Part shown: positions 1-64,000 of the stretch, piece after piece
Layout: every line of letters begins with the position of its first letter
How positions within the stretch are numbered: the first letter of the stretch is position 1
Assembly: GCF_036226405.1 (NCBI RefSeq)
Contig: NZ_CP108464.1
Location: 1,116,001 to 1,180,000, forward strand
Source: Streptomyces sp. NBC_01260
GTDB taxonomy: Bacteria; Actinomycetota; Actinomycetes; Streptomycetales; Streptomycetaceae
Direction: 5' to 3'
Length of the DNA: 64,000 nt
Notes under the pieces: generated by a model
Databases searched by the model: none
Seen by the model: only the letters and a program-made list of their open reading frames with translations
Told to the model about the DNA's origin: nothing
Position numbers and translations under genes: made by a program

Positions 1-76
1 GCCCGCACCCGCCCTCGTTCCGGACGGACGCCGCCGGCCCGCGAGTACCGAACACCCTGACACCACGGGAAACGCC

Positions 77-1084
77 ATGGAATCGCCCACGCTGGCCGAC
101 TGGGTCGGCGACGTCAAGAGTTTCACCAGCCACCAGTGGCAGCGCGAGCCCGCGGTCTTCACGCCGCAGACACTCGCCTCGCCGTTCGACCTCGACGAGT
201 TGGACGCCGCCTTCGACTCAGGGCTGCTGCGCACGCCCTACCTGGAGATGGTCCGCTCCAACAAGGTCACCGTCCCGGCCGATGCGTACACCACGTCCCG
301 CGTGGTGAACGGCACAACGCACCACGGCTTCGCCGACCGCGCGAAGGTCGTCGCACTCCTGCGCGCCGGGGCGACGCTGCTGCTGCGACATGTCGACCAG
401 TGGCACCGCCCCACGGGCGACCTGGTGACGCGGCTGTCCGGGGAACTCGACCGGCGCGTGGAGGCGTTCTTCTTCGTCACACCCGCTGACGGTCAGGGCC
501 TCGCAATACACCGTGACGACGCCGACGTGTTCGCCCTCCAAGTGGCCGGACGCAAGACCTGGTACGTCCACGGCGCGCCGACGACGGCGGACTGGTCGTT
601 GGGCGAGCTGCCGGACGACGAGCACTCGCCCCAACTCCTGCACAGCGTCCTCGAGCCCGGCAACGTGCTCTATATCCCGCGGGGCTTCGCCCACCGCGCG
701 GTGGGCGAAGCCGGACTCTCCGCCCACCTGTCGCTGACGATCCGCGACCTCTCCCTGCAGGACCTGCGGACAGCCCTGGAACGGTGCTTGACCGATGGGC
801 TGGACGTCCCTGCGCGCCCGCTGGGGGAAGCCGCGATCGCAGACGCCTGCGCCACACTGCTCAGCCATGTCCGGGCGAAGCTCGCCACGGTCGAACCAGG
901 GGACCTGCGACTCGCCGCGCGGGCAGCACAGGCACGGCAACAGGTCCAGGCGACACGGGCGGAGACATTCGCCGGGACGGCCCGGGACTGGGAGGCCGGC
1001 GCACTCGGCGCCAAGCGCGCCGGACTGGCGTCCGTCGTACGCACATGGCGCAGACTGCGCGACGCGGCACGCACCGCGGACTGA
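77..1084 (+). CDS. JmjC/cupin-fold Fe(II)/2-oxoglutarate oxygenase
   Basis: Encodes 335 aa of the cupin-4/JmjC type (ribosomal-oxygenase or small-molecule hydroxylase relatives). The double-stranded beta-helix is visible: an HRDDADVF segment near residue 150 gives the HxD iron-binding pair. A later segment with PGNVLYIPRGFAHRA (residues about 196-210) gives the distal His. A Lys in AGRKTWYVH could contact the co-substrate. The C-terminal third is an Arg/Ala-rich helical region, the dimerisation/winged-helix part of this family. The substrate cannot be told. The ATG has only a weak GGGAAA ribosome site. No partner gene lies downstream; a structured repeat and IS debris follow. It could belong to a peptide-tailoring cluster cut off by the window edge. 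Confidence 0.75.
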   Translation: MESPTLADWVGDVKSFTSHQWQREPAVFTPQTLASPFDLDELDAAFDSGLLRTPYLEMVRSNKVTVPADAYTTSRVVNGTTHHGFADRAKVVALLRAGATLLLRHVDQWHRPTGDLVTRLSGELDRRVEAFFFVTPADGQGLAIHRDDADVFALQVAGRKTWYVHGAPTTADWSLGELPDDEHSPQLLHSVLEPGNVLYIPRGFAHRAVGEAGLSAHLSLTIRDLSLQDLRTALERCLTDGLDVPARPLGEAAIADACATLLSHVRAKLATVEPGDLRLAARAAQARQQVQATRAETFAGTARDWEAGALGAKRAGLASVVRTWRRLRDAARTAD

Positions 1085-1194
1085 CGCGAAGCCACGACGT
1101 TCGGGCCGTTGTCGGCTCGTCCGTTGTCCTTCACGTGCAGCCACCCGCCGCGCGCCTACCTGCGACGCCACGGAATTCGCTGCACCATCCCGGA

Positions 1195-1292
1195 CTAAGG
1201 GCGTGCCGGTAAACAACTTGCTGTCGAACACCCTGCTTGAGCAGCGGTGTCAAGGGCTACAACACGCAAGTTAATGCTCTGCACGCCCTTAG
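1195..1292. repeat. 98-nt multi-stem palindrome
   Basis: Perfect 12-bp outer arms CTAAGGGCGTGC (1195-1206) and GCACGCCCTTAG (1281-1292) enclose further nested arms. These are AACTTGC/GCAAGTT (1215-1221, 1266-1272), ACACC/GGTGT (1228-1232, 1246-1250) and a CTGC-TTGA-GCAG hairpin at the tip (1233-1244). The whole stretch can fold into one long interrupted stem. It may be a small non-autonomous element, a transcript terminator for the upstream gene or a structured RNA. The rest of the gap 1085-1517 shows nothing recognisable. Confidence 0.6.
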
Positions 1293-1526
1293 ATGATCGA
1301 TTCCAAGGGGTCAGTGGCTGCAGGCACTGAGTGAGCGAAGATCGGGTTGTCGGTCTGGTCGTTACGCCACATGACGGCCCGCAGCGCGAGAATTCGCTGC
1401 CGGACGCGGGCGATAGCGCCGCCGGGTGCACGTCCTCAGCCGATGCCCCCGCCGAATCGCGCCGCCGGCACCTTGGACCGATCACCTTTTGACCTCAACC
1501 GCGCTTGAGCCAGCACCGTGGTTCAC

Positions 1527-1929
1527 ATGAACACGGAATCCACGGCGCACGCCGCAGACGTCGAAGCCATCGGACAGGTCGTAGCCACCGTCGAGCACTC
1601 ACAGCAGCACAAGAACCCCGATGAGTTCCTTGCCCTCTTCCACCCCGACGCGGTCTGGACGACGGGCGGCGGCAAGGTTCTCATAGGGCTCGGCGCGATC
1701 TCGGAGTTCACCCGCAAGGTCCTCCCGGCGACGAACTGGGACGGCAAGGTCACCTACGAGGTGGTCCACGTGTTCTTCATTCGCCCGGACGTCGCGGCGG
1801 TCAAGGTTCGGCAGCTCTACCTGGCCCCGGGCGACGAGAGAGGGGGCTCCGCTGTACGTGATGTCCAAGCATGATGACGGCCGCTGGTTGCTGACCGCCT
1901 GCCAGAACACGGAGGTCGCCGCCGACTGA
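1527..1929 (+). pseudogene. SgcJ/EcaC-type SnoaL-like protein, frameshifted
   Basis: The first frame (from ATG 1527; an in-frame GTG lies at 1518) encodes an NTF2/SnoaL-fold protein. Its segments DEFLALFHPDAVWTTGGG and KVTYEVVHVFFIRPDVAAV fit the SgcJ/EcaC family. The frame runs into a stop at 1872-1874. The expected C-terminus, LYVMSKHDDGRWLLTACQNT, continues in another frame to a TGA at 1927-1929. The shift lies in the G-rich stretch GAGAGAGGGGGCTCC (about 1838-1852). A single-base indel is the simplest explanation, whether real decay or a sequencing error in a homopolymer. Homologues are about 130-140 aa and either free-standing or polyketide-pathway accessory proteins. Surrounded by transposon debris. 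Confidence 0.7.
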
Positions 1930-1982
1930 TCGATTTCAGGGACCGGCTGCACGCATGGGGCGAGGGCGTCCAACGTCAGTGT

Positions 1983-2035
1983 GTGAAGACAGAGCTGGAC
2001 ACCCTCGCCACCGCACTGTACGTGGAGACCTTTCC
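1983..2035 (+). mobile_element. Transposase N-terminal fragment
   Basis: GTG 1983 opens a short run with LDTLATALYV, which resembles the N-terminus of an actinobacterial IS982/IS4-like transposase. It is cut after about 17 codons at a run of eight C (2041-2048), where IS3 sequence starts. Probably the stub of an older insertion into which an IS3 element landed. The assignment rests on remembered similarity over a short length. Confidence 0.4.
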
Positions 2036-2073
2036 TCCTGCCCCCCCCTGAGCTGCGCAAACGATCGGTTCGT

Positions 2074-2349
2074 ATGGTCGCCGAGGTCCGTGGTGACTAT
2101 CCGAACGAGTCGGCCGCGCTGAGGGCGGTCGCCCAGAAGCTGGGCATCGGCTCGGCCGAGACGTTGCGGAACTGGGTCAAGCGCGAGGAGATCGACTCCG
2201 GGCAGCGGCCGGGGACGACCACGGAGGAGTTCGCGCAGATCAAGGCGATGAAGAAGGAGATCGCCGAGCTGAAGCGGGCCGACGAAATCCTGGAGGCGGC
2301 GGCGTCTTTCTTCGCGGCCGAGCTCGACCGGCCACGTACACGCTCGTAG
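2074..2349 (+). CDS. IS3 (copy A) OrfA transposase subunit
   Basis: 91 aa helix-turn-helix plus leucine-zipper OrfA. The HTH is AQKLGIGSAETLRNWVKREE, and the coiled coil EFAQIKAMKKEIAELKRADEIL precedes the usual AAASFFAAELDRP end. The reading frame is open upstream of 2074 without a start codon (PPELRKRSVRMV...), so the true N-terminus, normally about ten residues longer, is missing or lies behind the poly-C run at 2041-2048. OrfB follows in another frame, as is normal for IS3, which makes a fusion transposase by ribosomal frameshifting. Confidence 0.8.
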   Translation: MVAEVRGDYPNESAALRAVAQKLGIGSAETLRNWVKREEIDSGQRPGTTTEEFAQIKAMKKEIAELKRADEILEAAASFFAAELDRPRTRS

Positions 2350-2972
2350 AGTTCATCGACGAGCACCGGGCCCGCTTCGGCGGTGTCGAGCCGATCTGCA
2401 GTCGTGCTCACCGGGCACGACTGCAAGATCGCCCCCTCCACCTACTACGCGGCGAAGAAACGCGCGACCGCCCCCTCAGCCCGGCAGGTGCGCGATGCCG
2501 CCCTCAAGGACCTGATCACCGAGGTCCACGAGGCCAATTCTCGTGTCTACGGCGCCAGGAAGGTCTGGCGTGAGCTGCACCGGCAGGGCCACACGGTGGC
2601 GCGGTGCACCGTCGAGCGCCTCATGCGCGAACTCGGCGTCGCCGGCGCCGTCCGCGGGAAGAAGGTCATCACCACGATCGCGGACAGCTCCGCCGAGCGG
2701 GCCCCGGACCTGCTGGACCGCAAGTTCGTCGCGCCGGCGCCCAATCGGCGCTGGGTCGCGGACTTCACCTACGTCAATACCTGGTCGGGAGTGGTCTACG
2801 TCGCCTTCGTCGTCGACACGTTCTCCCGCCGGATCGTCGGCTGGTCCGCCGCCACATCGAAGGAGACCAAGCTCGTCCTGGACGCCCTGGACATGGCCCT
2901 GTGGCAGCGCGACCGCGACGAACACCTTTACCAGCAGGGCGAGTTGATACATCATTCCGATGCCGCGTCGCA
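2350..2972 (+). pseudogene. IS3 (copy A) OrfB, N-terminal half
   Basis: Residues match an IS3 OrfB: an HTH_21-like start (KIAPSTYYAAKKR), then the rve/DDE integrase core WVADFTYVNTWSGVVYVAFV with the first catalytic Asp, and finally HHSDAASQ, which is the second Asp motif. A further single-base shift near 2400 separates FIDEHRARFGGVEPIC from VLTGHDCKIAPSTYY. The gene stops at codon SQ, where a palindromic element begins. The missing C-terminal half of the same family (YMSFRLAEHL...) lies inverted at 11537-11858. Confidence 0.85.
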
Positions 2973-3041
2973 GGGCGGATTCAACCGGTCGTCGCAACAT
3001 CTCGATCCCGGAGGTGTTGCGACAACCGGTTGAATCCGCCC
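2973..3041. repeat. Palindromic element, left end to left end
   Basis: Two 27-bp arms (2973-2999 and 3015-3041) are inverted copies with 26/27 identity around the 15-nt spacer TCTCGATCCCGGAGG. The arm core is TTCAACCGGTCGTCGCAACA. The same terminus (22/26 identity) makes the palindrome at 11859-11916. Both outer flanks here are N-terminal halves of IS3 OrfB genes, broken at the same codon. Read through from copy A it gives the tail GGFNRSSQH on the transposase. Best explained as one reciprocal junction of an inversion between two direct copies of a roughly 60-66 bp element. Confidence 0.85.
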
Positions 3042-3640
3042 TCGCTGCCGCGATCCGTATGCATGATGCAACCGTGCTCCAGGCCGCCACGGCCGGCCGC
3101 CATCCACAGGGCATCGACCGGCAGCTCGGCGCGGTGATGATCGGCCATCGCCCATCCGACCACCTCCCGCGTCGCGAGATCGATACAGGTCGCCAGATAC
3201 AACTCCCCCTCCCGCGTCACGAGTTCGGTGATGTCACCGACGAGCCGCATTCCAGGCCGGGGCGCGGTGAAGTCCCGGTCGATCAGGTCGAGGCGAACAC
3301 CGCCCGCTTTGCCTGCCGGGTCAGGCCCCGACGCCGACGGCGGGTGATCCCGGCGATCCGGTGCTTGCGCATCAGCCGCTCGACCTTCTTGGAGTTCACC
3401 GCCCGCCCGGCCCGCCGCAGGACGGCGTGGATCCGCGGGGCCCCGTAGGCACCACGAGATCCGGCGTGGAGCACCCGGATCTCGCCCACCAGCACCTCCT
3501 CGGCCCGCTCCCGCACCGTCCGGGCCGGCCGTGACATCCTGTGCGCGTAGTAGGCGGAACGGGGCACTCCCAGCACACGGCACAGAAACGCAACGCTGTG
3601 ACCTGCAGGATTACCCTCCGATGCCTTCTCCGCATCGATG
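3042..3640 (-). pseudogene. IS3 (copy B) OrfB, N-terminal half
   Basis: Reads leftwards: FIDAEKASEGNPAG, CRVLGVPRSAYYAHRMSRP, then GAYGAPRIHAVLRRAGRAV (HTH_21) and the integrase core GDITELVTREGELYLATCID, ending HTDRGSE. A one-base indel at about 3284-3292 separates the first half from DLIDRDFTAPRPGMRLVGD. The reading frame stops at the palindromic element, after the GAG (Glu) codon. It belongs to a different IS3 subgroup from copy A. Its matching C-terminal half (YTSDEFRTEIRMLRMRQSMG) is at 11917-12209. Confidence 0.85.
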
Positions 3641-3662
3641 AAACGACACCGTGCCGCGGTGT

Positions 3663-3968
3663 CTACCTCATCTTGTCCTGAGCGAAGAAGGCGGTCGCTT
3701 TTCCCAGCACCTCGATCGTGGCCTCCTGCTCGCGGACCTTCCGCCGCAGCCGGACCAGCTCCTCACGCTCCGCACTGGTCAAAGCCCCCGCGGGCCCCTC
3801 ACCTCGGTCGACCTTCGCCTGCTTGACCCACCCGCGCAGCCCTTCCGGACTCACGCCCAGATCCCTCGCAACCTCGGTGACCGTCTTCTCCGAGGACAAC
3901 GCCAAGGCGACCGCGTCCCGCTTGAACTCGGACGTGTACCGCTTACTCATGTTGCTCTTCTTGCTCAC
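3663..3968 (-). CDS. IS3 (copy B) OrfA transposase subunit
   Basis: 101 aa from GTG 3968, or 95 aa from ATG 3950 (MSKRYTSEFKRDAVAL). The HTH is TVTEVARDLGVSPEGLRGWVKQA, and the C-terminal coiled coil is LVRLRRKVREQEATIEVLGKATAFFA, the standard ISL150/IS3-group OrfA layout. It appears intact. A terminal-repeat-like sequence (GGACAGCTTGATACTGGGAC on the minus strand, about 3998-4018) marks the outer end of this IS copy. About 95 bp of unassigned sequence separate it from the IS630 end at 4116. Confidence 0.8.
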   Translation of the reverse strand: MSKKSNMSKRYTSEFKRDAVALALSSEKTVTEVARDLGVSPEGLRGWVKQAKVDRGEGPAGALTSAEREELVRLRRKVREQEATIEVLGKATAFFAQDKMR

Positions 3969-4203
3969 TACCTGTGACTGCTTCCTCCGGGACCATCCGT
4001 CCCAGTATCAAGCTGTCCAGCCAGCAGGGGGAACCTCAGTACGCGTTGGCGTAGGAGGCCGTGGTCGGCTCGTCCGCAGGCCATGCGTCCCGGCGAACCT
4101 GTGCAGTCAAAGCGCCTAGTGCTGTGACCGGGATGGTTCACCGTGGTCGGGAGACGGCTCACGGGACGAGCGCGGTCCGCGAGGCGAGTGGTATTACTGG
4201 TGC

Positions 4204-4581
4204 ATGCAGGAAGAGACCGCGCGATCCGCGATCGACACGTTCATCTCCGCGTTCAACGCCTCGGACGACAGCTATGTGACTGCGCTGCTCTCCCAGGCCC
4301 TAACCTCGGACGTGGTCTTCTGGGGACCGTTGGGCCGCAGTGAGGGGATCGAGGCGGTCGAGCGGTTCGTGCTGGACATCCGGCGCCACCCTGCGGGGAC
4401 CGGCACGATGGTGCGCTGTTCGGCGGTGGACATGCCGGACGAGTGGGCCCGGTACCAGTGGGTCTTCACGACGCCGGATGGAGGCCCCCGCCTGGCGGGA
4501 ACGGACGTCGTCCATCTGCGGCGGAGCCTCATCGACCAGGTCATCGTCTTCGCGGGGGAGATCGAGCCGTCCGCCTCCTGA
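4204..4581 (+). CDS. SnoaL/NTF2-like protein
   Basis: 125 aa, intact. The alpha+beta cone of the NTF2-like superfamily is suggested by an N-terminal helix (IDTFISAFNASDDSYVTALL), TSDVVFWGPLGRSEGIEAVERFV and YQWVFTTPDGGPRLAGTDVV. Such proteins are polyketide cyclases, isomerases or ligand-binding proteins; no catalytic signature allows a choice. It lies between two copies of the IS630 terminal repeat (4116-4130 and the decayed 4706-4727), on the strand opposite the transposase, so it may have been mobilised. It is the second NTF2-fold gene within 3 kb, and the two are not close copies. Confidence 0.65.
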   Translation: MQEETARSAIDTFISAFNASDDSYVTALLSQALTSDVVFWGPLGRSEGIEAVERFVLDIRRHPAGTGTMVRCSAVDMPDEWARYQWVFTTPDGGPRLAGTDVVHLRRSLIDQVIVFAGEIEPSAS

Positions 4582-4705
4582 GTCATTCTCCTCTGGCGCC
4601 GCCCTTCTCCTGAACCGGCCCCGTTCGGGGCTCCGGGTCTGCCCACCCGAGATCATCTTCACAACGCTTCGGTCGTCCGCGCTTGGCCACGAGCGAACCG
4701 ATGAT

Positions 4706-4727
4706 GCGCTGTGGCTGCGTAAGTTCG
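4706..4727. repeat. Decayed inner IS630 terminal repeat
   Basis: GCGCTGTGGCTGCGTAAGTT (4706-4725) continued by CG matches the intact right terminus of this element (GTGCTGTGACCGCATAGGTT then CG) at 17 of 22 positions, in the orientation expected for the transposase-distal end. It lies 8 bp beyond the transposase stop, where an IS630 normally ends. It therefore looks like the original left end, while the intact end at 4116 came from another copy. Confidence 0.55.
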
Positions 4728-4734
4728 TGGTTGG

Positions 4735-5538
4735 TCAGGCTGCGGTGTTGAGGGGGCGTCCGCCCCAACGGATGCCCTCCTCGCTTCGTATGCGGGCGCG
4801 TTCCTTGCGTTCGGCGGCCAGGACGTCGCGGTGGCGGGCGTTGGCGTTGCGCCAGCGTAGATAGGCGTGCAGGGCTCGTGTCTGCACGGTGTGGTTGGGG
4901 TGGTTGGAGTTGGCGATGGTGAACTGCCTCAGCGGTCCGAAGTGGGCCTCGATGGGGTTGGCCCAAGAGGCGTAGGTCGGGGTGAAGCACAGCTCGACCT
5001 TGTGCTTTGTAGCCCAGCGGCGGATGTCGGTGCCTTTGTGGGCGGACAGGTTGTCCAGGATCACGTAGATGGGGGCGCCGTCGGGCCGGGCGGCGCGGAT
5101 CGACTTGAGTGCGGCCAGCGTGTTCGCGGCACCTTTCTTGCGGCGGTTGACGCCCCACAACATGTCGTCGCCGACCGAGTGGGCCGAACTCGTCGAACGC
5201 GAAGACCCGGTCGGGGAAACGGCCCAGGACGTGCTCGATCCGGTCCAGCTTCGCCTCGCGGTCGGGGTCGGTGGATTCCTTCCAGGTCTTGGTGCGCTGG
5301 AAGGTGACTCCACGGCGGGCGAGCAGGCCGCGTAACGCCTCGCGGCCGATACGGATCACTCGGCCGTGGACTGTGCGCAGGTAGGCGACGAGTTTGCGTA
5401 GCGACCAGCGAGTGAAGGGCTGGCCGAGCTTGGTGGGGCGGGTGGTGGCCATCTGGACGACGAAGTCCTCGTCGTCATCGCTGAGCAGGCGGGGACGGCC
5501 ACCCGCCCACCGAGGGTCCAGGCAGGCCAGGCCGATCT
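4735..5538 (-). pseudogene. IS630 transposase exon 2 (internal deletion, frameshift)
   Basis: Continues exon 1 after the intron with IGLACLDP, a GGRPRLL segment, then HTH MATTRPTKLGQPFTRWSLRK and FPDRVFAFDEFGPL, the first Asp of the DDE triad. Directly after FGPL the expected block of about 35-40 residues is absent. SVGDDMLWGVNRRKKG follows in another frame (about 5185-5190). This frame continues with VILDNLSAHKG (second Asp) and PIEAHFGPLR (Glu) to the stop at 4735. The deletion both removes core strand sequence and shifts the frame, so no active enzyme can be made even after splicing. Confidence 0.85.
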
Positions 5539-5579
5539 GTCGGGTAGGCCCGACGCATTACTGCGCCGGGCCCCCCTCA

Positions 5580-5613
5580 GAACCGGACGTGCGCCATTAA
5601 GCGCATCCGGCTC
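5580..5613 (-). ncRNA. Group II intron domain V catalytic hairpin
   Basis: A 34-nt hairpin of canonical length, read on the minus strand. It begins GAGCCGGATGCGC and ends GGCGCACGTCCGGTTC. It has the AGC catalytic triad at positions 2-4, an eight-pair lower stem, a two-nt CG bulge on the 3' strand and a five-pair upper stem. The loop is TTAAT-like instead of a GNRA tetraloop. The maturase stop codon overlaps its first base(s). Confidence 0.85.
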
Positions 5614-7393
5614 AAGCAGACCGCTGTGGGCGGCAGTTGTTTTGATTCTCATGGCTCCCGGCATGGAGCTGCCGATGGCAGCCGGCGTGCAGAAGTTCGA
5701 GATTCTTCCAAGCGGAGCCAGCGGCACCTGCGCCCGTCTTCTGGTGGACGCTGAGCGTACGGGAGCCGTATTCGAACCATCTCGCCCATTCTCGGACGTT
5801 GTCGGGCTCGTATTCCGCCCCCGCAACCAGATCCAGCCCGCACTGGGTACACAGTCCCCTCTGTCGCGCCGCAAGCCAGACATGAGACTTCTTGTCCGCC
5901 TGTGGGAACCCGCGCTTTTGGTTCCGTGCCGCCCAGTATTCGGTCAGCATTGGATCATCTTTGGACGATGTGCCCTTGACGATCACATGCCTGCTGATCC
6001 TGGTCCAAGAGAACTTGTGGACATGGAGGCCGCTACGGCGATCCCCGAATACCCACTTGTCCTTGCTGCCACTCTTGAACTGGCCCCAGTAGCGGTGGGC
6101 AATCCATCGCCAGCTTTTGTTCCTGTGGCCTGCTATGCCCCACCTCCGCAAGGCGGTAAAGACATAGTCGTCAAGATTATGGAATATCTCACTTGACACA
6201 ACGGTACGATAGTAGGTCGCCCATCCTTTGATGAAAGGATTGAGCTGCCGGATTAAAGAATCCACCGACTCGCCCCGCCCATCCCGGACGATCTCCTTGA
6301 TCTTGCGCCGCGCCTTCTCCACGGCACCCCTGCTCGGCTTGATGATCAGCTTTCCCTGATACCTTCGGATATTGAATCCGAGGAAGTCGAATCCGTCATC
6401 AACGTGGACCACGCGGGTCTTCTCGTCATTGAAGGCCAACCCCTTCGGCGCCAGCCAAAGGCCCAGTTGTCTCCTGACCTTTCCTGCCTGTTCCTCCGTG
6501 GCACAGAACACCGCGAAGTCGTCCGCATATCTCACCAGCGCAGGGGGCGGGTTCCTTACGCCCGCCCGACTTGTCGGGTCGACATCCGCCCCGATAGCCG
6601 TCGCCATCCCGTGCAGAGCGATGTTCAGCAGCAACGGGCTGATCACGCCGCCTTGCGGAGTGCCCTCCTCCGTCGGCGCGAACCTCCCCCTGTCCATCAC
6701 CCCCGCCTTCAGCCAGCGCTCGACTGCCTCCCTCCCGGGAAACGTGCCGACCGCCTCCATCAGGCGCTCATGGTTGATGCGATCGAACGCTGCCGCCAAA
6801 TCCGCATCCAGCACCCAGAGCCTCCTGGACGCCTTCTTCGAGGCCACATTGAAAATGAACCCGATCGCGTCATGGCAGCCTCGGCCCGGTCTGAACCCAT
6901 AACTCCTGGCCTCGAACCGTGCCTCCCACTCAGGCTCCAGCGCGTTCTTCACGCGGGCCTGGTGGACTCGATCCCGGATCACCGGAATGCCAAGTGGCCG
7001 CACTTTCCCATTGGCCTTAGGGATGTATACACGCTTGACGGGCATGACTTCGAGCCCGGACTCGGCACTTATTTGCCGTACTAGCCTCGCCCGGTCCCTC
7101 GGATTCAGGGCACGCTCTCCATCTATCCCCGCCGTAGCCTTGCCGGAGCTTGTCTGCGTCACTCGCTTCACACTGACCAACGTGTTCGCGTGAGATCGCA
7201 GCATGAGCTTCTGAAGATTTCGAACCCTCTTCAGATCTCCAGCATTTGCCGCCTTGAAGATTCGCTGCCTGAGCTGCCTTACGCGTAGTTCAGCCCCGGC
7301 CCAGTCGATACTGTGCCAGTAGGCTGATAGTTCCGCGTCAATGCCTCCGTTTGCCGGGACGCGCGAGGCGTCACACGTATTTTTTCGGCTCAT
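5612..7393 (-). CDS. ltrA: Group II intron reverse transcriptase/maturase with HNH domain
   Basis: 593 aa from ATG 7393, chosen because AAAGGAGGTGGGAGG lies directly before it. The reverse transcriptase (about residues 60-390) has SYGFRPGRGCHDAI, WVLDADLAAAFDRINH and the catalytic box RYADDFAVFC near residue 289. The maturase X domain carries the PFIKGWATYYR segment. The C-terminus from about residue 510 is an HNH-type endonuclease with CTQCGLDL and a LELLHAGCHRQLH block. All domains are in one frame, so it should support splicing and retrohoming. Its codon use is less G+C-biased than that of neighbouring host genes, in keeping with transfer. Confidence 0.93.
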   Translation of the reverse strand: MSRKNTCDASRVPANGGIDAELSAYWHSIDWAGAELRVRQLRQRIFKAANAGDLKRVRNLQKLMLRSHANTLVSVKRVTQTSSGKATAGIDGERALNPRDRARLVRQISAESGLEVMPVKRVYIPKANGKVRPLGIPVIRDRVHQARVKNALEPEWEARFEARSYGFRPGRGCHDAIGFIFNVASKKASRRLWVLDADLAAAFDRINHERLMEAVGTFPGREAVERWLKAGVMDRGRFAPTEEGTPQGGVISPLLLNIALHGMATAIGADVDPTSRAGVRNPPPALVRYADDFAVFCATEEQAGKVRRQLGLWLAPKGLAFNDEKTRVVHVDDGFDFLGFNIRRYQGKLIIKPSRGAVEKARRKIKEIVRDGRGESVDSLIRQLNPFIKGWATYYRTVVSSEIFHNLDDYVFTALRRWGIAGHRNKSWRWIAHRYWGQFKSGSKDKWVFGDRRSGLHVHKFSWTRISRHVIVKGTSSKDDPMLTEYWAARNQKRGFPQADKKSHVWLAARQRGLCTQCGLDLVAGAEYEPDNVREWARWFEYGSRTLSVHQKTGAGAAGSAWKNLELLHAGCHRQLHAGSHENQNNCRPQRSA

Positions 7394-8060
7394 CCTCCCA
7401 CCTCCTTTGCATCTAACTTGCAGCACTGTTCGGGTTGCTGTTCAGTTTCACTTCAAAGGTCCACCAGATTCGCGTCTGCACCCTTTCGGGTCCGAGCACG
7501 GGGCCCGGTATCCACCGAGTTATAACCGGCGAGGGAAGTCTCGTCTATCCGGTCTTTCCTCTGAGCTTTCGCCCCAGCGGCATTCGCTTCTCGAATCTTC
7601 CTGTTCCCGCAGCGGAGTTGGGCCCTCGTTGCCTCGGGCTTACCGGATAACCCTCCGGACCACTACGGGGTTACCGTGTTCCACACATCCAAGTTGCACC
7701 CAGCGAGCACGCCCTCTATGACCCGGGACAAGCGGTGATCATCGCCTCGGCGATAACGAACACCGAGGCCGCCTGATGCTTTGCAACATCCAGTCCTTCC
7801 GCCGCCGTTTACAGACCACAGACGCGGCGTCCACCTTACGAGCCGTAAATACAAGGGTTCACTCTCGTTCGTCCTGCTGGGCTTCCCCTGCTTGTAAGTC
7901 CGCGGTGGCCCCGCAGTCTCCTTGAGCAACTACCCCGGCTCAGCACCACGCCGTTACCAGCGTCGCGCCCGGGGTCGGGGACCGGTCCTTGATCACCGAC
8001 CGGAAGAGCGGCTCCCTTCCCTTGCCTCTCTCACTTGGAATGTGCGACCTCACGTCGCAC

Positions 8061-8268
8061 CGTTGAACCGGTGGATCGCATCGCGCACGGTGTTCTCGTC
8101 GGCCGCCACCAGCTGGGCGATCACCGGCACCCGATTCCCGCCGGCCGAGGCCAGCAGCATCATCGCGCGCCGATAGCGCACCGCGTTGGTGCTGCCCCGG
8201 CGCACGATCTGCTGCAGCCGCTGCCCCTCCTGGTCGGTCAGTCTGCGCACACGGACAGGCTCGGCCAC
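8061..8268 (-). pseudogene. IS630 transposase exon 1
   Basis: From a GTG at 8268 with GGAGG just upstream, it encodes VRVRRLTDQEGQRLQQIVRR, then an N-terminal HTH (VPVIAQLVAADENTVRDAIHRFN). The frame continues straight into exon 2 after removal of the intron. Unspliced, translation would stop within nine nucleotides of the splice site (GGTGCGACGTGA). An upstream extension to 8325 is open but has no better ribosome site. Confidence 0.85.
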
Positions 8269-8351
8269 CGCGCCTCCAGCGGTCGGATCGGACGTCACCG
8301 CACATCCAACCGCCACGACGACCAACCCAGCGAACCTATGCGGTCACAGCA

Positions 8352-9272
8352 CTAGCTAGACAAGATGCGCTGGGTATTCCGCACCACCTCAAGCGCCGTT
8401 CGCGCGAAGGTCTGGACGGCGCTGGTGTCGTCCCCGGCCCGCCATACCAAGCCGTATCCGATGGGGTCGGCGTCCTCGAACGGAATGTACGCGACGCCGG
8501 GCCGGGTGTAATACGCGGCGGTGTGCGCGGCTGACAGCAAGGCCCCTTTGCCGCCGGCGACGAGCAGGAGTGCCTCTTGCATGTTGGTGACGGCCGGACC
8601 GTGGCCGATCGGTCTGCCGCTGGGCGTGCGCGCCGGCACATGGTGCTCCAGCCGGTAGTCCGGGAGTTCACCGTCGATGGTCAGCAGCAGCACATCGGCC
8701 AGATCTTCGAGCAACACTTTCTCCCCGGCGGCCAGCGGATGCCTGGACGAGATCGCCAACACACGCTCCTCCGTGAGCAGGGTGGGCCCCTCGCCCAGAT
8801 CGTCTTCGCGCACGGGGAGCTCCGTGAGCTGCACATCGAACTCGCCGTTGCGCAACTGCCCGAACGGGTCCGAGAACGGCACCTCACAGATCTCCACGCC
8901 CAACTCGGGGTGGCTGATACGGAGCGCCTCCGCGGCCCTCATCACGACCTCCCCGGCCGGCGGGCTGGAGAACCCGACGTGCAGCACTCCCTTGATACCG
9001 CGTTTGATACCGCGCGCGGCGGCGGTGGCCCGTGCGACGGCGGCCTCGACCGCGCGGTGGTGCGGCTCAAGGTCGTCGCGGAGCTGCCGGCCGAGGGCGG
9101 TGAGGGCGACGCGGCGGCTCGTACGGACGAACAGCGGGGCGCCGATGCGGCGTTCCAGGCGTTGGACGAGCTGGCTCACCCGGGCGCGCGACAGCCGCAT
9201 CCGATCCGCCGTGCGGCCGAAGTGCAGCTCCGCGGCGAGGATGAGAAAGCACTCCAGTTCAACGCGTTCCAT
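8352..9272 (-). CDS. LysR-family transcriptional regulator
   Basis: 306 aa. The N-terminal HTH is LILAAELHFGRTADRMRLSR followed by ARVSQLVQRLERRIGAPLFV (residues about 8-50), the LysR signature. Residues 90-300 form the two-lobed effector-binding domain (HVGFSSPPAGEVVMRAAEAL). It is divergent from the MFS exporter gene 130 bp away and is the obvious candidate regulator; the gap contains T-N11-A-type sequence, but no single box stands out. The last codons overlap the IS630 terminal repeat: the TAG stop comes from the element, so the original C-terminus may have differed by a few residues. Confidence 0.9.
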   Translation of the reverse strand: MERVELECFLILAAELHFGRTADRMRLSRARVSQLVQRLERRIGAPLFVRTSRRVALTALGRQLRDDLEPHHRAVEAAVARATAAARGIKRGIKGVLHVGFSSPPAGEVVMRAAEALRISHPELGVEICEVPFSDPFGQLRNGEFDVQLTELPVREDDLGEGPTLLTEERVLAISSRHPLAAGEKVLLEDLADVLLLTIDGELPDYRLEHHVPARTPSGRPIGHGPAVTNMQEALLLVAGGKGALLSAAHTAAYYTRPGVAYIPFEDADPIGYGLVWRAGDDTSAVQTFARTALEVVRNTQRILSS

Positions 9273-9402
9273 GTTCGTCCCCAGATCGCCGGATCGGTAA
9301 GCCTGGCTGAACGAACGTTGCGATCTTCGCCGTTGTTCCCCCCTCGCGCCTCATCAATGGTGGTGAGCCAAGAACTTCCCTACACACCATCGAGGAATTC
9401 AC

Positions 9403-10782
9403 ATGCGTGTGCGTGACTGGGGCGTGCTGTTCGTCCTGTGCGGTGCGATCTTCCTGGAAGGCATTGACGTGGCCATGCTCAATGTGGCCCTTCCCTCCAT
9501 ACGCTCCGACCTTGGCATGTCCACTGGTGAACTGCAGTGGGTGATGAGTGCGTACGTCCTCGGCTACGGCGGCTTCATGCTGCTGGGGGGGCGGGCCGCC
9601 GACCTCTTCGGACGCCGCCAGATGTTTGTCTTCTGGCTCACCGTCTTCCTGCTCTTCTCGGGCCTCGGCGGATTCGCCACCGACGGCTGGATGCTGATCG
9701 TCGCGCGGTTCGTCAGCGGCGTCGCCGCCGCCTTCATGACCCCGGCCGGCCTGTCGATCATCACCACGAGTTTCGAGGAGGGCCCGCAGCGCGACAAAGC
9801 CCTGCTCGTCTACTCCGGCACCGCCGCGGGCGGCTTCTCGATCGGCCTGGTCGTCGGCGGGCTGCTCACCGCGGTCGACTGGCGGTGGGTGTTCTTCGCC
9901 CCGGTCGTCCTGTCCGGCATCATCCTGATCACCGCGCTCGCGCTCGTCCCCAAGTCGCCGCGGCCGGATCGGACCGGAGAGAAGGTCGACCTGGCCGGTT
10001 CGGTCAGCATCACCTCCGCCATCGTGCTCCTCGTCCTCGGCGTCGAACGTGTCTCTCATGCAGGTATCGGCTGGACTCTCGGGACGCTCGCGGCGGGCCT
10101 GGTCCTTCTTGGCGTCTTCATCGCCGTCGAATGGCGCTCGTCCACCCCGCTCGTACGCCTGGGCATCTTCCGCAACGCCTCACTGGTCCGCGCCAACCTC
10201 GCGGGGCTGCTGTTCGCGGCCGGCTTCTCCGGCTTCCAGTTCCTCGTGGTGCTGTATCTGCAGGAGCTGCGCGGCTGGTCGACGCTTCAGACGAGCTTCG
10301 CGATGATCGTCATCGGCATCGACGCGATCCTCTCGCCCACCCTCACGCCCAAGCTGGTGAGCCGGTTCGGCAACGCCAGGGTGATCTTCGTCGGACTGCT
10401 GCTGGCCGCGCTCGCGTACGCCCTGTTCCTGCCGGTCGGCGCCGACTGGACGTATCCGGTGATGTTCCCGAGCCTGCTCATTCTCGGCCTCGCCTTCGCG
10501 CTGGCGTACGGCCCCCTCACCATCGCCGCCACGGCCGGTATCGAGGAGGAGGAACAGGGACTGGCCGGCGGCCTGCTCTACACGTCCTTCCAGTTCGGCG
10601 CCGCGCTCGGCCTCTCCGCTGCCACCGCCGTAAACGTCGCCGCCACCGATTCGGATGCGCCAGCGGCTCTGCTCGACGGTTACCACGCCGCCCTGGTCGT
10701 CCCGCTCGCCGCCGCCCTGCTCGCCGCCCTCGTCGGCGCTTTCGGGCTGCGGTCCCGTGAGGTGGTGTCCGTTTCTCTGTGA
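9403..10782 (+). CDS. MFS drug exporter (DHA2/14-TM type)
   Basis: 459 aa integral membrane protein. The N-terminal half has the motif C region and the intracellular loop GGRAADLFGRRQMF (motif A). LPSIRSDLGMSTGELQWVMSAY is typical of EmrB/QacA-type proton antiporters. About 13-14 hydrophobic segments are spread over the length; the C-terminus VSLGL-like tail is short. GAGGAATTC precedes the ATG. Divergent from the LysR gene, as in inducible efflux pairs. Substrate unknown. Followed 37 bp later by IS remnants. Confidence 0.88.
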   Translation: MRVRDWGVLFVLCGAIFLEGIDVAMLNVALPSIRSDLGMSTGELQWVMSAYVLGYGGFMLLGGRAADLFGRRQMFVFWLTVFLLFSGLGGFATDGWMLIVARFVSGVAAAFMTPAGLSIITTSFEEGPQRDKALLVYSGTAAGGFSIGLVVGGLLTAVDWRWVFFAPVVLSGIILITALALVPKSPRPDRTGEKVDLAGSVSITSAIVLLVLGVERVSHAGIGWTLGTLAAGLVLLGVFIAVEWRSSTPLVRLGIFRNASLVRANLAGLLFAAGFSGFQFLVVLYLQELRGWSTLQTSFAMIVIGIDAILSPTLTPKLVSRFGNARVIFVGLLLAALAYALFLPVGADWTYPVMFPSLLILGLAFALAYGPLTIAATAGIEEEEQGLAGGLLYTSFQFGAALGLSAATAVNVAATDSDAPAALLDGYHAALVVPLAAALLAALVGAFGLRSREVVSVSL

Positions 10783-10819
10783 GGTGGTGCAGGGTTGCTG
10801 ATCTTGGGACTTCGGGTGG

Positions 10820-11092
10820 CTACTGCTTCCTGGCGAAGTTGCCGGTGTCGGCCTCGGTGAGGACGTCGAGTTTGACGAGGCGTTTCAGCTTGGCGCGGGT
10901 GCCTTCGATGTTCTTCGGCAGTTGTTCGTGGCCGAGGGCTTCGCAGACTTCACGGGCTCGGAGGGGGCGGGTGGCCTCGTTGAAGACGGTGAGGATGCGG
11001 GGGTAGTCCGGGTGCTCGGGGCCGGTCGGCCGTGGAGGTCTGGGCAGGGAGCCGGTCAGCGAGCGCTGTGACGGTCTTCCGGGTGATCGCGA
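10820..11092 (-). pseudogene. Winged-helix-like C-terminal gene fragment
   Basis: The last 65 or so residues (EHPDYPRILTVF, then LRAREVCEALGHEQLPKNIE and GTRAKLKRLVKLDVLTEADT) look like the C-terminal winged helix of a common streptomycete coiled-coil/wHTH ORF that is often found beside IS elements. It is joined in frame, by chance, to the interior of an IS5 transposase at about 11092. The coiled-coil N-terminus is gone. Confidence 0.5.
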
Positions 11093-11536
11093 GGGCACGA
11101 AGCCCTTGTCCTGCGGGTTGCGTTCGACGATCTCGACATCGATGCCGAGGCCGGTGCAGTGCACGACGACCTGCTTCTTGAAGCCCTGGTCGACCAGGGC
11201 CTTCTCGACGGTCTCGCCGGCATGCTCGGCGATCTGGTCCAGCAGGGCGATGCCCACGGCGTTGTCGTGCGTGTTCGCGGCGAGGACGACCACCGCGATG
11301 ACCAGGCCCAGGACGTCCACGGCCAGTCCGCGCTTGCGGCCGGGCACCCGCTTGGCCGGATCGAGGCCGGTCGTTGCGGCAGGAACCCCGGCGGCCACAT
11401 GGACACTCCGGGTGTCCAGCACCACCAGGGTCGGGTGCTCTAACCGGCGAGCCCGCTCCCTCACCTGGCAGCGCAACAGTTCGTGGATGACCTGGTCGGT
11501 CCCGTCGTCCCGCCAAGCCGCGAAAGTGAACCGTTC
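11093..11536 (-). pseudogene. IS5-family transposase fragment
   Basis: Reads FAAWRDDGTDQVIHELLRCQ, then PTLVVLDTRSVHVAAG (DDE first Asp), PGRKRGLAVDVLGLVIAVVV, LVDQGFKKQVV and EIVERNPQDKGFVP. Both ends are missing: the N-terminal HTH/Insert region is cut where IS3 copy A sequence starts, and the segment after GFVP that holds the final Glu is replaced by foreign sequence. Non-functional remnant of an element that was hit at least twice. Confidence 0.8.
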
Positions 11537-11858
11537 CGGGTTCGGTAGAGACTTCAGATGTGGTTGTGACCTGGGGTTTCGTGGTCGTGAGGTAGTAGCT
11601 GGTCTCGTATTCGACGGGTGGGATGGGCCCTATTTCACCGTGGAGTCGGCGGTGGCAGTACCAGTCGATCCACTCCGCGGTGGCCAGCTCGACCTGGGAG
11701 AGCGTCCTCCAGGGCCGCCCCGATCTGATCAGCTCGGTCTTGAACAGGCCGATCGCGGACTCCATGAGGGCGTTGTCATAGGCGTCGCCGACCGAACCGA
11801 TTGACGCCGCGATGTCGGCAGTGGCCAGGTGCTCGGCGAGCCGGAAACTCATGTACTG
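11537..11858 (-). pseudogene. IS3 (copy A) OrfB, C-terminal half
   Basis: Starts immediately after the palindromic element with CAG-TAC-ATG (QYM) and reads SFRLAEHLATADIAASIGSV, GDAYDNALMESAIGLFKTEL (catalytic Glu), WIDWYCHRRLHGEIGPIPPV and EYETSYYLTTTKP. This is the family-specific second half of the N-terminal fragment at 2350-2972. The CAG flanking the element here equals the CAG that ends that fragment, as expected for a 3-bp target duplication. Confidence 0.85.
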
Positions 11859-11916
11859 GGCGAGTTCAACCAGTCGTTGCAACAGCCCGGTGTTGCAACG
11901 ACTGGTTGAACTCGCC
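11859..11916. repeat. Palindromic element, right end to right end
   Basis: Perfect 26-bp inverted arms (11859-11884 and 11891-11916) flank the six-nt spacer GCCCGG. The core of the arm is TTCAACCAGTCGTTGCAACA. Outer flanks are C-terminal halves of two different IS3 transposases. Together with 2973-3041 it forms the reciprocal pair of junctions of an 8.9-kb inversion. Similarity continues a little outside the arms only because both flanks encode the same IS3 motif (ACTC/GAGTAC). Confidence 0.87.
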
Positions 11917-12209
11917 GAGTACACGAGTGACGAATTCCGCACCGAGATACGCATGTTGCGCATGAGGCAATCGATGGGGCGCGTCGGCTCTCGTTACGAT
12001 AATGCCGCCGCGGAAAGCTGGTTCGCCCTGCTCAAAGCGGAGATCGGGACAACCCTCCGGGAGTCCCGCGAGGCTGCCCGGGCCGACGTTTTCCGTTACG
12101 TCGAGGTCGAGTACAACCGCAGCCGGCTCCGTCGGCACCCTGACTACGGGTACGTCACCCCAATCGAAACGAGATCCTGCTCAGGCAGAACCTCGCTCCA
12201 GCAGCGTAA
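11917..12209 (+). pseudogene. IS3 (copy B) OrfB, C-terminal half
   Basis: Reads (E)YTSDEFRTEIRMLRMRQSMG, then SRYDNAAAESWFALLKAEIG (catalytic Glu) and EVEYNRSRLRRHPDYGYVTP. A one-base shift after PIET separates it from the normal tail (LLRQNLAPAA, TAA at 12207-12209). It is the second half of the copy B transposase at 3042-3640; both are flanked by GAG at the palindromic element. The IS right end probably lies within 12210-12245 (GGGGGGAACTTCA). Confidence 0.82.
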
Positions 12210-12265
12210 ACACCCGCTGCCCAACTCGCGGGGGGAACTTCATACTCCTCGCCCCATGACCGTGC

Positions 12266-12312
12266 GATATCGCAAGATCCCCCGACAGAGCCGAATTGCG
12301 CGAACGCCCACA
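12266..12312. repeat. Imperfect direct repeat, left copy
   Basis: About 46 bp that recur at 12974-13019 in the same orientation with roughly 36 matching positions; shared blocks are CAAGATCCCC, GACAGAG and CGAACGC/TGAACGC. The two copies bracket the hypothetical gene 12320-12886. They may be IS ends or a duplicated target region. Confidence 0.5.
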
Positions 12313-12319
12313 TCACGTT

Positions 12320-12886
12320 TCAGATGTGAGACGTGATGCCGGTGACAGGGTCGTGGGAGATCAGCGTCGGCATCCCCGGGTCGTACCGGACGACCTCACC
12401 GGTCAGCAGGGACCCTCGTTGGCTGGCCGTCGCGACCTCGACCAGGAACCGCAGCACGGCGGCCACCCCCGCCCCGTCGAGGACGTCCTCGGGCCAGACG
12501 GAGAACTCGATCTCCTCCTCGTCGCAGGGCAGGGCGAAGAACCACACAGCGCCGAAGCGGGCCCGGAAGGAGAAACTCGTGCCCTGGCCCTCCGGTTCGT
12601 CTGCCCAGACGCTGAAGAGGTCGGCGCAGGCGGGACGCACGGGATCGAGCCGGGGGTAGGGGTGCTCCACCTCGGTCTCGTCGGCTACAGCACGCAGGCG
12701 TTCGAGGACCGCGATCCACTCGACGCGGGTCGTATCGAGGACCCGGATGTCCCTCAGGCTGCCGTCGAGACGGAAGACATCGCACATCCACGGCTCGGGC
12801 AGGCACCGCGCGCGGGTACCGCGCTCTCCGGCGTGGACGTCCTCGTGTGTCAACTCGACCCGCCCCCTCGCGTTCGTCTCTTCCAT
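12320..12886 (-). CDS. Hypothetical acidic protein
   Basis: 188 aa from ATG 12886 (MEETNARGRVELTHEDVH). Acidic, soluble, no signal peptide or membrane segment. It contains a central segment with a TRVEWIAVLERLRAVADE helix and a VWFFALPCDEEEIEFSVWPE strand region. A longer reading to 13018 is open but starts inside the flanking repeat and has no ribosome site. I do not recognise the family. It stands alone between IS debris and a lipoprotein gene. Confidence 0.6.
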   Translation of the reverse strand: MEETNARGRVELTHEDVHAGERGTRARCLPEPWMCDVFRLDGSLRDIRVLDTTRVEWIAVLERLRAVADETEVEHPYPRLDPVRPACADLFSVWADEPEGQGTSFSFRARFGAVWFFALPCDEEEIEFSVWPEDVLDGAGVAAVLRFLVEVATASQRGSLLTGEVVRYDPGMPTLISHDPVTGITSHI

Positions 12887-12973
12887 GGCACCACCAAGGT
12901 AAGAGGTCGCCTCGATAGGGAACGACTGCCCGGCCGGTTCAGGGGTGGGCGATCCCATAATTGCGGGTCCTGC

Positions 12974-13019
12974 GGCATCACAAGATCCCCGACAGAGTCG
13001 AAAAACGTGAACGCTCACA
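12974..13019. repeat. Imperfect direct repeat, right copy
   Basis: Partner of 12266-12312; carries CAAGATCCCC-GACAGAG with one C fewer than the left copy. Confidence 0.5.
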
Positions 13020-13084
13020 GCTGCGCGCTGTCCGAGGAACGGGCTACGGGATTACGGGTGACGGGTCACCTTCGACGTCCGCGT

Positions 13085-13474
13085 CTACCGATGTGTGCCG
13101 GTCGCCACGCGAAGACGGACCTGGGGTGCCGAAACCATACCCGGGGCGCCGCCTACGGGGCGTGAGACGACCGGCTCGTCCGCGGCGCCGTACGGTGGGT
13201 CGCCGGCATCGAAGGTGAACGCGACGCCGGCAGCCCGATCCTCCTCGATGTGCAACTCGGTGCTGCTGCCGGGGTCGCGCGAGACGTGGAGGACCGACGG
13301 TGCGACAAGTGTGGGCCCGGAGGGCGGCGCGCAGCCGACGAGGCCCGCCAGCACCGCAGCCAGGAGGAGGGTCAGCCCGACGGCCGTACGGAACAGCGCG
13401 ATTGGGGCGGCATCTCGCTTACGTCCTGCCCTGGGACGGCACTCGGCTCCCTCGAACGGCTCCACCGGGATCAC
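13085..13474 (-). CDS. Small lipoprotein, hypothetical
   Basis: 129 aa from GTG 13474. After a basic stretch (RPRAGRKRDAAP) comes a hydrophobic signal (FRTAVGLTLLLAAVLA) and a lipobox LVGC, so the mature protein (about 80 aa) should be anchored to the outside of the membrane. The mature part is Pro/Ser-rich at first (APPSGPTLVAPS), then predicted beta strands (ELHIEEDRAAGVAFTFDAGD). No family recognised. The start could also be GTG 13465. The gap 13475-13919 that follows shows no convincing gene. Confidence 0.6.
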   Translation of the reverse strand: MIPVEPFEGAECRPRAGRKRDAAPIALFRTAVGLTLLLAAVLAGLVGCAPPSGPTLVAPSVLHVSRDPGSSTELHIEEDRAAGVAFTFDAGDPPYGAADEPVVSRPVGGAPGMVSAPQVRLRVATGTHR

Positions 13475-13919
13475 CCTGCCAGGAGGACATCACGTCCGCG
13501 CATCGGTACTGTCACTGGGCTCTGCCGTGCGGAGAAGGGCATGGCCCGATCGGGATACGGCCCCCGGAAGGCCGTCCCTGACCAGCTGTCAGCCGCCTCA
13601 CTCCAGCCGCCCGGCATCGCCCCCGGCCGGACAGCAGAGAACGACGGCCAACCGGGGTGCTCCGGCGCACCAGCGAGAGCGTGATACTTCGCGCCCGCTC
13701 CGGCCCGGTCTTCACCCAGACCTGGATGGACCTGGTCCTGGCCCCGGAGCTGGCCGGGATGGAGCTGTCGCCGGGGACCACTCTCGACGGAGCTATGTGA
13801 ACTGGCTTTCTGTCCACGTCGGTTGGTGGCTCATTTGATCCGGCCAACCGACCCGGACATACAGAATCGTTGATCAGCTGGACGGCGACAGGAAGCTGCT
13901 CGGCGCACCGGGCCTGCGG
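13475..13919. other. Intergenic stretch, nothing recognised
   Basis: About 445 bp. A plus-strand run ending at 13799 (TWMDLVLAPELAGMELSPGT) looks protein-like but has no start or known relative; it may be the tail of a lost gene. Confidence 0.4.
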
Positions 13920-14513
13920 CTATCCCGGAACGGGGGTCTCGCCGGAGGTGGCAATGCCTGCCCGGCGGAAGTCGTCCAGGGTCGAAGCTGTGGTTTCCGG
14001 GGCGACCCCGACCGAGTAGTCGAGACGTACCCGTGCGCGGAACCCGGCCTTCACGGCGTCCAGCGCTGTCGCGCGCACGCAGTGGTCGGTGGCGATGCCC
14101 ACGACGTCGACGTCTTCCACGCCGCGGGCGCGCAGCCAGTCCGTCAGGGGTGTGCCGTGTTCGTCGGTGCCTTCGAAGCCGCTCTTGGAGGCACTGTGGG
14201 CGCCCTTGAAGAAGACGGCATCGACCTTTCCGCTGGTTACTGCGGGCGCGAAGTGGGGGTGGAATTCGCCGCCCTGGTGTCCAACTACGCAGTGGACAGG
14301 GAAGCTGTCCTTGTAGTCGGGGTTCTCGGAGAAGTGGCTTCCCGGGTCGATGTGGTGGTCCCGGGTGGCGACGGTGTACTGGTAGTCGTGGCCAGCGGTC
14401 TGCTCCACCAGCTCCGCGATCGCGGTGGCGATCTGTGCGCCGCCCGCGACGGGGACGCTGCCTCCTTCACAGAAGTCGTTCTGCACATCCACAATGATCA
14501 GGCCTCGGCTCAT
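13920..14513 (-). CDS. pncA: Nicotinamidase / isochorismatase-family amidase
   Basis: 197 aa from ATG 14513, preceded by GAAAGGTG. Hydrolyses nicotinamide to nicotinate in NAD salvage. The PncA triad is visible: Asp in LIIVDVQNDFCEGGS, Lys in VFFKGAHSASKSGFEG and the nucleophile Cys in GIATDHCVRATAL. The metal site is in TRDHHIDPGSHF. Length and the closing DDFRRAGI helix agree with actinobacterial PncA. Stands alone, no operon partner. Confidence 0.92.
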   Translation of the reverse strand: MSRGLIIVDVQNDFCEGGSVPVAGGAQIATAIAELVEQTAGHDYQYTVATRDHHIDPGSHFSENPDYKDSFPVHCVVGHQGGEFHPHFAPAVTSGKVDAVFFKGAHSASKSGFEGTDEHGTPLTDWLRARGVEDVDVVGIATDHCVRATALDAVKAGFRARVRLDYSVGVAPETTASTLDDFRRAGIATSGETPVPG

Positions 14514-14912
14514 CACGAACACCTTTCAGCGATATGGAGCGAACCGGAAGAACGCGTGCTCCGGGGCGTTGGAGCCATCGTGATCAGTTCAACGCCCTTC
14601 CACGTCGTTGGTCACGGCAGGACGTGATGCCTGGCCTGTCGCGGCCCACGGTTCCCAGGCCACAACCAGGTCCTGGGAAACCGCAGGCCTTTGAAGCGAA
14701 CGAAGCCAGCCCGCACAAGTTTCTCGCCACCACACCTCAGCAACCACGTGTCGCGACGCTCCCTGGGATGCGCCACATGCCGGCGGGCCGGGAAAGGGGG
14801 TACCGGACCGGACCGAGCCTGCCGAACACGCGCTCGGACGTTCCCGCGGCGGTCTGAGCGCAATACCGTCGAGCGGTGCATCGCGCGTCTTGAGCAGCGG
14901 CGCAGTCCGGCC
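14514..14912. other. Intergenic stretch, nothing recognised
   Basis: About 400 bp between the nicotinamidase start and the broken GNAT gene. Open frames here are composition artefacts with no family resemblance. Confidence 0.4.
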
Positions 14913-15511
14913 ATGACCGAAGACATCGAGACCGCGCGCAACGAGCAGGACGCAGAAGCTGAAAGGGAGCATTCCTGGCGCGCCAAGTCCGTCGGTCTCG
15001 CTGCAGTCGACATCGACGACGCCGAACTCTTGCACCGTTGGCGATCCGACCCGCCAACAGCCTGTGAAATCGGCATCTGGCCCCGCTCCCTCACCGCGAT
15101 GCGCGAACGCATCGAGCACGACGATGACGACGATCGCGACGACTTCCTCGCCCTGCTCCCTGACAGCACTCCTATCGGTCACATCGCACTGAGCGGCCAG
15201 AACATCGTCAACGGCACAGCCCAGGTCGAGCTGATGCCGGCCCCTCAGCACCGCGGGCACGGCCACGGCACCGACGCCCTCAACGCTCTGGTGGACCTGG
15301 ATTCGGTGAACTCCCGATGCACCGCCTTACGGCAGAGACCCACACCGATATCGCCCCCGCCCTCGCCGTCCTCGCCAAATCCGGCTTCGTACACGAAGGC
15401 ATCAGCCGCGCCGCCTGTCTCCATCGCGGCCGCCGCCACGACCGCGCCGTGTTCTCACTGCTCCGCCCCGAATGGGAAGCGCTGAACCGCCCTCGCGCCT
15501 GGGATGCCTGA
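14913..15511 (+). pseudogene. GNAT acetyltransferase, frameshifted
   Basis: From ATG 14913: AAVDIDDAELLHRWRSDPPT, then PIGHIALSGQNIVNGTAQVE and the acetyl-CoA loop QHRGHGHGTDALNALVDL. At about 15300-15304 (GACCTGGATTCGG) the frame breaks. The expected continuation FGELPMHRLTAETHTDIAPA and LAVLAKSGFVHEGISR runs in the next frame to 15511. One missing base restores a RimJ/RimL-like protein of about 199 aa. Either recent decay or a sequencing error. Confidence 0.75.
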
Positions 15512-16125
15512 CCGGACGACCAGCACGTGCCCAGCGCTTGGACCATTCCGGCGCCACACTCTCAGAGCATCAAGGGGACAGCTCCAGCCGGCGGGGCTCC
15601 GTCGTCTCACGTCGCCCTCACCAACCGAGCCAAGTCGCACATCCCCCGCTTTGCCCTCACCCGCCCCTGGTTGCCCTGGGCCCCTCGTCCTCGCCCCGGC
15701 TGTCCGCGGCACAGCGCAGGCGATGGCTGTCGCCACCCCAGAGGACCGGTGCACTCCTCGGCCACAGCTGCTTGCCGTAGCGGGCAGAGGGGTGACATCC
15801 CGGCGGTGAGCGCCCGACTGTGGCTTCTGGACCATCCCCGTGGGCGCGGCGGCGCGGGAGTCCTGGACGACGAAGGCCAGACCGGCCGCTTGCCGGAAAG
15901 CGTTGCCAATCGTGGCTGAATCCCGTCGGGACCAGGGCAAACATCACGCGGCCGCGATCATCGTATCGAGTTAATGTCAGCGGATTCCCTTGGTTCGGAC
16001 GGCAAAGCGGCCATTAGTGTTCCTCTGGATCTGGACGGATTCCCCTTCGTATCCCCTGTATCCGTCCTGTTGTTCGGTGTGTTCGGATATGCCCGCCACC
16101 GCCCTGACCAAGGAGAGCTTGCCCG
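15512..16125. other. Upstream region of the 2-MIB operon
   Basis: About 614 bp. No supported gene; long open frames on both strands are G+C artefacts. The last 150 bp are less G+C-rich (AATGTCAG, TATCCCCTGTATCCGTCC) and should hold the operon promoter, though no clear -10/-35 pair can be named. Confidence 0.4.
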
Positions 16126-17538
16126 ATGACTGTTGACCCGAGCGCGGAAACACGGTTGGAACTCCCCCGGCAATCCAGCCTGGGGACGGCGGCTGCCCGC
16201 AACCTCGCCACCACGACCAAGTCCGCTCCGCAGATGCAGGAGATCACCTCTCGCTGGTTGCTGCGGATGCTCCCCTGGGTGGAGACCAAGGGCGGGGCCT
16301 ACCGGGTGAACCGTCGCCTGGCCTACACCGTCGGCGACGGGAGGGTGGATTTCATCCAGGACGGCGCCGACGTCCGGGTGATCCCCCAAGAGCTGGGTGA
16401 ACTGGCCCTTCTGCGTGACTTCGACGATGTTGAGGTACTGACCGCCATCGCCGATCGGTGCGTCCAGCGAGACTTCCGGACCGGCGAGACACTGGTCGAG
16501 CGAGGGGCGCCCGCGGATCAGCTCCACCTGATCGCCCACGGCCGCATCGGCCAGACCTCCGTGGGCAATTACGGCGACGAGGTCGCTCTGGACGTACTCG
16601 CGGACGGCGACCGGTTCGGAGAGCACGCCCTGCTGGACGGGGACGCCCGGTGGGAGCACACCGCCATCGCCGAGACCTCGGGCACACTGCTCACCCTGTC
16701 ACGCGCCGACTTCGCAGCCGTGCTCTCCAACGCTCCGAGCCTCCGGGACCACCTCGAAGAGTTCGCCTCACGCGCCCATCAGCGCCAGAACCATCGCGGT
16801 GAGGCGGAGATCGCGATGTCGGCCGGCCACGTCGGCGAGCACGCGCTGCCCGGCGCCTTCGCCGACTACGAACTGAAACCGCGCGAGTACGAACTCTCCG
16901 TTGCCCAGACCATCCTGCGGATCCACACGAGGGTCGCCGACCTCTACAACGGGCCGATGAACCAGACGGAGGAGCAGCTCAGGCTCACCATCGAGGCGCT
17001 GCGCGAGCGCCAGGAGCACGAACTGGTCAACAACCGGGAGTTCGGCCTGCTCCACAACGCCGACTTCAAGCAGCGCATCCAGACGCACTCCGGCCCGCCG
17101 ACCCCGGACGACCTGGACGAACTGCTCTGTCGCCGCCGGGGTTCCAAGTTCTTCCTCGCGCACCCCCGGACGATCGCGGCGATCGGGCGAGAGTTCAACT
17201 CGCGCGGACTCTACCCGGATCACGTAGACCTCGGCGGCCAGCAGGTCCCGGCCTGGCGCGGGGTTCCGATCCTCCCCTGCAACAAGATCCCCGTCACACA
17301 GGAGCGGACCAGCTCGATCCTCGTCATGCGTACCGGCGTGGAGAACCAGGGCGTCATCGGTCTGCACCAGACCGGCCTGCCGGACGAGTACGAGCCGGGT
17401 CTCTCGGTCCGCTTCATGGGCCTCGACGAGAAGGCGATCACGTCCTACCTCGTCACTACCTACTATTCCGCCGCCATCCTCGTGCCGGACGCGGTCGGCG
17501 TGCTGGAGAACGTGCAGATCGCCCGCCGGCCCAAGTAG
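16126..17538 (+). CDS. Family 2B encapsulin shell protein with cyclic-nucleotide-binding domain
   Basis: 470 aa, AAGGAG ten nt before the ATG. The HK97-type capsid fold is interrupted by a cyclic-nucleotide-binding (CAP-like) insert at about residues 100-225 ([20 protein letters not shown], then [20 protein letters not shown]). This is the hallmark of family 2B encapsulins. The C-terminal part ([20 protein letters not shown]) is the shell A-domain. It self-assembles into a compartment that here should load the next gene's product. Operon: shell, cargo cyclase, methyltransferase. Formerly described simply as a cAMP-binding protein next to 2-MIB synthase. Confidence 0.93.
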
Positions 17539-17643
17539 TTGTCCCGGCCCGTACGGCGTGGTGCGACGCCCCGGACTCAGCGGATCGATCGCGCGGCGCC
17601 CGGAGACCTCCGGACAACCGCCCACCCCACCAAGGAGCCATGG

Positions 17644-18969
17644 ATGCCCGCGCCTGAGCTGCCACCTCCGCAGTCGAGCCTGCCGGAGGCCGCTTCCCGC
17701 TTCGGGGCTCACGTACTCGCTGAAGCCGCGGCCCGCGCCCGCGACGTCAAAGCCGCTACCAGCAGCCCGCCCTGCGCGCCTTCCCCGCCCACCCCGCCTG
17801 CGATTGCCCAAGCGGCACCGCCTGCCCCCGCCGTGCCGTCAGCCGCGATGCCGGCAGCGGGTGCCGACCGGGGACAGATCCTGCGAGGGCCAACCGGCCT
17901 GGGCACCACGAGCCTGCGCGTGATCCTGCGGGGCGAGCTCCCGACGCCGTCGGCGGCCGCGGCGCAAGGCAGTGCGGAAGGCGCCTTGGAAGGCAAGGTG
18001 ATCCCGGGCCTCTACCACCACCCGATCCCCGAGCCCGACCCGGTGCGGGTCGAGGAGGTCAGCCGAAGGATCAAGTCCTGGGCCCTGGACGAGGTCGCCC
18101 TGTATCCCGAGGACTGGGAGGAGCAGTTCGACGGCTTCTCCGTGGGCCGCTACATGGTCGGTTGCCATCCGGACGCACCCAGCGTCGACCACCTGATGCT
18201 CGCCACACGCCTGATGGTGGCCGAGAACGCGGTGGACGACTGCTACTGCGAGGACCACGGCGGGTCGCCCATCGGCCTCGGCGAACGGCTTCTGCTGGCG
18301 CACACCGCGCTCGACGCCCTGCACACCACCGCGGAGTACCAGCCGCAATGGGCGAAGTCCCTCCACGCGGACGCGCCTCGGCGCGCCTACCACTCCGCCA
18401 TGGCGTACTTCGTCCGAGCCGCCGGCCCCTCCCAGGCGGACCGGCTCCGGCACGACATGGCCCGGCTGCACATGGGTTACCTCGCCGAAGCGGCCTGGGC
18501 GCAGATGGACCACGTCCCGGAGGTGTGGGAGTACCTGGCGATGCGCCAGTTCAACAACTTCCGCCCCTGCCCCACCATCACCGACACCGTCGGCGGCTAC
18601 GAACTTCCGGCGGACCTGCACGCCCGACCGGCCATGCAGAAGGTCATCGCTCTGGCGGGAAACGCGACGACCATCGTGAACGACCTGTACTCGTACACCA
18701 AGGAACTGGACGCGCCGGGCCGGCACCTGAACCTGCCCGTCGTGATCTCCGAACGCGAGGGGCTCTCCGACCGCGACGGCTATCTGAAGTCGGTCGAGAT
18801 CCACAACGAGCTCATGCACGACTTCGAGACCGCGGCCGCGTCCCTGGCCGCCGACCTCCCCGTCCCAGGTGTGCAGCGCTTCCTTGGCGGCGTGGCCGCC
18901 TGGGTCGACGGCAATCATCACTGGCACCAGTCGAACACCTATCGCTACAGCCTGCCCGACTTCTGGTAA
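17644..18969 (+). CDS. 2-methylisoborneol synthase (encapsulin cargo)
   Basis: 441 aa from ATG 17644 with AAGGAG at 17632-17637; an ORF open back to 17539 has no ribosome site. Cyclises 2-methyl-geranyl diphosphate to 2-methylisoborneol. The Asp-rich motif DDCYCED (near residue 197) and the NSE motif NDLYSYTKE (near 346) bind the magnesium-diphosphate. Residues 1-115 are low-complexity Pro/Ala/Ser (SSPPCAPSPPTPPAIAQAAP), disordered, and serve as the packaging region in this cargo class. The closing W-rich tail (NHHWHQSNTYRYSLPDFW is the end) is typical of bacterial terpene cyclases. Confidence 0.95.
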   Translation: MPAPELPPPQSSLPEAASRFGAHVLAEAAARARDVKAATSSPPCAPSPPTPPAIAQAAPPAPAVPSAAMPAAGADRGQILRGPTGLGTTSLRVILRGELPTPSAAAAQGSAEGALEGKVIPGLYHHPIPEPDPVRVEEVSRRIKSWALDEVALYPEDWEEQFDGFSVGRYMVGCHPDAPSVDHLMLATRLMVAENAVDDCYCEDHGGSPIGLGERLLLAHTALDALHTTAEYQPQWAKSLHADAPRRAYHSAMAYFVRAAGPSQADRLRHDMARLHMGYLAEAAWAQMDHVPEVWEYLAMRQFNNFRPCPTITDTVGGYELPADLHARPAMQKVIALAGNATTIVNDLYSYTKELDAPGRHLNLPVVISEREGLSDRDGYLKSVEIHNELMHDFETAAASLAADLPVPGVQRFLGGVAAWVDGNHHWHQSNTYRYSLPDFW

Positions 18970-18973
18970 GAGA

Positions 18974-19882
18974 ATGGACTCATCCGTGACCAACGCCGAA
19001 CTCACCGCCACCACCCCCGCATCCATCTCCACCTCGCTGCGGATCCCCAGCCCGGCGACGCCCTATCAGGGCGACATCGCCCGCTACTGGGACGGCGAGG
19101 CGAGGCCCGTGAACCTGCGTCTCGGCGATGTCGACGGCCTCTACCACCACCACTACGGCATCGGTGAGGTCGACTCCTCCGCACTCGGCGACACCGGGGA
19201 CGGCGCGAGCGAGAAGAAGCTGATCTCCGAGCTCCACCGACTGGAGTCGGCGCAGGCCGAGTTCCTCCTGAGTCACCTCGGCGACATCAAGCGGGAGGAC
19301 ACCCTGCTGGACGCCGGCTGCGGCCGCGGCGGCTCGATGGTGATGGCGCACCAGCGCTTCGGGTGCAACGTCGAGGGTGTCACGCTGTCGGCCAAACAGG
19401 CCGACTTCGCCAACGGCCGGGCCCGTGAGCTCGGTATGCAGGACCATGTCCGGGCGCGCGTCTGCAACATGCTCTCCACACCGTTCGAGACCGGGTCGGC
19501 AGCGGCCTCGTGGAACAACGAGTCGAGCATGTACGTCGACCTCCACGACCTGTTCGCGGAACACTCCCGCGTCCTTGAGGTCGGCGGTCGCTACGTGACC
19601 ATCACCGGCTGCTGGAACCCGCGGTACGGCCAGCCCTCGAAGTGGGTCTCGCAGATCAACGCGCACTTCGAGTGCAACATTCACTCGCGCCGGGAGTACC
19701 TCCGCGCCATGGCCGACAACCGCCTCGTGCCGCAGGCCGTCATCGACCTCACCCCCGACACCCTGCCCTACTGGGAGCTGCGGGCCACGTCCTCGCTGGT
19801 GACGGGAATCGAGGAGGCGTTCATGAACTCCTACCGGGACGGGTCGTTCCAGTACCTCCTCATCGCAGCCGACCGCGTCTGA
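18974..19882 (+). CDS. Geranyl diphosphate 2-C-methyltransferase
   Basis: 302 aa, starting five bases after the cyclase stop, so translationally coupled. Uses S-adenosylmethionine to methylate C2 of geranyl diphosphate, giving the 2-MIB synthase substrate. The class I SAM-binding motif LLDAGCGRGGSMVMA is near residue 112. Aromatic residues in WNNESSMYVDLHDLF and CWNPRYGQPSKWVSQINAHF match the family active site. N-terminal TPYQGDIARYWDGEARPVNL is family-specific. An intrinsic terminator follows directly. Confidence 0.94.
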   Translation: MDSSVTNAELTATTPASISTSLRIPSPATPYQGDIARYWDGEARPVNLRLGDVDGLYHHHYGIGEVDSSALGDTGDGASEKKLISELHRLESAQAEFLLSHLGDIKREDTLLDAGCGRGGSMVMAHQRFGCNVEGVTLSAKQADFANGRARELGMQDHVRARVCNMLSTPFETGSAAASWNNESSMYVDLHDLFAEHSRVLEVGGRYVTITGCWNPRYGQPSKWVSQINAHFECNIHSRREYLRAMADNRLVPQAVIDLTPDTLPYWELRATSSLVTGIEEAFMNSYRDGSFQYLLIAADRV

Positions 19883-19894
19883 CCTCCCGCTGAC

Positions 19895-19926
19895 GGGAAG
19901 GGCCGCCGACAGTACGGGCCCTTCCC
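19895..19926 (+). terminator. Terminator of the 2-MIB operon
   Basis: Inverted repeat GGGAAGGGCC (19895-19904) and GGGCCCTTCCC (19916-19926) with a short loop, 13 nt after the methyltransferase stop. No long U tail, as usual in streptomycetes. The 300 bp between this and 20210 hold no supported gene. Confidence 0.75.
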
Positions 19927-20209
19927 CCCGGCCGTCCGGCGCCGAAGGCAGGGGTGCAACTCCCCCTCGTCGAGCCGGCACGACACCCTGATCCTCTGGT
20001 CAGTGACTCGGCGCCGGGACCGCTCGGGACGCGGAGGGCGTCGTCCGGCCGGTGCAGGCAACCGCGAAGCGACGGACGCGGGCGGCGTCTGCGGGCGCCT
20101 TGAGGTGACACCCGGCGAGGATGAGGACTGAGGCCAGACCGGGGCGCGCCTGGGCGCGCGTCTGCCCGGCGGCTGCAAACGCATGGTGGAGACGTTCGAG
20201 GAACGGGCG

Positions 20210-20237
20210 AGGGCCCGCCCCTCGCGGGACGGGCCCT
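20210..20237 (-). terminator. Terminator of the small secreted protein gene
   Basis: Perfect 8-bp arms AGGGCCCG (20210-20217) and CGGGCCCT (20230-20237), 17 nt downstream of the minus-strand gene ending at 20254. Confidence 0.7.
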
Positions 20238-20253
20238 GCGTGGTGCAAAAGGA

Positions 20254-20508
20254 TCAGTGACCGCGAAGGTACTCGGCGTAGAAGAAGCCGCGCTCGGCCT
20301 TCAGGTGCTCCTTGTTCTCCTTGGCATAGGTGATGCCGTACGGGCCACCGAGGTTGAAGAACTCGGCGTTCGAGCGCGAGGCGTCGATCGACTGGTAGCC
20401 CGCGAGGATCTTGCCGGACTCCCCGCCGTCGTCGGCGACGGCCGGGGCGGCGGCCATGAAACCTGCTGCGGCAACCGTGGCCAGGGTGATTGCGATACTG
20501 CGAAGCAT
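20254..20508 (-). CDS. Small secreted protein
   Basis: 84 aa from ATG 20508 with GAGGGAGT just upstream. The signal peptide MLRSIAITLATVAAAGFMAA ends at APAVA, giving a mature protein of about 58 aa (DDGGESGKILAGYQSIDASR, then FFNLGGPYGITYAKENKEHL). It has no cysteine, so it is not a chaplin. Function unknown. It is probably exported by Sec and released by signal peptidase I. Confidence 0.75.
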   Translation of the reverse strand: MLRSIAITLATVAAAGFMAAAPAVADDGGESGKILAGYQSIDASRSNAEFFNLGGPYGITYAKENKEHLKAERGFFYAEYLRGH

Positions 20509-20652
20509 GTGACTCCCTCTGCGATACGTCACGAATGGTGCGGGCGAAATCACCATGAACCGGACACGGAGCCGACTCAAACAGGCACGTCGGTCCAGGA
20601 CGAGGAAGGCACCGAACGAGACGCAATTACTCCAATCGCCCCGGGGCGGGGG

Positions 20653-21249
20653 TCACGGGGTGGCCGCGGACACGACATACACGACAGGTGCCATCGGGTC
20701 GGTCATGTCGACGGTGATGTCCTGAGTGGGGCGCGGGTCCTCGTTGGTGTGCGTGGTTCCCGCCCATACGACGCCGTCGCCGAAGTACCAGCCCGCGACC
20801 TTCGTGTCGCGGTCGCCGACGGTTACCTTGCCCGCGGTCAGGGCCGCGCGGCCGGTGCCGACCTGGGTCAGGAACCGGTCGAGGCCGTTGGACGTGGTGC
20901 GGAACTGCACGTACATCCGGCTGGCCTTCCAGTTGTTGGTCTCGTAGTACTGGACCTCCACCGCATCACCGGGGATCGGGACCTCGAAGATCCGGCGCAG
21001 CATCCGGGACGGCCAGCCCTCGCGGAGCCCCTGCGCCGCGGCCTCGGCCGCCTTGTCCTGGCCGGAGCGGCGGCTCTGCCCCGCGGAGATCAGCAGATAT
21101 CCGGCCGGGATGCCGATGAGCAGCACGATGATGGTCGCCGTGATCAGGCGTCGGCGGATCGTTCTGCGCCGGTCCTGCGGCGGCCTCCCGTCGCCCTGCT
21201 CGGGCGGCGGGGACTGACGCGGCACGACGGGGTGCTCGGCTGCGGTCAT
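20653..21249 (-). CDS. Membrane-anchored hypothetical protein
   Basis: 198 aa. A Pro/Arg-rich cytoplasmic start is followed by one transmembrane helix (LITATIIVLLIGIPAGYLLI, about residues 35-54). The remaining 140 residues should lie outside the cell (FEVPIPGDAVEVQYYETNNW, KVAGWYFGDGVVWAGTTHTN). It resembles uncharacterised streptomycete surface proteins. Fourteen bp upstream on the same strand is the stop of the ROK kinase gene, so it may be the last gene of the sugar operon. Confidence 0.7.
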   Translation of the reverse strand: MTAAEHPVVPRQSPPPEQGDGRPPQDRRRTIRRRLITATIIVLLIGIPAGYLLISAGQSRRSGQDKAAEAAAQGLREGWPSRMLRRIFEVPIPGDAVEVQYYETNNWKASRMYVQFRTTSNGLDRFLTQVGTGRAALTAGKVTVGDRDTKVAGWYFGDGVVWAGTTHTNEDPRPTQDITVDMTDPMAPVVYVVSAATP

Positions 21250-21263
21250 GGGTCTGGGCGTCC

Positions 21264-22427
21264 CTAGGAAGTGCGGGTGTTGCGCGTATTACGGATGGTG
21301 CTCGCCGCCTGGTCGTAGATCTGTGCGTACCGCTCGTACCGCTCGACGCGGCGGCGGTTGGTACGGCGGAATCTGCGGGCCACCAGCCGGGCGAGGTCGG
21401 CGGCGCCGACCATACCCGCCTCGGGGCCGAGCTGCGCCTTCGCGATCCGCGCCTCGGGGCGGTAGCCGCGGCCGGTGAGGTGGCGTTTGAAGGCGTCCCT
21501 GGCCGGTCCGATCAGCAGGTCGTCGGCGGCGCTGACACCGCCTCCGATGACGAAGCAGGAGGGGTCGAGCGCGGCGGCCAGATTGGCGATGCCGACGCCG
21601 AGCCACTGGCCGATGTCCTGGAGGAGCTCGATGCACATCGCATCGCCCTCGCGGGCCAGTTCGGTGATGAGCGGTCCGGTGATGTCGGGGATGTTGCCCT
21701 TGACCCGCTCGATGAGTCCGTGGGCCACCGGGGAGTCCGCCGCGGCCAGCTCCCTGGCCTCCCGGACGAGTGCGTTCCCGGAGCTGTACTGCTCCCAGCA
21801 GCCGCGGTTGCCGCAGGGGCAGCGGTGGCCGCCGGGCACCACCTGCATGTGGCCGAACTCACCGGCGACGCCGTACTTGCCGCGCTTGACCTGACCGTCC
21901 TCCAGGATGGCCCCGCCGATGCCGGTACCGAGGGTGATCATGACGAGATGGTCCTCGCCGCGTCCCGCGCCGAAGCGCCATTCGGCCCAGGCGGCGGTGT
22001 TGGCGTCGTTGTCGACCATGACCGGGACGACGAGCCGGGAGGCGATGGCGTCCCGCAGGGGTTCGTCGCGCCAGGCGAGGTGCGGGGCGAACAGCACCTT
22101 GGAGCGGTCCGCGTCGACCCAGCCGGCCGCGCCGATGCCCACCGCGTGCACGTCGTGGCGGTCGGAGAGGTCCAGGACCAGCTCGACGATGGTGTCCTCG
22201 ACGACCTTGGGGCTCTTGGACTTGTCCGGCGTCTCGGTGCGCAGGGTCTCCAGGATGTTGCCGTCGGCGTCGACGACGCCGGCCATCACCTTCGTCCCCC
22301 CGATGTCGATGCCGACGGTGGGGACCCGCGGCGCGGTGAGGTGCGAGCGCCGCTCCCGGGTGCCGACGGTCCGCAGGACGGTGGCGCGGGCGGAGCCGCG
22401 GTGTGTGAAGTCGCGGTACGTGCTCAT
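21264..22427 (-). CDS. ROK-family sugar kinase
   Basis: 387 aa. Phosphorylates a hexose taken up by the transporter encoded upstream, or acts as its sensor. The phosphate-binding motif is TVGIDIGGTKVMAGVVDADG, and the ROK signature with zinc ligands is GEFGHMQVVPGGHRCPCGNR then GCWEQYSSGNAL. The catalytic Asp is in VMVDNDANTAAWAE. There is no N-terminal HTH, so it is an enzyme and not an NagC-type repressor. The 30-residue basic extensions at both ends are unusual. 126 bp separate it from the ABC gene. Confidence 0.87.
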   Translation of the reverse strand: MSTYRDFTHRGSARATVLRTVGTRERRSHLTAPRVPTVGIDIGGTKVMAGVVDADGNILETLRTETPDKSKSPKVVEDTIVELVLDLSDRHDVHAVGIGAAGWVDADRSKVLFAPHLAWRDEPLRDAIASRLVVPVMVDNDANTAAWAEWRFGAGRGEDHLVMITLGTGIGGAILEDGQVKRGKYGVAGEFGHMQVVPGGHRCPCGNRGCWEQYSSGNALVREARELAAADSPVAHGLIERVKGNIPDITGPLITELAREGDAMCIELLQDIGQWLGVGIANLAAALDPSCFVIGGGVSAADDLLIGPARDAFKRHLTGRGYRPEARIAKAQLGPEAGMVGAADLARLVARRFRRTNRRRVERYERYAQIYDQAASTIRNTRNTRTS

Positions 22428-22553
22428 CGTCCCTGGGGGGTCGGGGGTGGCCGGGGTCGAGGTGATCCCGGGCGGCGGGCGGCGCCCGTCGGCCCCGATT
22501 CTGCCACTGCCGGGGGGACGGGGCTGCCGGACCCGGTCGACCGGCCAGTCGGA

Positions 22554-23417
22554 CTACGGGGTGTCGTCCTTCGCCGGGGGCCCGCCCCGCAGGTCCGGGC
22601 CGGGGGTCCGCTCCAGCTCGTGGCTGAGCTCCTCCAGCTCGCTGCCGCCCGCCATCTGGCGGGTGAGCTCGTCCAGCGTGATGCTGCCCCTGGTGTGGCT
22701 GCCGGCCATGGCACCGCGCTTGAGCAGCACGAAGCGGTCACCGACGAGATACGCGTGGTGCGGGTTGTGCGTGATGAGGACCACGCCCAGTCCCGCGTCC
22801 CTGGCGGCCGCGACGTACTTGAGGACGACGCCGGACTGCTTGACGCCGAGCGCCGCGGTCGGCTCGTCCAGGACGAGCACCTTGGCGCCGAAGTGGACGG
22901 CCCGTGCGATGGCCACGCACTGGCGCTCGCCGCCGGACAGGGTGCCGATGGGCTGGTCGACGTCGCGCAGGTCGATGCCCATCCGGAGCAGCGCGGAGCG
23001 GGTGGTCTCGCGCATCAGCCGGACGTCGAGGCGCTTGAAGGGGCCCGCGCCGGTCGTCGGCTCGGAGCCGAGGAAGAAGTTCCGCCAGACCGGCATCAGC
23101 GGGACCACGGCGAGGTCCTGGTAGACCGTGGCGATGCCCCGGTCCAGGGCGTCGCGCGGGTTGGCGAGCGTGGTCTCCTCGCCGTCCACGAGGAAGCGTC
23201 CGGCGTCGTGCCGGTGCAGACCCGCGATGATCTTGATGAGGGTGGACTTGCCGGCGCCGTTGTCACCGAGGACGCAGGAGATCTCGCCCGCCCGGACCTC
23301 CAGCGAGACGTCCTGGAGCGCCTTGATGCTGCCGTAGAACTTACTGACGTGGTCGAGCTCGACCAGCGCCTGCCGGTCGGTCTCCGCCGGCCCGTTCGAT
23401 GACTGGGGGGCCGTCAT
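22554..23417 (-). CDS. Sugar ABC transporter ATP-binding protein
   Basis: 287 aa from ATG 23417; its ATG overlaps the permease stop (ATGA), so the longer open frame upstream is not used. Walker A is [16 protein letters not shown], the signature [15 protein letters not shown] and Walker [13 protein letters not shown]. One nucleotide-binding domain only, as in FrcA/carbohydrate uptake transporter-2 half-size ATPases that work as homodimers, not the double-domain RbsA type. Energises import by the neighbouring permease and lipoprotein. Confidence 0.92.
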
Positions 23418-24466
23418 TTCGTCGCCTCCGCGCGCTTGCGTACCCATGCGTTGAGCAGGGTGGCCAGGAGCAGCATGGCTCCGAGGAAGAATTTGAACCA
23501 GTCCGGGTTCCACTCCGCGTACACGATGCCCTTGCCGGTCATGCCGAAGATGAAGGCACCGACCGCCGAGCCGATCGCGGAGCCGTACCCGCCGGTGATC
23601 AGGCAGCCGCCGATGACGGCCGCGATGATGTACGTCAGCTCGTTGCCGACGCCCTCGCCGGACTGCACCACGTCGTAGCTGAACAGCAGGTGCTGACCGG
23701 AGACCCAGGCGGCGAAGGCCACCCCGAGGTAGAGCCCGATCTTCGTACGGATCACCGGGACGCCGACCGCGCGGGCCGCGTCGGCCGCGCCGCCGACCGC
23801 GTAGATCCAGTTGCCGAAGCGCGTGCGGAGCAGGATCCAGGTGGCGACCGCGACGAGGACGGCCCACCACAGGATGGTCACCTTGAGCTCGACGCCGCCG
23901 ACGGTCCACTCCGAGGCGAAGATCTTGCGGGCCGAGGCGAAGCCCTCCATGTCCCCGATGGTCTTCGTCGAGACGGTCCTGCTGATCAGCTTGGTGAAGC
24001 CGAGGTTGAGGCCCGTCAGCATCAGGAACGTACCGAGCGTGATGATGAAGCTCGGTAGTTTGGTACGGGTCAGCATGAAGCCGTTGAACGCGCCGATGGC
24101 CAGGGTGACCAGCAACGACACAAAGACGCCGACCCAGACGTTGGCGGTCATCTGGTAGCTGAACATCGACGAGATCAGCGCCGAGCTGGTGACCATCACA
24201 CCCGCGGAGAGGTCGAACTCGCCACCGATCATCAGGAGCGCGACCGGCGCCGCCATGATCCCGATGGTGGAGGCCGCGTAGAGCACGGTGCCGAAGCTGG
24301 TGGCGCGCAGGAAGCTGTCGGCCACGATCGAGAAGAAGAGGAAGACGGCCACGGCCCCGACGAGCGAACCCAGCTCGGGGCGGCCGAGCAGTTTGCGCAG
24401 CGGCGAGGTGCGCAGCAGCCGCTCGTCCGCCCCGGCGGGAGCGGGCTGCCCCGGCGTCGCGGTCAT
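23414..24466 (-). CDS. Sugar ABC transporter permease (CUT2)
   Basis: 350 aa with 8-10 hydrophobic segments and the RbsC/FrcC-type block [20 protein letters not shown]. The EAA-like loop is [21 protein letters not shown] single permease is encoded, consistent with a homodimer. Overlaps both neighbours by four bases. Confidence 0.92.
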
Positions 24467-25476
24467 CGCGTTCCCCGCTTGGTGTACTCGGCCAGCTGGG
24501 CGGCGTCCTTCGAGGTGATGACCTGGGGGCCGGTGAGGACCGGACGGCCACCGCCGAGCACATTGCGGTTGTATCGGTAGAGCCAGAGCAGGTCGACGGC
24601 CTCGTACCCCTGGAGGTAGGGCTGCTGGTCGACGGCGAAGCCGAGGGTCTTGGCCTGGAGCTCGGTGGCGACCTTGGCGTTCAGGTCGAAGGTGTCGATC
24701 TCGGCCTTGCTGCCTGCGGTCTGCTTCGCCTTGACGGCCGCGTCCGCGAACGGCGCCCCGAGCGTGACGACCGCGTCGATGTCCTTGTCGGCCTGGAGCT
24801 TTGCCTCGATGGAGGCCTGGACGTCCGGCATGTTGGTGCCCTCGACGTACAGGCTCTGCATCTCGCCGTCGAAGGCCTTCTTCGCTCCGGCGCAGCGCTG
24901 CTCATGGCCGACGTTGCCCTGCTCGTGAAGGATGCACAGGGCCTTCTTGCGGCCGCGCTTGTTGAGCTCCTCGCCGACGGCCTCGCCCGCGATGGACTCG
25001 TCCTGGCCGATGTGGGTGAGCGCGCCGAACCGCTTGGATTCCGCGGAGCCCGAGTTCACCGTGATCACCGGAATGCCGGCCTTGGTGGCCTTGGCGACGA
25101 CGTCCTTCATCGCGTCGGGCTTGGCGAGCGTGACGATCAGCCCGTCGACCTTCTTGTCGATGGCGGCCTGGATCAGCTGGGCCTGCTGCTGCGCCTCGTC
25201 GTTGTGCGAGTACAGGAAGTTGATGTTGTCCTTGCCGGCCGCCATCTTGGCGCCCTTCTGGACGATGTCCCAGAAGGTGTCTCCGTCGCCCGAGTGGGTG
25301 ACCATGGCGAAGGTCCAGCGGGGCGTGTTCACCGCGGACCGGCCCTCGGCGGCGGCCTGCGCCGCCCGGTCCTCCGCCCGCTTGCCGCCGGTGCTGCTGC
25401 ATCCCATGAGGGAAGCCCCGAGCACCGCCGCAAGCACGGCACCCATCGCACGTACCCCTGTCCGAACCCTTGCCAC
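24463..25476 (-). CDS. Sugar-binding lipoprotein of ABC transporter
   Basis: 337 aa from GTG 25476 (GGAG seven nt upstream); the longer frame to 25575 lacks a ribosome site. Signal peptide [19 protein letters not shown] with a lipobox LMGC. The periplasmic-binding fold type I follows: [58 protein letters not shown] and [19 protein letters not shown]. This pattern suits myo-inositol, ribose or a similar sugar. First gene of a four- or five-gene operon, divergent from the dehydrogenase gene. Confidence 0.9.
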
Positions 25477-25813
25477 GACTCCGTGCCCTTCTCGTGCTGC
25501 TCGTTGTGCTGCTGGTGGAGCCGGGGCCCGTACGGTCCCGGTCCGGCTGGGCAAGTATCCCCGAGCCGCCGCCACGGCCGCCCGGCAGGGCGCGGCGCAG
25601 GTGTCGGGTCGGGGCGCGTACGGCGCCGGGGGCGGCCGTGTGCTGCCGTCGTCACCGTACGAGAAGCCGGGAAGCCTCCGACACCGTACGGAAGTCGCGG
25701 GGCGCTGTCACCGTGCGGGGAGGCGGAAATCGAAGGAGTGGGGCGGGGCCCCGCGGGGTTTTCCCGGCCGTGGCAGCGGGTGGTCGCGACCGCACCCCGA
25801 CACAGAAGTGGCT

Positions 25814-25836
25814 TTGTCAGGACATATAGTTGACAG
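25814..25836. promoter_or_regulatory. Putative operator between transporter operon and dehydrogenase
   Basis: TTGTCAGGACATATAGTTGA followed by CAG: the arms TGTCA (25815-25819) and TGACA (25831-25835) are inverted, and the centre is A+T-rich in an otherwise G+C-rich stretch. It lies 29 bp before the dehydrogenase ATG and 340 bp before the transporter GTG. A GntR- or LacI/ROK-type operator is plausible. Confidence 0.5.
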
Positions 25837-25864
25837 CGCTGCCGGTGACCGGCACGTTGGGTCC

Positions 25865-26869
25865 ATGCGCATCGGACTCATCGGCACCGGCCGGATCGGC
25901 TCCTTCCACGCGGGCGTGCTGTCCCGCCACCCCTCGGTGGACGCCCTGGTGGTGACGGACACCGCCCCGGTCCGCGCGGCCGAGGTCGCGCACCGGACCG
26001 GGGCGAGCGCTGTCGGCTCCGCCGCGGAGGTGTTCGGCGCGGGCGTGGACGCCGTGGTGATCGCCTCGGCGACCGCCGCGCACGCCGAGCTGATCGGCCG
26101 GGCCGCGCGGGCCGGACTGCCCGCGTTCTGCGAGAAGCCCGTCGCCGTCGACCTGGCGGGCACGCTGGACGCGCTGCGCGAGACGCAGGAGGCGGGGAGC
26201 GTGCTCCAGCTGGGGTTCATGCGCCGGTTCGACGCGGGGTACACGGCGGCGCGCGCCGCCGTGCGCGGCGGGGTCCTCGGCAGACTGCACACCGTCCGGA
26301 CGGTGACCTCCGATCCGGCGCCACCGCCCGCGGCCTATCTGCCGCTCTCCGGCGGGCTGTACCGGGACTGCCTGATCCATGACTTCGACATGGTGCGCTG
26401 GGTGACGGGCCGCGAGGTGGCGCGGGTGTACGCCACCGGCTCGGACAGCGGGCCGCCGATGTTCCGCGAGGCCGGCGACGTGGACACCGCGGCGGCGCTG
26501 CTGACCCTGGACGACGGCACGCTCGTCACGGCGACGGCGACCCGCTGCAACGGCGCCGGGTACGACGTACGGATGGAGCTCGCCGGCGAGCTGGACCAGC
26601 TCGCGGTCGGCCTGGACGACCGCACCCCGCTCACCTCCGCCGAGCCGCAGGGCCCCGCCGCCCCGACCAAGCCCTGGCCGGGCTTCCTGGAGCGCTTCGC
26701 CCCGGCGTACGAGGCCGAACTGGACGCTTTCGTAAGGCTGGTGCGAGGCGAGGCGGCCAATCCGTGCGACGGCCGGGAGGCCTTGCACGCCCTGCGGATC
26801 GCGGAGGCCTGCGAGGTGTCGCGCCGGGAGCGCCGGCCGGTGGAGCTGTCGGAGATCCCCGGGAGCTGA
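25865..26869 (+). CDS. Gfo/Idh/MocA-family dehydrogenase (inositol dehydrogenase-like)
   Basis: 334 aa from ATG 25865. Rossmann motif RIGLIGTGRIGSFHAG binds NAD(P). The family catalytic motif is CEKPVAVDLAGT (Lys of EKP), and the later GGLYRDCLIHDFDMVRWVTG holds the Asp-His pair. Relatives oxidise myo-inositol or other cyclic polyols. Its divergence from the sugar ABC operon suggests it starts breakdown of the imported sugar. No strong ribosome site; transcripts may be nearly leaderless. Confidence 0.88.
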   Translation: MRIGLIGTGRIGSFHAGVLSRHPSVDALVVTDTAPVRAAEVAHRTGASAVGSAAEVFGAGVDAVVIASATAAHAELIGRAARAGLPAFCEKPVAVDLAGTLDALRETQEAGSVLQLGFMRRFDAGYTAARAAVRGGVLGRLHTVRTVTSDPAPPPAAYLPLSGGLYRDCLIHDFDMVRWVTGREVARVYATGSDSGPPMFREAGDVDTAAALLTLDDGTLVTATATRCNGAGYDVRMELAGELDQLAVGLDDRTPLTSAEPQGPAAPTKPWPGFLERFAPAYEAELDAFVRLVRGEAANPCDGREALHALRIAEACEVSRRERRPVELSEIPGS

Positions 26870-26898
26870 GGGCGGTCGCGCGAAAGGCCCCCTCTGTC

Positions 26899-28077
26899 TC
26901 ACCAGCGCACAGGGAGCCGTCGCACCCCGCGGATCAGCATGCCGGGCAGCCAGTCCGGCTCCCCGGCATCCGGATCGAGCACGAGTCCGGGGCACCGCTC
27001 CAGCAACGACCGGATCGCGATGCGGCCCTCCATCCGGGCCAGCGGCGCGCCCATGCAGAAGTGGATCCCGTGCCCGAAGGCCAGGTGCCCCTGCGCGTCG
27101 CGGCGGATGTCGAACCGGTCCGGATCCGGGTAGCGGCCGGGGTCGCGGTCGCCGCCCGCCAGGGCGACCAGGACCGGATCACCGGCGGCGATGGCGGTGG
27201 AGCCGATCATGACGTCCTCCCGGGCGAACCGGAAGGTGGCGGTCTCCACCGGCCCGTCGTAGCGGAGCATCTCCTCGACCGCCCCGTCGATCAGTCCGAA
27301 GTCGGCCCGCAGGGCTGCCAGTTGCTCGGGGTGATCGAGCAGGGCCCGCACCCCGTTGGAGATCAGGTTGACCGTCGTCTCATGGCCGGCGACGAGCAGC
27401 AGGAAGGCCATGCCGACCAGTTCGTCGGGCGACAGCGCGTCGCCGTCCTCGTACCTGGCGGCGATCAGCGCACTCAGCAGGTCGTCGCCCGGCGAGCAGC
27501 GCTTGTCCTCGATCAGCTCGGCGAGATAGCCGCCCATGGCGTGGACCGCGTCGCTCTCCTCCTGCGCACCGGCCGGTGAGACCACGTCGTTCGACAGCCG
27601 GCGAAAGGCGTCCCGGTCCAGGTCGGGCACGCCGATGAGTTCGCAGATGACGGTCATGGGCAGCGGGAAGGCGAGTGCGTCGATGAGATCAGCCTGCCCG
27701 GCGGGCAGCATCGCGTCGAGCAGTCCGTCGGTGATCTGCTGCACGCGGGGCCGCAGCGCCTCGATCCGGCGGGCGGTGAACTCCCGGGCGACCAGCTTGC
27801 GCAGCCGGGTGTGGTCGGGTGCGTCCATCTCCAGCATGTTGGCGTTGATCGGGTTGCCCGCACCCGTCTGGCCGGGCAGCGTCCGCCAGTCCTTGCCGAA
27901 CCGCTGGTCGGCCAGGACGGCGCGCCCCTCGTCGTACCCGACGACGAGCCACACCCGGTCGAAGTCGTCGGTCCGGACGGTGTGCACCGGACCTTCAGCG
28001 CGCATCTTCGCGTAGTACGGATACGGATTCGCGGTGAAGTCCGCGACCCCGCGCAGATCTGCATCGACATCGGACAT
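26899..28077 (-). CDS. Cytochrome P450 (CYP107-like)
   Basis: 392 aa, standard length for soluble bacterial P450s. Heme-binding loop FGHGIHFCMGAPLARMEGRI with the Cys ligand, I-helix AGHETT for oxygen activation, and the K-helix EEMLRY (ExxR). Redox partners are not encoded nearby. It may modify a secondary metabolite; the substrate is not inferable. It faces the dehydrogenase gene with a 29-bp gap, so transcripts converge. Confidence 0.94.
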   Translation of the reverse strand: MSDVDADLRGVADFTANPYPYYAKMRAEGPVHTVRTDDFDRVWLVVGYDEGRAVLADQRFGKDWRTLPGQTGAGNPINANMLEMDAPDHTRLRKLVAREFTARRIEALRPRVQQITDGLLDAMLPAGQADLIDALAFPLPMTVICELIGVPDLDRDAFRRLSNDVVSPAGAQEESDAVHAMGGYLAELIEDKRCSPGDDLLSALIAARYEDGDALSPDELVGMAFLLLVAGHETTVNLISNGVRALLDHPEQLAALRADFGLIDGAVEEMLRYDGPVETATFRFAREDVMIGSTAIAAGDPVLVALAGGDRDPGRYPDPDRFDIRRDAQGHLAFGHGIHFCMGAPLARMEGRIAIRSLLERCPGLVLDPDAGEPDWLPGMLIRGVRRLPVRW

Positions 28078-28162
28078 GGGCCCGCCCTCCCGGTCTGATC
28101 GGCCCTGCCGCCAGGACCGGCCGCTTCAGCGTATGCCGCCGGGCCCGGTCCGGACGAAGGGT

Positions 28163-28885
28163 TCAGGACAGGCCGTGTCCCTCACCTTCGTCCAGCAGGC
28201 CCGCGTCATGGACCAGCAGGGCGATCTGGACGCGGTTGTTGAAGTCGAACTTGGCGAGAATCCGCGATACCTGGGTCTTCACCGTGGCCACGCTCAGATA
28301 GAGCGCCGCGGCGATCTCGGCGTTGGAACGGCCGTGCCCGACGGCGATGGCCACCTCGCGTTCCCGTTCGGCGAGCAACGTGAGGCGCCGGCGGGCCCGT
28401 TGTGCGCGGTCCGCCTTCTCCTCCCGGCCGGGGCCTGCCGCGCGGGCCATGAGCTGCCGGGTGACCGCGGGCGACAGGACCGGGTCACCGGCCGCCACAC
28501 GACGCACGGAGTCGACGATCTGCCCGGGCGGGGTGTCCTTGAGTACGAAGCCGGCCGCTCCGGCACGGATCGCGCGCAGCACCTGTTCGTCGGCGTGGAA
28601 CGTGGTCAGGACGATGACCTCGGGTGCGTCCGGGCGGCCGCGCAGCACCTCGGTGGCGGTCAGCCCGTCCATGACCGGCATCCGGATGTCCATCAGGACC
28701 ACGTCCGGCCGGAGCCGTTCGACGAGTCCGGCTGCCTCGCTGCCGTCGGCCCCCTCGCCCACGATGTCGATGTCGGCGGCGCCGCCGAGCATCAGGGTGA
28801 GCCCGGCCCGTACGAGCGGGTCGTCGTCGACGATGAGCAGCCGGACGGGCCGGGCCGCGGGAGGGGTGGGAGTCGGGGTGGTCAT
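28163..28885 (-). CDS. NarL/FixJ-type response regulator
   Basis: 240 aa from ATG 28885, overlapping the kinase stop (ATGA). Receiver: RLLIVDDDPLVRAGLTLML, phosphorylation Asp in DVVLMDIRMPVMDG, and the Lys in AAGFVLKDTPPGQ. The LuxR-type HTH at the C-terminus is GRSNAEIAAALYLSVATVKT with QVSRILAKFDFNNR. Activated by the kinase encoded upstream in the same operon. Confidence 0.93.
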   Translation of the reverse strand: MTTPTPTPPAARPVRLLIVDDDPLVRAGLTLMLGGAADIDIVGEGADGSEAAGLVERLRPDVVLMDIRMPVMDGLTATEVLRGRPDAPEVIVLTTFHADEQVLRAIRAGAAGFVLKDTPPGQIVDSVRRVAAGDPVLSPAVTRQLMARAAGPGREEKADRAQRARRRLTLLAEREREVAIAVGHGRSNAEIAAALYLSVATVKTQVSRILAKFDFNNRVQIALLVHDAGLLDEGEGHGLS

Positions 28886-30099
28886 GACGGCCACGGTAGC
28901 CAGGCCCGGACCCCGAACCCACCGCCCGGTTCCGGTCCGTGGTCCAGGCGGCCCCCGGCGAGGGTGGCCCGTTCGGTCAGGCCGATGAGTCCCTGGCCCG
29001 ATCCGGGCACCTGCTCAAAGGGTTCGGTGGGGGCCGGGTTGCGCACCGCGACGGTGATGCCCTGCCCCGGGCCGCCGCTGACGGTGACGGTGACCTCGGC
29101 GCCCGGTGCGTGCTTACGGGCGTTGGTCAGGCCCTCCTGGGCGATGCGGTAGACGGTGCGGCCGGTGGCGGCGGGCGCCGCGGCCGGGTCGGCGAGGTGG
29201 TTGTCGAGGACGACCTCCATCCCGGCCAGGCGGGATTCGGCGATCAGCGCGGCGAGCGTGGCGAGGGTGGGCTGCGGCCGGTCGCCCTCGCTGTCCCGGG
29301 GGCTGCGCAGCACCCCGATGATCTCGCGGAGGTCCTGGAGCGCCTCGTGCGCGCTGTCCCGGATGACCCCGGCGGCGCGGGCCACCTCGGCCGGGGGTGC
29401 GTCGGGCCGGAACTCCAGGGCCCCGGCATGGACGCTGAGCAGGGTCAGCCGGTGGGCGAGGACGTCGTGCATCTCGCGGGCGATGTCCTCGCGGGCCAGC
29501 CGCTGTGCCTGTTCGGCGCGGAGCGCGGCCTCGGTCTCGGCGCGCCGGGCGCGCTCGCGCAGCGTGACGACGAGCTGGCGTCTGGACCGTACGACCATGC
29601 CCCAGCTGAGCACCAGCAGGATCAGCAGGACCCCGACGATCGTGGACGCGAGGAACGAGGTGTCCGGGTCGGGGCGCAGGTAGGGCTGGATGGGGGCGAC
29701 GGCCAGGGCGCCCGCGCCGACGAGGGCGACGGGGCGGAACGGCCGGTGCACGGCCACGCTGAACAGTGCCACCAGCAGCGCTCCGGCCGCGACGGGCTCC
29801 ACGGTGGACAGCACCGTCATCGCCACCGCGAGGCCGATCGGCCACCGCCGCCGGAACCACAGCGCGCAGCAGGCCACGGCGCCGATCAGCGAGTCGATGA
29901 GGACGATGCCCTCGGGTGTGCTGGGGTCCGCCTCGATCGTGGCGACGGTCAGCAGCCCGATGCCCGCCGCGCAGAGGATCGCCGTGATGTCGACGATCCA
30001 GTCGCGGACGGTACGGCGGGAACGGGCGCCCCGGTCGCCGGGCAGCTCGGGGTCGGCCATCGCCGAGGGCAGCAGCCAGGGGTACTCCGTGCGGGTCAT
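28882..30099 (-). CDS. Sensor histidine kinase (HisKA_3)
   Basis: 405 aa from ATG 30099 (MTRTEYPWLLPSAM); the open frame back to 30201 has no ribosome site. Five or six N-terminal membrane helices (ILCAAGIGLLTVATI, then FLASTIVGVLLILLVLSW) form a sensor without a large outside loop. The dimerisation/phospho-acceptor helix is REDIAREMHDVLAHRLTLLS. The ATPase has a weak N box and GLIGLTERATLAGGRLDHG. Typical streptomycete DesK/NarX-like kinase with unknown signal. Confidence 0.92.
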   Translation of the reverse strand: MTRTEYPWLLPSAMADPELPGDRGARSRRTVRDWIVDITAILCAAGIGLLTVATIEADPSTPEGIVLIDSLIGAVACCALWFRRRWPIGLAVAMTVLSTVEPVAAGALLVALFSVAVHRPFRPVALVGAGALAVAPIQPYLRPDPDTSFLASTIVGVLLILLVLSWGMVVRSRRQLVVTLRERARRAETEAALRAEQAQRLAREDIAREMHDVLAHRLTLLSVHAGALEFRPDAPPAEVARAAGVIRDSAHEALQDLREIIGVLRSPRDSEGDRPQPTLATLAALIAESRLAGMEVVLDNHLADPAAAPAATGRTVYRIAQEGLTNARKHAPGAEVTVTVSGGPGQGITVAVRNPAPTEPFEQVPGSGQGLIGLTERATLAGGRLDHGPEPGGGFGVRAWLPWPS

Positions 30100-30245
30100 A
30101 TCGACAAAACTACGCAGTGGAACCGCGGCTTCCGGCGGTTCGGGGCCGGGAGGCGACCAAAGTCGCGGAAGGGAAGACTTTCGGCCGAGCGGCGCAGACA
30201 ACCGGCCGACGCGGCGGCGGTGTCCCGGCCGCCAGGCTCGCTCCC

Positions 30246-30449
30246 ATGAAGAAACTCTGCGAGACGGTCGGCTTCCTGGTCTTCGCCCAGGGTGCCGGGG
30301 GGCTGCTCCACGAATGGTTCGGCTGGTTCCACTTCTTCGGTCTGGTGCAGCGGCTGCCGTTCATCGGCGGGTACTCGGTGTCTGTCAGCATCGTGCTGGT
30401 GGTGACGGGGATCGCCGTCATGATCGCTTCGGACGCGGTCAAGGAGTAG
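30246..30449 (+). CDS. Small membrane protein
   Basis: 67 aa from ATG 30246. Two hydrophobic helices (ETVGFLVFAQGAGGLLHEWF and YSVSVSIVLVVTGIAVMIAS), ending in a charged SDAVKE tail. Divergent from the histidine-kinase operon, so it could be one of its targets. Similar small proteins occur in many streptomycetes without known function. Confidence 0.7.
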   Translation: MKKLCETVGFLVFAQGAGGLLHEWFGWFHFFGLVQRLPFIGGYSVSVSIVLVVTGIAVMIASDAVKE

Positions 30450-30474
30450 TGACGTCCGCGCCGCGGCGGCCCGG

Positions 30475-31431
30475 TCAGGGCGCGGCCGTGGCCGCGGCCA
30501 CGCTGCGACGCCCCCAGGCCGTGCCCGCCAGCACCAGGACCGCGCCCGCCACTCCGAGGACGCCGAGGCGTTCGCCGCCGATCGCGATGCCGACGGCGGC
30601 GGCCCACAGGGGTTCCGTACCGAGCAGCAGACTGACCCGGGACGGCGAGGTGCGGCGTACGGACCACATCTGCACGAAGAACGCGAAGAGCGTGCAGAAG
30701 ACCGACAGGAAGAGCAGCCCGCCCCACTCACGGACGCCGAATCCGGCCGCGACCGACCACGGCGACTCGCCGGTTCCGGGGACGGCGGCCAGCAGCGCGA
30801 AGACGGCGACCGCACTGCCGAGCTGGACGGTGGTCAGCGACAGCGAGTCCGCCGACCGGACGGACCTGATGCGCGCCATCAGCAGTACGTGAAGCGTGCG
30901 GGCGAGAGCGGCCACGAGCATCAGCAGATCGCCCGCCGACGGGCTGGTGAATCCGCCGCCCTGGGTCAGCAGCACCACGCCGGCCACGGAGAGCGCGGCG
31001 GCGGCGAGGAAGGTCCCGGTGGGCCGGACGCGGGTCACCGCGGCCTCGGCGAGCGGGGTGAAGATCATGGTGAGGCTGATGATGAGCCCGGCGTTGGTCG
31101 CCGAGGTGTGCACGATGCCGTACGTCTCCACCAGGAAGATCCCGCTGAGCACCAGGCCCAGCAGCCCCGCGCCCCGCCACTGGGCCGCGCTCAGCGCCAC
31201 CAGCCGACGCCGTCCGGCGATCACCAGGACGGGCAGTACGACGGCGAACCTGAGCACGAGCACGGCGATGACGGTCTGCGCCGTGGTGATGCCCTTGGCG
31301 GCCAGATAGCTGGAACCCCAGACCACCGCGACCAGCAGGACGGGCAGATCGGTGAGCCACGCCCGGCGCGGCGGCGCGAGGGCGGGCACGGCGATTGAGG
31401 ACACCCTGATCTCCTGGTTCTCCACAGGCAT
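30475..31431 (-). CDS. EamA/DMT-family exporter
   Basis: 318 aa with ten membrane helices in two EamA repeats (AVVWGSSYLAAKGITTAQTV in the first; LGTEPLWAAAVGIAIGGERL in the second, the family signature). RhaT/YdcZ-like metabolite or drug efflux. Divergent from the TetR gene 126 bp away, the usual layout for a repressor-controlled exporter. Confidence 0.88.
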   Translation of the reverse strand: MPVENQEIRVSSIAVPALAPPRRAWLTDLPVLLVAVVWGSSYLAAKGITTAQTVIAVLVLRFAVVLPVLVIAGRRRLVALSAAQWRGAGLLGLVLSGIFLVETYGIVHTSATNAGLIISLTMIFTPLAEAAVTRVRPTGTFLAAAALSVAGVVLLTQGGGFTSPSAGDLLMLVAALARTLHVLLMARIRSVRSADSLSLTTVQLGSAVAVFALLAAVPGTGESPWSVAAGFGVREWGGLLFLSVFCTLFAFFVQMWSVRRTSPSRVSLLLGTEPLWAAAVGIAIGGERLGVLGVAGAVLVLAGTAWGRRSVAAATAAP

Positions 31432-31557
31432 GGTGTGGAGACCTCACTGGCTCGCACGCGGAACGATGACGGTACCGGCCGCCCTCCTACAATGGCGAGC
31501 CCCGGGACCGGTCCGACAGCAGCCGCCCCGTACCCCACCGAGCACGGAGTCGCCCAG

Positions 31558-32202
31558 ATGGCGGGAGCACGCCAGGACGGAAGGGTCGAACGGGGCAACC
31601 GCACCCGGCAGCTGGTTCTCGCGCACGCGGCCGCGGTCGCCTCGGTGGAGGGCCTCGAAGGCCTGTCCCTGGGCCGGCTCGCCACCGAGCTCCGGCTGAG
31701 CAAGAGCGGCGTGTTCGCTCTCTTCGGCTCCAAGGAGGAGCTCCAGCTGGCCACCGTGCGCACCGCCGTCGCGGTGTACGACGAGCATGTCGTACAGCCG
31801 GTACGGGCCGTTCCGGCCGGGCTGGGGCGGGTCCGGGAGCTGTACGAGCGCTGGATCGCGTACTCGGAGCGGCGGGTGTTCCCGGGGGGCTGCTTCTTCT
31901 ACGCGGCCATCGCCGAGTTCGACGCGCGCGAGGGCGCGGTGCACGACGCGGTCGTGGCGGCACAGGCCGGCTGGGTCGCCTTCGTGGAGCGCCGGATCGA
32001 GGAGGCGCGGGTGCTGGGCGAGATCCGGGAGGACTGCGACGTCCCCCAGCTCGCCTTCGAGATCATCGCGTTCCTGGAACTGGCCAACGGCGACTCGGTG
32101 CTCCGTGACAGCTCCGAGGGCTACACGAGGGCGGCGCGCGCGATCCTGGGGCGGCTGCGGGCGGTGGCGACGGACGCGTCGTCGCTGCCCGGCACCGGAT
32201 AG
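31558..32202 (+). CDS. TetR/AcrR-family transcriptional regulator
   Basis: 214 aa from ATG 31558; an in-frame upstream ATG at 31492 would add 22 residues. The N-terminal HTH is LSLGRLATELRLSKSGVFAL then FGSKEELQLATVRTA (residues about 30-65). The C-terminal ligand-binding domain (TetR_C with FPGGCFFYAAIAEFDAR) matches the YjgJ/AcrR group. Likely represses the divergent DMT exporter and perhaps the genes downstream. Confidence 0.9.
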   Translation: MAGARQDGRVERGNRTRQLVLAHAAAVASVEGLEGLSLGRLATELRLSKSGVFALFGSKEELQLATVRTAVAVYDEHVVQPVRAVPAGLGRVRELYERWIAYSERRVFPGGCFFYAAIAEFDAREGAVHDAVVAAQAGWVAFVERRIEEARVLGEIREDCDVPQLAFEIIAFLELANGDSVLRDSSEGYTRAARAILGRLRAVATDASSLPGTG

Positions 32203-32246
32203 AACCGCCGCCCCCGAAGCCTTTGCCGACGGCCCTTCCGAAATTA

Positions 32247-32266
32247 ATAGCACGATCGTTCGTTCA
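32247..32266. promoter_or_regulatory. TetR-type operator candidate
   Basis: ATAGCACGATCGTTCGTTCA contains the perfect 8-bp palindrome ACGATCGT in an A+T-rich promoter-like stretch, 70 bp before the next gene. The AACGAACGATCGT core resembles sites of TetR regulators. Confidence 0.4.
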
Positions 32267-32337
32267 ATTGTATGGTCACGGGTATCCGCCGCGGAGCACC
32301 GCGGCGGCCGGCCGAACCGTGCGGGGAAGGACCGCCC

Positions 32338-32772
32338 GTGCCGCACATCCTCCGGAGCACGCAGTGGCAGGGCGGCCCCGCTGCCCGGACGGTGGGGCCA
32401 GGGGCCGAAGTGGTCGTCGGCGTCACCGAGTTCGTCACGCACCGCCCCTGGAGCACGTTGCCCGTCGGGGCCGCGGGCCTGCGGTTGCGCCGCACCTGGC
32501 CGCTGACGCCGGGCGCGGTCGGCATGTGGCTGTGGGTGGACGTGGGCCCCCGGATGAACCGTTCCGGTTCGATCACCGTCTGGACCGCCCACGAACATCT
32601 GCTGGGCTTCGTCGCCCGCCCGGACCACCGGCGGATCGTCAGCGACCACCGGGCCCGCGGCACCCTGCGTTCCGCGACCTGGACGGCCCCGTTCACCAGC
32701 CCCGCAGCACTGCGTGAGTCCGCCTGGCGGCTCGTCTCCAAAACGGCTCCCTGGCCCGCGTCGTCGGGCTGA
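32338..32772 (+). CDS. Hypothetical protein (spheroidene monooxygenase-like?)
   Basis: 144 aa from GTG 32338 with AAGGA nine nt upstream. Trp-rich (TWPLTPGAVGMWLWVDVGPR) and soluble; RMNRSGSITVWTAHEHLLGF gives a ferredoxin-like dimeric barrel impression. The layout loosely resembles CrtA-type/DUF3291 heme proteins, but I cannot name the family. The start could be moved to 32272, without a ribosome site. Separated by 55 bp from the next gene in the same direction, so possibly co-transcribed. Confidence 0.5.
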   Translation: MPHILRSTQWQGGPAARTVGPGAEVVVGVTEFVTHRPWSTLPVGAAGLRLRRTWPLTPGAVGMWLWVDVGPRMNRSGSITVWTAHEHLLGFVARPDHRRIVSDHRARGTLRSATWTAPFTSPAALRESAWRLVSKTAPWPASSG

Positions 32773-32827
32773 CTCCCCCGCCGCCCCGCCACCACCATCC
32801 GACAGCCTGACGAAGGGAACCCCGACC

Positions 32828-33445
32828 ATGGACATCGTGCAGCTCGACCGGGCCGCAGTGCTGGAATCCGTGCGCATCGTGGAGAGCGCGGGCCCCGCCG
32901 ACTGGGACCGGCCGACCCCCTGCTCCCGCTGGACGCTGCGCCGCCTCGTGGAGCACATGGGCGCCCAGCATCTCGGGTTCGCCGCCGCCTCGCGGGGAGA
33001 GGGGGCCGGTGCGGCCGTCTGGGAGACCCGCCCGGCCGGGGACGATCCGGCCGCCCGGTATCGCGAGGCGGCCGACGCGGTATTGGAGGCGTTCGCCGAA
33101 CCAGGCGTGCTGGAGCGGCGGTTCGCGCTTCCGGAGATCGACGCCGCCGCGACGTTCGCCGCAGCCACCGCGATCGGGTTCCACTTCATCGACTACGTCG
33201 TGCACTCCTGGGATGCGGCGGCCTCCCTCGGGATGCGGACCGCCTTCCCTCCGGATGTCGTCGAGGCCGCGCTGCCGATCGCCCTGCGCGTCCCCGGCGG
33301 GGAGCGGCGTGAGCGCCCGGGCGCGGCCTTCCGGCCCGCCCTGCCCTGCGACGAGGGGGCGGGAGGTGACCGCGCGGACACCTTCCGGCTCGTGCTGTCG
33401 ACGCTCGGCCGTTCGCCGGACTGGAGCCCGCCGCAGGGGAGTTGA
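32828..33445 (+). CDS. TIGR03086/maleylpyruvate isomerase N-terminal-like (DinB-fold) protein
   Basis: 205 aa. Begins LDRAAVLESVRIVESAGPAD then WDRPTPCSRWTLRRLVEHMG, the actinobacterial DinB/MDMPI metal-binding start (WTLRRLVEHM gives one His). FHFIDYVVHSWDAA gives the other two His ligands. Usually a mycothiol-dependent or uncharacterised metalloenzyme. Substrate not inferable. GAAGGGAA lies upstream of the ATG. Confidence 0.8.
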   Translation: MDIVQLDRAAVLESVRIVESAGPADWDRPTPCSRWTLRRLVEHMGAQHLGFAAASRGEGAGAAVWETRPAGDDPAARYREAADAVLEAFAEPGVLERRFALPEIDAAATFAAATAIGFHFIDYVVHSWDAAASLGMRTAFPPDVVEAALPIALRVPGGERRERPGAAFRPALPCDEGAGGDRADTFRLVLSTLGRSPDWSPPQGS

Positions 33446-33458
33446 CCGCGGCGGCCAC

Positions 33459-34082
33459 TCACGTACCGTCCGGGACGGAACCGAACGCGGCCCGCCCGGT
33501 GGGCCGGTAGGTGTTGATCGCGATGCCGTTGGGGGTCGTGCGGGAATCGATCACCTCGAAGGCGGTCGGCGGACCGCCGTCCGTGAACAGCCGCCTGCCG
33601 CGGCCGAGCACGACCGGGTGGACCAGCAGGTGGTACTCATCGATCAGGCCCTGCGCCATCAGGGACCGGGCGAGCTCGCCACTGCCGTAGATCTGCAGCT
33701 CGCCCCCGTGCGTGCGCTCCTTGATCCGGGCGACCTCCGCGGCGACATCGGTGGAGATCACGGTGGTGTGCTCCCATTCGGCCTTCTCCAGCGTGGTCGA
33801 GACGACGTACTTGGGATACCGGTTGAGCCGGGAGGCGATGGGGTTACCGGGGTCGGTGACCCCCGGCCAGTACCCCGCGAAGATGTCGTAGGTACGCCTG
33901 CCCAGCAGGAAGGCCGCCGAGCGGTCGAACACCTCCGTGACGAACCGCGTCAGGCCCTCGTCCATGACCGGGGCCTGCCAGCCGCCGTACTCGAATCCTC
34001 CACTCGGGTCCTCCTCGGGGCCGCCGGGGGCCTGCATGACGCCGTCGAGCGTCAGAAAGGTGATGAGGCTCAGTTTCGCCAC
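33459..34082 (-). CDS. RibD C-terminal/DHFR-fold reductase
   Basis: 207 aa from GTG 34082 with GAAGGAG nine nt before. Opens KLSLITFLTLDGVMQAPGGP, the signature of the YyaP/RibD-C family; the NADPH site appears in FLLGRRTYDIFAGYWPG and LQIYGSGELARSLMAQGLID. Likely an NADPH-dependent reductase of unknown substrate; often seen in streptomycetes as stand-alone genes. Confidence 0.85.
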   Translation of the reverse strand: MAKLSLITFLTLDGVMQAPGGPEEDPSGGFEYGGWQAPVMDEGLTRFVTEVFDRSAAFLLGRRTYDIFAGYWPGVTDPGNPIASRLNRYPKYVVSTTLEKAEWEHTTVISTDVAAEVARIKERTHGGELQIYGSGELARSLMAQGLIDEYHLLVHPVVLGRGRRLFTDGGPPTAFEVIDSRTTPNGIAINTYRPTGRAAFGSVPDGT

Positions 34083-34279
34083 GGTCCTGCTCCTTCGAAA
34101 TGGCCGCGGATTCCGCTTCCATCTGTTCCGACCCCCGCGCGGGCCGCAACTCATCGACCGGCCCCGGCCGCCGTAGCGGAGTGGGCGTCCGTTTACCGCC
34201 GGTATCCGGTCCGCCGAAGAACTTTCCTTGTCCTTGTCAGCCAACCGGCCACACCACCGGCAACGGACAGGACCCCCTG

Positions 34280-35032
34280 ATGAACAGCACCAGCAGCGTC
34301 AGCTCGAACCGCGTCGCTCTCGTCACCGGCGGCAGCCGCGGCATCGGCGCGGCGACCGCCCTGCGGCTCGCCCAGGACGGCGCCGATGTGGCACTGACCT
34401 ACGCCCGGGACGAAGCCGCCGCCCAGGAGGTCGTGCGGAAGATCGAGGCGTGCGGCCGCCGCGCGGTCGCACTGCGCGCCGACTCGGCCGACCCAAAGGC
34501 CGTCCCGGCGGCGGTGCACCGGACGGCGGAGACCTTCGGCCGGCTCGACATCCTGGTCAACAACGCGGGTATCGGCGTCCTCGGCCCCATCGACACCCTC
34601 ACCACCGCCGATGTCGACCGGGTGCTCGCCGTCAACGTGCGGGCCGTCTTTTTGGCGTGCCGGGCGGCGGCCGGGGTGATGGAGCGCGGCGGCCGCATCA
34701 TCTCCCTCGGTACGGCGATGAGCCGGTTCGCGGGCGGACCGGGCGGCACGCTCTACGCGATGAGCAAGTCGGCACTGTCGGGACTCACCAAGCCGCTCGC
34801 CCGGGAGCTCGGCGCGCGCGGGATCACCGTCAATCTGGTCCAGCCCGGACCGGTGGACACCGACCTCAACCCGGCCGACGGCCCGTTCGCCGCCGGGCAG
34901 CGGGCCGCGACCGCACTGGACCGGTTCGGTACGGCCGGTGAAGTGGCGGCGCTCATCGCCTACTTGGCCGGTGACGAGGCCGCGTACATCACGGGGACGG
35001 AGATTCTGGTGGACGGTGGCCACGCCGCCTGA
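34280..35032 (+). CDS. SDR-family oxidoreductase
   Basis: 250 aa classical short-chain dehydrogenase. Nucleotide-binding ALVTGGSRGIGAATAL, NNAG motif at DILVNNAGIGVLGP, active-site Ser in RIISLGTAMSRFAGGPGG, Tyr-Lys as LYAMSKSALSGL, and the PG motif LVQPGPVDTDLNPADG. FabG/glucose-dehydrogenase-like. Expected to use NADP(H) with an alcohol or ketone. Confidence 0.92.
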   Translation: MNSTSSVSSNRVALVTGGSRGIGAATALRLAQDGADVALTYARDEAAAQEVVRKIEACGRRAVALRADSADPKAVPAAVHRTAETFGRLDILVNNAGIGVLGPIDTLTTADVDRVLAVNVRAVFLACRAAAGVMERGGRIISLGTAMSRFAGGPGGTLYAMSKSALSGLTKPLARELGARGITVNLVQPGPVDTDLNPADGPFAAGQRAATALDRFGTAGEVAALIAYLAGDEAAYITGTEILVDGGHAA

Positions 35033-35080
35033 GTTCCGTGGCAGGGTGGGACGGACTGTTTCCGTCCGGGAGGGGCACCC

Positions 35081-35311
35081 ATGTTCGCGTCACGCGGGGA
35101 GTACGAACGTCCGCTGCACGAGGAGTTCGGATTCCGCATCGCCCGGCGCGGATATGACCGCGATCAGGTCGACGCCTACATCACCCGGCTCCGCAGCGGC
35201 TCCCCGCCGGCCGATGTCGTGGGCTTCGAGCTGGTCCGCCGCGGCTACGAGCAGAGCCGGGTGGACGAGGTCATCGCCCAGTTGCACCGCGAGGCGGGCC
35301 GGGGGCGGTGA
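35081..35311 (+). CDS. Small DivIVA-domain protein with duplicated motif
   Basis: 76 aa containing the DivIVA N-terminal motif twice: FRIARRGYDRDQVDAYI (residues 18-34) and FELVRRGYEQSRVDEVI (residues 49-65). Each copy is the membrane-curvature-sensing hook of DivIVA/Wag31, but no coiled-coil tail follows. A membrane-targeting or competitor peptide is conceivable; function unknown. GGAGGGGCACCC precedes the ATG. Confidence 0.75.
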   Translation: MFASRGEYERPLHEEFGFRIARRGYDRDQVDAYITRLRSGSPPADVVGFELVRRGYEQSRVDEVIAQLHREAGRGR

Positions 35312-35426
35312 GCCGGCCCGCCCGGCTCCGCCCCCGCGCCGTCCCTCGCCCCTGACCTGCCGCTCGCCCCTGCCGGGCCTACGCTGGCCGGGCAAGGGAG
35401 GCAGCCGTCCGGCGAGAGGGAAGATC

Positions 35427-36257
35427 ATGTCCGAGACCCCGGTGCACACCCTGAACGACGGCCGTACCGTCCCCGCGGTCGGGCTCGGCACCTGGCCGCT
35501 GGACGACGACGCGGCGGAGCGGGCCGTCGCCGGGGCTCTGGGGCTCGGCTATCGGCTCGTCGACACCGCGCTCAACTACGGCAACGAGAGCGGCACCGGA
35601 CGCGGGATCGCCCGCAGCGGCGTGCCCAGACAGGACGTCTTCGTCACCACCAAGGTGCCGGGCCGCCACCAGGGGTACGAGAAGACGCTGGCCTCTTTCG
35701 AGGAGTCCCGCCGCAACCTCGGACTCTCCTATGTGGACCTCTATCTCATCCACTGGCCGCTGCCCCGCGTCGATCTGTACGTGGACACCTGGAAGGCGAT
35801 GATCCGCCTCCGCGAGGAGGGGCTGGTGCGGTCGATCGGGGTCTCCAACTTCACCGCGGGCCACCTCGGCCGGCTGGAGCGCGAGACGGGGGTGCTGCCC
35901 GCCGTCAACCAGATCGAGATGCATCCGCGGCTGCCGCAGGAGGAGCTGCGGGCCGTGCACGCCGCCAAGGGCATCGTCACGGAGAGCTGGAGCCCGCTGG
36001 GCCGGGGCCGCGATCTGCTCGCCGATCCCGGGCTCGTCGCCATCGCCGGGACGCACGGCGTGACGCCGGGGCAGGCGGTGCTGCGCTGGCACACCCAGCT
36101 CGGAGCCGTACCGGTCCCGAAGTCGGCCGACCCGGGACGGCAGCGCGAGAACCTGGACCTCTTCGGCTTCGAGCTGACGGCGCACGAGCTGGCCCGCATC
36201 TCGTCGGGGCCGCAGGAGCGGTTCGGCGGGGACCCCGAGACGCACGAGGAGTTCTGA
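35427..36257 (+). CDS. Aldo/keto reductase
   Basis: 276 aa TIM barrel. Catalytic tetrad: Asp and Tyr in LVDTALNYGNESGTG, Lys in VFVTTKVPGR, His in YLIHWPLP. NADPH-binding end VPKSADPGRQRENLDLFGFE. It matches AKR5-type reductases of streptomycetes (2,5-diketogluconate reductase-like). The NADPH-reducing substrate is unknown. Confidence 0.92.
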   Translation: MSETPVHTLNDGRTVPAVGLGTWPLDDDAAERAVAGALGLGYRLVDTALNYGNESGTGRGIARSGVPRQDVFVTTKVPGRHQGYEKTLASFEESRRNLGLSYVDLYLIHWPLPRVDLYVDTWKAMIRLREEGLVRSIGVSNFTAGHLGRLERETGVLPAVNQIEMHPRLPQEELRAVHAAKGIVTESWSPLGRGRDLLADPGLVAIAGTHGVTPGQAVLRWHTQLGAVPVPKSADPGRQRENLDLFGFELTAHELARISSGPQERFGGDPETHEEF

Positions 36258-36282
36258 GCGGCGCCGCGGCGGGCGGCGCCGC

Positions 36283-36612
36283 TCAGCTCGTGCGCGGCTG
36301 AAGCTCCGCCATCCGGGACCAGCCCTCGCCCGGCACCTCGACGTTGATGATCTCCGGCGTCTCCGCCACCAGCTCCGCCATCCGGTCCATGGCCGCGGCG
36401 AAGTGCTCGGACTTCACGTGGGCCGCGCCCGCCTCGGCGGACGCGAACGCCTCCAGCAGCACGAACTGGTCCGGGTTCTCGACGCTGTACGACCAGTCGA
36501 AGAACACGTTGCCCGGCTCCTGCCGGGTGGCGAGGGTGAAGTCCTCGACGGCCGGGAGCCATTTGTCGCGATCGGCGCTGCGGACGGTGAACCTGACGGC
36601 GATGAAGATCAT
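36283..36612 (-). CDS. ABM-family quinol monooxygenase
   Basis: 109 aa antibiotic-biosynthesis-monooxygenase/YgiN fold: a ferredoxin-like dimer with MIFIAVRFTVRSADRDKWLP, NVFFDWSYSVENPDQFVLLE and the HVKSEHFAAAM helix. Cofactor-free oxidation of quinols or polyphenols is typical. No pathway context. Confidence 0.8.
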   Translation of the reverse strand: MIFIAVRFTVRSADRDKWLPAVEDFTLATRQEPGNVFFDWSYSVENPDQFVLLEAFASAEAGAAHVKSEHFAAAMDRMAELVAETPEIINVEVPGEGWSRMAELQPRTS

Positions 36613-36706
36613 GAGGACTCCTGCTCGGGACGTGCGGCAACCCGGGCAGGGTCCCGCATCCCCACCGTATCCCCCGAATACGGACAGCCGCCGGAGGGGG
36701 GCCGGG

Positions 36707-37822
36707 TCAGCCGCCCAGCTCGACATGGCGCGCGGTCAGCCGCCGCGCGCCCTGCTCGGTCAGTGAGCCGTGGAGCCGCAGCCGGGAGATCCCGCCGTCC
36801 GGGAAGATGTCGATCCGCACCTGCTCGGCGCGTACGGCTGCCGACAGGACGAAGCGGTGGTCGGTGTCGGGCTGCAGGCGGGTCCTGGGCAGGATCTCGG
36901 TCCAGTCGCCGCCCTCTCCGTCACGGGCCGAAAGGCTCGCCCAGCCCGCCGAGTTGCCCTTCAGGTACGCAGTGTCGATCTCGACGGCCCGGATGTCCGC
37001 CTGCTCGACGAGGCGGTAGCGGATCCAGTCGTTTCCCTTGTCCCGCCGTCGGCGGGTCTCCCAGCCGTCGTCCATCTTGCGGGACCGGCCGGGCTGGATG
37101 GTGTTGGTCGCCGGGGAGTAGAAGCGGTCGGAGGCGTCCTCCACCCGGCCGCCGTTCTCCAGCGCGACGAGGTCGAAGGTGCCGAGCGCCGTCAGCCAGG
37201 CGGGATCCGGGGCGACTTCGCCGTACACCCGGAGCCGGGCTATGCCCCCGTCGGGGTGCTGGTTGACCCGCAGATGGGTGAATCGCTGTCCCGCGTCGAC
37301 GGCGAATCCGTTGGCCGCGTGGCCGCCGATCGCCGTACGGGGTACGAGCGTTGTCCACTTCACGTCGGGCGCGCGCAGGTCCTCGGGCGACGGGGAGCCG
37401 GGCAGCGAGACCGCTTCGACCGAGACGGCCTGGGGGTAGTTGCCGCGGAAGTGGGCGGTGTCGACGACGATCCCGTGCACCACACCGGGCGCGCCGAGGC
37501 GGACCAGCGCCCAGTCGTGGTCCGCGTCCACCGGGTGGGGCTGCACGGCGCTCACGCCGCGGCGGCGGCGGGTCTCCCAGCCGTCCATGATCTTGCCCTT
37601 GTGCCCGAAGCGCTCCGGGTCGAAGTGGGCCGGCTCCGGCTTCAGCAGGTTCTCGCGCTCCGCGAAGAACTCGTCGTTGGCGGCGATCACGCCCGCGCCG
37701 AGGCGGCGGTCGGCGAGGTCCACGAGGTGGGTGAACGGGAAGTCTGCGGTGCGGTAGTCGGCGTACGGGTCGCCGCCGCCGTACGGGTTCGCGTCGCCGG
37801 TGAAGTGCGCTGTCGCCGTCAT
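36707..37822 (-). CDS. alc: Allantoicase
   Basis: 371 aa. Cleaves allantoate to ureidoglycolate and urea in purine breakdown. Two tandem jelly-roll repeats are evident, each opening with an IMDGWETRRRR / KMDDGWETRRRR motif (near residues 78 and 245) and containing the VVDTAHFRGNYP / EIDTAYLKGNSA strand. Starts three bases after the allantoinase stop, so the two genes form one operon. Confidence 0.96.
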   Translation of the reverse strand: MTATAHFTGDANPYGGGDPYADYRTADFPFTHLVDLADRRLGAGVIAANDEFFAERENLLKPEPAHFDPERFGHKGKIMDGWETRRRRGVSAVQPHPVDADHDWALVRLGAPGVVHGIVVDTAHFRGNYPQAVSVEAVSLPGSPSPEDLRAPDVKWTTLVPRTAIGGHAANGFAVDAGQRFTHLRVNQHPDGGIARLRVYGEVAPDPAWLTALGTFDLVALENGGRVEDASDRFYSPATNTIQPGRSRKMDDGWETRRRRDKGNDWIRYRLVEQADIRAVEIDTAYLKGNSAGWASLSARDGEGGDWTEILPRTRLQPDTDHRFVLSAAVRAEQVRIDIFPDGGISRLRLHGSLTEQGARRLTARHVELGG

Positions 37823-37824
37823 GG

Positions 37825-39168
37825 TCAGCGGTTCCTTTCGAGGAGGCGGCCGGTGGGTCCGGCCAGGATGCCGTCCGACGCGATCCGTACGCCGCGCAGC
37901 CAGGTGGACCTGACGACACCGTGCAGGGTCCGGCCGGCGTACGCGGTGACCTGGTTGCGGTGGAACAGCTCGGCCGGGTCGACGGTGAAGGTGGCGTCGG
38001 GCGCGAGGACGGCGAAGTCGGCGTCGCGGCCGGCCTCGATCGCACCCTTGTCGCGCAGCCCGGCCAGTTCGGCGGGGGCCGCCGACATCCAGCGGGCGAC
38101 GTCGTCGAGCGAGTGGCCACGCCTGCGGGCCTCGGTCCAGATGGCGGGCAGTCCGAGCTGGAGGGAGGAGATGCCGCCCCACGCCGAGGCGAAGTCCGGC
38201 GTCTTGAGGTCGGTGGTGCAGGGGGAGTGGTCGGAGACGATGCAGTCGATGGTGCCGTCTGCCAGCCCCTCCCACAGCGCGTCCTGGTTGGCCGCCTCAC
38301 GGATGGGCGGGCAGCACTTGAACTCGGTGGCGCCGTCCGGGACCTCCTCGGCGGTGAGAGTGAGGAAGTGCGGGCAGGACTCGACCGTGACGCGTACGCC
38401 CTCGCGCTTGGCGGTGGCGATCAGCGGCAGTGCGTCGCTGGAGGACAGGTGCAGCACATGGACGCGGGCGTTCAGCCGCTTGGCGTGGGCGATCAGCCCC
38501 TCGATCGCGGTGTTCTCGGCGTCGCGCGGCCGGGAGGCGAGGAAGTCGGCGTAGGCGGGGCCGCCGCGCTGCGGGGCGGACGCCAGGTGGTGCGGGTCCT
38601 CGGCGTGCACGATCAGGAGCCCGCCGAAACCGGCGATCTCCGCCATCGACCGGGCCAGCTGCTCCTGGTCCAGCTCGGGAAACTCCTCCACGCCGGAGGG
38701 CGACAGGAAGCACTTGAAGCCGAAGACCCCGGCCTCGTGCAGCGGGCGGAGGTCCTTGACGTTCGACGGGACGGCGCCGCCCCAGAAGCCGGTGTCGATG
38801 TGCGCCTTGGGGGTGGCCACCCGCTGCTTGACCCGCAGGTGCTCGACGGTGGTGGTCGGCGGGAGCGAGTTGAGCGGCATGTCGAGCAGGGTGGTGATCC
38901 CGCCGGCCGCGGCGGCGCGGGTGGCGGTGTGGAAGCCCTCCCACTCGGTGCGCCCGGGGTCGTTCACATGGACATGGGTGTCCACCAGACCGGGCAGCAG
39001 GACATCGTCGCCGAAGTCCTCCAGCCGGGCACCCGCGGGCACCTCCGCGTCGTACGCCAGGACGGCGTCGATCTTCCCGTCGGCGACGGCGACCGCCGCG
39101 GGCCGTGTCCCCCCGGGAGTGACGACGCGCGTCGAGCGCAGTACCAGCTTCACGTCCGTACCGGACAC
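37825..39168 (-). CDS. allB: Allantoinase
   Basis: 447 aa from GTG 39168 with GGGGAGC upstream. Opens the allantoin ring to allantoate. Amidohydrolase metal ligands: [16 protein letters not shown] (HxH), the carbamylated Lys in [31 protein letters not shown] and the final Asp in [11 protein letters not shown]. First gene of the allantoin operon, divergent from the IclR-type regulator, with an inverted-repeat operator directly upstream. Confidence 0.96.
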
Positions 39169-39189
39169 CCGTGCTCCCCACTTCAAAAA

Positions 39190-39206
39190 TTCAACGAACT
39201 GTTGAA
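39190..39206. promoter_or_regulatory. AllR-type operator (allB/IclR intergenic)
   Basis: TTCAACGAACTGTTGAA: arms TTCAAC and GTTGAA around GAACT, 22 bp upstream of the allantoinase start. A 13/17 match with equal spacing occurs before malate synthase at 49068-49084. A second dyad-like pair (TTTCCAC / GTGGAAC, about 39293-39331) is nearer the regulator gene. Binding by the adjacent IclR protein is inferred. Confidence 0.65.
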
Positions 39207-39492
39207 GGAGTCTTCACTCGCGAAAGCGGCCCGTCAAGACCCCGCACTTCGCGTCGGCCACCCAGCGGACCACCCGGGACGTCGACTGGAGATTTCCACA
39301 AAGTAAAAGTCTAATTTCGGAGAGTGGAACGTAGAATAGGCCAGGCACGGTGCCGCAGAACCGCCGGTCCGCCTGTGGGCACCCGGACAAACGGGCCCTG
39401 ACCGGCCAGGACGCCGCCCTGGAACAGTGCGCCGACCGGGAAGCGCCCGGTAGGCTGCTGCCTTGCTCTTCCGCTTCGAAAGGACCGTTGAC

Positions 39493-40293
39493 GTGCCGCC
39501 GTCCCACGCCAGCACATCCGACTCCAAGCCCGCCGGACCCAGCGGTGGTGTGCAGTCCCTTGAGCGCGCCTTCGATCTGCTGGAACGGATGGCCGATGCG
39601 GGGGGCGAGGTCGGTCTGAGTGAGCTCTCCGCGAGCAGCGGACTCCCGCTGCCCACCATTCACCGGCTGATGCGCACTCTCGTGGTCTGCGGATACGTAC
39701 GCCAGCAGCCCAACCGGCGTTATGCGCTCGGCCCGCGGCTGATCCGGCTCGGCGAGTCCGCCTCACGGCTGCTCGGCACCTGGGCCCGCCCGTATCTCGC
39801 ACGGCTGGTCGAGGAGACCGGCGAGACCGCGAACATGGCGCTGCTCGACGGCGACGAGATCGTGTACGTGGCGCAGGTGCCGTCCAAGCATTCGATGCGC
39901 ATGTTCACCGAGGTGGGCCGGCGGGTGCTGCCGCACTCCACCGGTGTCGGCAAGGCACTGCTCGCGCACACCCCGCCGGACGAGGTACGGGCGCTGCTCG
40001 CGCGCACCGGGATGCCGGCCGCCACCGAGAAGACGATCACCACCCCCGACGGCTTCCTGGACGCGCTGGACCAGGTCCGCAGGGCCGGCTACGCGGTGGA
40101 CGACAACGAGCAGGAGATAGGGGTCCGCTGCCTCGCGGTCTCGGTACCCAACTCACCCACCTCGGCCGCGATCTCGATCTCGGGTCCGGCGGGCCGGGTG
40201 ACCGAGGCGGCCACCGAGCGGATCGTGCCGATCCTCCAGCAGGCCGCCAAGGAGCTCTCCGAGGCACTGGCCAGCAGCGGGACGTCCGGCTGA
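39493..40293 (+). CDS. allR: IclR-family regulator of allantoin use (AllR-like)
   Basis: 266 aa from GTG 39493 (GAAAGGA 10 nt before). HTH at residues about 20-75: VQSLERAFDLLERMADAGGE then LSELSASSGLPLPTIHRLMR. The effector domain contains GVGKALLAHTPPDEVRALLA and EEIGVRCLAVSVPNS-like IclR signature (EQEIGVRCLAVSVPN). Divergent from allB-alc, so it likely represses them until an allantoin-derived ligand, such as allantoate or glyoxylate, binds. Regulator genes of this kind in S. coelicolor control the same pathway. Confidence 0.9.
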   Translation: MPPSHASTSDSKPAGPSGGVQSLERAFDLLERMADAGGEVGLSELSASSGLPLPTIHRLMRTLVVCGYVRQQPNRRYALGPRLIRLGESASRLLGTWARPYLARLVEETGETANMALLDGDEIVYVAQVPSKHSMRMFTEVGRRVLPHSTGVGKALLAHTPPDEVRALLARTGMPAATEKTITTPDGFLDALDQVRRAGYAVDDNEQEIGVRCLAVSVPNSPTSAAISISGPAGRVTEAATERIVPILQQAAKELSEALASSGTSG

Positions 40294-40307
40294 GACGTCT
40301 TGCACGA

Positions 40308-40373
40308 ACGGTGAGGGGTGACCCGGAGCCTCCCAAGCCCATGGCGCGAGTCCGACTCTCGTCACCCGTTCCA
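40308..40373 (+). tRNA. Degenerate tRNA-Gly(CCC), probable attachment-site remnant
   Basis: The 3' half matches a tRNA-Gly: CTCCCAA anticodon loop (CCC), T stem GCGAG/CTCGT, acceptor strand CACCCGT and an encoded TTCCA end. The 5' half is abnormal. Only 66 nt are present, the D arm is shortened, the anticodon stem pairs poorly (GGAGC/GCCCA) and the T loop reads TCCGACT with the invariant TT changed to TC. So it is not a normal functional tRNA. Integrases often use the 3' half of tRNA genes, and this could be a left-over att site. A terminator hairpin follows. Confidence 0.55.
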
Positions 40374-40378
40374 TGACG

Positions 40379-40403
40379 AGGCCCAGGTCAGTCACCTGGG
40401 CCT
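40379..40403 (+). terminator. Intrinsic terminator after pseudo-tRNA/allR
   Basis: Perfect 10-bp arms AGGCCCAGGT and ACCTGGGCCT around a 5-nt loop, then TGTTCGTT. Could end the IclR transcript or be the tRNA terminator. Confidence 0.75.
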
Positions 40404-40583
40404 TGTTCGTTGCCCGGACGGCCTTTACTGCGATCCCCCCTCTGCCCGCACAGGACCCGGGAGCGCCGAACGCGACAACCGGCCCCAGCGGCTTGCCCAC
40501 ACCACACGCCCCAGCAAACGACGAGGAGCCCGTCAGCAAGCTGACGGGCTCCCGCGAAGGGCCGAGGCTAACCTGCCATCAGG

Positions 40584-41183
40584 TCAGATCGTCGGCGTGT
40601 CGTCGATGACCTCCTTGTGCGGTTCGACAATGAACCTCCAGCCATCACTGGGCTCCAGGAACCGCACTCGGGTCGGATAGATGTCCAGGGCGCGGCGGTC
40701 GCGGTTCTGGCTGTTCGAGTTCTTCCGCCCCCGGGCCGGCTCCTCGTACAGGTCGACCTTGACTTCCGGCACCGCGACGGTTTCCTCGCTCCACCGCTGA
40801 ACGATCCCCGCACCGAATGCGTCGCGCGCCGCGGAGTAGAGCGATTCCAGGGATTCCTTGCTCCCATTCGGCACGAAGAGAGCAAGGTTCAGGAGGACGC
40901 CGGCACTCTGGAGGACCTCGATTTCTTCCCCTGCTTTGTCGGCAACCCAGATTCCGCGCTCTTCGGCATTGTCCGGGAGAACACGAATTTCCTCACCGAA
41001 GATCGTCTTCGCAGCGAAGGACTTCCCCTCGAAATTCTCACCCGGCTCCGTAAGAAAAGCCGGGGCGTAGCAGTCGAGAGGAAGGCCATCCATCTCTGCC
41101 GAGACGAAGATGCTGTCCTGGAGGCCCAATCCCGAAGCCTCTCCGGCCGTAAGACGTCGAGCCGTAACCTTCTCGGTATTCAC
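40584..41183 (-). CDS. Hypothetical protein
   Basis: 199 aa from GTG 41183, with AAGGGG eight nt before; open but unsupported to 41243. Acidic, soluble, no membrane segment; VTARRLTAGEASGLGLQDSI at the start and PTRVRFLEPSDGWRFIVEPH near the end. The G+C content is clearly lower than the neighbours and the upstream stretch is A+T-rich, both pointing to transfer. No family recognised. Confidence 0.6.
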   Translation of the reverse strand: MNTEKVTARRLTAGEASGLGLQDSIFVSAEMDGLPLDCYAPAFLTEPGENFEGKSFAAKTIFGEEIRVLPDNAEERGIWVADKAGEEIEVLQSAGVLLNLALFVPNGSKESLESLYSAARDAFGAGIVQRWSEETVAVPEVKVDLYEEPARGRKNSNSQNRDRRALDIYPTRVRFLEPSDGWRFIVEPHKEVIDDTPTI

Positions 41184-41995
41184 GCCATTCCCCTTTTTCT
41201 CGTGGCGTCCTGTAAATTCATTAGGACTATACCATGAAATCAAACAGCTAGTCCCATTGCCCAGACCTTCGCGTTCGCGACAATACAGTCAACCCCTCGG
41301 AGTGGTTTCTTCCGGCGCCACATCAGACAAATCCTCTCGCATCGTCGGCGAAACGCAGGCACTTTAGGGAAATACGATGAACCCGAAGAGGCGACTCCCC
41401 GCTTCGGTCGATTTCGGAACCAATTCAACCGCCAAGTGAAATGTGAACGGCCGTGACCGATCGGCAACCCGGCAAGCCGTTCGAGCGAACCACGACGGCC
41501 GCCTCACCGAACGGGCATGAGCGCCGTCCCACGCCGGGAGTGCACCTCCGCGAGCGGGTCCCCCCGGTGCAGCGCGACGCAGACCCGAACTGCCGTGATG
41601 TCCGCGGGTGGCGCCAGAGGCCGTGCGGCTGAAGAAGTCGGGCAGCATACGGGCCCTGCGACTGCGGCCCAGAGTCCGGGACGGACCGAGCGTCGCCCGC
41701 GCGAGCGCTTGCGGATCCACGGAGACCGCACGGCCGATCGTTCGCCCGGCGACCGGCACCAACTCCGGGGGACCATGCCACCTTGTGGCACGGATGCGCG
41801 AAGCAGGGACGCAGGGACGCAGGGACGCAGAGCAGCATCGTCACCATCATCGGCGACACCGCTGGTCCGTACCGGAAGGCTTGAGCGGTTCGCCCGTACC
41901 GGGGACTGGCCGGCCTGGCAACGGCCTGTGTGAAGGCGGGCTCCCGTCACCCGTTGCGGCGAACACTCTGAGGCCACAAAGATCGTTTACGGGGC
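41184..41995. other. 812-bp gap without a supported gene
   Basis: All open frames look like composition artefacts. The first 250 bp are unusually A+T-rich for this window. A short tandem repeat lies at 41803-41830. Confidence 0.45.
41803..41830. repeat. 8-bp tandem repeat
   Basis: Three and a half perfect copies of GCAGGGAC in the intergenic stretch upstream of the CBM14 gene. Confidence 0.9.
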
Positions 41996-42262
41996 ATGAA
42001 TCGTACGCACCGCGCCGCAGCCGCTCTGCTGCTCGCTCTCGCCGGCTTCGCCTGCCCGGTCCCGGCACAGGCCTCCGCAGCGGCACCTCCCGCCTGCACG
42101 GCGGAGGGCTTCTTCCCCAACCCGGACGACCAGTCCATGTTCTACCGCTGCGTGGACTTCGATGGAACCTTCACTCGCTTCGACTTCCAGTGCGGGCCGG
42201 GCACGCTGTATCACCCCGAACTGGTGACGTGCGTCCACCCGTGGCAGATGCCCCCGGAGTAG
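41996..42262 (+). CDS. Secreted chitin-binding (CBM14/peritrophin-A) protein
   Basis: 88 aa. The signal peptide MNRTHRAAAALLLALAGFAC is followed by cleavage after AQASA. The mature part (about 60 aa) is one CBM14 domain: CTAEGFFPNPDDQSMFYRCV, then FDFQCGPGTLYHPELVTC with four of the usual cysteines and the conserved aromatic residues. This family is mainly of arthropods and their viruses; scattered actinobacteria carry it. It probably binds chitin outside the cell and has no catalytic domain. Confidence 0.85.
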   Translation: MNRTHRAAAALLLALAGFACPVPAQASAAAPPACTAEGFFPNPDDQSMFYRCVDFDGTFTRFDFQCGPGTLYHPELVTCVHPWQMPPE

Positions 42263-42638
42263 GCGCACTCCGGCCGGCACTCGCACTCCGCTGATCCGGA
42301 CGGCCTCGGACTCAGTACCTTCCAGGGCGAACCCTCGGACTTCCGGACCCAGCCCACCCCCTCGGGACGGGGCCCCGCCGAGATTCGGTCGGCGGGCCTC
42401 GACACATGCCCACCGGCCCTCGCCCTCATCCGGGACTCGAACAGCGACCACGCCAGGCGGCTCCCGGAGTGGCGTGCGAACGCTGTCCGAACTCGGGACC
42501 GAAACCCGTCGCACGGGTCGACTTGTTGCCTGGCCGGGAGACATCGAGCCTGGCCGCGTGGCTGTCCCAGCGGCCCGGAATCGAGGCTGTCTGCCGGGAC
42601 CGGGCCCCCTTCTTCGCCGAGGACCCGGGGCCGTGGTG
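42263..42638. other. Gap without a supported gene
   Basis: 376 bp; only artefactual open frames seen. Confidence 0.4.
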
Positions 42639-43034
42639 TCAGAGGGCGATCAGCCCCGCCGGTGTCTCCCGGAAGCCACAGGCATCGAAGTAGAAGGAAC
42701 GCAGATGCTCCTCGAAGTCGACGTGGAGCCACTCACACTTCGCGGCACGGGCCTCCTCGGCCGCAACTGCGACAAGCGCGGCGCCAACCCCTCTCGACCG
42801 AAGATGCCGGGCGACCACCGTATCCAGAATGAAGGCGTGTGATCCGCCGTCCCAGACGACGTTGACGAATCCGGTCAGAGAGCGGTCTTCCCACGCGCAG
42901 ACCCAGCCGAGGCTGTGGCGCTCAAGTCGTGCTCGCCAGTCGGTCCGAGCGACCGGGGAGCCGAAGCCGTCGGCGTGCAATGCGTCGAGGGATGCGTTAT
43001 CGAAGTCGCCCCGCCATTCATACGTGATCGCCAC
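42639..43034 (-). CDS. GNAT N-acetyltransferase
   Basis: 131 aa, full-length. The acetyl-CoA pyrophosphate loop is VVARHLRSRGVGAALV (motif A), preceded by FVNVVWDGGSHAFILDTVV, with the C-terminal FYFDACGFRETP (motif B). Substrate unknown. Single gene. Confidence 0.88.
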   Translation of the reverse strand: MAITYEWRGDFDNASLDALHADGFGSPVARTDWRARLERHSLGWVCAWEDRSLTGFVNVVWDGGSHAFILDTVVARHLRSRGVGAALVAVAAEEARAAKCEWLHVDFEEHLRSFYFDACGFRETPAGLIAL

Positions 43035-43367
43035 GCCCGCATCCTAGGGGCTCTCCGATGGGTCCGCAGGGGGTGTCTCGTCGGGCTTCCAAGCTGGACC
43101 GCTATGGAGAACCAGCTCACTCACGAGGCCAGTGCCTTCATCAATTTCGGGGACCACAGGTTCCAGGGTTCGAGGACGCATGGCTTCAGGTGGGTCGACA
43201 TCAAGCATCTACGGCTCCCCCAAGAGTTCGTCCGCGACAGGGAGTTGCTCGCCGCACTCATCGGGCAGCCGCCATCCGGCCGTCCGGAGATGGCCGGCGG
43301 GCAGGGCGTCCTCCCCGCCGGAGTCCGGAACTCCCGGAGCTCGGAACACCCGGGGCCGGCGGGCTCG
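43035..43367. other. Gap without a supported gene
   Basis: About 330 bp. A plus-strand frame from ATG 43104 (MENQLTHEASAFINFGDHRF) looks protein-like for 50 codons but then runs into the antisense of the AsnC pseudogene; left unannotated. Confidence 0.4.
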
Positions 43368-44070
43368 TCACGCGCCTCGACGCCGCACGAGGAGCGGGCC
43401 GTCGCGTTTGGTTCTGCGGCCGGTGAGCGCGGTCTCGACGTGGCGGATTCCCTTCAGTGCTCCCAGACGGGCTGTCAGGTACGTGTGGAGGGCTTCGGCG
43501 CTGGTGAGTTCGAGGATGTGGCGAGGACGTTGGTCGGCCCAGTCGTCGTGGCGGCGAAGGCGACTTCGCCGTGGGTCGCAAGCTGCTTCCCTACGTCGGC
43601 CAGCCGGGCCGGTTCGACGTCCAGCCAGCAGATCGCCTCGACCGTGCGACCGTAGAGCGGGGGTCGATCTCGACCTCGAACAGCAGCAGGCCGCTCTCGA
43701 CGAACTCGTTCAGCCGGCGCCGTACCGTGGACTCGGGCGTGGCCGTCAAGTGCGCCAGGGTCGCGATGCTCGTACGGGCGTCCTCGGCGAGCAGACGCAG
43801 GAGCCGGCGGTCCTCCGGGGTCGGCGCGAGCGCTCCGTTGAACTCAGAGTCGATCACTTCGAGCGTGGAGCGGATCCGGACGAACCAGTCGAGGTGGCCG
43901 AGGCATCGTGCGTCGGAGATGCCGACGACGCGGAGCGCGAGAGTCGAGGGCTCCGTGCCGGCAGCTCCCACGCCCCGGGTACGGCCCAGCGCGGGGCCGT
44001 GCATGTCGAGGAAGCCGCGGTCGTCGGCGTACGCGGAGTCCGCCGGGGGAAGCTCCGGGCCACCCGTCCG
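43368..44070 (-). pseudogene. Lrp/AsnC-family regulator remnant
   Basis: C-terminal part of a two-HTH AsnC regulator. It carries LRVVGISDARCLGHLDWFVR, then second HTH TPEDRRLLRLLAEDARTSIA and LAHLTATPESTVRRRLNEFV. After FEVEIDP the frame shifts to LYGRTVEAICWLDVEPARLA and AFAATTTGPTNVLAT, and shifts again to LELTSAEALHTYLTARLGAL. The first HTH and N-terminus are missing. Two frameshifts plus truncation: dead. Its lost 5' part would have lain where the ABC transporter genes now start. Confidence 0.8.
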
Positions 44071-44081
44071 TCCGACAGCCC

Positions 44082-44762
44082 TCAGGCCAGTGCCGGGGCG
44101 GTCAGCCGTCCGTCCTGCATCGTGACCGTCATGTCCATCCGGTCCAGATGGGTCCGGTCGTGGGTGACCATGACGGTCGCCGTGGACCGCTCCCGGGTCA
44201 GCGTGATGAGCAGATCCAGCACGGCCGCACCCCGTTCGTGGTCCAGTGCGCTGGTCGGTTCGTCGACGAGCAGGACCGCCGGGTCGTTCATCAGGGCCCG
44301 CGCGATGTTGATCCGCTGGCGCTGGCCGCCGGAGAGCTGGTGCGGCCTGCGGTCGGCCTTGTCGGCGAGACCGACCGCGTCGAGCAGTTCCAGCGCCCTG
44401 GTCCGGGCGGTCCGGGCCGCGCCGCCCGACAGGTGCGCCATGACCTGGAGCTGCTCGGCCGCGGTCAGGGACGGCAGCAGGTTGGGCTGCTGGAAGACGA
44501 TGCCGATCCGCTCGCGGCGCAGCGCCGCCTTGTCCGCGCGGCTGAGTCCCACGGTGTCCGTCCCGGCGACGACGACGGCACCCTCGTCCGGGGTGACCAG
44601 CGTGGCGGCCACGGCCAGCAGGCTCGACTTGCCCGAGCCGGAGGGGCCGACGACCGCGGTGAGGGTGCCCCCGGGCACGTCGAGTCCGACCCGGTCCAGG
44701 GCGGTGAGCCGCCCGTCGCCGTCGGGGTAGGTGAGCGTGACATCAGTGAGCGTGAGGGTCAT
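44082..44762 (-). CDS. ABC exporter ATP-binding protein (MacB/LolD-like)
   Basis: 226 aa. Walker A VVGPSGSGKSSLLAVAATL, Q loop FQQPNLLPSLTAAEQL, signature HQLSGGQRQRINIARALMN, Walker B AVLLVDEPTSALD, and H loop VMVTHDRTHLDRMD. Works with the FtsX-type permease encoded upstream, with four-base overlap. Confidence 0.93.
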   Translation of the reverse strand: MTLTLTDVTLTYPDGDGRLTALDRVGLDVPGGTLTAVVGPSGSGKSSLLAVAATLVTPDEGAVVVAGTDTVGLSRADKAALRRERIGIVFQQPNLLPSLTAAEQLQVMAHLSGGAARTARTRALELLDAVGLADKADRRPHQLSGGQRQRINIARALMNDPAVLLVDEPTSALDHERGAAVLDLLITLTRERSTATVMVTHDRTHLDRMDMTVTMQDGRLTAPALA

Positions 44763-45850
44763 CGGGCACTCCCGAGTGCGGTGAGCGGGTCTACGGCGGT
44801 GATCCGCCGGATGGACAGGGCCGCCCCGACGGCGCCGAGGGCGATCATGACGGCTGCCGGGACGAGGACGGTCGACGCCTCCAGGACGAAGGGCACGGCC
44901 CCGCCGCTGACCAGGGCACCGATACCGGAGGCGAGGGCGGTGCCGATCCCCGTACCGATGGCGAGCATCACCACGGCCTGCCCGAGTGCGTCCCGGAGCA
45001 GATAGGGCGTGGAGGCGCCCAGTGCCTTGAGGACGGCGACATCACCGCTGCGCTGGATCGTCCAGACGGTGAAGAAGGCGCCGATGACCAGGGCGGAGAT
45101 GGCGAAGAGGAAGCCGCGCATCAGCTGGAGCGAACCGTTCTCGGCCTGGTACGAGCCGATGGCGGTGAGGGAGCCGTCCAGGCTGAGCGTGCTGGTGCCG
45201 GCCGCGCGGTCGCCCGCCGCCAGATCGGCGCCGTCGGTGGTGGTCAGAGCGATCACGGTGGCGTGAGCCGCGCCGCCCGCGCCGTCGGCCCCGAACCGCT
45301 GCCAGTCGGCCAGCGAGGTCCACACGACCGGCGTATGGCTGTACGAGGCGTCGCCGGCGACCGCGGCGACGGTCACCTCGTCGCCGCCGAGCCGCAGCCG
45401 GTCACCGGCCCGTGCGGAGAGATCCTCGGCGGCCTGCCCGGAGAGCACGACCTTTCCCGGTCCCACCGGAGTGCCGGAGGGCGCCAGGCCGCCGTCCGGC
45501 TCGACGCCGAAGGCCGAGACGGCCGCCGTCCGCTCCCCCGCCACCGCGGCGGCGTTGAGCGTGCGGATGCCGAGCGGCTGCGCCTTCTCGACACCGGGCT
45601 GGCGCGCCCAGCTGTTCCAGGCGGTCTCCTTGACGGTGGAATTGGTGAAGGACACCGACTGGCCGTCGGGCGGGGCGGCGAACGCCAGGTGGTCGGCGCT
45701 CAGACCCGTGACGGCCGAGGTGTTCTCCCGGGCCAGCCCGGCCGTGAGACCGGACAGCAGACCCACGAGCAGCGTGATCAGCACCACGACCGTGCCCATG
45801 AGCGCGAACCGGCCCTTGGCGAACCGAAGATCTCTCCATGCAACGAACAT
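44759..45850 (-). CDS. FtsX-type ABC permease
   Basis: 363 aa with an N-terminal helix (GTVVVLITLLVGLLSGLTAG), a large extracellular MacB_PCD-like domain (residues about 40-235) and three C-terminal helices (SALVIGAFFTVWTIQRSGDV, AVVMLAIGTGIGTALASGIG, ALGAVGAALSIRRI). Typical MacB-like mechanotransmission permease. Divergent from a two-component system 110 bp away that probably regulates it. Confidence 0.9.
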   Translation of the reverse strand: MFVAWRDLRFAKGRFALMGTVVVLITLLVGLLSGLTAGLARENTSAVTGLSADHLAFAAPPDGQSVSFTNSTVKETAWNSWARQPGVEKAQPLGIRTLNAAAVAGERTAAVSAFGVEPDGGLAPSGTPVGPGKVVLSGQAAEDLSARAGDRLRLGGDEVTVAAVAGDASYSHTPVVWTSLADWQRFGADGAGGAAHATVIALTTTDGADLAAGDRAAGTSTLSLDGSLTAIGSYQAENGSLQLMRGFLFAISALVIGAFFTVWTIQRSGDVAVLKALGASTPYLLRDALGQAVVMLAIGTGIGTALASGIGALVSGGAVPFVLEASTVLVPAAVMIALGAVGAALSIRRITAVDPLTALGSAR

Positions 45851-45960
45851 GACTCCAGCGTCGGTCCCGGCGGCCGGAGAAACATCGCCCGCCGGCTGGG
45901 CCCGACATCAACCTTTCGATTGACCGACCCCGGGCACCCCGCGCCTACGCTGGACGAATC

Positions 45961-47187
45961 ATGGAAACACGTGTCCACCCCCCGGTCGCCGCCGCGCTGC
46001 GGCTGTGTCTGCACGCCCTGCTGCTGGGACTGCTGGCGCTGGCGGCCGTCAAGGCCGTGAGCGACGGGGATGCTCGCTCCGCCGGCGTCGTCGTGGTGTC
46101 CTGCGTGCTGGCCGCGGTGTACGCGGCCGGTGCGCTCGCCCCCGTCGTGCAGCCGGGGACCCGGGCCGGGGCGTGCTGGCTCGCCGTGCTGGGGGCGCTC
46201 TGGCTGGTGCTGCTGGCCCTCTCGCCGGACGGGCTGTGGGTGGCCTTCCCGCTGTACTTCCTTCAGCTGCACCTGCTGCCGATGCGCTGGGGGCTGCCCG
46301 CCGTGGTGGTGACCGCGGCCGCCGCCATCACCAGTTTCCTGGTGCACGGACAGGCGGTCACACCCGGCGCCTTCATCGGCCCGGTGCTCGGCGCGGCGGT
46401 GGCCGTCGCCACGGTGTTCGGGTACGACGCACTGTTCCGGGAGAGCGAGCGGCGCCGCGAACTCATCGAGGAGCTCGTCTCGACCCGGGCGGACCTGGCG
46501 GCGGCCGAACGCACCGCCGGCACGCTCGCCGAACGCGAACGGCTGGCGCGGGAGATCCACGACACGCTCGCACAGGGTCTTTCCAGCATTCAGCTGCTGC
46601 TGCGCGCGGCCGAACGCACCCTGGAGCCGGACGCTCCCGCCGCCTCCCTCGTCCACCAGGCCCGCGAGGCCGCCCAGGACAATCTCGCCGAGGCCCGCCG
46701 CTTCGTCCGCGCCCTGACCCCGCCCGACCTGGAGAACGGCTCGCTGGCGGCCGCCCTGGAACGGCTCTCGGCCCGTACGACGGACTCCGCGCTCACGGTG
46801 CAGTTCGCCGTCAGCGGCACCCCGGTCGAACTGCCCACCCCGTACGAGGTGGCGCTGCTGCGTACCGCGCAGTCGGCGCTGGCCAACACCGTGCAGCACG
46901 CCGGGGCGCGGCGGGCCGAGATCACGCTGAGCTTCATGGACACCTCGGTGTCGCTGGACGTGGTCGACGACGGCCACGGCTTCTCGCCGGGCCTGCGGCC
47001 TGCCGCATCGGACAACACATCGCCGGACAGCGCCACCGGGAGCGGTGGCTTCGGGCTGCCCGCCATGCGGTCCCGGGCCCGCTCCCTGGGCGGCACGCTG
47101 AGCGTCGAGTCGGCGCCCGGCCAGGGCACGGCCGTCGCTCTCACCCTGCCTCTCCCCGTCGGCCCGAACGGACAGGACTCCGCATGA
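45961..47187 (+). CDS. Sensor histidine kinase (HisKA_3)
   Basis: 408 aa. Four or five N-terminal membrane helices, no outside domain. Phospho-acceptor helix LAREIHDTLAQGLSSIQLLL with the His near residue 199; ATPase with VALLRTAQSALANTVQHAGA (N box), DVVDDGHGFSP and GGFGLPAMRSRARSLGGTL. Likely an intramembrane-sensing kinase tied to the neighbouring ABC exporter, a common arrangement for cell-envelope-active antibiotics. Confidence 0.93.
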   Translation: METRVHPPVAAALRLCLHALLLGLLALAAVKAVSDGDARSAGVVVVSCVLAAVYAAGALAPVVQPGTRAGACWLAVLGALWLVLLALSPDGLWVAFPLYFLQLHLLPMRWGLPAVVVTAAAAITSFLVHGQAVTPGAFIGPVLGAAVAVATVFGYDALFRESERRRELIEELVSTRADLAAAERTAGTLAERERLAREIHDTLAQGLSSIQLLLRAAERTLEPDAPAASLVHQAREAAQDNLAEARRFVRALTPPDLENGSLAAALERLSARTTDSALTVQFAVSGTPVELPTPYEVALLRTAQSALANTVQHAGARRAEITLSFMDTSVSLDVVDDGHGFSPGLRPAASDNTSPDSATGSGGFGLPAMRSRARSLGGTLSVESAPGQGTAVALTLPLPVGPNGQDSA

Positions 47188-47816
47188 CCACACCGATCAG
47201 GCTGCTGCTCGCCGACGACCACCCGGTGGTCCGGGCGGGACTGCGGGCCGTCCTGGACACCGAGCCGGACTTCCATGTCGCCGCGGAGGCCGCCACCGCC
47301 GAACAGGCCGTCGCCCTGGCCGCGACCGGTGAGTTCGACGTCGTCCTGATGGACCTGCAGTTCGGGCCGGGTCTGCACGGCTCGGAGGCCACCGCCGCGA
47401 TCACCGCGGTGCCGGGCGCCCCCCGGGTGCTGATCCTGACCACGTACGACACGGACGCCGACATCCTCGCCGCGGTCGAGGCGGGCGCCGCCGGCTACCT
47501 GCTGAAGGACGCCCCGCCCGAGGAGCTGGCCGCAGCGGTCCGTACGGCCGCGGCCGGGCGGTCCGCGCTGGCCCCGGCCGTCGCGCACCGGCTGATGGAC
47601 CGGATGAGGACCCCCTCGGAGGCGCTCACCAAGCGCGAGCTGGAAGTCCTGCAACTGGTGGGCGAGGGCCTGTCGAACCTGCAGATCAGCAAGAAGCTGT
47701 TCCTGAGCCAGGCGACGGTGAAGTCCCACCTGGTGCACATCTACGCCAAGCTGGGCGTCGACTCGCGTACGGCCGCGGTCGCGGCGGCGACGGCCCGCAG
47801 GCTCATCCGCCGCTGA
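47184..47816 (+). CDS. NarL/FixJ-type response regulator
   Basis: 210 aa from ATG 47184, overlapping the kinase stop (ATGA). Receiver RLLLADDHPVVRAGLRAVLD, phospho-Asp in FDVVLMDLQFGPG, Lys in AGYLLKDAPPEEL. LuxR HTH EVLQLVGEGLSNLQISKKLF with LSQATVKSHLVHIYAKLGVD. Partner of the preceding kinase. Confidence 0.93.
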   Translation: MTTPIRLLLADDHPVVRAGLRAVLDTEPDFHVAAEAATAEQAVALAATGEFDVVLMDLQFGPGLHGSEATAAITAVPGAPRVLILTTYDTDADILAAVEAGAAGYLLKDAPPEELAAAVRTAAAGRSALAPAVAHRLMDRMRTPSEALTKRELEVLQLVGEGLSNLQISKKLFLSQATVKSHLVHIYAKLGVDSRTAAVAAATARRLIRR

Positions 47817-47864
47817 CCCACCGCCCGCCCCTGGGCGCGCGAGCCGGAAACCACCCGCTCCGGT

Positions 47865-48239
47865 TCAGCGGCGCGGCGGCTCACCGAAGAGGTCCACGGC
47901 GACCCGTACGTCCCTGAGCGCCGACGCCAGGGCGCTGACCGAGCCGATCGCCCCCGCGATCAGCAGCAGCGACCGGCGGAGCCGGGGAATCTCGGGCGCG
48001 CCGCTGACCGCCATCGCGTCCAGCGCCGCCAGCTCGTCCTCGGCGATGGCGCGGTCCGGGAACTCCGCGGGATGTCCGGCCAGCTCCCGCCGGAGCCGGG
48101 AGACGGCCGTACGCAACTCCGTCACCCTCGGGTCCTCATTGCTGCTGGTCACCCGCGCCTGCCCCACGCTTTTCAACAAAGCACTCCCCCTCGCACGTCT
48201 TAGTTCCGGTGTTTCGACCAAGTCCCGAACCATGGTCAA
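47865..48239 (-). CDS. Conserved actinobacterial protein (DUF5955-like)
   Basis: Up to 124 aa; starts at GTG 48167 or 48152 are equally possible and would remove 24-29 residues. A helical segment (VTELRTAVSRLRRELAGHPA) is followed by IAEDELAALDAMA and a short hydrophobic stretch (RRSLLLIAGAIGSVSALASA). Resembles small streptomycete proteins of unknown function. It lies antisense to nothing and converges with the response regulator. Confidence 0.55.
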   Translation of the reverse strand: MTMVRDLVETPELRRARGSALLKSVGQARVTSSNEDPRVTELRTAVSRLRRELAGHPAEFPDRAIAEDELAALDAMAVSGAPEIPRLRRSLLLIAGAIGSVSALASALRDVRVAVDLFGEPPRR

Positions 48240-48385
48240 GTGTCCGGGGGTGCGGGCAAGTTAACGCCATGACAGGTGCCCGGCGCCACTCCGCGGACGG
48301 AACTCGGTGTGTCCCGGGCGATCACAGGGGGTTGCAGAAACGGTCCGCCTGTGCGGGAACCGCCGGTCTGAGGTATCCAGTCCGC

Positions 48386-49009
48386 ATGACAAGCACTCCG
48401 CCTCCCTCTTCTCCGTCCGCCGCCCCGGTCGTCGCCGGACTGCTCCTCGCCGCAGGCGGTGGACGCCGGCTGGGCGGGCGTCCCAAGGCGCTGCTGGAAC
48501 ACCGCGGCCGCCTCCTCGCCGACCATGCGGTACGCACCCTGCGGGAGGGCGGCTGCGGTCCGGTCCATGTGGTGCTCGGCGCGGCGGCCGACGAGGTGCG
48601 GGCCAGGGCCGGGCTGTCCGGCTGCACGGTGACCGTCAACCCGGAGTGGACCGAGGGCATGGGCTCCTCGCTGCGGGCCGGCCTCGGCGCCCTCACCGGC
48701 ACGGAGGCGGACGCGGTTCTGGTCCTGCTGGTCGACCAGCCCGGCATCGGCGCGGAGGCGGTGGCGCGGGTGCGCTCGGCCTGCCGCTCCCGGACGAGCC
48801 TCGCGGCGGCCTCGTACGAGGGGGAACGCGGCCATCCGGTGTTGTTCGGGGCCGATCTGTGGGCAGACATCGCGGCGGGAGCGGTGGGCGACCAGGGTGC
48901 GCGCGCCTATCTGCGGGCGCACCGCGATGCGATCACGCTCGTCGAGTGTTCCGATGTGGCTCAGGCGTTCGACATCGACACGGCGGAGGACCTGTCCCAC
49001 CTTGAGTGA
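48386..49009 (+). CDS. MobA/MocA-like nucleotidyltransferase
   Basis: 207 aa. Begins VVAGLLLAAGGGRRLGGRPK, the nucleotide-binding motif of NTP-transferase (MobA-like) proteins, then LLVDQPGIG (metal-binding Asp) and GHPVLFGADLW, a signature of MocA/CoxC cytidylyltransferases that finish molybdopterin cofactor for hydroxylases. No molybdenum enzyme is encoded nearby. In some streptomycetes such a gene lies next to malate synthase. Confidence 0.85.
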   Translation: MTSTPPPSSPSAAPVVAGLLLAAGGGRRLGGRPKALLEHRGRLLADHAVRTLREGGCGPVHVVLGAAADEVRARAGLSGCTVTVNPEWTEGMGSSLRAGLGALTGTEADAVLVLLVDQPGIGAEAVARVRSACRSRTSLAAASYEGERGHPVLFGADLWADIAAGAVGDQGARAYLRAHRDAITLVECSDVAQAFDIDTAEDLSHLE

Positions 49010-49067
49010 ACACACTGGCACGCTGCGCCAGCAGGGACCCACTTCTGTCGACCCGGAGAATCTCGAT

Positions 49068-49084
49068 ATCAACAAACCATTGAA
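49068..49084. promoter_or_regulatory. AllR-type operator upstream of malate synthase
   Basis: ATCAACAAACCATTGAA matches the allB/allR site at 13 of 17 positions with conserved TCAAC and TTGAA arms, 160 bp before the malate synthase start in a local A+T-rich patch. Suggests shared control by the IclR-type regulator at 39493. Confidence 0.6.
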
Positions 49085-49243
49085 CTTCCACCATGAGGAA
49101 ACTACTATCCACTGGTCAGAAGCCCTCTGCACCTCAGACGGCGACCACGGCCGTATCCCGGAGCCATGGCACGCCGTGCCGTTTCAGGCGACCCGGCGGC
49201 CGTGAGACGCCGCCCGCACCGCCCGCTGAAGGAGTGACCGCTC

Positions 49244-50863
49244 ATGTCCGCACCAGCGCCGTCCTCGCTGGCCATCGTCGATACCGAGCCCCTGCCCCGG
49301 CAGGACGAGGTCCTCACACCCGCGGCTCTCGCGTTCGTGGCCGAGCTGCACCGCCGGTTCACCCCGCGCCGTGACGAGCTGCTCGCCCGCCGCGGCGAGC
49401 GCCGCGGCGAGATCGCCCGCACCTCCACGCTGGACTTCCTGCCGGAGACCGCGGCGATCCGCGCGGACGACTCCTGGAAGGTCGCACCGGCCCCCGCTGC
49501 CCTGAACGACCGCCGGGTGGAGATCACCGGTCCGACCGACCGCAAGATGACCATCAACGCCCTGAACTCGGGCGCCAAGGTCTGGCTCGCCGACTTCGAG
49601 GACGCGTCCGCCCCCACGTGGGAGAACGTCGTCCTCGGCCAGCTCAATCTGATCGACGCCTACAACCGCGCGATCGACTTCACGGACCCGAGGTCCGGCA
49701 AGTCGTACGCCCTGAAGCCCGCCGACGAGCTGGCGACCGTCGTCACCCGCCCCCGCGGCTGGCACCTGAACGAGCGGCACCTCCAGCTCGACGGCACCGC
49801 GGTGCCCGGCGCGCTGGTCGACTTCGGCCTCTACTTCTTCCACAACGCCCAGCGCCTCATCGACCTCGGCAAGGGCCCGTACTTCTACCTGCCGAAGACG
49901 GAGTCACACCTGGAGGCCCGCCTCTGGAACGACATCTTCGTCTTCGCCCAGGACTACACCGGCATTCCGCAGGGCACCGTGCGCGCCACGGTCCTGATCG
50001 AGACGATCACCGCCGCGTACGAGATGGAGGAGATCCTCTACGAGCTCCGCGACCACGCCTCCGGGCTGAACGCGGGCCGCTGGGACTACCTCTTCTCCAT
50101 CGTCAAGAACTTCCGTGACGGCGGCGCCAAGTTCGTCCTGCCGGACCGCAACGCGGTGACGATGACCGCCCCGTTCATGCGGGCGTACACCGAACTCCTG
50201 GTCCGCACCTGCCACAAGCGCGGCGCCCACGCGATCGGCGGAATGGCGGCCTTCATCCCGTCCCGCCGGGACGCCGAGGTCAACAAGGTCGCGTTCGAGA
50301 AGGTCAAGGCCGACAAGGACCGCGAGGCGCACGACGGCTTCGACGGCTCCTGGGTCGCCCACCCCGACCTGGTCCCGATCGCCATGGCCTCCTTCGACGC
50401 GGTGCTCGGCGAGAAGCCGAACCAGAAGGAACGCCTGCGCGAGGACGTCTCGGTGGCCGCCGGCGACCTGATCGCCATCGACACCCTGCACGCCAAGCCC
50501 ACCTACGACGGCCTGCGCAACGCCGTCGCGGTCGGCATCCGCTACATCGAGGCCTGGCTGCGCGGCATGGGCGCGGTCGCCATCTTCAACCTGATGGAGG
50601 ACGCGGCCACCGCCGAGATCTCGCGCTCGCAGATCTGGCAGTGGATCAACGCGGACGTGGTCTTCGAGAACGGCGAGCACGCCACGGCGGAGCTGGCCCG
50701 CAAGGTCGCGGCCGAGGAACTGGCCGCGATCCGCGCCGAGACCGGCGAGGAGGCCTTCGCCGCCGGCCGGTGGCAGCAGGCCCACGACCTGCTGCTCCAG
50801 GTCTCCCTGGACCAGGACTACGCGGACTTCCTGACGCTGCCCGCGTACGAGCAGCTGCGCTGA
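49244..50863 (+). CDS. aceB: Malate synthase A
   Basis: 539 aa, form A length. Condenses glyoxylate with acetyl-CoA to malate. Conserved: VWLADFEDASAPTWENVVLG, RPRGWHLNERHLQLDG (catalytic Arg region), YFYLPKTESHLEARLWNDIF, TVLIETITAAYEMEEILYEL and HAIGGMAAFIPSRRDAEVNK, with the catalytic Asp near EDAATAEISRSQIWQWI. GAAGGAG lies before the ATG. Glyoxylate may come from the allantoin pathway as well as from isocitrate lyase. Terminator follows. Confidence 0.97.
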   Translation: MSAPAPSSLAIVDTEPLPRQDEVLTPAALAFVAELHRRFTPRRDELLARRGERRGEIARTSTLDFLPETAAIRADDSWKVAPAPAALNDRRVEITGPTDRKMTINALNSGAKVWLADFEDASAPTWENVVLGQLNLIDAYNRAIDFTDPRSGKSYALKPADELATVVTRPRGWHLNERHLQLDGTAVPGALVDFGLYFFHNAQRLIDLGKGPYFYLPKTESHLEARLWNDIFVFAQDYTGIPQGTVRATVLIETITAAYEMEEILYELRDHASGLNAGRWDYLFSIVKNFRDGGAKFVLPDRNAVTMTAPFMRAYTELLVRTCHKRGAHAIGGMAAFIPSRRDAEVNKVAFEKVKADKDREAHDGFDGSWVAHPDLVPIAMASFDAVLGEKPNQKERLREDVSVAAGDLIAIDTLHAKPTYDGLRNAVAVGIRYIEAWLRGMGAVAIFNLMEDAATAEISRSQIWQWINADVVFENGEHATAELARKVAAEELAAIRAETGEEAFAAGRWQQAHDLLLQVSLDQDYADFLTLPAYEQLR

Positions 50864-50880
50864 CGCGGCACCAACACCTC

Positions 50881-50910
50881 CGCCCCCGGTGCCGCGCGGC
50901 GCCGGGGGCG
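50881..50910 (+). terminator. Terminator after aceB
   Basis: Nine-bp perfect arms CGCCCCCGG (50881-50889) and CCGGGGGCG (50902-50910), 18 nt after the stop. Confidence 0.75.
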
Positions 50911-51299
50911 GAGGCGCACCGGGCGCCGGGGCTGGCCCGGTGTGCGCCCGCGGACGAATCGGTCCCAGTATGTGTCAAACAGGCAGGACCCCGGATCGTC
51001 GGCTACCGGCAGGATGATCCGCGAAGCTGCGCCGCACCCTGACCGAAAGCTGGGCCGGACCGGTTTGCTCACACATGTGTGCTGCGGCGCATGGCGCCAC
51101 AGGACAGGGCGATCGCTAGGGCATCATGCCGAGGCCCCGCATCAAAACAGCCACCCCTGCCGGTCGAGGTAGTCGTAGCCCGCGGCTCCCCGCACGGGAC
51201 AGCCGCGACACCAAGGCGTCGGCCGGCGTCTCCGTGCCGAACCAGTGCGGGAGACACCTCACCCGTGCGGCGCACCCGTCAGTTGCTGCTGTCACGCCG
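50911..51299. other. Gap without a supported gene
   Basis: About 390 bp before the end of the methylase gene; no gene, RNA or clear repeat recognised. It marks the left edge of the defence-like locus. Confidence 0.4.
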
Positions 51300-53021
51300 T
51301 TACTCTTCCCCAGGCTGCAACGCGCCGCTCCCCAGTCCCTCCCTGGCGACCTGCGCCATGCGGCGCACTGTTTCTGTGAGGCGCGACGCCTGGGCTTCCA
51401 CTTCTCCGAGCGCTCGGAACGCCGAGCCGTAGCGGCGCTGGACAACGGGTTCGCGCTGCGGGATGCGAGCGCTCTTGGGGTCGGAACGGTAAGTGCCGCT
51501 CTGGGAGGTGGAGCGGCGGATATTCGGCCCGGAATTGAGAAAACCGTCTAGATACGCGGGGTCGATCTGGTCCCCCGTGGCCCGGACAATACCCCCGCCG
51601 ATGTCCACGAGGCCGGCGCGGGCCAGGTCGGCGATGCTGACGGTGGCACCGTCCCACAAGTCGGCACCGTCGCCTACGCGCAGGTCAGGGAGCAGCGATT
51701 CCAGGGCTGTGAGCGCTGCGCTGAGTTCGGCGCGGGCCCTTTCGTACTCGGCGGCCATGTCGCGCCGGACGACGGGCATGTGCGATGCGGGGGTGAGGTC
51801 GACATCGTCATCGAGAAGGTCGATGAGTGGGACGTCGGCGGTCTGGCCGTCTGCGGGGACAAGGGTGCCGTCGGGGTCGTTGGAGGTGAGGTCGACCATG
51901 GTGACGGTGTCCGGTCTCGTACCCGTGTCTTCGGGGCGGCGCAGGAGCCAGAGGTGTACCGGAAGGGCGTGCGAGGAGGCGACACCTCCGGGCAGGGCGA
52001 CGACCTTGCGAATGGCTCCGCGTCGGACCAGTTCGGCGCGAATGCGCCTGCCCGCCTTGCGGTAGGCGACGGAAGCCGGCATGACCACAAGCAGGTGGCC
52101 GCCGTGAGCAGTGTGCGCGTAAGCGTGCTGCAGCCAGGCAAGTTCGCCTTCTGCGCGGGAAGGGGTGCCGAACTCCCACCGCGGGTCGAGTAGAAGTTCT
52201 TCGCGACCCCAGTCGGTGACAGCGGCCGGCGGGTCACAGACCACCAGGTCGGCGGCAAGACCGGGAAAGCGATCAGCACGCAGCGCGTCGCCGTGTGCAA
52301 TGCGGATGTCTTCGCGGCCGGTCAGAGTAGAGCGCACGCGTGCGATACGGACACAGTCCTCATCGCTGTCCTGGCCGAAGCGGACGAGACCGCGGGCTGG
52401 TAGCAGTCCGAACAGAAGCGTCCCGATACCGCTGGCGGGATCGAAGACGGTCTGCCCGCGGCGCAGGTCGGGGGCGAAGTGAGTGACAGCTCGGACGATG
52501 CGGGGTGACGTGACGAGGTCGGAGCCGGAACGGCGGGCGGAGTCGGTCATCCTGGCCACCAGGGCTTCGACGGCCCCCGCCGGCCCGGCGTCTGCGGCGA
52601 GCCGGTCCAGCAAGCTACGGAGGGGGACACCGGACGGTTCACGCAGCGGGGGGCCGACCGGTCCCGCAGGCGCGTCCGCCGCCGCACGCGCCGCGTCACC
52701 GGCAAGGTGCTCCACGGCGGCCGCGACAGCCGCAACTGTGGCGTCACCGTAAGCGGCACGCAGCGCCTGCCAGGTCTGAACTTCGAGGGAGACTTCCTGG
52801 CTCTTGTCGCGACCGTCCAGCCACTTCTGAACGGCGTCCCATACAAAGAGAGGACTGGAGGCACTGCCACCGACGGCCGGGGGAAAGTCCTCGTAGCGGC
52901 GACGCCAGTTGGAAACAGCTGCCCGGGTCACTCCGGCGAGGCGGGCGATCTCGGCGCCGGTGACGAGCGCCGACGACGCACCCGCGGGTTGGTCCGGGCT
53001 GGGCTTGACGGTGTCCGGCAT
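51300..53021 (-). CDS. HTH-fused N6-adenine DNA methylase
   Basis: 573 aa from ATG 53021; the longer open frame to 53219 lacks a start signal. Residues about 20-60 form a helix-turn-helix (TGAEIARLAGVTRAAVSNWR then a PLFVWDAVQKWL segment). Then comes an N-6 methylase domain: SAM motif FDPASGIGTLLFG near 190 and catalytic DPPA (in VVCDPPAAVTDW, near 260; the usual form is NPPY/F). The C-terminal 150 residues resemble a target-recognition/coiled-coil region. HsdM-like but no HsdR or HsdS adjacent. Divergent from the kinase-helicase gene 342 bp away; it may modify self DNA or regulate the locus. Confidence 0.85.
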   Translation of the reverse strand: MPDTVKPSPDQPAGASSALVTGAEIARLAGVTRAAVSNWRRRYEDFPPAVGGSASSPLFVWDAVQKWLDGRDKSQEVSLEVQTWQALRAAYGDATVAAVAAAVEHLAGDAARAAADAPAGPVGPPLREPSGVPLRSLLDRLAADAGPAGAVEALVARMTDSARRSGSDLVTSPRIVRAVTHFAPDLRRGQTVFDPASGIGTLLFGLLPARGLVRFGQDSDEDCVRIARVRSTLTGREDIRIAHGDALRADRFPGLAADLVVCDPPAAVTDWGREELLLDPRWEFGTPSRAEGELAWLQHAYAHTAHGGHLLVVMPASVAYRKAGRRIRAELVRRGAIRKVVALPGGVASSHALPVHLWLLRRPEDTGTRPDTVTMVDLTSNDPDGTLVPADGQTADVPLIDLLDDDVDLTPASHMPVVRRDMAAEYERARAELSAALTALESLLPDLRVGDGADLWDGATVSIADLARAGLVDIGGGIVRATGDQIDPAYLDGFLNSGPNIRRSTSQSGTYRSDPKSARIPQREPVVQRRYGSAFRALGEVEAQASRLTETVRRMAQVAREGLGSGALQPGEE

Positions 53022-53175
53022 AAGCGCCACCGTACACGGAGACTCCCCCCTACACGGGCCTGCATCGATGCGTTGACACAACTCACACACAACTCGGCAC
53101 GAAGGACCGCATCCGTCGAGTGAAGCCCACCCGGTCGGCGCAGCGCTGCTACTGCGCGGACTCGGCTCGACCTTT

Positions 53176-53247
53176 GCTAACGCATCCAGATCGCCGATCC
53201 CAAAGCTCGACCAACCCAACCTTCACGTTCGAGCTGAATGCGTTAGC
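53176..53247. promoter_or_regulatory. Nested inverted repeats in the divergent promoter
   Basis: Outer arms GCTAACGCAT (53176-53185) and ATGCGTTAGC (53238-53247) are perfect; inner arms AGCTCGA (53204-53210) and TCGAGCT (53229-53235) are perfect too. Together they could bind a dimeric regulator or form a cruciform/RNA fold. Lies between the methylase and kinase-helicase genes; the methylase HTH is a candidate binder. Confidence 0.65.
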
Positions 53248-53363
53248 TACGTCAACATGAAATTCTCACTAGTGTGACAATCGATTAGGTGTACTCTTGC
53301 TCGCCGGGGCGCTCGCACCATGCGCACCACCCTCCAGCAGTCGGATGACGTAAGGGAGTGCCA

Positions 53364-56300
53364 GTGGACCTGCAGACGGTGGCCGGGCGGTTCCGGATCA
53401 CAGGGGCCGTCGGCCGCGGGAACATGGGGCAGGTCCACCGAGCCCTCGATCTGCAAGCGGCGGAGAACGCGGCAGACCGCGACGTCGCCCTGAAGACGAT
53501 CCTGCGCAGCCGGACGGGTCTGGCAGTCGATACCGCCCAGGACGGACACCTGGTCGAGCGATTCCGCCGCGAGGTGGACATCATGCGCCGCCTCTCTCCG
53601 CGCCACCCGAATCTCACCCGCCTCATCGCCGGCGGTGTCGACACCGCCGTCGCGCAGGGCGGCAGCGGCTTGCCCTACCTGGCCATGGAGCTTCTCGACG
53701 GCCATCCCCTGACCGAGCTGATCGATGAGGAGCCGCAGCTCCCCGTCTCCTGGGCCGCGGCCCTGGCCGCGCAGATCGCCGGTGGGCTGGCCTCGGCCCA
53801 CAGCGCGGGCATCGTCCACCGCGACCTCAAGCCCGCGAACCTCATGCTCACCCGCGACGGCACCGTCAAGATCCTCGACTTCGGCATGGGCCGGATGGTC
53901 GACGACGCCGACCAGACCCGCCTCACCAGCACCGGCGTCGCCGTGGGAACCGCCCGCTACATGGCCCCCGAACAGTTCCGTGCCGAGCTGGTCACCGCCT
54001 CTGCCGACCTGTACGCGCTCGGTTGTGTCCTGTACGAACTGCTCATCGGTAAGCCGCCGTTCAACGCCAAGGTCGCCTTCGACCTCTCCGAGCAACACCA
54101 GAACCTGCGGCCCCCCTCCCTCACCGTGGTCCGCCCCGACCTGCCCGACGAACTCGTCCTGCTGGTCAACCGGCTCCTGGAGAAGGACGCGGCGAACCGT
54201 CCGTCCAGCGCCACCCAGGTCCGCGAGGTCCTCGTCCCGCTCGCCCTCGCTCCGGACGACAGCGCGGCCTTGCTCGCCCCCGAGTGGACGGCGATGGACC
54301 CGGTGTCGAGGCTGCGCATGGAGTTCCCCGCACCATCCGCCCCGGTGCCCGTGCCGGTGCCGCGCCGCGCGCCCCGCGTTCCGGACGCCATGGACGTCTT
54401 CGGTATCCACCGTGAACTGATCGACGAGTACGAGCGCTTCACCAAGGGCGCCACCGTCGTGCGCGACGGCCGGATCAGCGGATTCATCGAGGATGATCTG
54501 GCGGACAAGTCACAGTGGCCCGACCCCTGGCTGTCCCTCAACCCGTTCTTCGACGACGGCGGCAACGTCCAGGACCTGGTACGCGACGATGTCCTGCACC
54601 AGAAGTGCGCCGAGATCTTCCAGGCCGGCAAGAAGGAGGACTCCCGCCGTCCCAGTGGCCGGCCGCTCACCTTCCACCGGCACCAGCGTGAGGCGATCGA
54701 TGCCGCACAGGCCGGCGACTCGTACGTGCTCACCACCGGCACGGGCTCCGGCAAGTCGCTCGCCTACATCGTCCCGATCGTCAACCAGGTCCTCAAGGAA
54801 CGGGAGACCGAGGGCCCCGGCGCGCCCGGCCGGGTGCGGGCCATCATCGTCTACCCGATGAACGCGCTGGCCAACTCGCAGCTCAAGGAGTTGCAGAAGT
54901 ACCTGCGGCACGGCTTCGGCGCCGGCCGCGAGCCCGTCACGTTCGCCCGCTACACGGGCCAGGAGAGCGACGAGCAGCGGCGCGAGCTGCGCAAGAACCC
55001 GCCGGACATCCTGCTCACCAACTACGTGATGCTGGAACTCATGCTCACCCGGCCCGACGACCGGGCAAGCCTGATCCGGATGGCCGAGGGTCTGCAGTTC
55101 CTGGTCTTCGACGAGCTGCACACCTACCGCGGCCGCCAGGGGGCGGACGTCGCCCTGCTGATCCGCCGGGTCCGCGAGGCGTGCCGCGCGGCGGACACCC
55201 TTCAGTGCATCGGTACGTCCGCGACGATGTCGACCGAGGGCACCTGGCCGGACCAGCAGCGCGAGGTCGCGAAGGTCGCAGGCCGGCTCTTCGGCACCAC
55301 TGTGCTGCCCCGGCGCGTCATCGGCGAGACGCTGGTGCGCGCCACGGATGAGGCCCCGGACCGGGTTCCGGCCGAGCGGCTGCGCGCGGCCGCCGCACCC
55401 TTGTCGTATCAGGCACTCACCAAGGACCCGCTGGCGCGGTGGCTTGAGTCGCGGTTCGGCCTGGAGCGCGAGCCCGGGACGGGCCGTCTGCGGCGCTGCC
55501 CGCCCGGCACGATCGAGCAGGCGGCGGATGACCTCGCCGCCGAGTCCGGCGTTGCACCGGAAGCCGTCGGCGAGGCGATCCGCGCCACGCTGGAAGCCGG
55601 GTCGCAGGCCAAACACCCGGTGACCGAGCGGCCGTTGTTCGCATTCCGGCTGCACCAGTTCCTCTCCAAGGGCGACACGGTCTACACGACGCTCCAGGAT
55701 CCGCTGACCCGCCCGCTGACCCGCACCTACCAGCTGGAGCAGCCCGACAGCAACGGCAAGCCGCTCTTCCCGCTGGCGTTCTGCCGTGAGTGCGGCCAGG
55801 AGTACGTCACCGTGTGGCGCACCGACGAGAACGGGACGTTCCGTTACGAGCCGCGCCGTGACACCTCCGGGTCCGGCGGCCGCGAGGGCGAGGGCTACCT
55901 GTACATCGGCACGCCCGGCGAGGACTACGAGTGGCCGGCCGATCCTCAGCAGGCCATCCAGGACCGACGGCTGCCGGAGTCCTGGTTGGAGCCGGACGGC
56001 CACGGTGTGAACGCCGTCAAGAAGACCTACCGGCCACGCGTGCCCAAGCGTGTCGTCGTCGACGCGTTCGGGCACGAGTCCGGTGAGGGTCTGGTGGCCG
56101 CATTCATCCCGGCTCCGTTCCTGTTCTGCCTGCACTGTCAGATCTCCTACGAGCAGACGCGCGGCCGGGACTTCGCCAAGCTGGCCACACTCGACCAGGA
56201 AGGGCGTTCGTCGGCGACGTCCGTCGTGTCGGCGTCGATCGTAAAGTCGCTGCGCTCGGTCCCCGAGGACGTGCTGTCCAAGGAGGCCCGCAAGCTCCTC

Positions 56301-59300
56301 ACGTTCGTGGACAACCGGCAGGACGCCTCCTTGCAGGCCGGGCACTTCAACGACTTCGCCCAGGTGACACAGTTGCGCAGCGCCCTGCACCAGGCTGCGC
56401 TGCTGGCCGGTGAGGAAGGGCTGCGCCATGACGACCTCACCCAGGCCGTCACCGAGGTCATGAATCTCAGGCCCCGCGAGTACACCGGCAACGCGAGCAT
56501 GGCCCCCGGTCTGGAACGTCGCGCCACCAAGGTGTTCCGGGACGTCGTCGGCTACCGCCTCTACCGCGACCTCGAACGCGGCTGGCGCATCACGATGCCG
56601 AACCTGGAGCAGTCCGGCCTGCTGCGCATCGACTACGAGGACCTCGACTGGCTGGCGGACCAGCAGGACCGCTGGCAGGCCACACACCTCGCACTGCGCG
56701 ACGCCGAGCCTGCGCTGCGCTCGGAGGTGGCGCGCGCTCTCCTGGACCACATGCGCCGTGCGCTCGCCATCGATGTGCAGTACTTCCGCGACGACTTCGA
56801 CGCCCTGCAGCGTGCCAGCGAGGAACGGCTCGTCGATCCCTGGGTGCTTTCCGAGGGCGACAAGCCGCAGGTCGGCACCGCCTATCCCTATGCCTCCAAG
56901 CCCGGCATGGAGCGCTCCGCGCTGTTCCTGTCCGCCCGCGGCAAGTACGGCAAGTACCTCAAGCGCACAGCGGCCGCGTTCCGGGACCTGAGCCTGGACG
57001 ACGTCCAGACGGTCATCGACGATCTGCTGAAGGTCCTGCGGGAGGCTGATCTGGTGCACGAGGTGCAGGCGGGGCCGGAGCAGTCCGGCCCGGTGTACCG
57101 CCGCCGTCAGGCGGAGCAGCGCACCGGTTTCCGGGTCTCGGCCGCTTCCCTGATCTGGAAGGCGGGGACGGGCGAGAGCGGAGCGCACGACCCGCTGACC
57201 CGGACGTACCACAGCGGTGAGGGCCCGCGCGTGAACCCGTTCTTCCGCCGCCTCTATCAGGACGCCGCCTCGGAGCTGGCCGGTCTGTACGCCCGTGAGC
57301 ACACCGCACAGGTGTCGCCCGAAGACCGTGAAAAGCGCGAGGAGGAGTTCCGTTCCGCCGAACTGCCCTTGCTGTACTGCTCGCCGACGATGGAACTGGG
57401 TGTGGACATCTCCTCGCTCAACGCCGTCATGATGCGCAACGTGCCGCCCACTCCGGCCAATTACGCCCAGCGCTCCGGACGCGCCGGCCGGTCGGGACAG
57501 CCCGCTCTCGTCACCACGTACTGCGCCACGGGCAACAGCCACGACCAGTACTACTTCCGCCGTTCCCGGGACATGGTGGCCGGGCAGGTCGCCCCGCCCC
57601 GTCTGGACCTCGCCAACGAGGACCTGGTCCGCTCGCATCTGCAGGGCATCTGGCTCGCCGAGACGGGCATGAAGCTGGGCCGTGCCGTCCCCGACGTCGT
57701 CGACGTCGCGTACGACCCGGACGGCGAGGAGCGCCCTGACCCGGACATGCCGCTGCCGCTGCTGTCCGACATCCGTGACCGGTCGCTGGACGAGGACGCG
57801 CGGCGTCGTGCGGTCGCCGCCGCGCGCACCGCCCTGGGGCCGCTGATCCCGGACTTCGCCGACACCACCTGGTGGTACGACGAGTGGATCGAGGACCAGG
57901 TCGCCAAGGCTCCCGAGGCGTTCGACGCGGCGTTCGACCGGTGGCGGCAGTTGTTCCGCGCCGCCGTCCTGGACCAGTACGAGCAGAACCGGCGGGTCGT
58001 CGACCACACCCTCAGCCAGGGCGAGCAGGGGCGCGCCCGGTCCCGCAGGCGCGAGGCGGAGACCCAGACCGCGCTGCTACTGAACCGTTCGTCGGACTCC
58101 AAGTCGGTGATGAGCGACTTCAACCCGTACCGCTACCTGGCTTCCGAGGGTTTCCTGCCCGGCTACAGCTTCCCGCGTCTGCCGCTGGCCGCGTACATCC
58201 CGCGCTCCGGCAACCGACGCAACGCGGACGGCGACTATCTGCAGCGTCCCCGCTTCCTCGCCATCCGCGAGTTCGGCCCCGGCGCGCTGATCTATCACGA
58301 GGGCGCCCGCTACCAGGTCACCCGCGTACAGCTGCCCCCGGACGCCTCGGGCGACCTGGCGACGGCCGAGGCCAAGCGCTGCGACCACTGCGGTTACCAC
58401 TACGAGGGGTCCGCGGGTGCCGACGTCTGCGACATGTGCAAGGAGCCTCTGAGCGGCCGGCGCACCAACCTGCTGCATTTGCACACGGTGTTCACCACAC
58501 CGCGGGAACGCATCTCCTCGGATGAGGAGGAGCGGCGCAGGGCCGGCTTCCGCCTGGAGACCTCGTACGCCTTCCAGGACCACGGCTTGCGGAAGGGCCG
58601 CCTCACCTCGCACGTCACCGATGCGGAGGCCGCACCGGTCCTCAACCTGGACTACGGCGACTCGGCGACCGTCCGCATCACCAACCTGGGCCGGGTCCGC
58701 GACAAGCAGGGCGATCCGGACGGCTACTGGCTCGACCTGAGCGACGGCCGCTGGCTCAACGACAAGGCCGCCGCCGAGGCCATCGAGGGCACCGGCATGC
58801 CGGTCGTCGACGAGGACGGCAACGAGAAGCGCCGCAAGAAGCGTGTCGTGCCGTACGTGGAGGACCGGCGCAACATCCTCGTGGTCACGCTCGACGAGCC
58901 GCAGCCGGAACCGGTCGCCCTGTCGTTCATGTACGCCCTGGAGCGCGGCATCGAGGCCGCCTTCGAGCTGGAGGACGCCGAGCTGACGGCCGAGCTCCTG
59001 CCGCCGGACGACGGCCCGCGCCGCCGTGTCCTGTTCACGGAGGCCGCAGAGGGCGGTGCCGGCGTGCTGCGCCGCATCCAGCACGACAAGCGGGCACTCG
59101 CCAAGGCCGCCCGCACCGCCCTGGAGATCTGTCACTTCGACCCGGCCGACGGCGCAGGGGGCGCAGACCTCGGAGGCCCGAGCAGCAACGAGAAGTGTGC
59201 CCGGGGCTGCTACGAGTGCCTCCTTACCTACGGCAACCAGGGCGTCCACCGGCACCTCAGCCGCCATGCGGCGCGCCCGTTGCTGCTGCGCTTGGCGCGC

Positions 59301-59711
59301 GCGACGACGATCAAGGAGGACCGGGGCGAGTCGCGCACCGAGCAGTTCCAGCGGCTCGCAGCGGAGACTCCGGGCAAGGTCTCCGCCGTCAGCCCGCTGG
59401 AAGCCGACCTGGCCGCGCTCGTCGAGACCGGTGACCTCCTCGGCTGGCTCAAGGCAAAGGGATACCGGCTGCCGGACGAGTCGGGCACGCTCGTCCCGGA
59501 GGCCGCCGCCAAGCCGGACTTCGTCTTCCGCCTGGCCGGTGCGAACGTGGCGGTGTTCGTCGACAGCCCTTCCCGCGGCGAGGACCCGTCCCGGGACGGC
59601 GACGCCGTAGAACGTCTCGAGGACGCCGGCTGGGAAGTGCTGCACTTCGCTCCCGGGACGGACTGGGACACCATCACGGACGCCAACTCCGGCTACTTCC
59701 ATACCCGTTGA
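53364..59711 (+). CDS. Ser/Thr kinase - DEAD helicase - DUF1998 - nuclease-like fusion protein
   Basis: 2,115 aa from GTG 53364 (AAGGGAG 5 nt upstream; GTG 53358 also possible). Residues 1-285 are a protein kinase with all key residues: [27 protein letters not shown] near 151, DFGMGR near 172, APEQ. A superfamily 2 helicase follows: [14 protein letters not shown] near 456, [14 protein letters not shown] near 581, GTSATMS and [16 protein letters not shown] near 1370. A zinc ribbon (CDHCGYHY...CDMCK) is near 1672. The DUF1998 part is residues about 1845-1975 ([20 protein letters not shown]). The last 110 residues ([35 protein letters not shown]) resemble a Vsr/PD-(D/E)XK nuclease. No membrane segment. 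Related to DrmA/DrmB or DruE helicases; the fused kinase is unusual. Confidence 0.88.
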
Positions 59712-59761
59712 CCTCACCTGCTCCGCACCCTCCGTACGCGTCGAAGGATCCGAGACACTCC

Positions 59762-62734
59762 ATGAGCCTCACGTACTCCGCCGGTTCCCTGGTGGCCGCC
59801 CGCGGCCGCGAATGGGTGGTGCTGCCCGAGAGCGCGCCCGACATGCTGGTGCTGCGCCCGCTGGGCGGCAGCGACGACGACATCGCTGCCGTCTTCCCCA
59901 CCTTGGAGGAGGTGCGCCCGGCAGAGTTCGCCGCCCCGGACGCCGACGACCTCGGCGACCAGCGGGCTGCCGGCCTGCTGCGCACCGCCCTGCGGGTGGG
60001 ATTCCGTTCGGGCGCAGGCCCCTTCCGTTCGCTGGCCTCGATCGCCGTCGAGCCGCGCGCCTACCAGCTCGTCCCGCTGCTCATGGCGCTGCGTCAGAAC
60101 ACGGTCCGGCTGCTGATCTCGGACGACGTCGGCATCGGCAAGACCGTCGAGGCCGGACTCATCGCGACGGAACTGCTCGCGCAGGGCGAGGCGAGCCGGA
60201 TGACGGTCCTGTGCGCACCCGCGCTGGCGGAGCAGTGGCAGGGTGAGCTGCGCGAGAAGTTCGGCATCGACGCCGAGCTCGTCCTCGCCTCGACGGTGTC
60301 CCGTCTGGAGCGCGGTCTGGAGCTCGGCCAGTCGCTCTTCGACAGGCATCCGTACACGATCATCTCGACGGACTTCATCAAGTCCACCCGCCACCGTGAG
60401 GACTTCGTACGCCACTGCCCGGATCTGGTGATCGTCGACGAGGCCCACACATGTGTCTCGGCCGACGACGTCCACGCGGGCGGCAAGTCCGGCACGAACC
60501 AGCTCCGTTACGAGCTGCTACAGCGCATCGCCGCCGATCAGGACCGGCATCTGCTGCTGCTGACGGCGACCCCGCACTCAGGCAAGGAGTCCGCGTTCCG
60601 CAACCTGGTCGGCCTGGTCCGGCCCGATCTGGCAACCGTCGATCTGGAGAACCCGGCCGGCCGCGCCCGGCTTGCCGAGCACTTCGTCGCCCGTAAGCGC
60701 GCCGACGTACGCCAGTACCTCACCAAGGAGGACGGGCTGGCCGACGACTCGCTCGCCGAGCGCACCCCGTTCCCGTCCAGCCGCTGCCCCGAGGACAAGC
60801 CGTACAAGCTCACGCCCGAGTACCGCGCCCTGCTCGACGACGCCATCGCCTATGCCGCCGACCGCGTGCAGACGGCAGGCAGCCAGGGCAAGCGTGAGGC
60901 GCGGATCGCCTGGTGGTCGGTGATCGCCCTGCTCCGCTCGATGGTGTCCTCGCCGAAGGCGGCTGCCCAGACGCTGAAGACCCGCTCCACGGCGGCCGTC
61001 GCGCGCAGCGCGGAGGAGGCCGACATCCTGGGTGCCCCGCTCAACCACGATGCCGCCGACACCGACGCACTGGAGGGCCTGGACGTCGCCCCGGGTGCGA
61101 GCGAGAGCGAGAACGCCGGTGCCCGCCTGCTCGATCTGTCCGAGAGGGCCGCCGCCCTGGCCGGCCAGCAGGGCGATGCGAAGCTCAAAGCGCTGATCAA
61201 GCACCTGAAGTCGCTGCTCGCCGACGGCTACAACCCCATCGTCTTCTGCCGTTACATCCCGACCGCCGAATACCTCGCCGAGGAGCTGAGCGGCGCGGAG
61301 GGCAAGCCGGGCAAGCTCGGCAGGAAGGTGCACGTCGCGGCAGTGACCGGCACCCTCTCACCGCAGCAGCGCTTGGAGCGGATCGAGCAGCTCGGCGCCG
61401 AGGGCGCGGACGACCCGGCTACCCGCCGCGTCCTGATCGCCACGGACTGCCTGTCCGAAGGGGTCAACCTCCAGCACCACTTCGATGCCGTCATCCACTA
61501 CGACCTGGCCTGGAACCCCACCCGGCACGACCAGCGCGAGGGCCGCGTCGACCGTTACGGGCAGAAGCGCGACCAGGTCCGCGTCATCACGATGTTCGGT
61601 GAGGACAACGGCATCGACGGCAAGGTCCTCGAAGTCCTGTTCAAGAAGCACCGTCAAATCCAGAAGGACCTCGGCATCTCCGTCTCCGTCCCCGACGAGA
61701 CCGCGTCCGGCGTCACCGACGCAGTGGTCGAGTGGCTCCTGCTGCACGGACGCCAGGGCAGCCAGGAGGCCCTGTTCGAGGTCTCGGGGGTCCAGCAGAC
61801 CCTGGACCGCGTCGAGCGCGACTGGAACTCGGCCGCGGAACGCGAGAAGACGTCTCGCTCCAAGTACGCACAGCGCTCCATCCACCCCGAGGACGTCGCC
61901 CGCGAGGTGGCGTCGGTACGCGCCGCGCTCGGGGGCGCCGACGAGGTCCGCGACTTCGCCCTCGCCGCCCTGCACAGCCTGAACGGCCTCGTACGGGACC
62001 CGCGCGACGGCTCCGGCGACTTCACCGCCCAGGTCGGCGGCACCCCGGCCGGCCTGCGCGACGCGCTGGCTGCCACGCTCGGCAACCGCGTCGTCGAGGA
62101 GGACCGCGAGATCCCGTTCCGTACGTCCCCGGCGATCGCCCGCGGCGAAGCGGCCCTGGTGCGCACCGACCCGGCGGTCGGCGCACTCGCCTCGTATGTC
62201 CTGAACTCCGCCCTCGACGGCGAGGCCGAGGGGCCCCGCCCGGCCCGCCGCTGCGGAGTCGTCACCACGGACGCGGTCACCGTCCGCACCACGCTCCTCC
62301 TGGTCCGCTACCGCTTCCACCTCACCCTTCCGTCCCGTACGGGCGAGAAGCAGCTGGTCGCCGAGGACGCCCGGCTGCTCGCCTTCGAGGGGATGCCGCA
62401 CCGCGCCCGCTGGCTCGACGACGACACGGCGGCCGAACTCCTCGCGGCCCGCGCCTCGGCCAACACGAACCCGCAGGCGGCCCGCAACCAGATCACCCGC
62501 ACCCTGGACGGCCTGGGCGAGCTGACCGCGCACCTGGAGGAGTACGGGGAGCACCTGGCCGCCGAACTGGATGCCTCGCACCGCCGGGTCCGCAAGGCGA
62601 ATCGGTCCAACCAGGAGATCGTCCGCGGCTTGAAGGTCGTCCCGCAGAAGCCCGCCGACATCCTCGGCGCCTATGTCTACCTGCCCGCGAACCCGGCCGC
62701 CGCCGGTGTGAACCCCGCTGGAGCTGTCGCCTGA
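59762..62734 (+). CDS. SNF2-family helicase (DrmD-like)
   Basis: 990 aa from ATG 59762; an open frame begins at TTG 59708, inside the previous stop. Helicase motifs: SDDVGIGKTVEAGLIATELL (near residue 122), LVIVDEAHTCVS (224), LLLLTATPHSGKESAF (269), LIATDCLSEGVNLQHHFDAV (566) and HDQREGRVDRYGQKRDQVRV (590). The rest is an all-helical C-terminus typical of RapA/DrmD-type translocases. Acts on DNA with ATP. Overlaps the downstream methylase gene (TGATG), so translation is coupled. Same arrangement helicase-methylase as drmD-drmMI in class 1 DISARM. Confidence 0.9.
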   Translation: MSLTYSAGSLVAARGREWVVLPESAPDMLVLRPLGGSDDDIAAVFPTLEEVRPAEFAAPDADDLGDQRAAGLLRTALRVGFRSGAGPFRSLASIAVEPRAYQLVPLLMALRQNTVRLLISDDVGIGKTVEAGLIATELLAQGEASRMTVLCAPALAEQWQGELREKFGIDAELVLASTVSRLERGLELGQSLFDRHPYTIISTDFIKSTRHREDFVRHCPDLVIVDEAHTCVSADDVHAGGKSGTNQLRYELLQRIAADQDRHLLLLTATPHSGKESAFRNLVGLVRPDLATVDLENPAGRARLAEHFVARKRADVRQYLTKEDGLADDSLAERTPFPSSRCPEDKPYKLTPEYRALLDDAIAYAADRVQTAGSQGKREARIAWWSVIALLRSMVSSPKAAAQTLKTRSTAAVARSAEEADILGAPLNHDAADTDALEGLDVAPGASESENAGARLLDLSERAAALAGQQGDAKLKALIKHLKSLLADGYNPIVFCRYIPTAEYLAEELSGAEGKPGKLGRKVHVAAVTGTLSPQQRLERIEQLGAEGADDPATRRVLIATDCLSEGVNLQHHFDAVIHYDLAWNPTRHDQREGRVDRYGQKRDQVRVITMFGEDNGIDGKVLEVLFKKHRQIQKDLGISVSVPDETASGVTDAVVEWLLLHGRQGSQEALFEVSGVQQTLDRVERDWNSAAEREKTSRSKYAQRSIHPEDVAREVASVRAALGGADEVRDFALAALHSLNGLVRDPRDGSGDFTAQVGGTPAGLRDALAATLGNRVVEEDREIPFRTSPAIARGEAALVRTDPAVGALASYVLNSALDGEAEGPRPARRCGVVTTDAVTVRTTLLLVRYRFHLTLPSRTGEKQLVAEDARLLAFEGMPHRARWLDDDTAAELLAARASANTNPQAARNQITRTLDGLGELTAHLEEYGEHLAAELDASHRRVRKANRSNQEIVRGLKVVPQKPADILGAYVYLPANPAAAGVNPAGAVA

Positions 62735-64000
62735 TGTCCGCCGCCACCCGCACCGCCCCGGCCTTCACCTCCGTCACCACAGTCGGCGGCCTGCTCCCCT
62801 CCGACATGCTGCTGCGCATCGCGGAGGCAGCGAAGCTGCCCGGCACGAAGCCGGCCGACTACCACCTGCCCGCCTCCGTCGCCGTCCGAGACGAGGCCGA
62901 GCGCGCCTGGGAGTACCTCAAGCCGCTCTGGCGCGACCTCCGCACAGCCCTCCCCTCGGACCCGACCACGGGCTCCCCGGCGGCTGACCCGACGGGCCGC
63001 GCGGGCAACGACTGGCTCGCCCAGCTCTTCCGCAAGCTCGACTTCGGCCGCCTCACGGAAATCGGCCCCTCCGGCATCCCTGCCGACTCCGACCCGGCCA
63101 AGCACTTCCCCGTCTCTCACCGCCACGGAGCGGCCCTGGTCCACCAGATCCCCTGGAACCAGGAACTCGACAAGCGCGCGACGGCCGGGCAGATGCCGGC
63201 CCAGTCGATGCTCCAGGACTGCCTCAACCGCACTGGGGCCCATCTGTGGGCAATCCTCACCAACGGCCGCCGTGTACGCCTGCTGCGCGACTCGTCGGCG
63301 ATGGCGACGGCGGCGTACGTCGAGTTCGACCTCGAGTCGATCTTCGACGGCGAACTTTTCAGCGAGTTCGTGCTGCTGTACATGACGCTGCACGCGTCGC
63401 GCTTCGAGGTGGCCGAGGGGCAGCCGGCGTCGGGGTGCTGGCTGGAGAAGTGGCGGACGATCGCCATCGAGTCCGGCAGCCGCGCCCTCGACCACTTCCG
63501 CGACGGCGTCCAGGCGGCCCTCACCACCCTAGGCACAGGATTCCTGAGCCACCCGCACAACAACGACCTCCGCCAGAACCTGGACGTCCACGCGTTCCAG
63601 ACGTCGCTGCTGCGGCTCGTCTACCGGATGATCTTCCTCTTCGTCGCTGAGGACCGCGGCGCGCTCCTGGACCCGGCGGCCGACGAGCAGACCCGCGAGC
63701 GCTACGCCCGCTACTTCTCAACTGCGCGGCTGCGCCGCCACGCCCTGCGCCGCCTGGGCACCGCACACGACGACCAGTACCGCGCCCTGGCGCTGCTGGT
63801 CGACGCCCTCGGTTCCGAGGACGGCCGCCCCGAGCTGGGCTTGATGGGTCTCGGCGGACTGTTCAACGACACCGGAGCGGACGTACCTCTGCGTAACGTC
63901 CGCCTGTCCAACCGCCACCTCTTCGAAGCCGTACGACACCTGGCACGGGTCCGCGACGCGGGATCCGCCCGCTGGCGCCCCGTCGACTACCTGCACATGG
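62734..64000 (+). CDS. Eco57I/PglX-like DNA methylase, 5' part
   Basis: At least 422 aa, running off the window. Starts at ATG 62734, overlapping the SNF2 stop by one base. The visible part has the N-terminal recognition/nuclease-like region: LVHQIPWNQELDKRATAGQM, LWAILTNGRRVRLLRDSSAM and VEFDLESIFDGELFSEFVLL. It then has YRMIFLFVAEDRGALL with TRERYARYFSTARLRRHALR. This is the pattern of large Eco57I-type N6-adenine methylases such as DrmMI and PglX. The SAM motif and NPPY should follow beyond the window, so activity cannot be judged. Confidence 0.8.
   Translation, partial: MSAATRTAPAFTSVTTVGGLLPSDMLLRIAEAAKLPGTKPADYHLPASVAVRDEAERAWEYLKPLWRDLRTALPSDPTTGSPAADPTGRAGNDWLAQLFRKLDFGRLTEIGPSGIPADSDPAKHFPVSHRHGAALVHQIPWNQELDKRATAGQMPAQSMLQDCLNRTGAHLWAILTNGRRVRLLRDSSAMATAAYVEFDLESIFDGELFSEFVLLYMTLHASRFEVAEGQPASGCWLEKWRTIAIESGSRALDHFRDGVQAALTTLGTGFLSHPHNNDLRQNLDVHAFQTSLLRLVYRMIFLFVAEDRGALLDPAADEQTRERYARYFSTARLRRHALRRLGTAHDDQYRALALLVDALGSEDGRPELGLMGLGGLFNDTGADVPLRNVRLSNRHLFEAVRHLARVRDAGSARWRPVDYLHM

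Follow-up and report, generated by a model that had tools for sequence, protein, structure and literature searches.

What kind of system joins a Ser/Thr kinase, a helicase and a nuclease-like domain in one protein, and which of these parts would act against phage? The question is raised by a locus at the end of the 64,000-nucleotide stretch of Streptomyces DNA analysed here (the window), which an earlier note had proposed to be a candidate anti-phage locus built of DISARM-, Druantia- and Pgl-like parts. Comparative evidence agrees with that proposal. Our reading, to which we assign a probability of about 0.62, is that this is an ARMADA type I operon whose helicase carries an N-terminal kinase and a decayed nuclease, working as restriction–modification-like surveillance with a DNA-activated kinase. 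The features are as follows, in window coordinates.

51300..53021, minus strand: HTH and N6-adenine methylase-like protein, divergent and accessory (N6_Mtase, E 3.7e-26; motif IV DPPA)
53022..53357, no strand: divergent intergenic region, with conserved blocks shared with two close relatives
53358..59711, plus strand: kinase–YprA helicase–DUF1998 fusion, 2,117 aa (ORF, Pfam, tree of relatives)
53400..54218, plus strand: Hanks-type Ser/Thr kinase domain, aa 15-287, the Pfam stretch (Pkinase, E 3.8e-43)
54678..55232, plus strand: RecA1 (DEAD) of the YprA-type helicase, aa 441-625 (Pfam)
57282..57497, plus strand: Helicase_C, part of RecA2, aa 1309-1380 (Pfam)
58929..59222, plus strand: MZB/DUF1998 zinc-binding domain, aa 1858-1955 (Pfam)
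59235..59708, plus strand: degenerate Vsr/EDxHD-type nuclease domain, about aa 1960-2117 (alignment, motif loss, AlphaFold model)
59708..62734, plus strand: SNF2/BrxHII-DrmD-like helicase, 1,008 aa if read from its earliest start codon (Pfam, PADLOC, NCBIfam)
62731..64000, plus strand: PglX/Eco57I-like adenine methylase, 5′ part, running past the window end (Pfam, PADLOC, NCBIfam)

The four open reading frames are as the earlier note had them, with the kinase-helicase at 2,117 aa instead of 2,115. Its kinase, SF2 helicase and DUF1998 parts are all borne out by Pfam (Pkinase, DEAD, Helicase_C and MZB/DUF1998), the last three models scoring above their cut-offs. The three plus-strand genes abut or overlap by at most 4 bp, according to which start codons are assumed. 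Extension past position 64000, suggested earlier as a check, supplied the rest of the PglX-like methylase, a protein of 1,403 aa in all, whose gene runs on for 2,942 bp past the window end and is followed directly by an EcsC-like gene. The frame of the HTH-methylase spans 51300..53219 on the minus strand, with its start probably at 53021. Alignment of the three intergenic sequences gave the conserved blocks and nothing further.

Among defined systems the nearest is ARMADA type I, which is not named in the earlier note. Its order, in the available text of PMC12458937, is a YprA-family helicase with DUF1998, a BrxHII/RapA-like SNF2 protein and a PglX-like methylase, the helicase having at its C-terminus a Vsr-like domain predicted to be an active nuclease. 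That helicase is also characterised by a BrxA-like insert following RecA1 and a coiled-coil HTH extension behind RecA2. The window has the same three genes in the same order. Its helicase is a YprA-family SF2 protein with DUF1998/MZB above the Pfam cut-off, its SNF2 protein matches DrmD, BrxHII and RapA models (the NCBIfam ones below cut-off), and its methylase matches Eco57I above cut-off, BREX_2_MTaseX below it, and DrmMI. In the tree, the window helicase lies among type-I-ordered operons, apart from ARMADA II (support 100/100) and from II plus DruE (98/95); support for group I taken together is 37/95, and its reference rows were labelled by gene order and not from the authors' list. Three features set the locus apart from ARMADA type I: a Ser/Thr kinase fused to the N-terminus of the helicase, a degenerate Vsr-like domain and, in the close group of the window, the divergent HTH-methylase. 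Without the kinase the locus would be ARMADA type I; because the Vsr motif is degenerate, we class it as a variant and not as a standard member. New here are the one-clade fusion, the invariant kinase, the nuclease decay, the exchange of PglX recognition and the accessory HTH-methylase. As far as the available text of PMC12458937 (bioRxiv 2025) goes, the phage tests there concerned ARMADA type II, not type I.

Several other defence systems share parts with the locus. The kinase and adenine methylase recall BREX type 2/Pgl and MADS, in which both occur in one system, whereas here the kinase shares a chain with a YprA helicase. The fusion matches PglW weakly (49 bits, cut-off 990) and the MAD6 kinase of MADS at 140 bits (cut-off 460), and plain BREX or MADS membership was set aside; neither PglZ nor BrxC was found among the 16 proteins scanned. 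DISARM class 1 counts DrmD and DrmMI among its genes. The window SNF2 protein matches DrmD (NCBIfam NF038317) at 308 bits, below the cut-off of 610, and the methylase matches DrmMI (PADLOC) at 206 bits. However, DISARM has split DrmA and DrmB, as well as DrmC, in the text available of PMC12458937, while the window helicase is one YprA/DruE-like chain with no separate DrmA and DrmB. This single chain and the sub-threshold DrmD match rule out plain DISARM. Scanned whole against PADLOC, the helicase protein matches a DruE model best (344 bits), yet plain Druantia was rejected, as none of its partner models matched among the proteins scanned and the helicase stands apart from DruE in the tree. Finally, the SNF2 protein scores 1,697 bits with one of the PADLOC models labelled DpdE, in contrast to 171 bits against the NCBIfam DpdE model (cut-off 500), and plain Dpd membership was set aside. 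Perhaps the PADLOC model was itself derived from this SNF2 family. No 7-deazaguanine insertion genes or other Dpd proteins were present among the 16 proteins scanned.

The kinase lies in the same open frame as the helicase in 84 of 107 homologous helicases in the tree, a sample that is uneven since the best 80 of 168 relatives were taken, which favours the fused clade. The fusion is therefore no assembly or chance artefact. The 107 remained from 115 helicase rows after removal of three duplicates (L052, L053 and L055), one fragment (L150), three proteins at contig edges (L107, L114 and L083) and one interrupted protein (L127). All fusions form one clade. Its sister pair is unfused and has a different, divergent small kinase adjacent (ORFs of 320 and 360 aa). 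A single clade for fused and separate kinases was rejected, with caution (AU p 0.015; 28 of the 84 fused kinases and 27 background rows, 25 of them distinct, with long branches present), and the two kinases were probably recruited separately. In the stretches examined, ARMADA I-like helicases outside the fused clade were without a kinase, among them two copies from a different family within the same taxonomic order. One second copy, in Streptomyces sp. AC1-42W (L119), has lost the kinase, and the same genome also has a fused copy. We found no description of a kinase–YprA fusion in the open-licence literature searched, and the word 'kinase' is absent from the main text of PMC12458937 as available.

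The available part of PMC12904381 counts the mechanism by which ARMADA stops phage among the unknowns. We propose that the PglX-like enzyme would methylate adenines at sites set by an exchangeable recognition region, marking host DNA, and, from the protein families, that the SNF2 and YprA motors would load onto incoming unmarked DNA and translocate. DNA engagement would switch on the kinase in cis, which would phosphorylate subunits of its own system and/or host or phage proteins, stopping the phage. The gain of a kinase beside a decayed nuclease hints that the weapon, or the switch, could be phosphorylation and not DNA cutting. The strongest competing account, plausible though short of even odds, makes the kinase a brake or licence: it would phosphorylate the helicase, SNF2 or PglX and keep the system inactive as long as no phage DNA is present, with the motors doing the blocking. 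The in-cis fusion and the divergent small kinase beside the sister pair suit regulation as well as attack. ARMADA I elsewhere also does without a kinase, with no kinase match better than E 0.088 in the stretches examined at 18 of 18 kinase-less loci. However, a brake leaves unexplained why nuclease decay is confined to the kinase-fused clade, although that decay is one event.

This decay concerns the Vsr-like C-terminus, where the earlier note was right about the domain, present as a remnant, but an active nuclease is not supported, the motif being lost in the window protein. A nuclease still active through a rearranged site would be in keeping with the remaining Asp of PD, Asp of FVD and downstream RD, and with the AlphaFold model of the domain, for which nuclease folds still rank high at weak E-values. 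We consider it improbable, as 29 aligned intact relatives all share a Glu, Gln, Gly and His that the window protein lacks, and Pfam, searched to E 0.1, gives its domain no match, compared with weak matches for three intact domains. Foldseek matches of the C-terminal domains were all weak, none with E < 0.001. Of the 84 fused proteins, 66 lack the His, as does L119; it is kept in 22 of 22 unfused proteins outside the fused clade. Judged by these residues, the domain in this Streptomyces clade probably no longer cuts DNA; blocking phage would therefore fall to the motors, to the kinase or to a nuclease from elsewhere. Since the His loss is a single change on the tree, the Glu varies through five changes and 18 of the 84 fused proteins retain the whole motif, a causal tie of the kinase to nuclease decay cannot be tested by counting. 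An effector switch, in which a Streptomyces lineage within ARMADA replaced DNA cutting by protein phosphorylation, a methylase of swappable specificity distinguishes self from non-self DNA and a helicase sensing unmarked DNA fires the kinase fused to it, is a tentative suggestion that we think rather unlikely.

The kinase residues are intact, as had been noted from the sequence: K46, E72, HRD, K158, N161, DFG and APE are invariant in 84 of 84 fused proteins. Mean identity to the window protein across the fused set is 68% for the kinase and 54% for the nuclease-like domain. A role of the domain as decoy or sensor, aimed at kinases that phages encode, would fit the report that phage kinases inhibit DNA-targeting defences by phosphorylation (PMC12904381, in the part available), yet a decoy has no need of the full set of catalytic residues that all of these proteins retain, and we regard this role as very unlikely. 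The relatives form a natural comparison set, in which unfused proteins have only the nuclease motif, some fused proteins have both, and a large Streptomyces clade combines an intact kinase with a decayed nuclease. The set allows one to ask which part stops phage. If the kinase does act when the helicase meets foreign DNA, as under our preferred reading, it would be a DNA-triggered protein kinase under restriction-type recognition.

A survey of synteny, also proposed earlier, found the fusion–SNF2–PglX trio kept in nearly all fused loci. Where the flank was long enough, SNF2 lies within 300 bp of the fused helicase at 84 of 85 loci, and PglX is no more than 6 kb away at 78 of 78. The four-gene block first described thus holds for the trio and not for the HTH-methylase, an occasional accessory. 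Of the 83 fused loci whose sequence reaches 4 kb or more upstream of the helicase domain, 11 have a homologue of it in those 4 kb; this count rules it out as a fourth core gene. One further locus with shorter upstream DNA (L147) has a homologue directly before the kinase. Two downstream genes were ruled out as conserved parts, with EcsC-like matches in 4 loci and HEC-07/NsnC-like matches in 9, against 129 with a helicase match (all three counts include duplicates and short loci). The SNF2 Walker A lysine and DEAH histidine are present in 100 of 100 relatives, the PglX NPPW motif in 91 of 91, and the helicase motifs of the fused proteins are invariant or nearly so.

The identity of the PglX recognition region does not follow that of the helicase (Spearman −0.05), and in one pair (L064 and L136) helicases 98.8% identical accompany recognition regions only 41.7% identical. 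On these alignments, the recognition region is a part swapped independently of the motors. The locus sits inside a strain-variable island of about 50 kb that is missing from one relative (G300). Such a helicase occurs in 9 of 61 genomes of the genus, in the fused form in 8 of the 9. Unfused operons on plasmids are found close to DrmA/DrmB, NACHT or Lit-like genes. A MrfA/YprA-kind chromosomal DNA-repair helicase with a signalling kinase and no tie to phage would suit the long, well conserved helicase and the presence of YprA/MrfA among solved relatives (6znp), yet it is highly improbable given the patchy presence, the island absent from a relative, the exchange of methylase specificity, the plasmid-borne operons and the tree position with ARMADA I. 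A search of a phage collection returned 2 partial matches.

The open reading frames of the window (G000:C1:1116001-1180000 within a 9.28-Mb genome) agree with those of the earlier note, and the methylase truncated at its end was completed using adjoining DNA. The close relatives of this genome recovered by the searches belong to Streptomyces. Pfam, PADLOC and NCBIfam scans placed Pkinase, DEAD, Helicase_C and MZB (DUF1998) domains in the fusion protein and identified the second and third forward-strand operon genes as an SNF2-type helicase and an Eco57I/PglX/DrmMI-like methylase. The divergent gene at 51300-53021 is an N6 methylase by the same scans; its HTH was assigned from reading by eye and a weak PADLOC mad1 match. 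Among solved structures, the fusion's relatives are kinases of the PknB type and helicases, YprA among them. PADLOC model PDLC02853 (DpdE) scored 1,697 bits on the SNF2 protein, with no other Dpd protein among those scanned, and its DpdE label could cause ARMADA operons to be wrongly annotated.

As defined in a 2025 preprint (PMC12458937), ARMADA type I comprises a YprA helicase, a BrxHII-like helicase and a PglX-like methylase, usually in that order, with a Vsr-type domain, predicted to be active, at the helicase end. The window operon agrees with this description except for its fused kinase and the state of its nuclease; the word "kinase" occurs 0 times in the main text of the preprint. In a tree with ARMADA II, DruE and DrmA examples, whose reference rows were labelled by gene order, the window helicase groups with type-I-ordered operons. 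ARMADA II and DruE branch away jointly (supports 98/95; ARMADA II by itself 100/100), and group I as a whole is poorly supported (37/95). The locus is best read as a kinase-armed ARMADA type I, a kinase-bearing variant of a named system. The part consulted of a BREX survey (PMC12839542) places kinases in PglW and DndF and gave no match for DUF1998, MrfA, DISARM or YprA. For ARMADA type II in E. coli, the preprint reports that all four genes are required and that cells remained intact after infection; no published test of type I was found in the sources consulted. The kinase-armed form is a natural experiment on which ARMADA part halts phage.

Helicase homologues were drawn from overlapping phylum, genus and class samples that include the own genome (296, 61 and 118 genomes, with matches in 18, 9 and 8), 46 relatives of genome G298 (7 with a match), plasmid records and named contigs for the best 80 of 168 relatives. 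The resulting tree holds 107 helicases, and a single clade unites the 84 fused proteins with one kinase-less protein (locus L119). Its sister is a pair of rows with a separate, divergent kinase gene, and 20 kinase-less rows fall outside both. A richer-model tree of 32 rows, including four loci added later, supported the fused clade at 100/100 and the sister relation at 100/99. The separate kinases share 70% identity with each other. In a kinase tree built from both of these loci, a subset of the fused kinases (28 of 84) and 27 background rows, 25 of them distinct, they form a clade of their own, apart from the fused kinases. On the same rows, forcing fused and separate kinases into one group was rejected (p 0.015). 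Because the separate kinases group apart and joint grouping is rejected, the trees suggest, short of proof, that a kinase was recruited twice, into the fusion and, apart, beside the helicase of the sister pair.

L119 is a second copy in Streptomyces sp. AC1-42W, which also carries the fused copy L060; it is a natural kinase loss, with the L060 copy possibly serving in trans. Extra kinases lie about 11 and 17 kb from the separate-kinase operons (L161, G298:C1:307268; L163, G316:C178:34093); they are sisters (100/96), and their position next to the fused kinases is less well supported (96/78). In L127 (Streptomyces sp. NRRL WC-3549) the helicase match ends early and SNF2 follows about 3.6 kb further, so the fusion gene looks interrupted. 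L150 (G427), a single 326-aa open frame with a helicase piece, is apparently a decayed locus.

The kinase catalytic residues, described as intact in the earlier note, are invariant across all 84 fused proteins (Lys46, Glu72, His-Arg-Asp, Lys158, Asn161, Asp-Phe-Gly and Ala-Pro-Glu), with one variable position in the glycine loop. Mean identity of fused proteins to the window protein is 68% for the kinase and 54% for the C-terminal domain. In 29 intact relatives, Glu, Gln, Asp, Asp-Gly and His of the C-terminal domain are invariant. Three intact domains gave weak DUF559 and MTES_1575 matches under the Pfam cut-offs (best L146, 1.5e-5), and L122 an additional weak Vsr match, also under the cut-off. 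The Vsr-like C-terminus proposed earlier for the window protein is a degenerate remnant, and it has no Pfam match at E up to 0.1. PD-(D/E)XK-type nucleases rank high for the AlphaFold models (mean pLDDT 81 window, 85 intact), with weak scores throughout. The nuclease His is absent from 66/84 fused proteins and from L119, which takes one change on the tree, and the Glu changed five times. The His is retained in 18/84 fused proteins, in the two rows with a separate kinase and in the remaining 20 without any; the DGPxH motif is likewise present in the four loci added later. The kinase was thus acquired when the nuclease motif was still intact, and decay of the motif followed in a single lineage dominated by Streptomyces. 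Because the decay is one event, these counts cannot bear on a causal tie to the kinase.

The PglX recognition region (residues 641-1250, from window position 64651 onward, past the window end) has a mean identity of 56%, versus 86% for the helicase, among 32 close relatives (496 pairs). The two identities are uncorrelated (Spearman -0.05), whereas helicase and SNF2 identities correlate (0.88, 465 pairs). Loci L064 and L136 share 98.8% helicase and 41.7% recognition-region identity; the window shares 95.7% and 45.6% with L060, and 82% and 86% with L069. These comparisons indicate that the region is swapped among otherwise near-identical operons, the pattern expected for specificity switching of a modification enzyme, which speaks against a housekeeping role. 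Architecture, conservation, motif decay, recognition-region exchange and island location are established by the sequence. In the proposed working, host DNA would be self-marked, loading would occur onto unmarked DNA, and the kinase would be activated and act on its targets.

In the window, L051, L060, L109, L126 and L146 the HTH-methylase gene has a divergent orientation; in L122, L123, L124, L132 and L137 it lies upstream on the same strand. Where 4 kb or more of DNA precedes the helicase domain, it occurs in 11/83 fused, 0/2 separate-kinase and 0/20 kinase-less loci; L147, with less upstream DNA, is another case outside the 83. Motif IV of working adenine methylases normally holds an aromatic residue. 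The window protein has DPPA, without that residue; the motif is DPPA or DPPV in the window, L051, L073, L109, L126 and L146, and NPPY, DPPF and NPPF in L124, L132 and L137, the pattern search having missed or misread rows beyond these nine. The window protein is perhaps not a working methylase, and the HTH-methylase may be a methylase-derived regulator.

The aceB-side flank is common to the window, L060 and L126. Six relatives were compared across this junction. In G300, DNA directly past aceB corresponds to a part of the own genome about 50 kb further along, where a DcuC-family gene lies; G313 has 2.2 kb in between; in G309 and G302 the match returns further on still; and G323 and G304 showed no match in the stretch taken. 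The differing distances place the locus in a strain-variable island. Ten island-side proteins were scanned, among them a GajB-like UvrD helicase, a second UvrD-related protein and the following pair:

L006:15676-20000, reverse strand, DrmB-like and DrmA-like pair, about 19 kb past the operon end (PADLOC best 242 and 676 bits)

The neighbouring proteins scanned include neither a DISARM methylase nor DrmD, and the pair may represent a DISARM-like system that is incomplete or of another type. The same island encodes a large RHS-repeat-like protein whose N-terminal part looks membrane-like (L006:1835-7078; translation read by eye). Unfused operons carried on plasmids have DrmA/DrmB nearby in L151, a NACHT protein in L152 and a Lit-family gene in L154.
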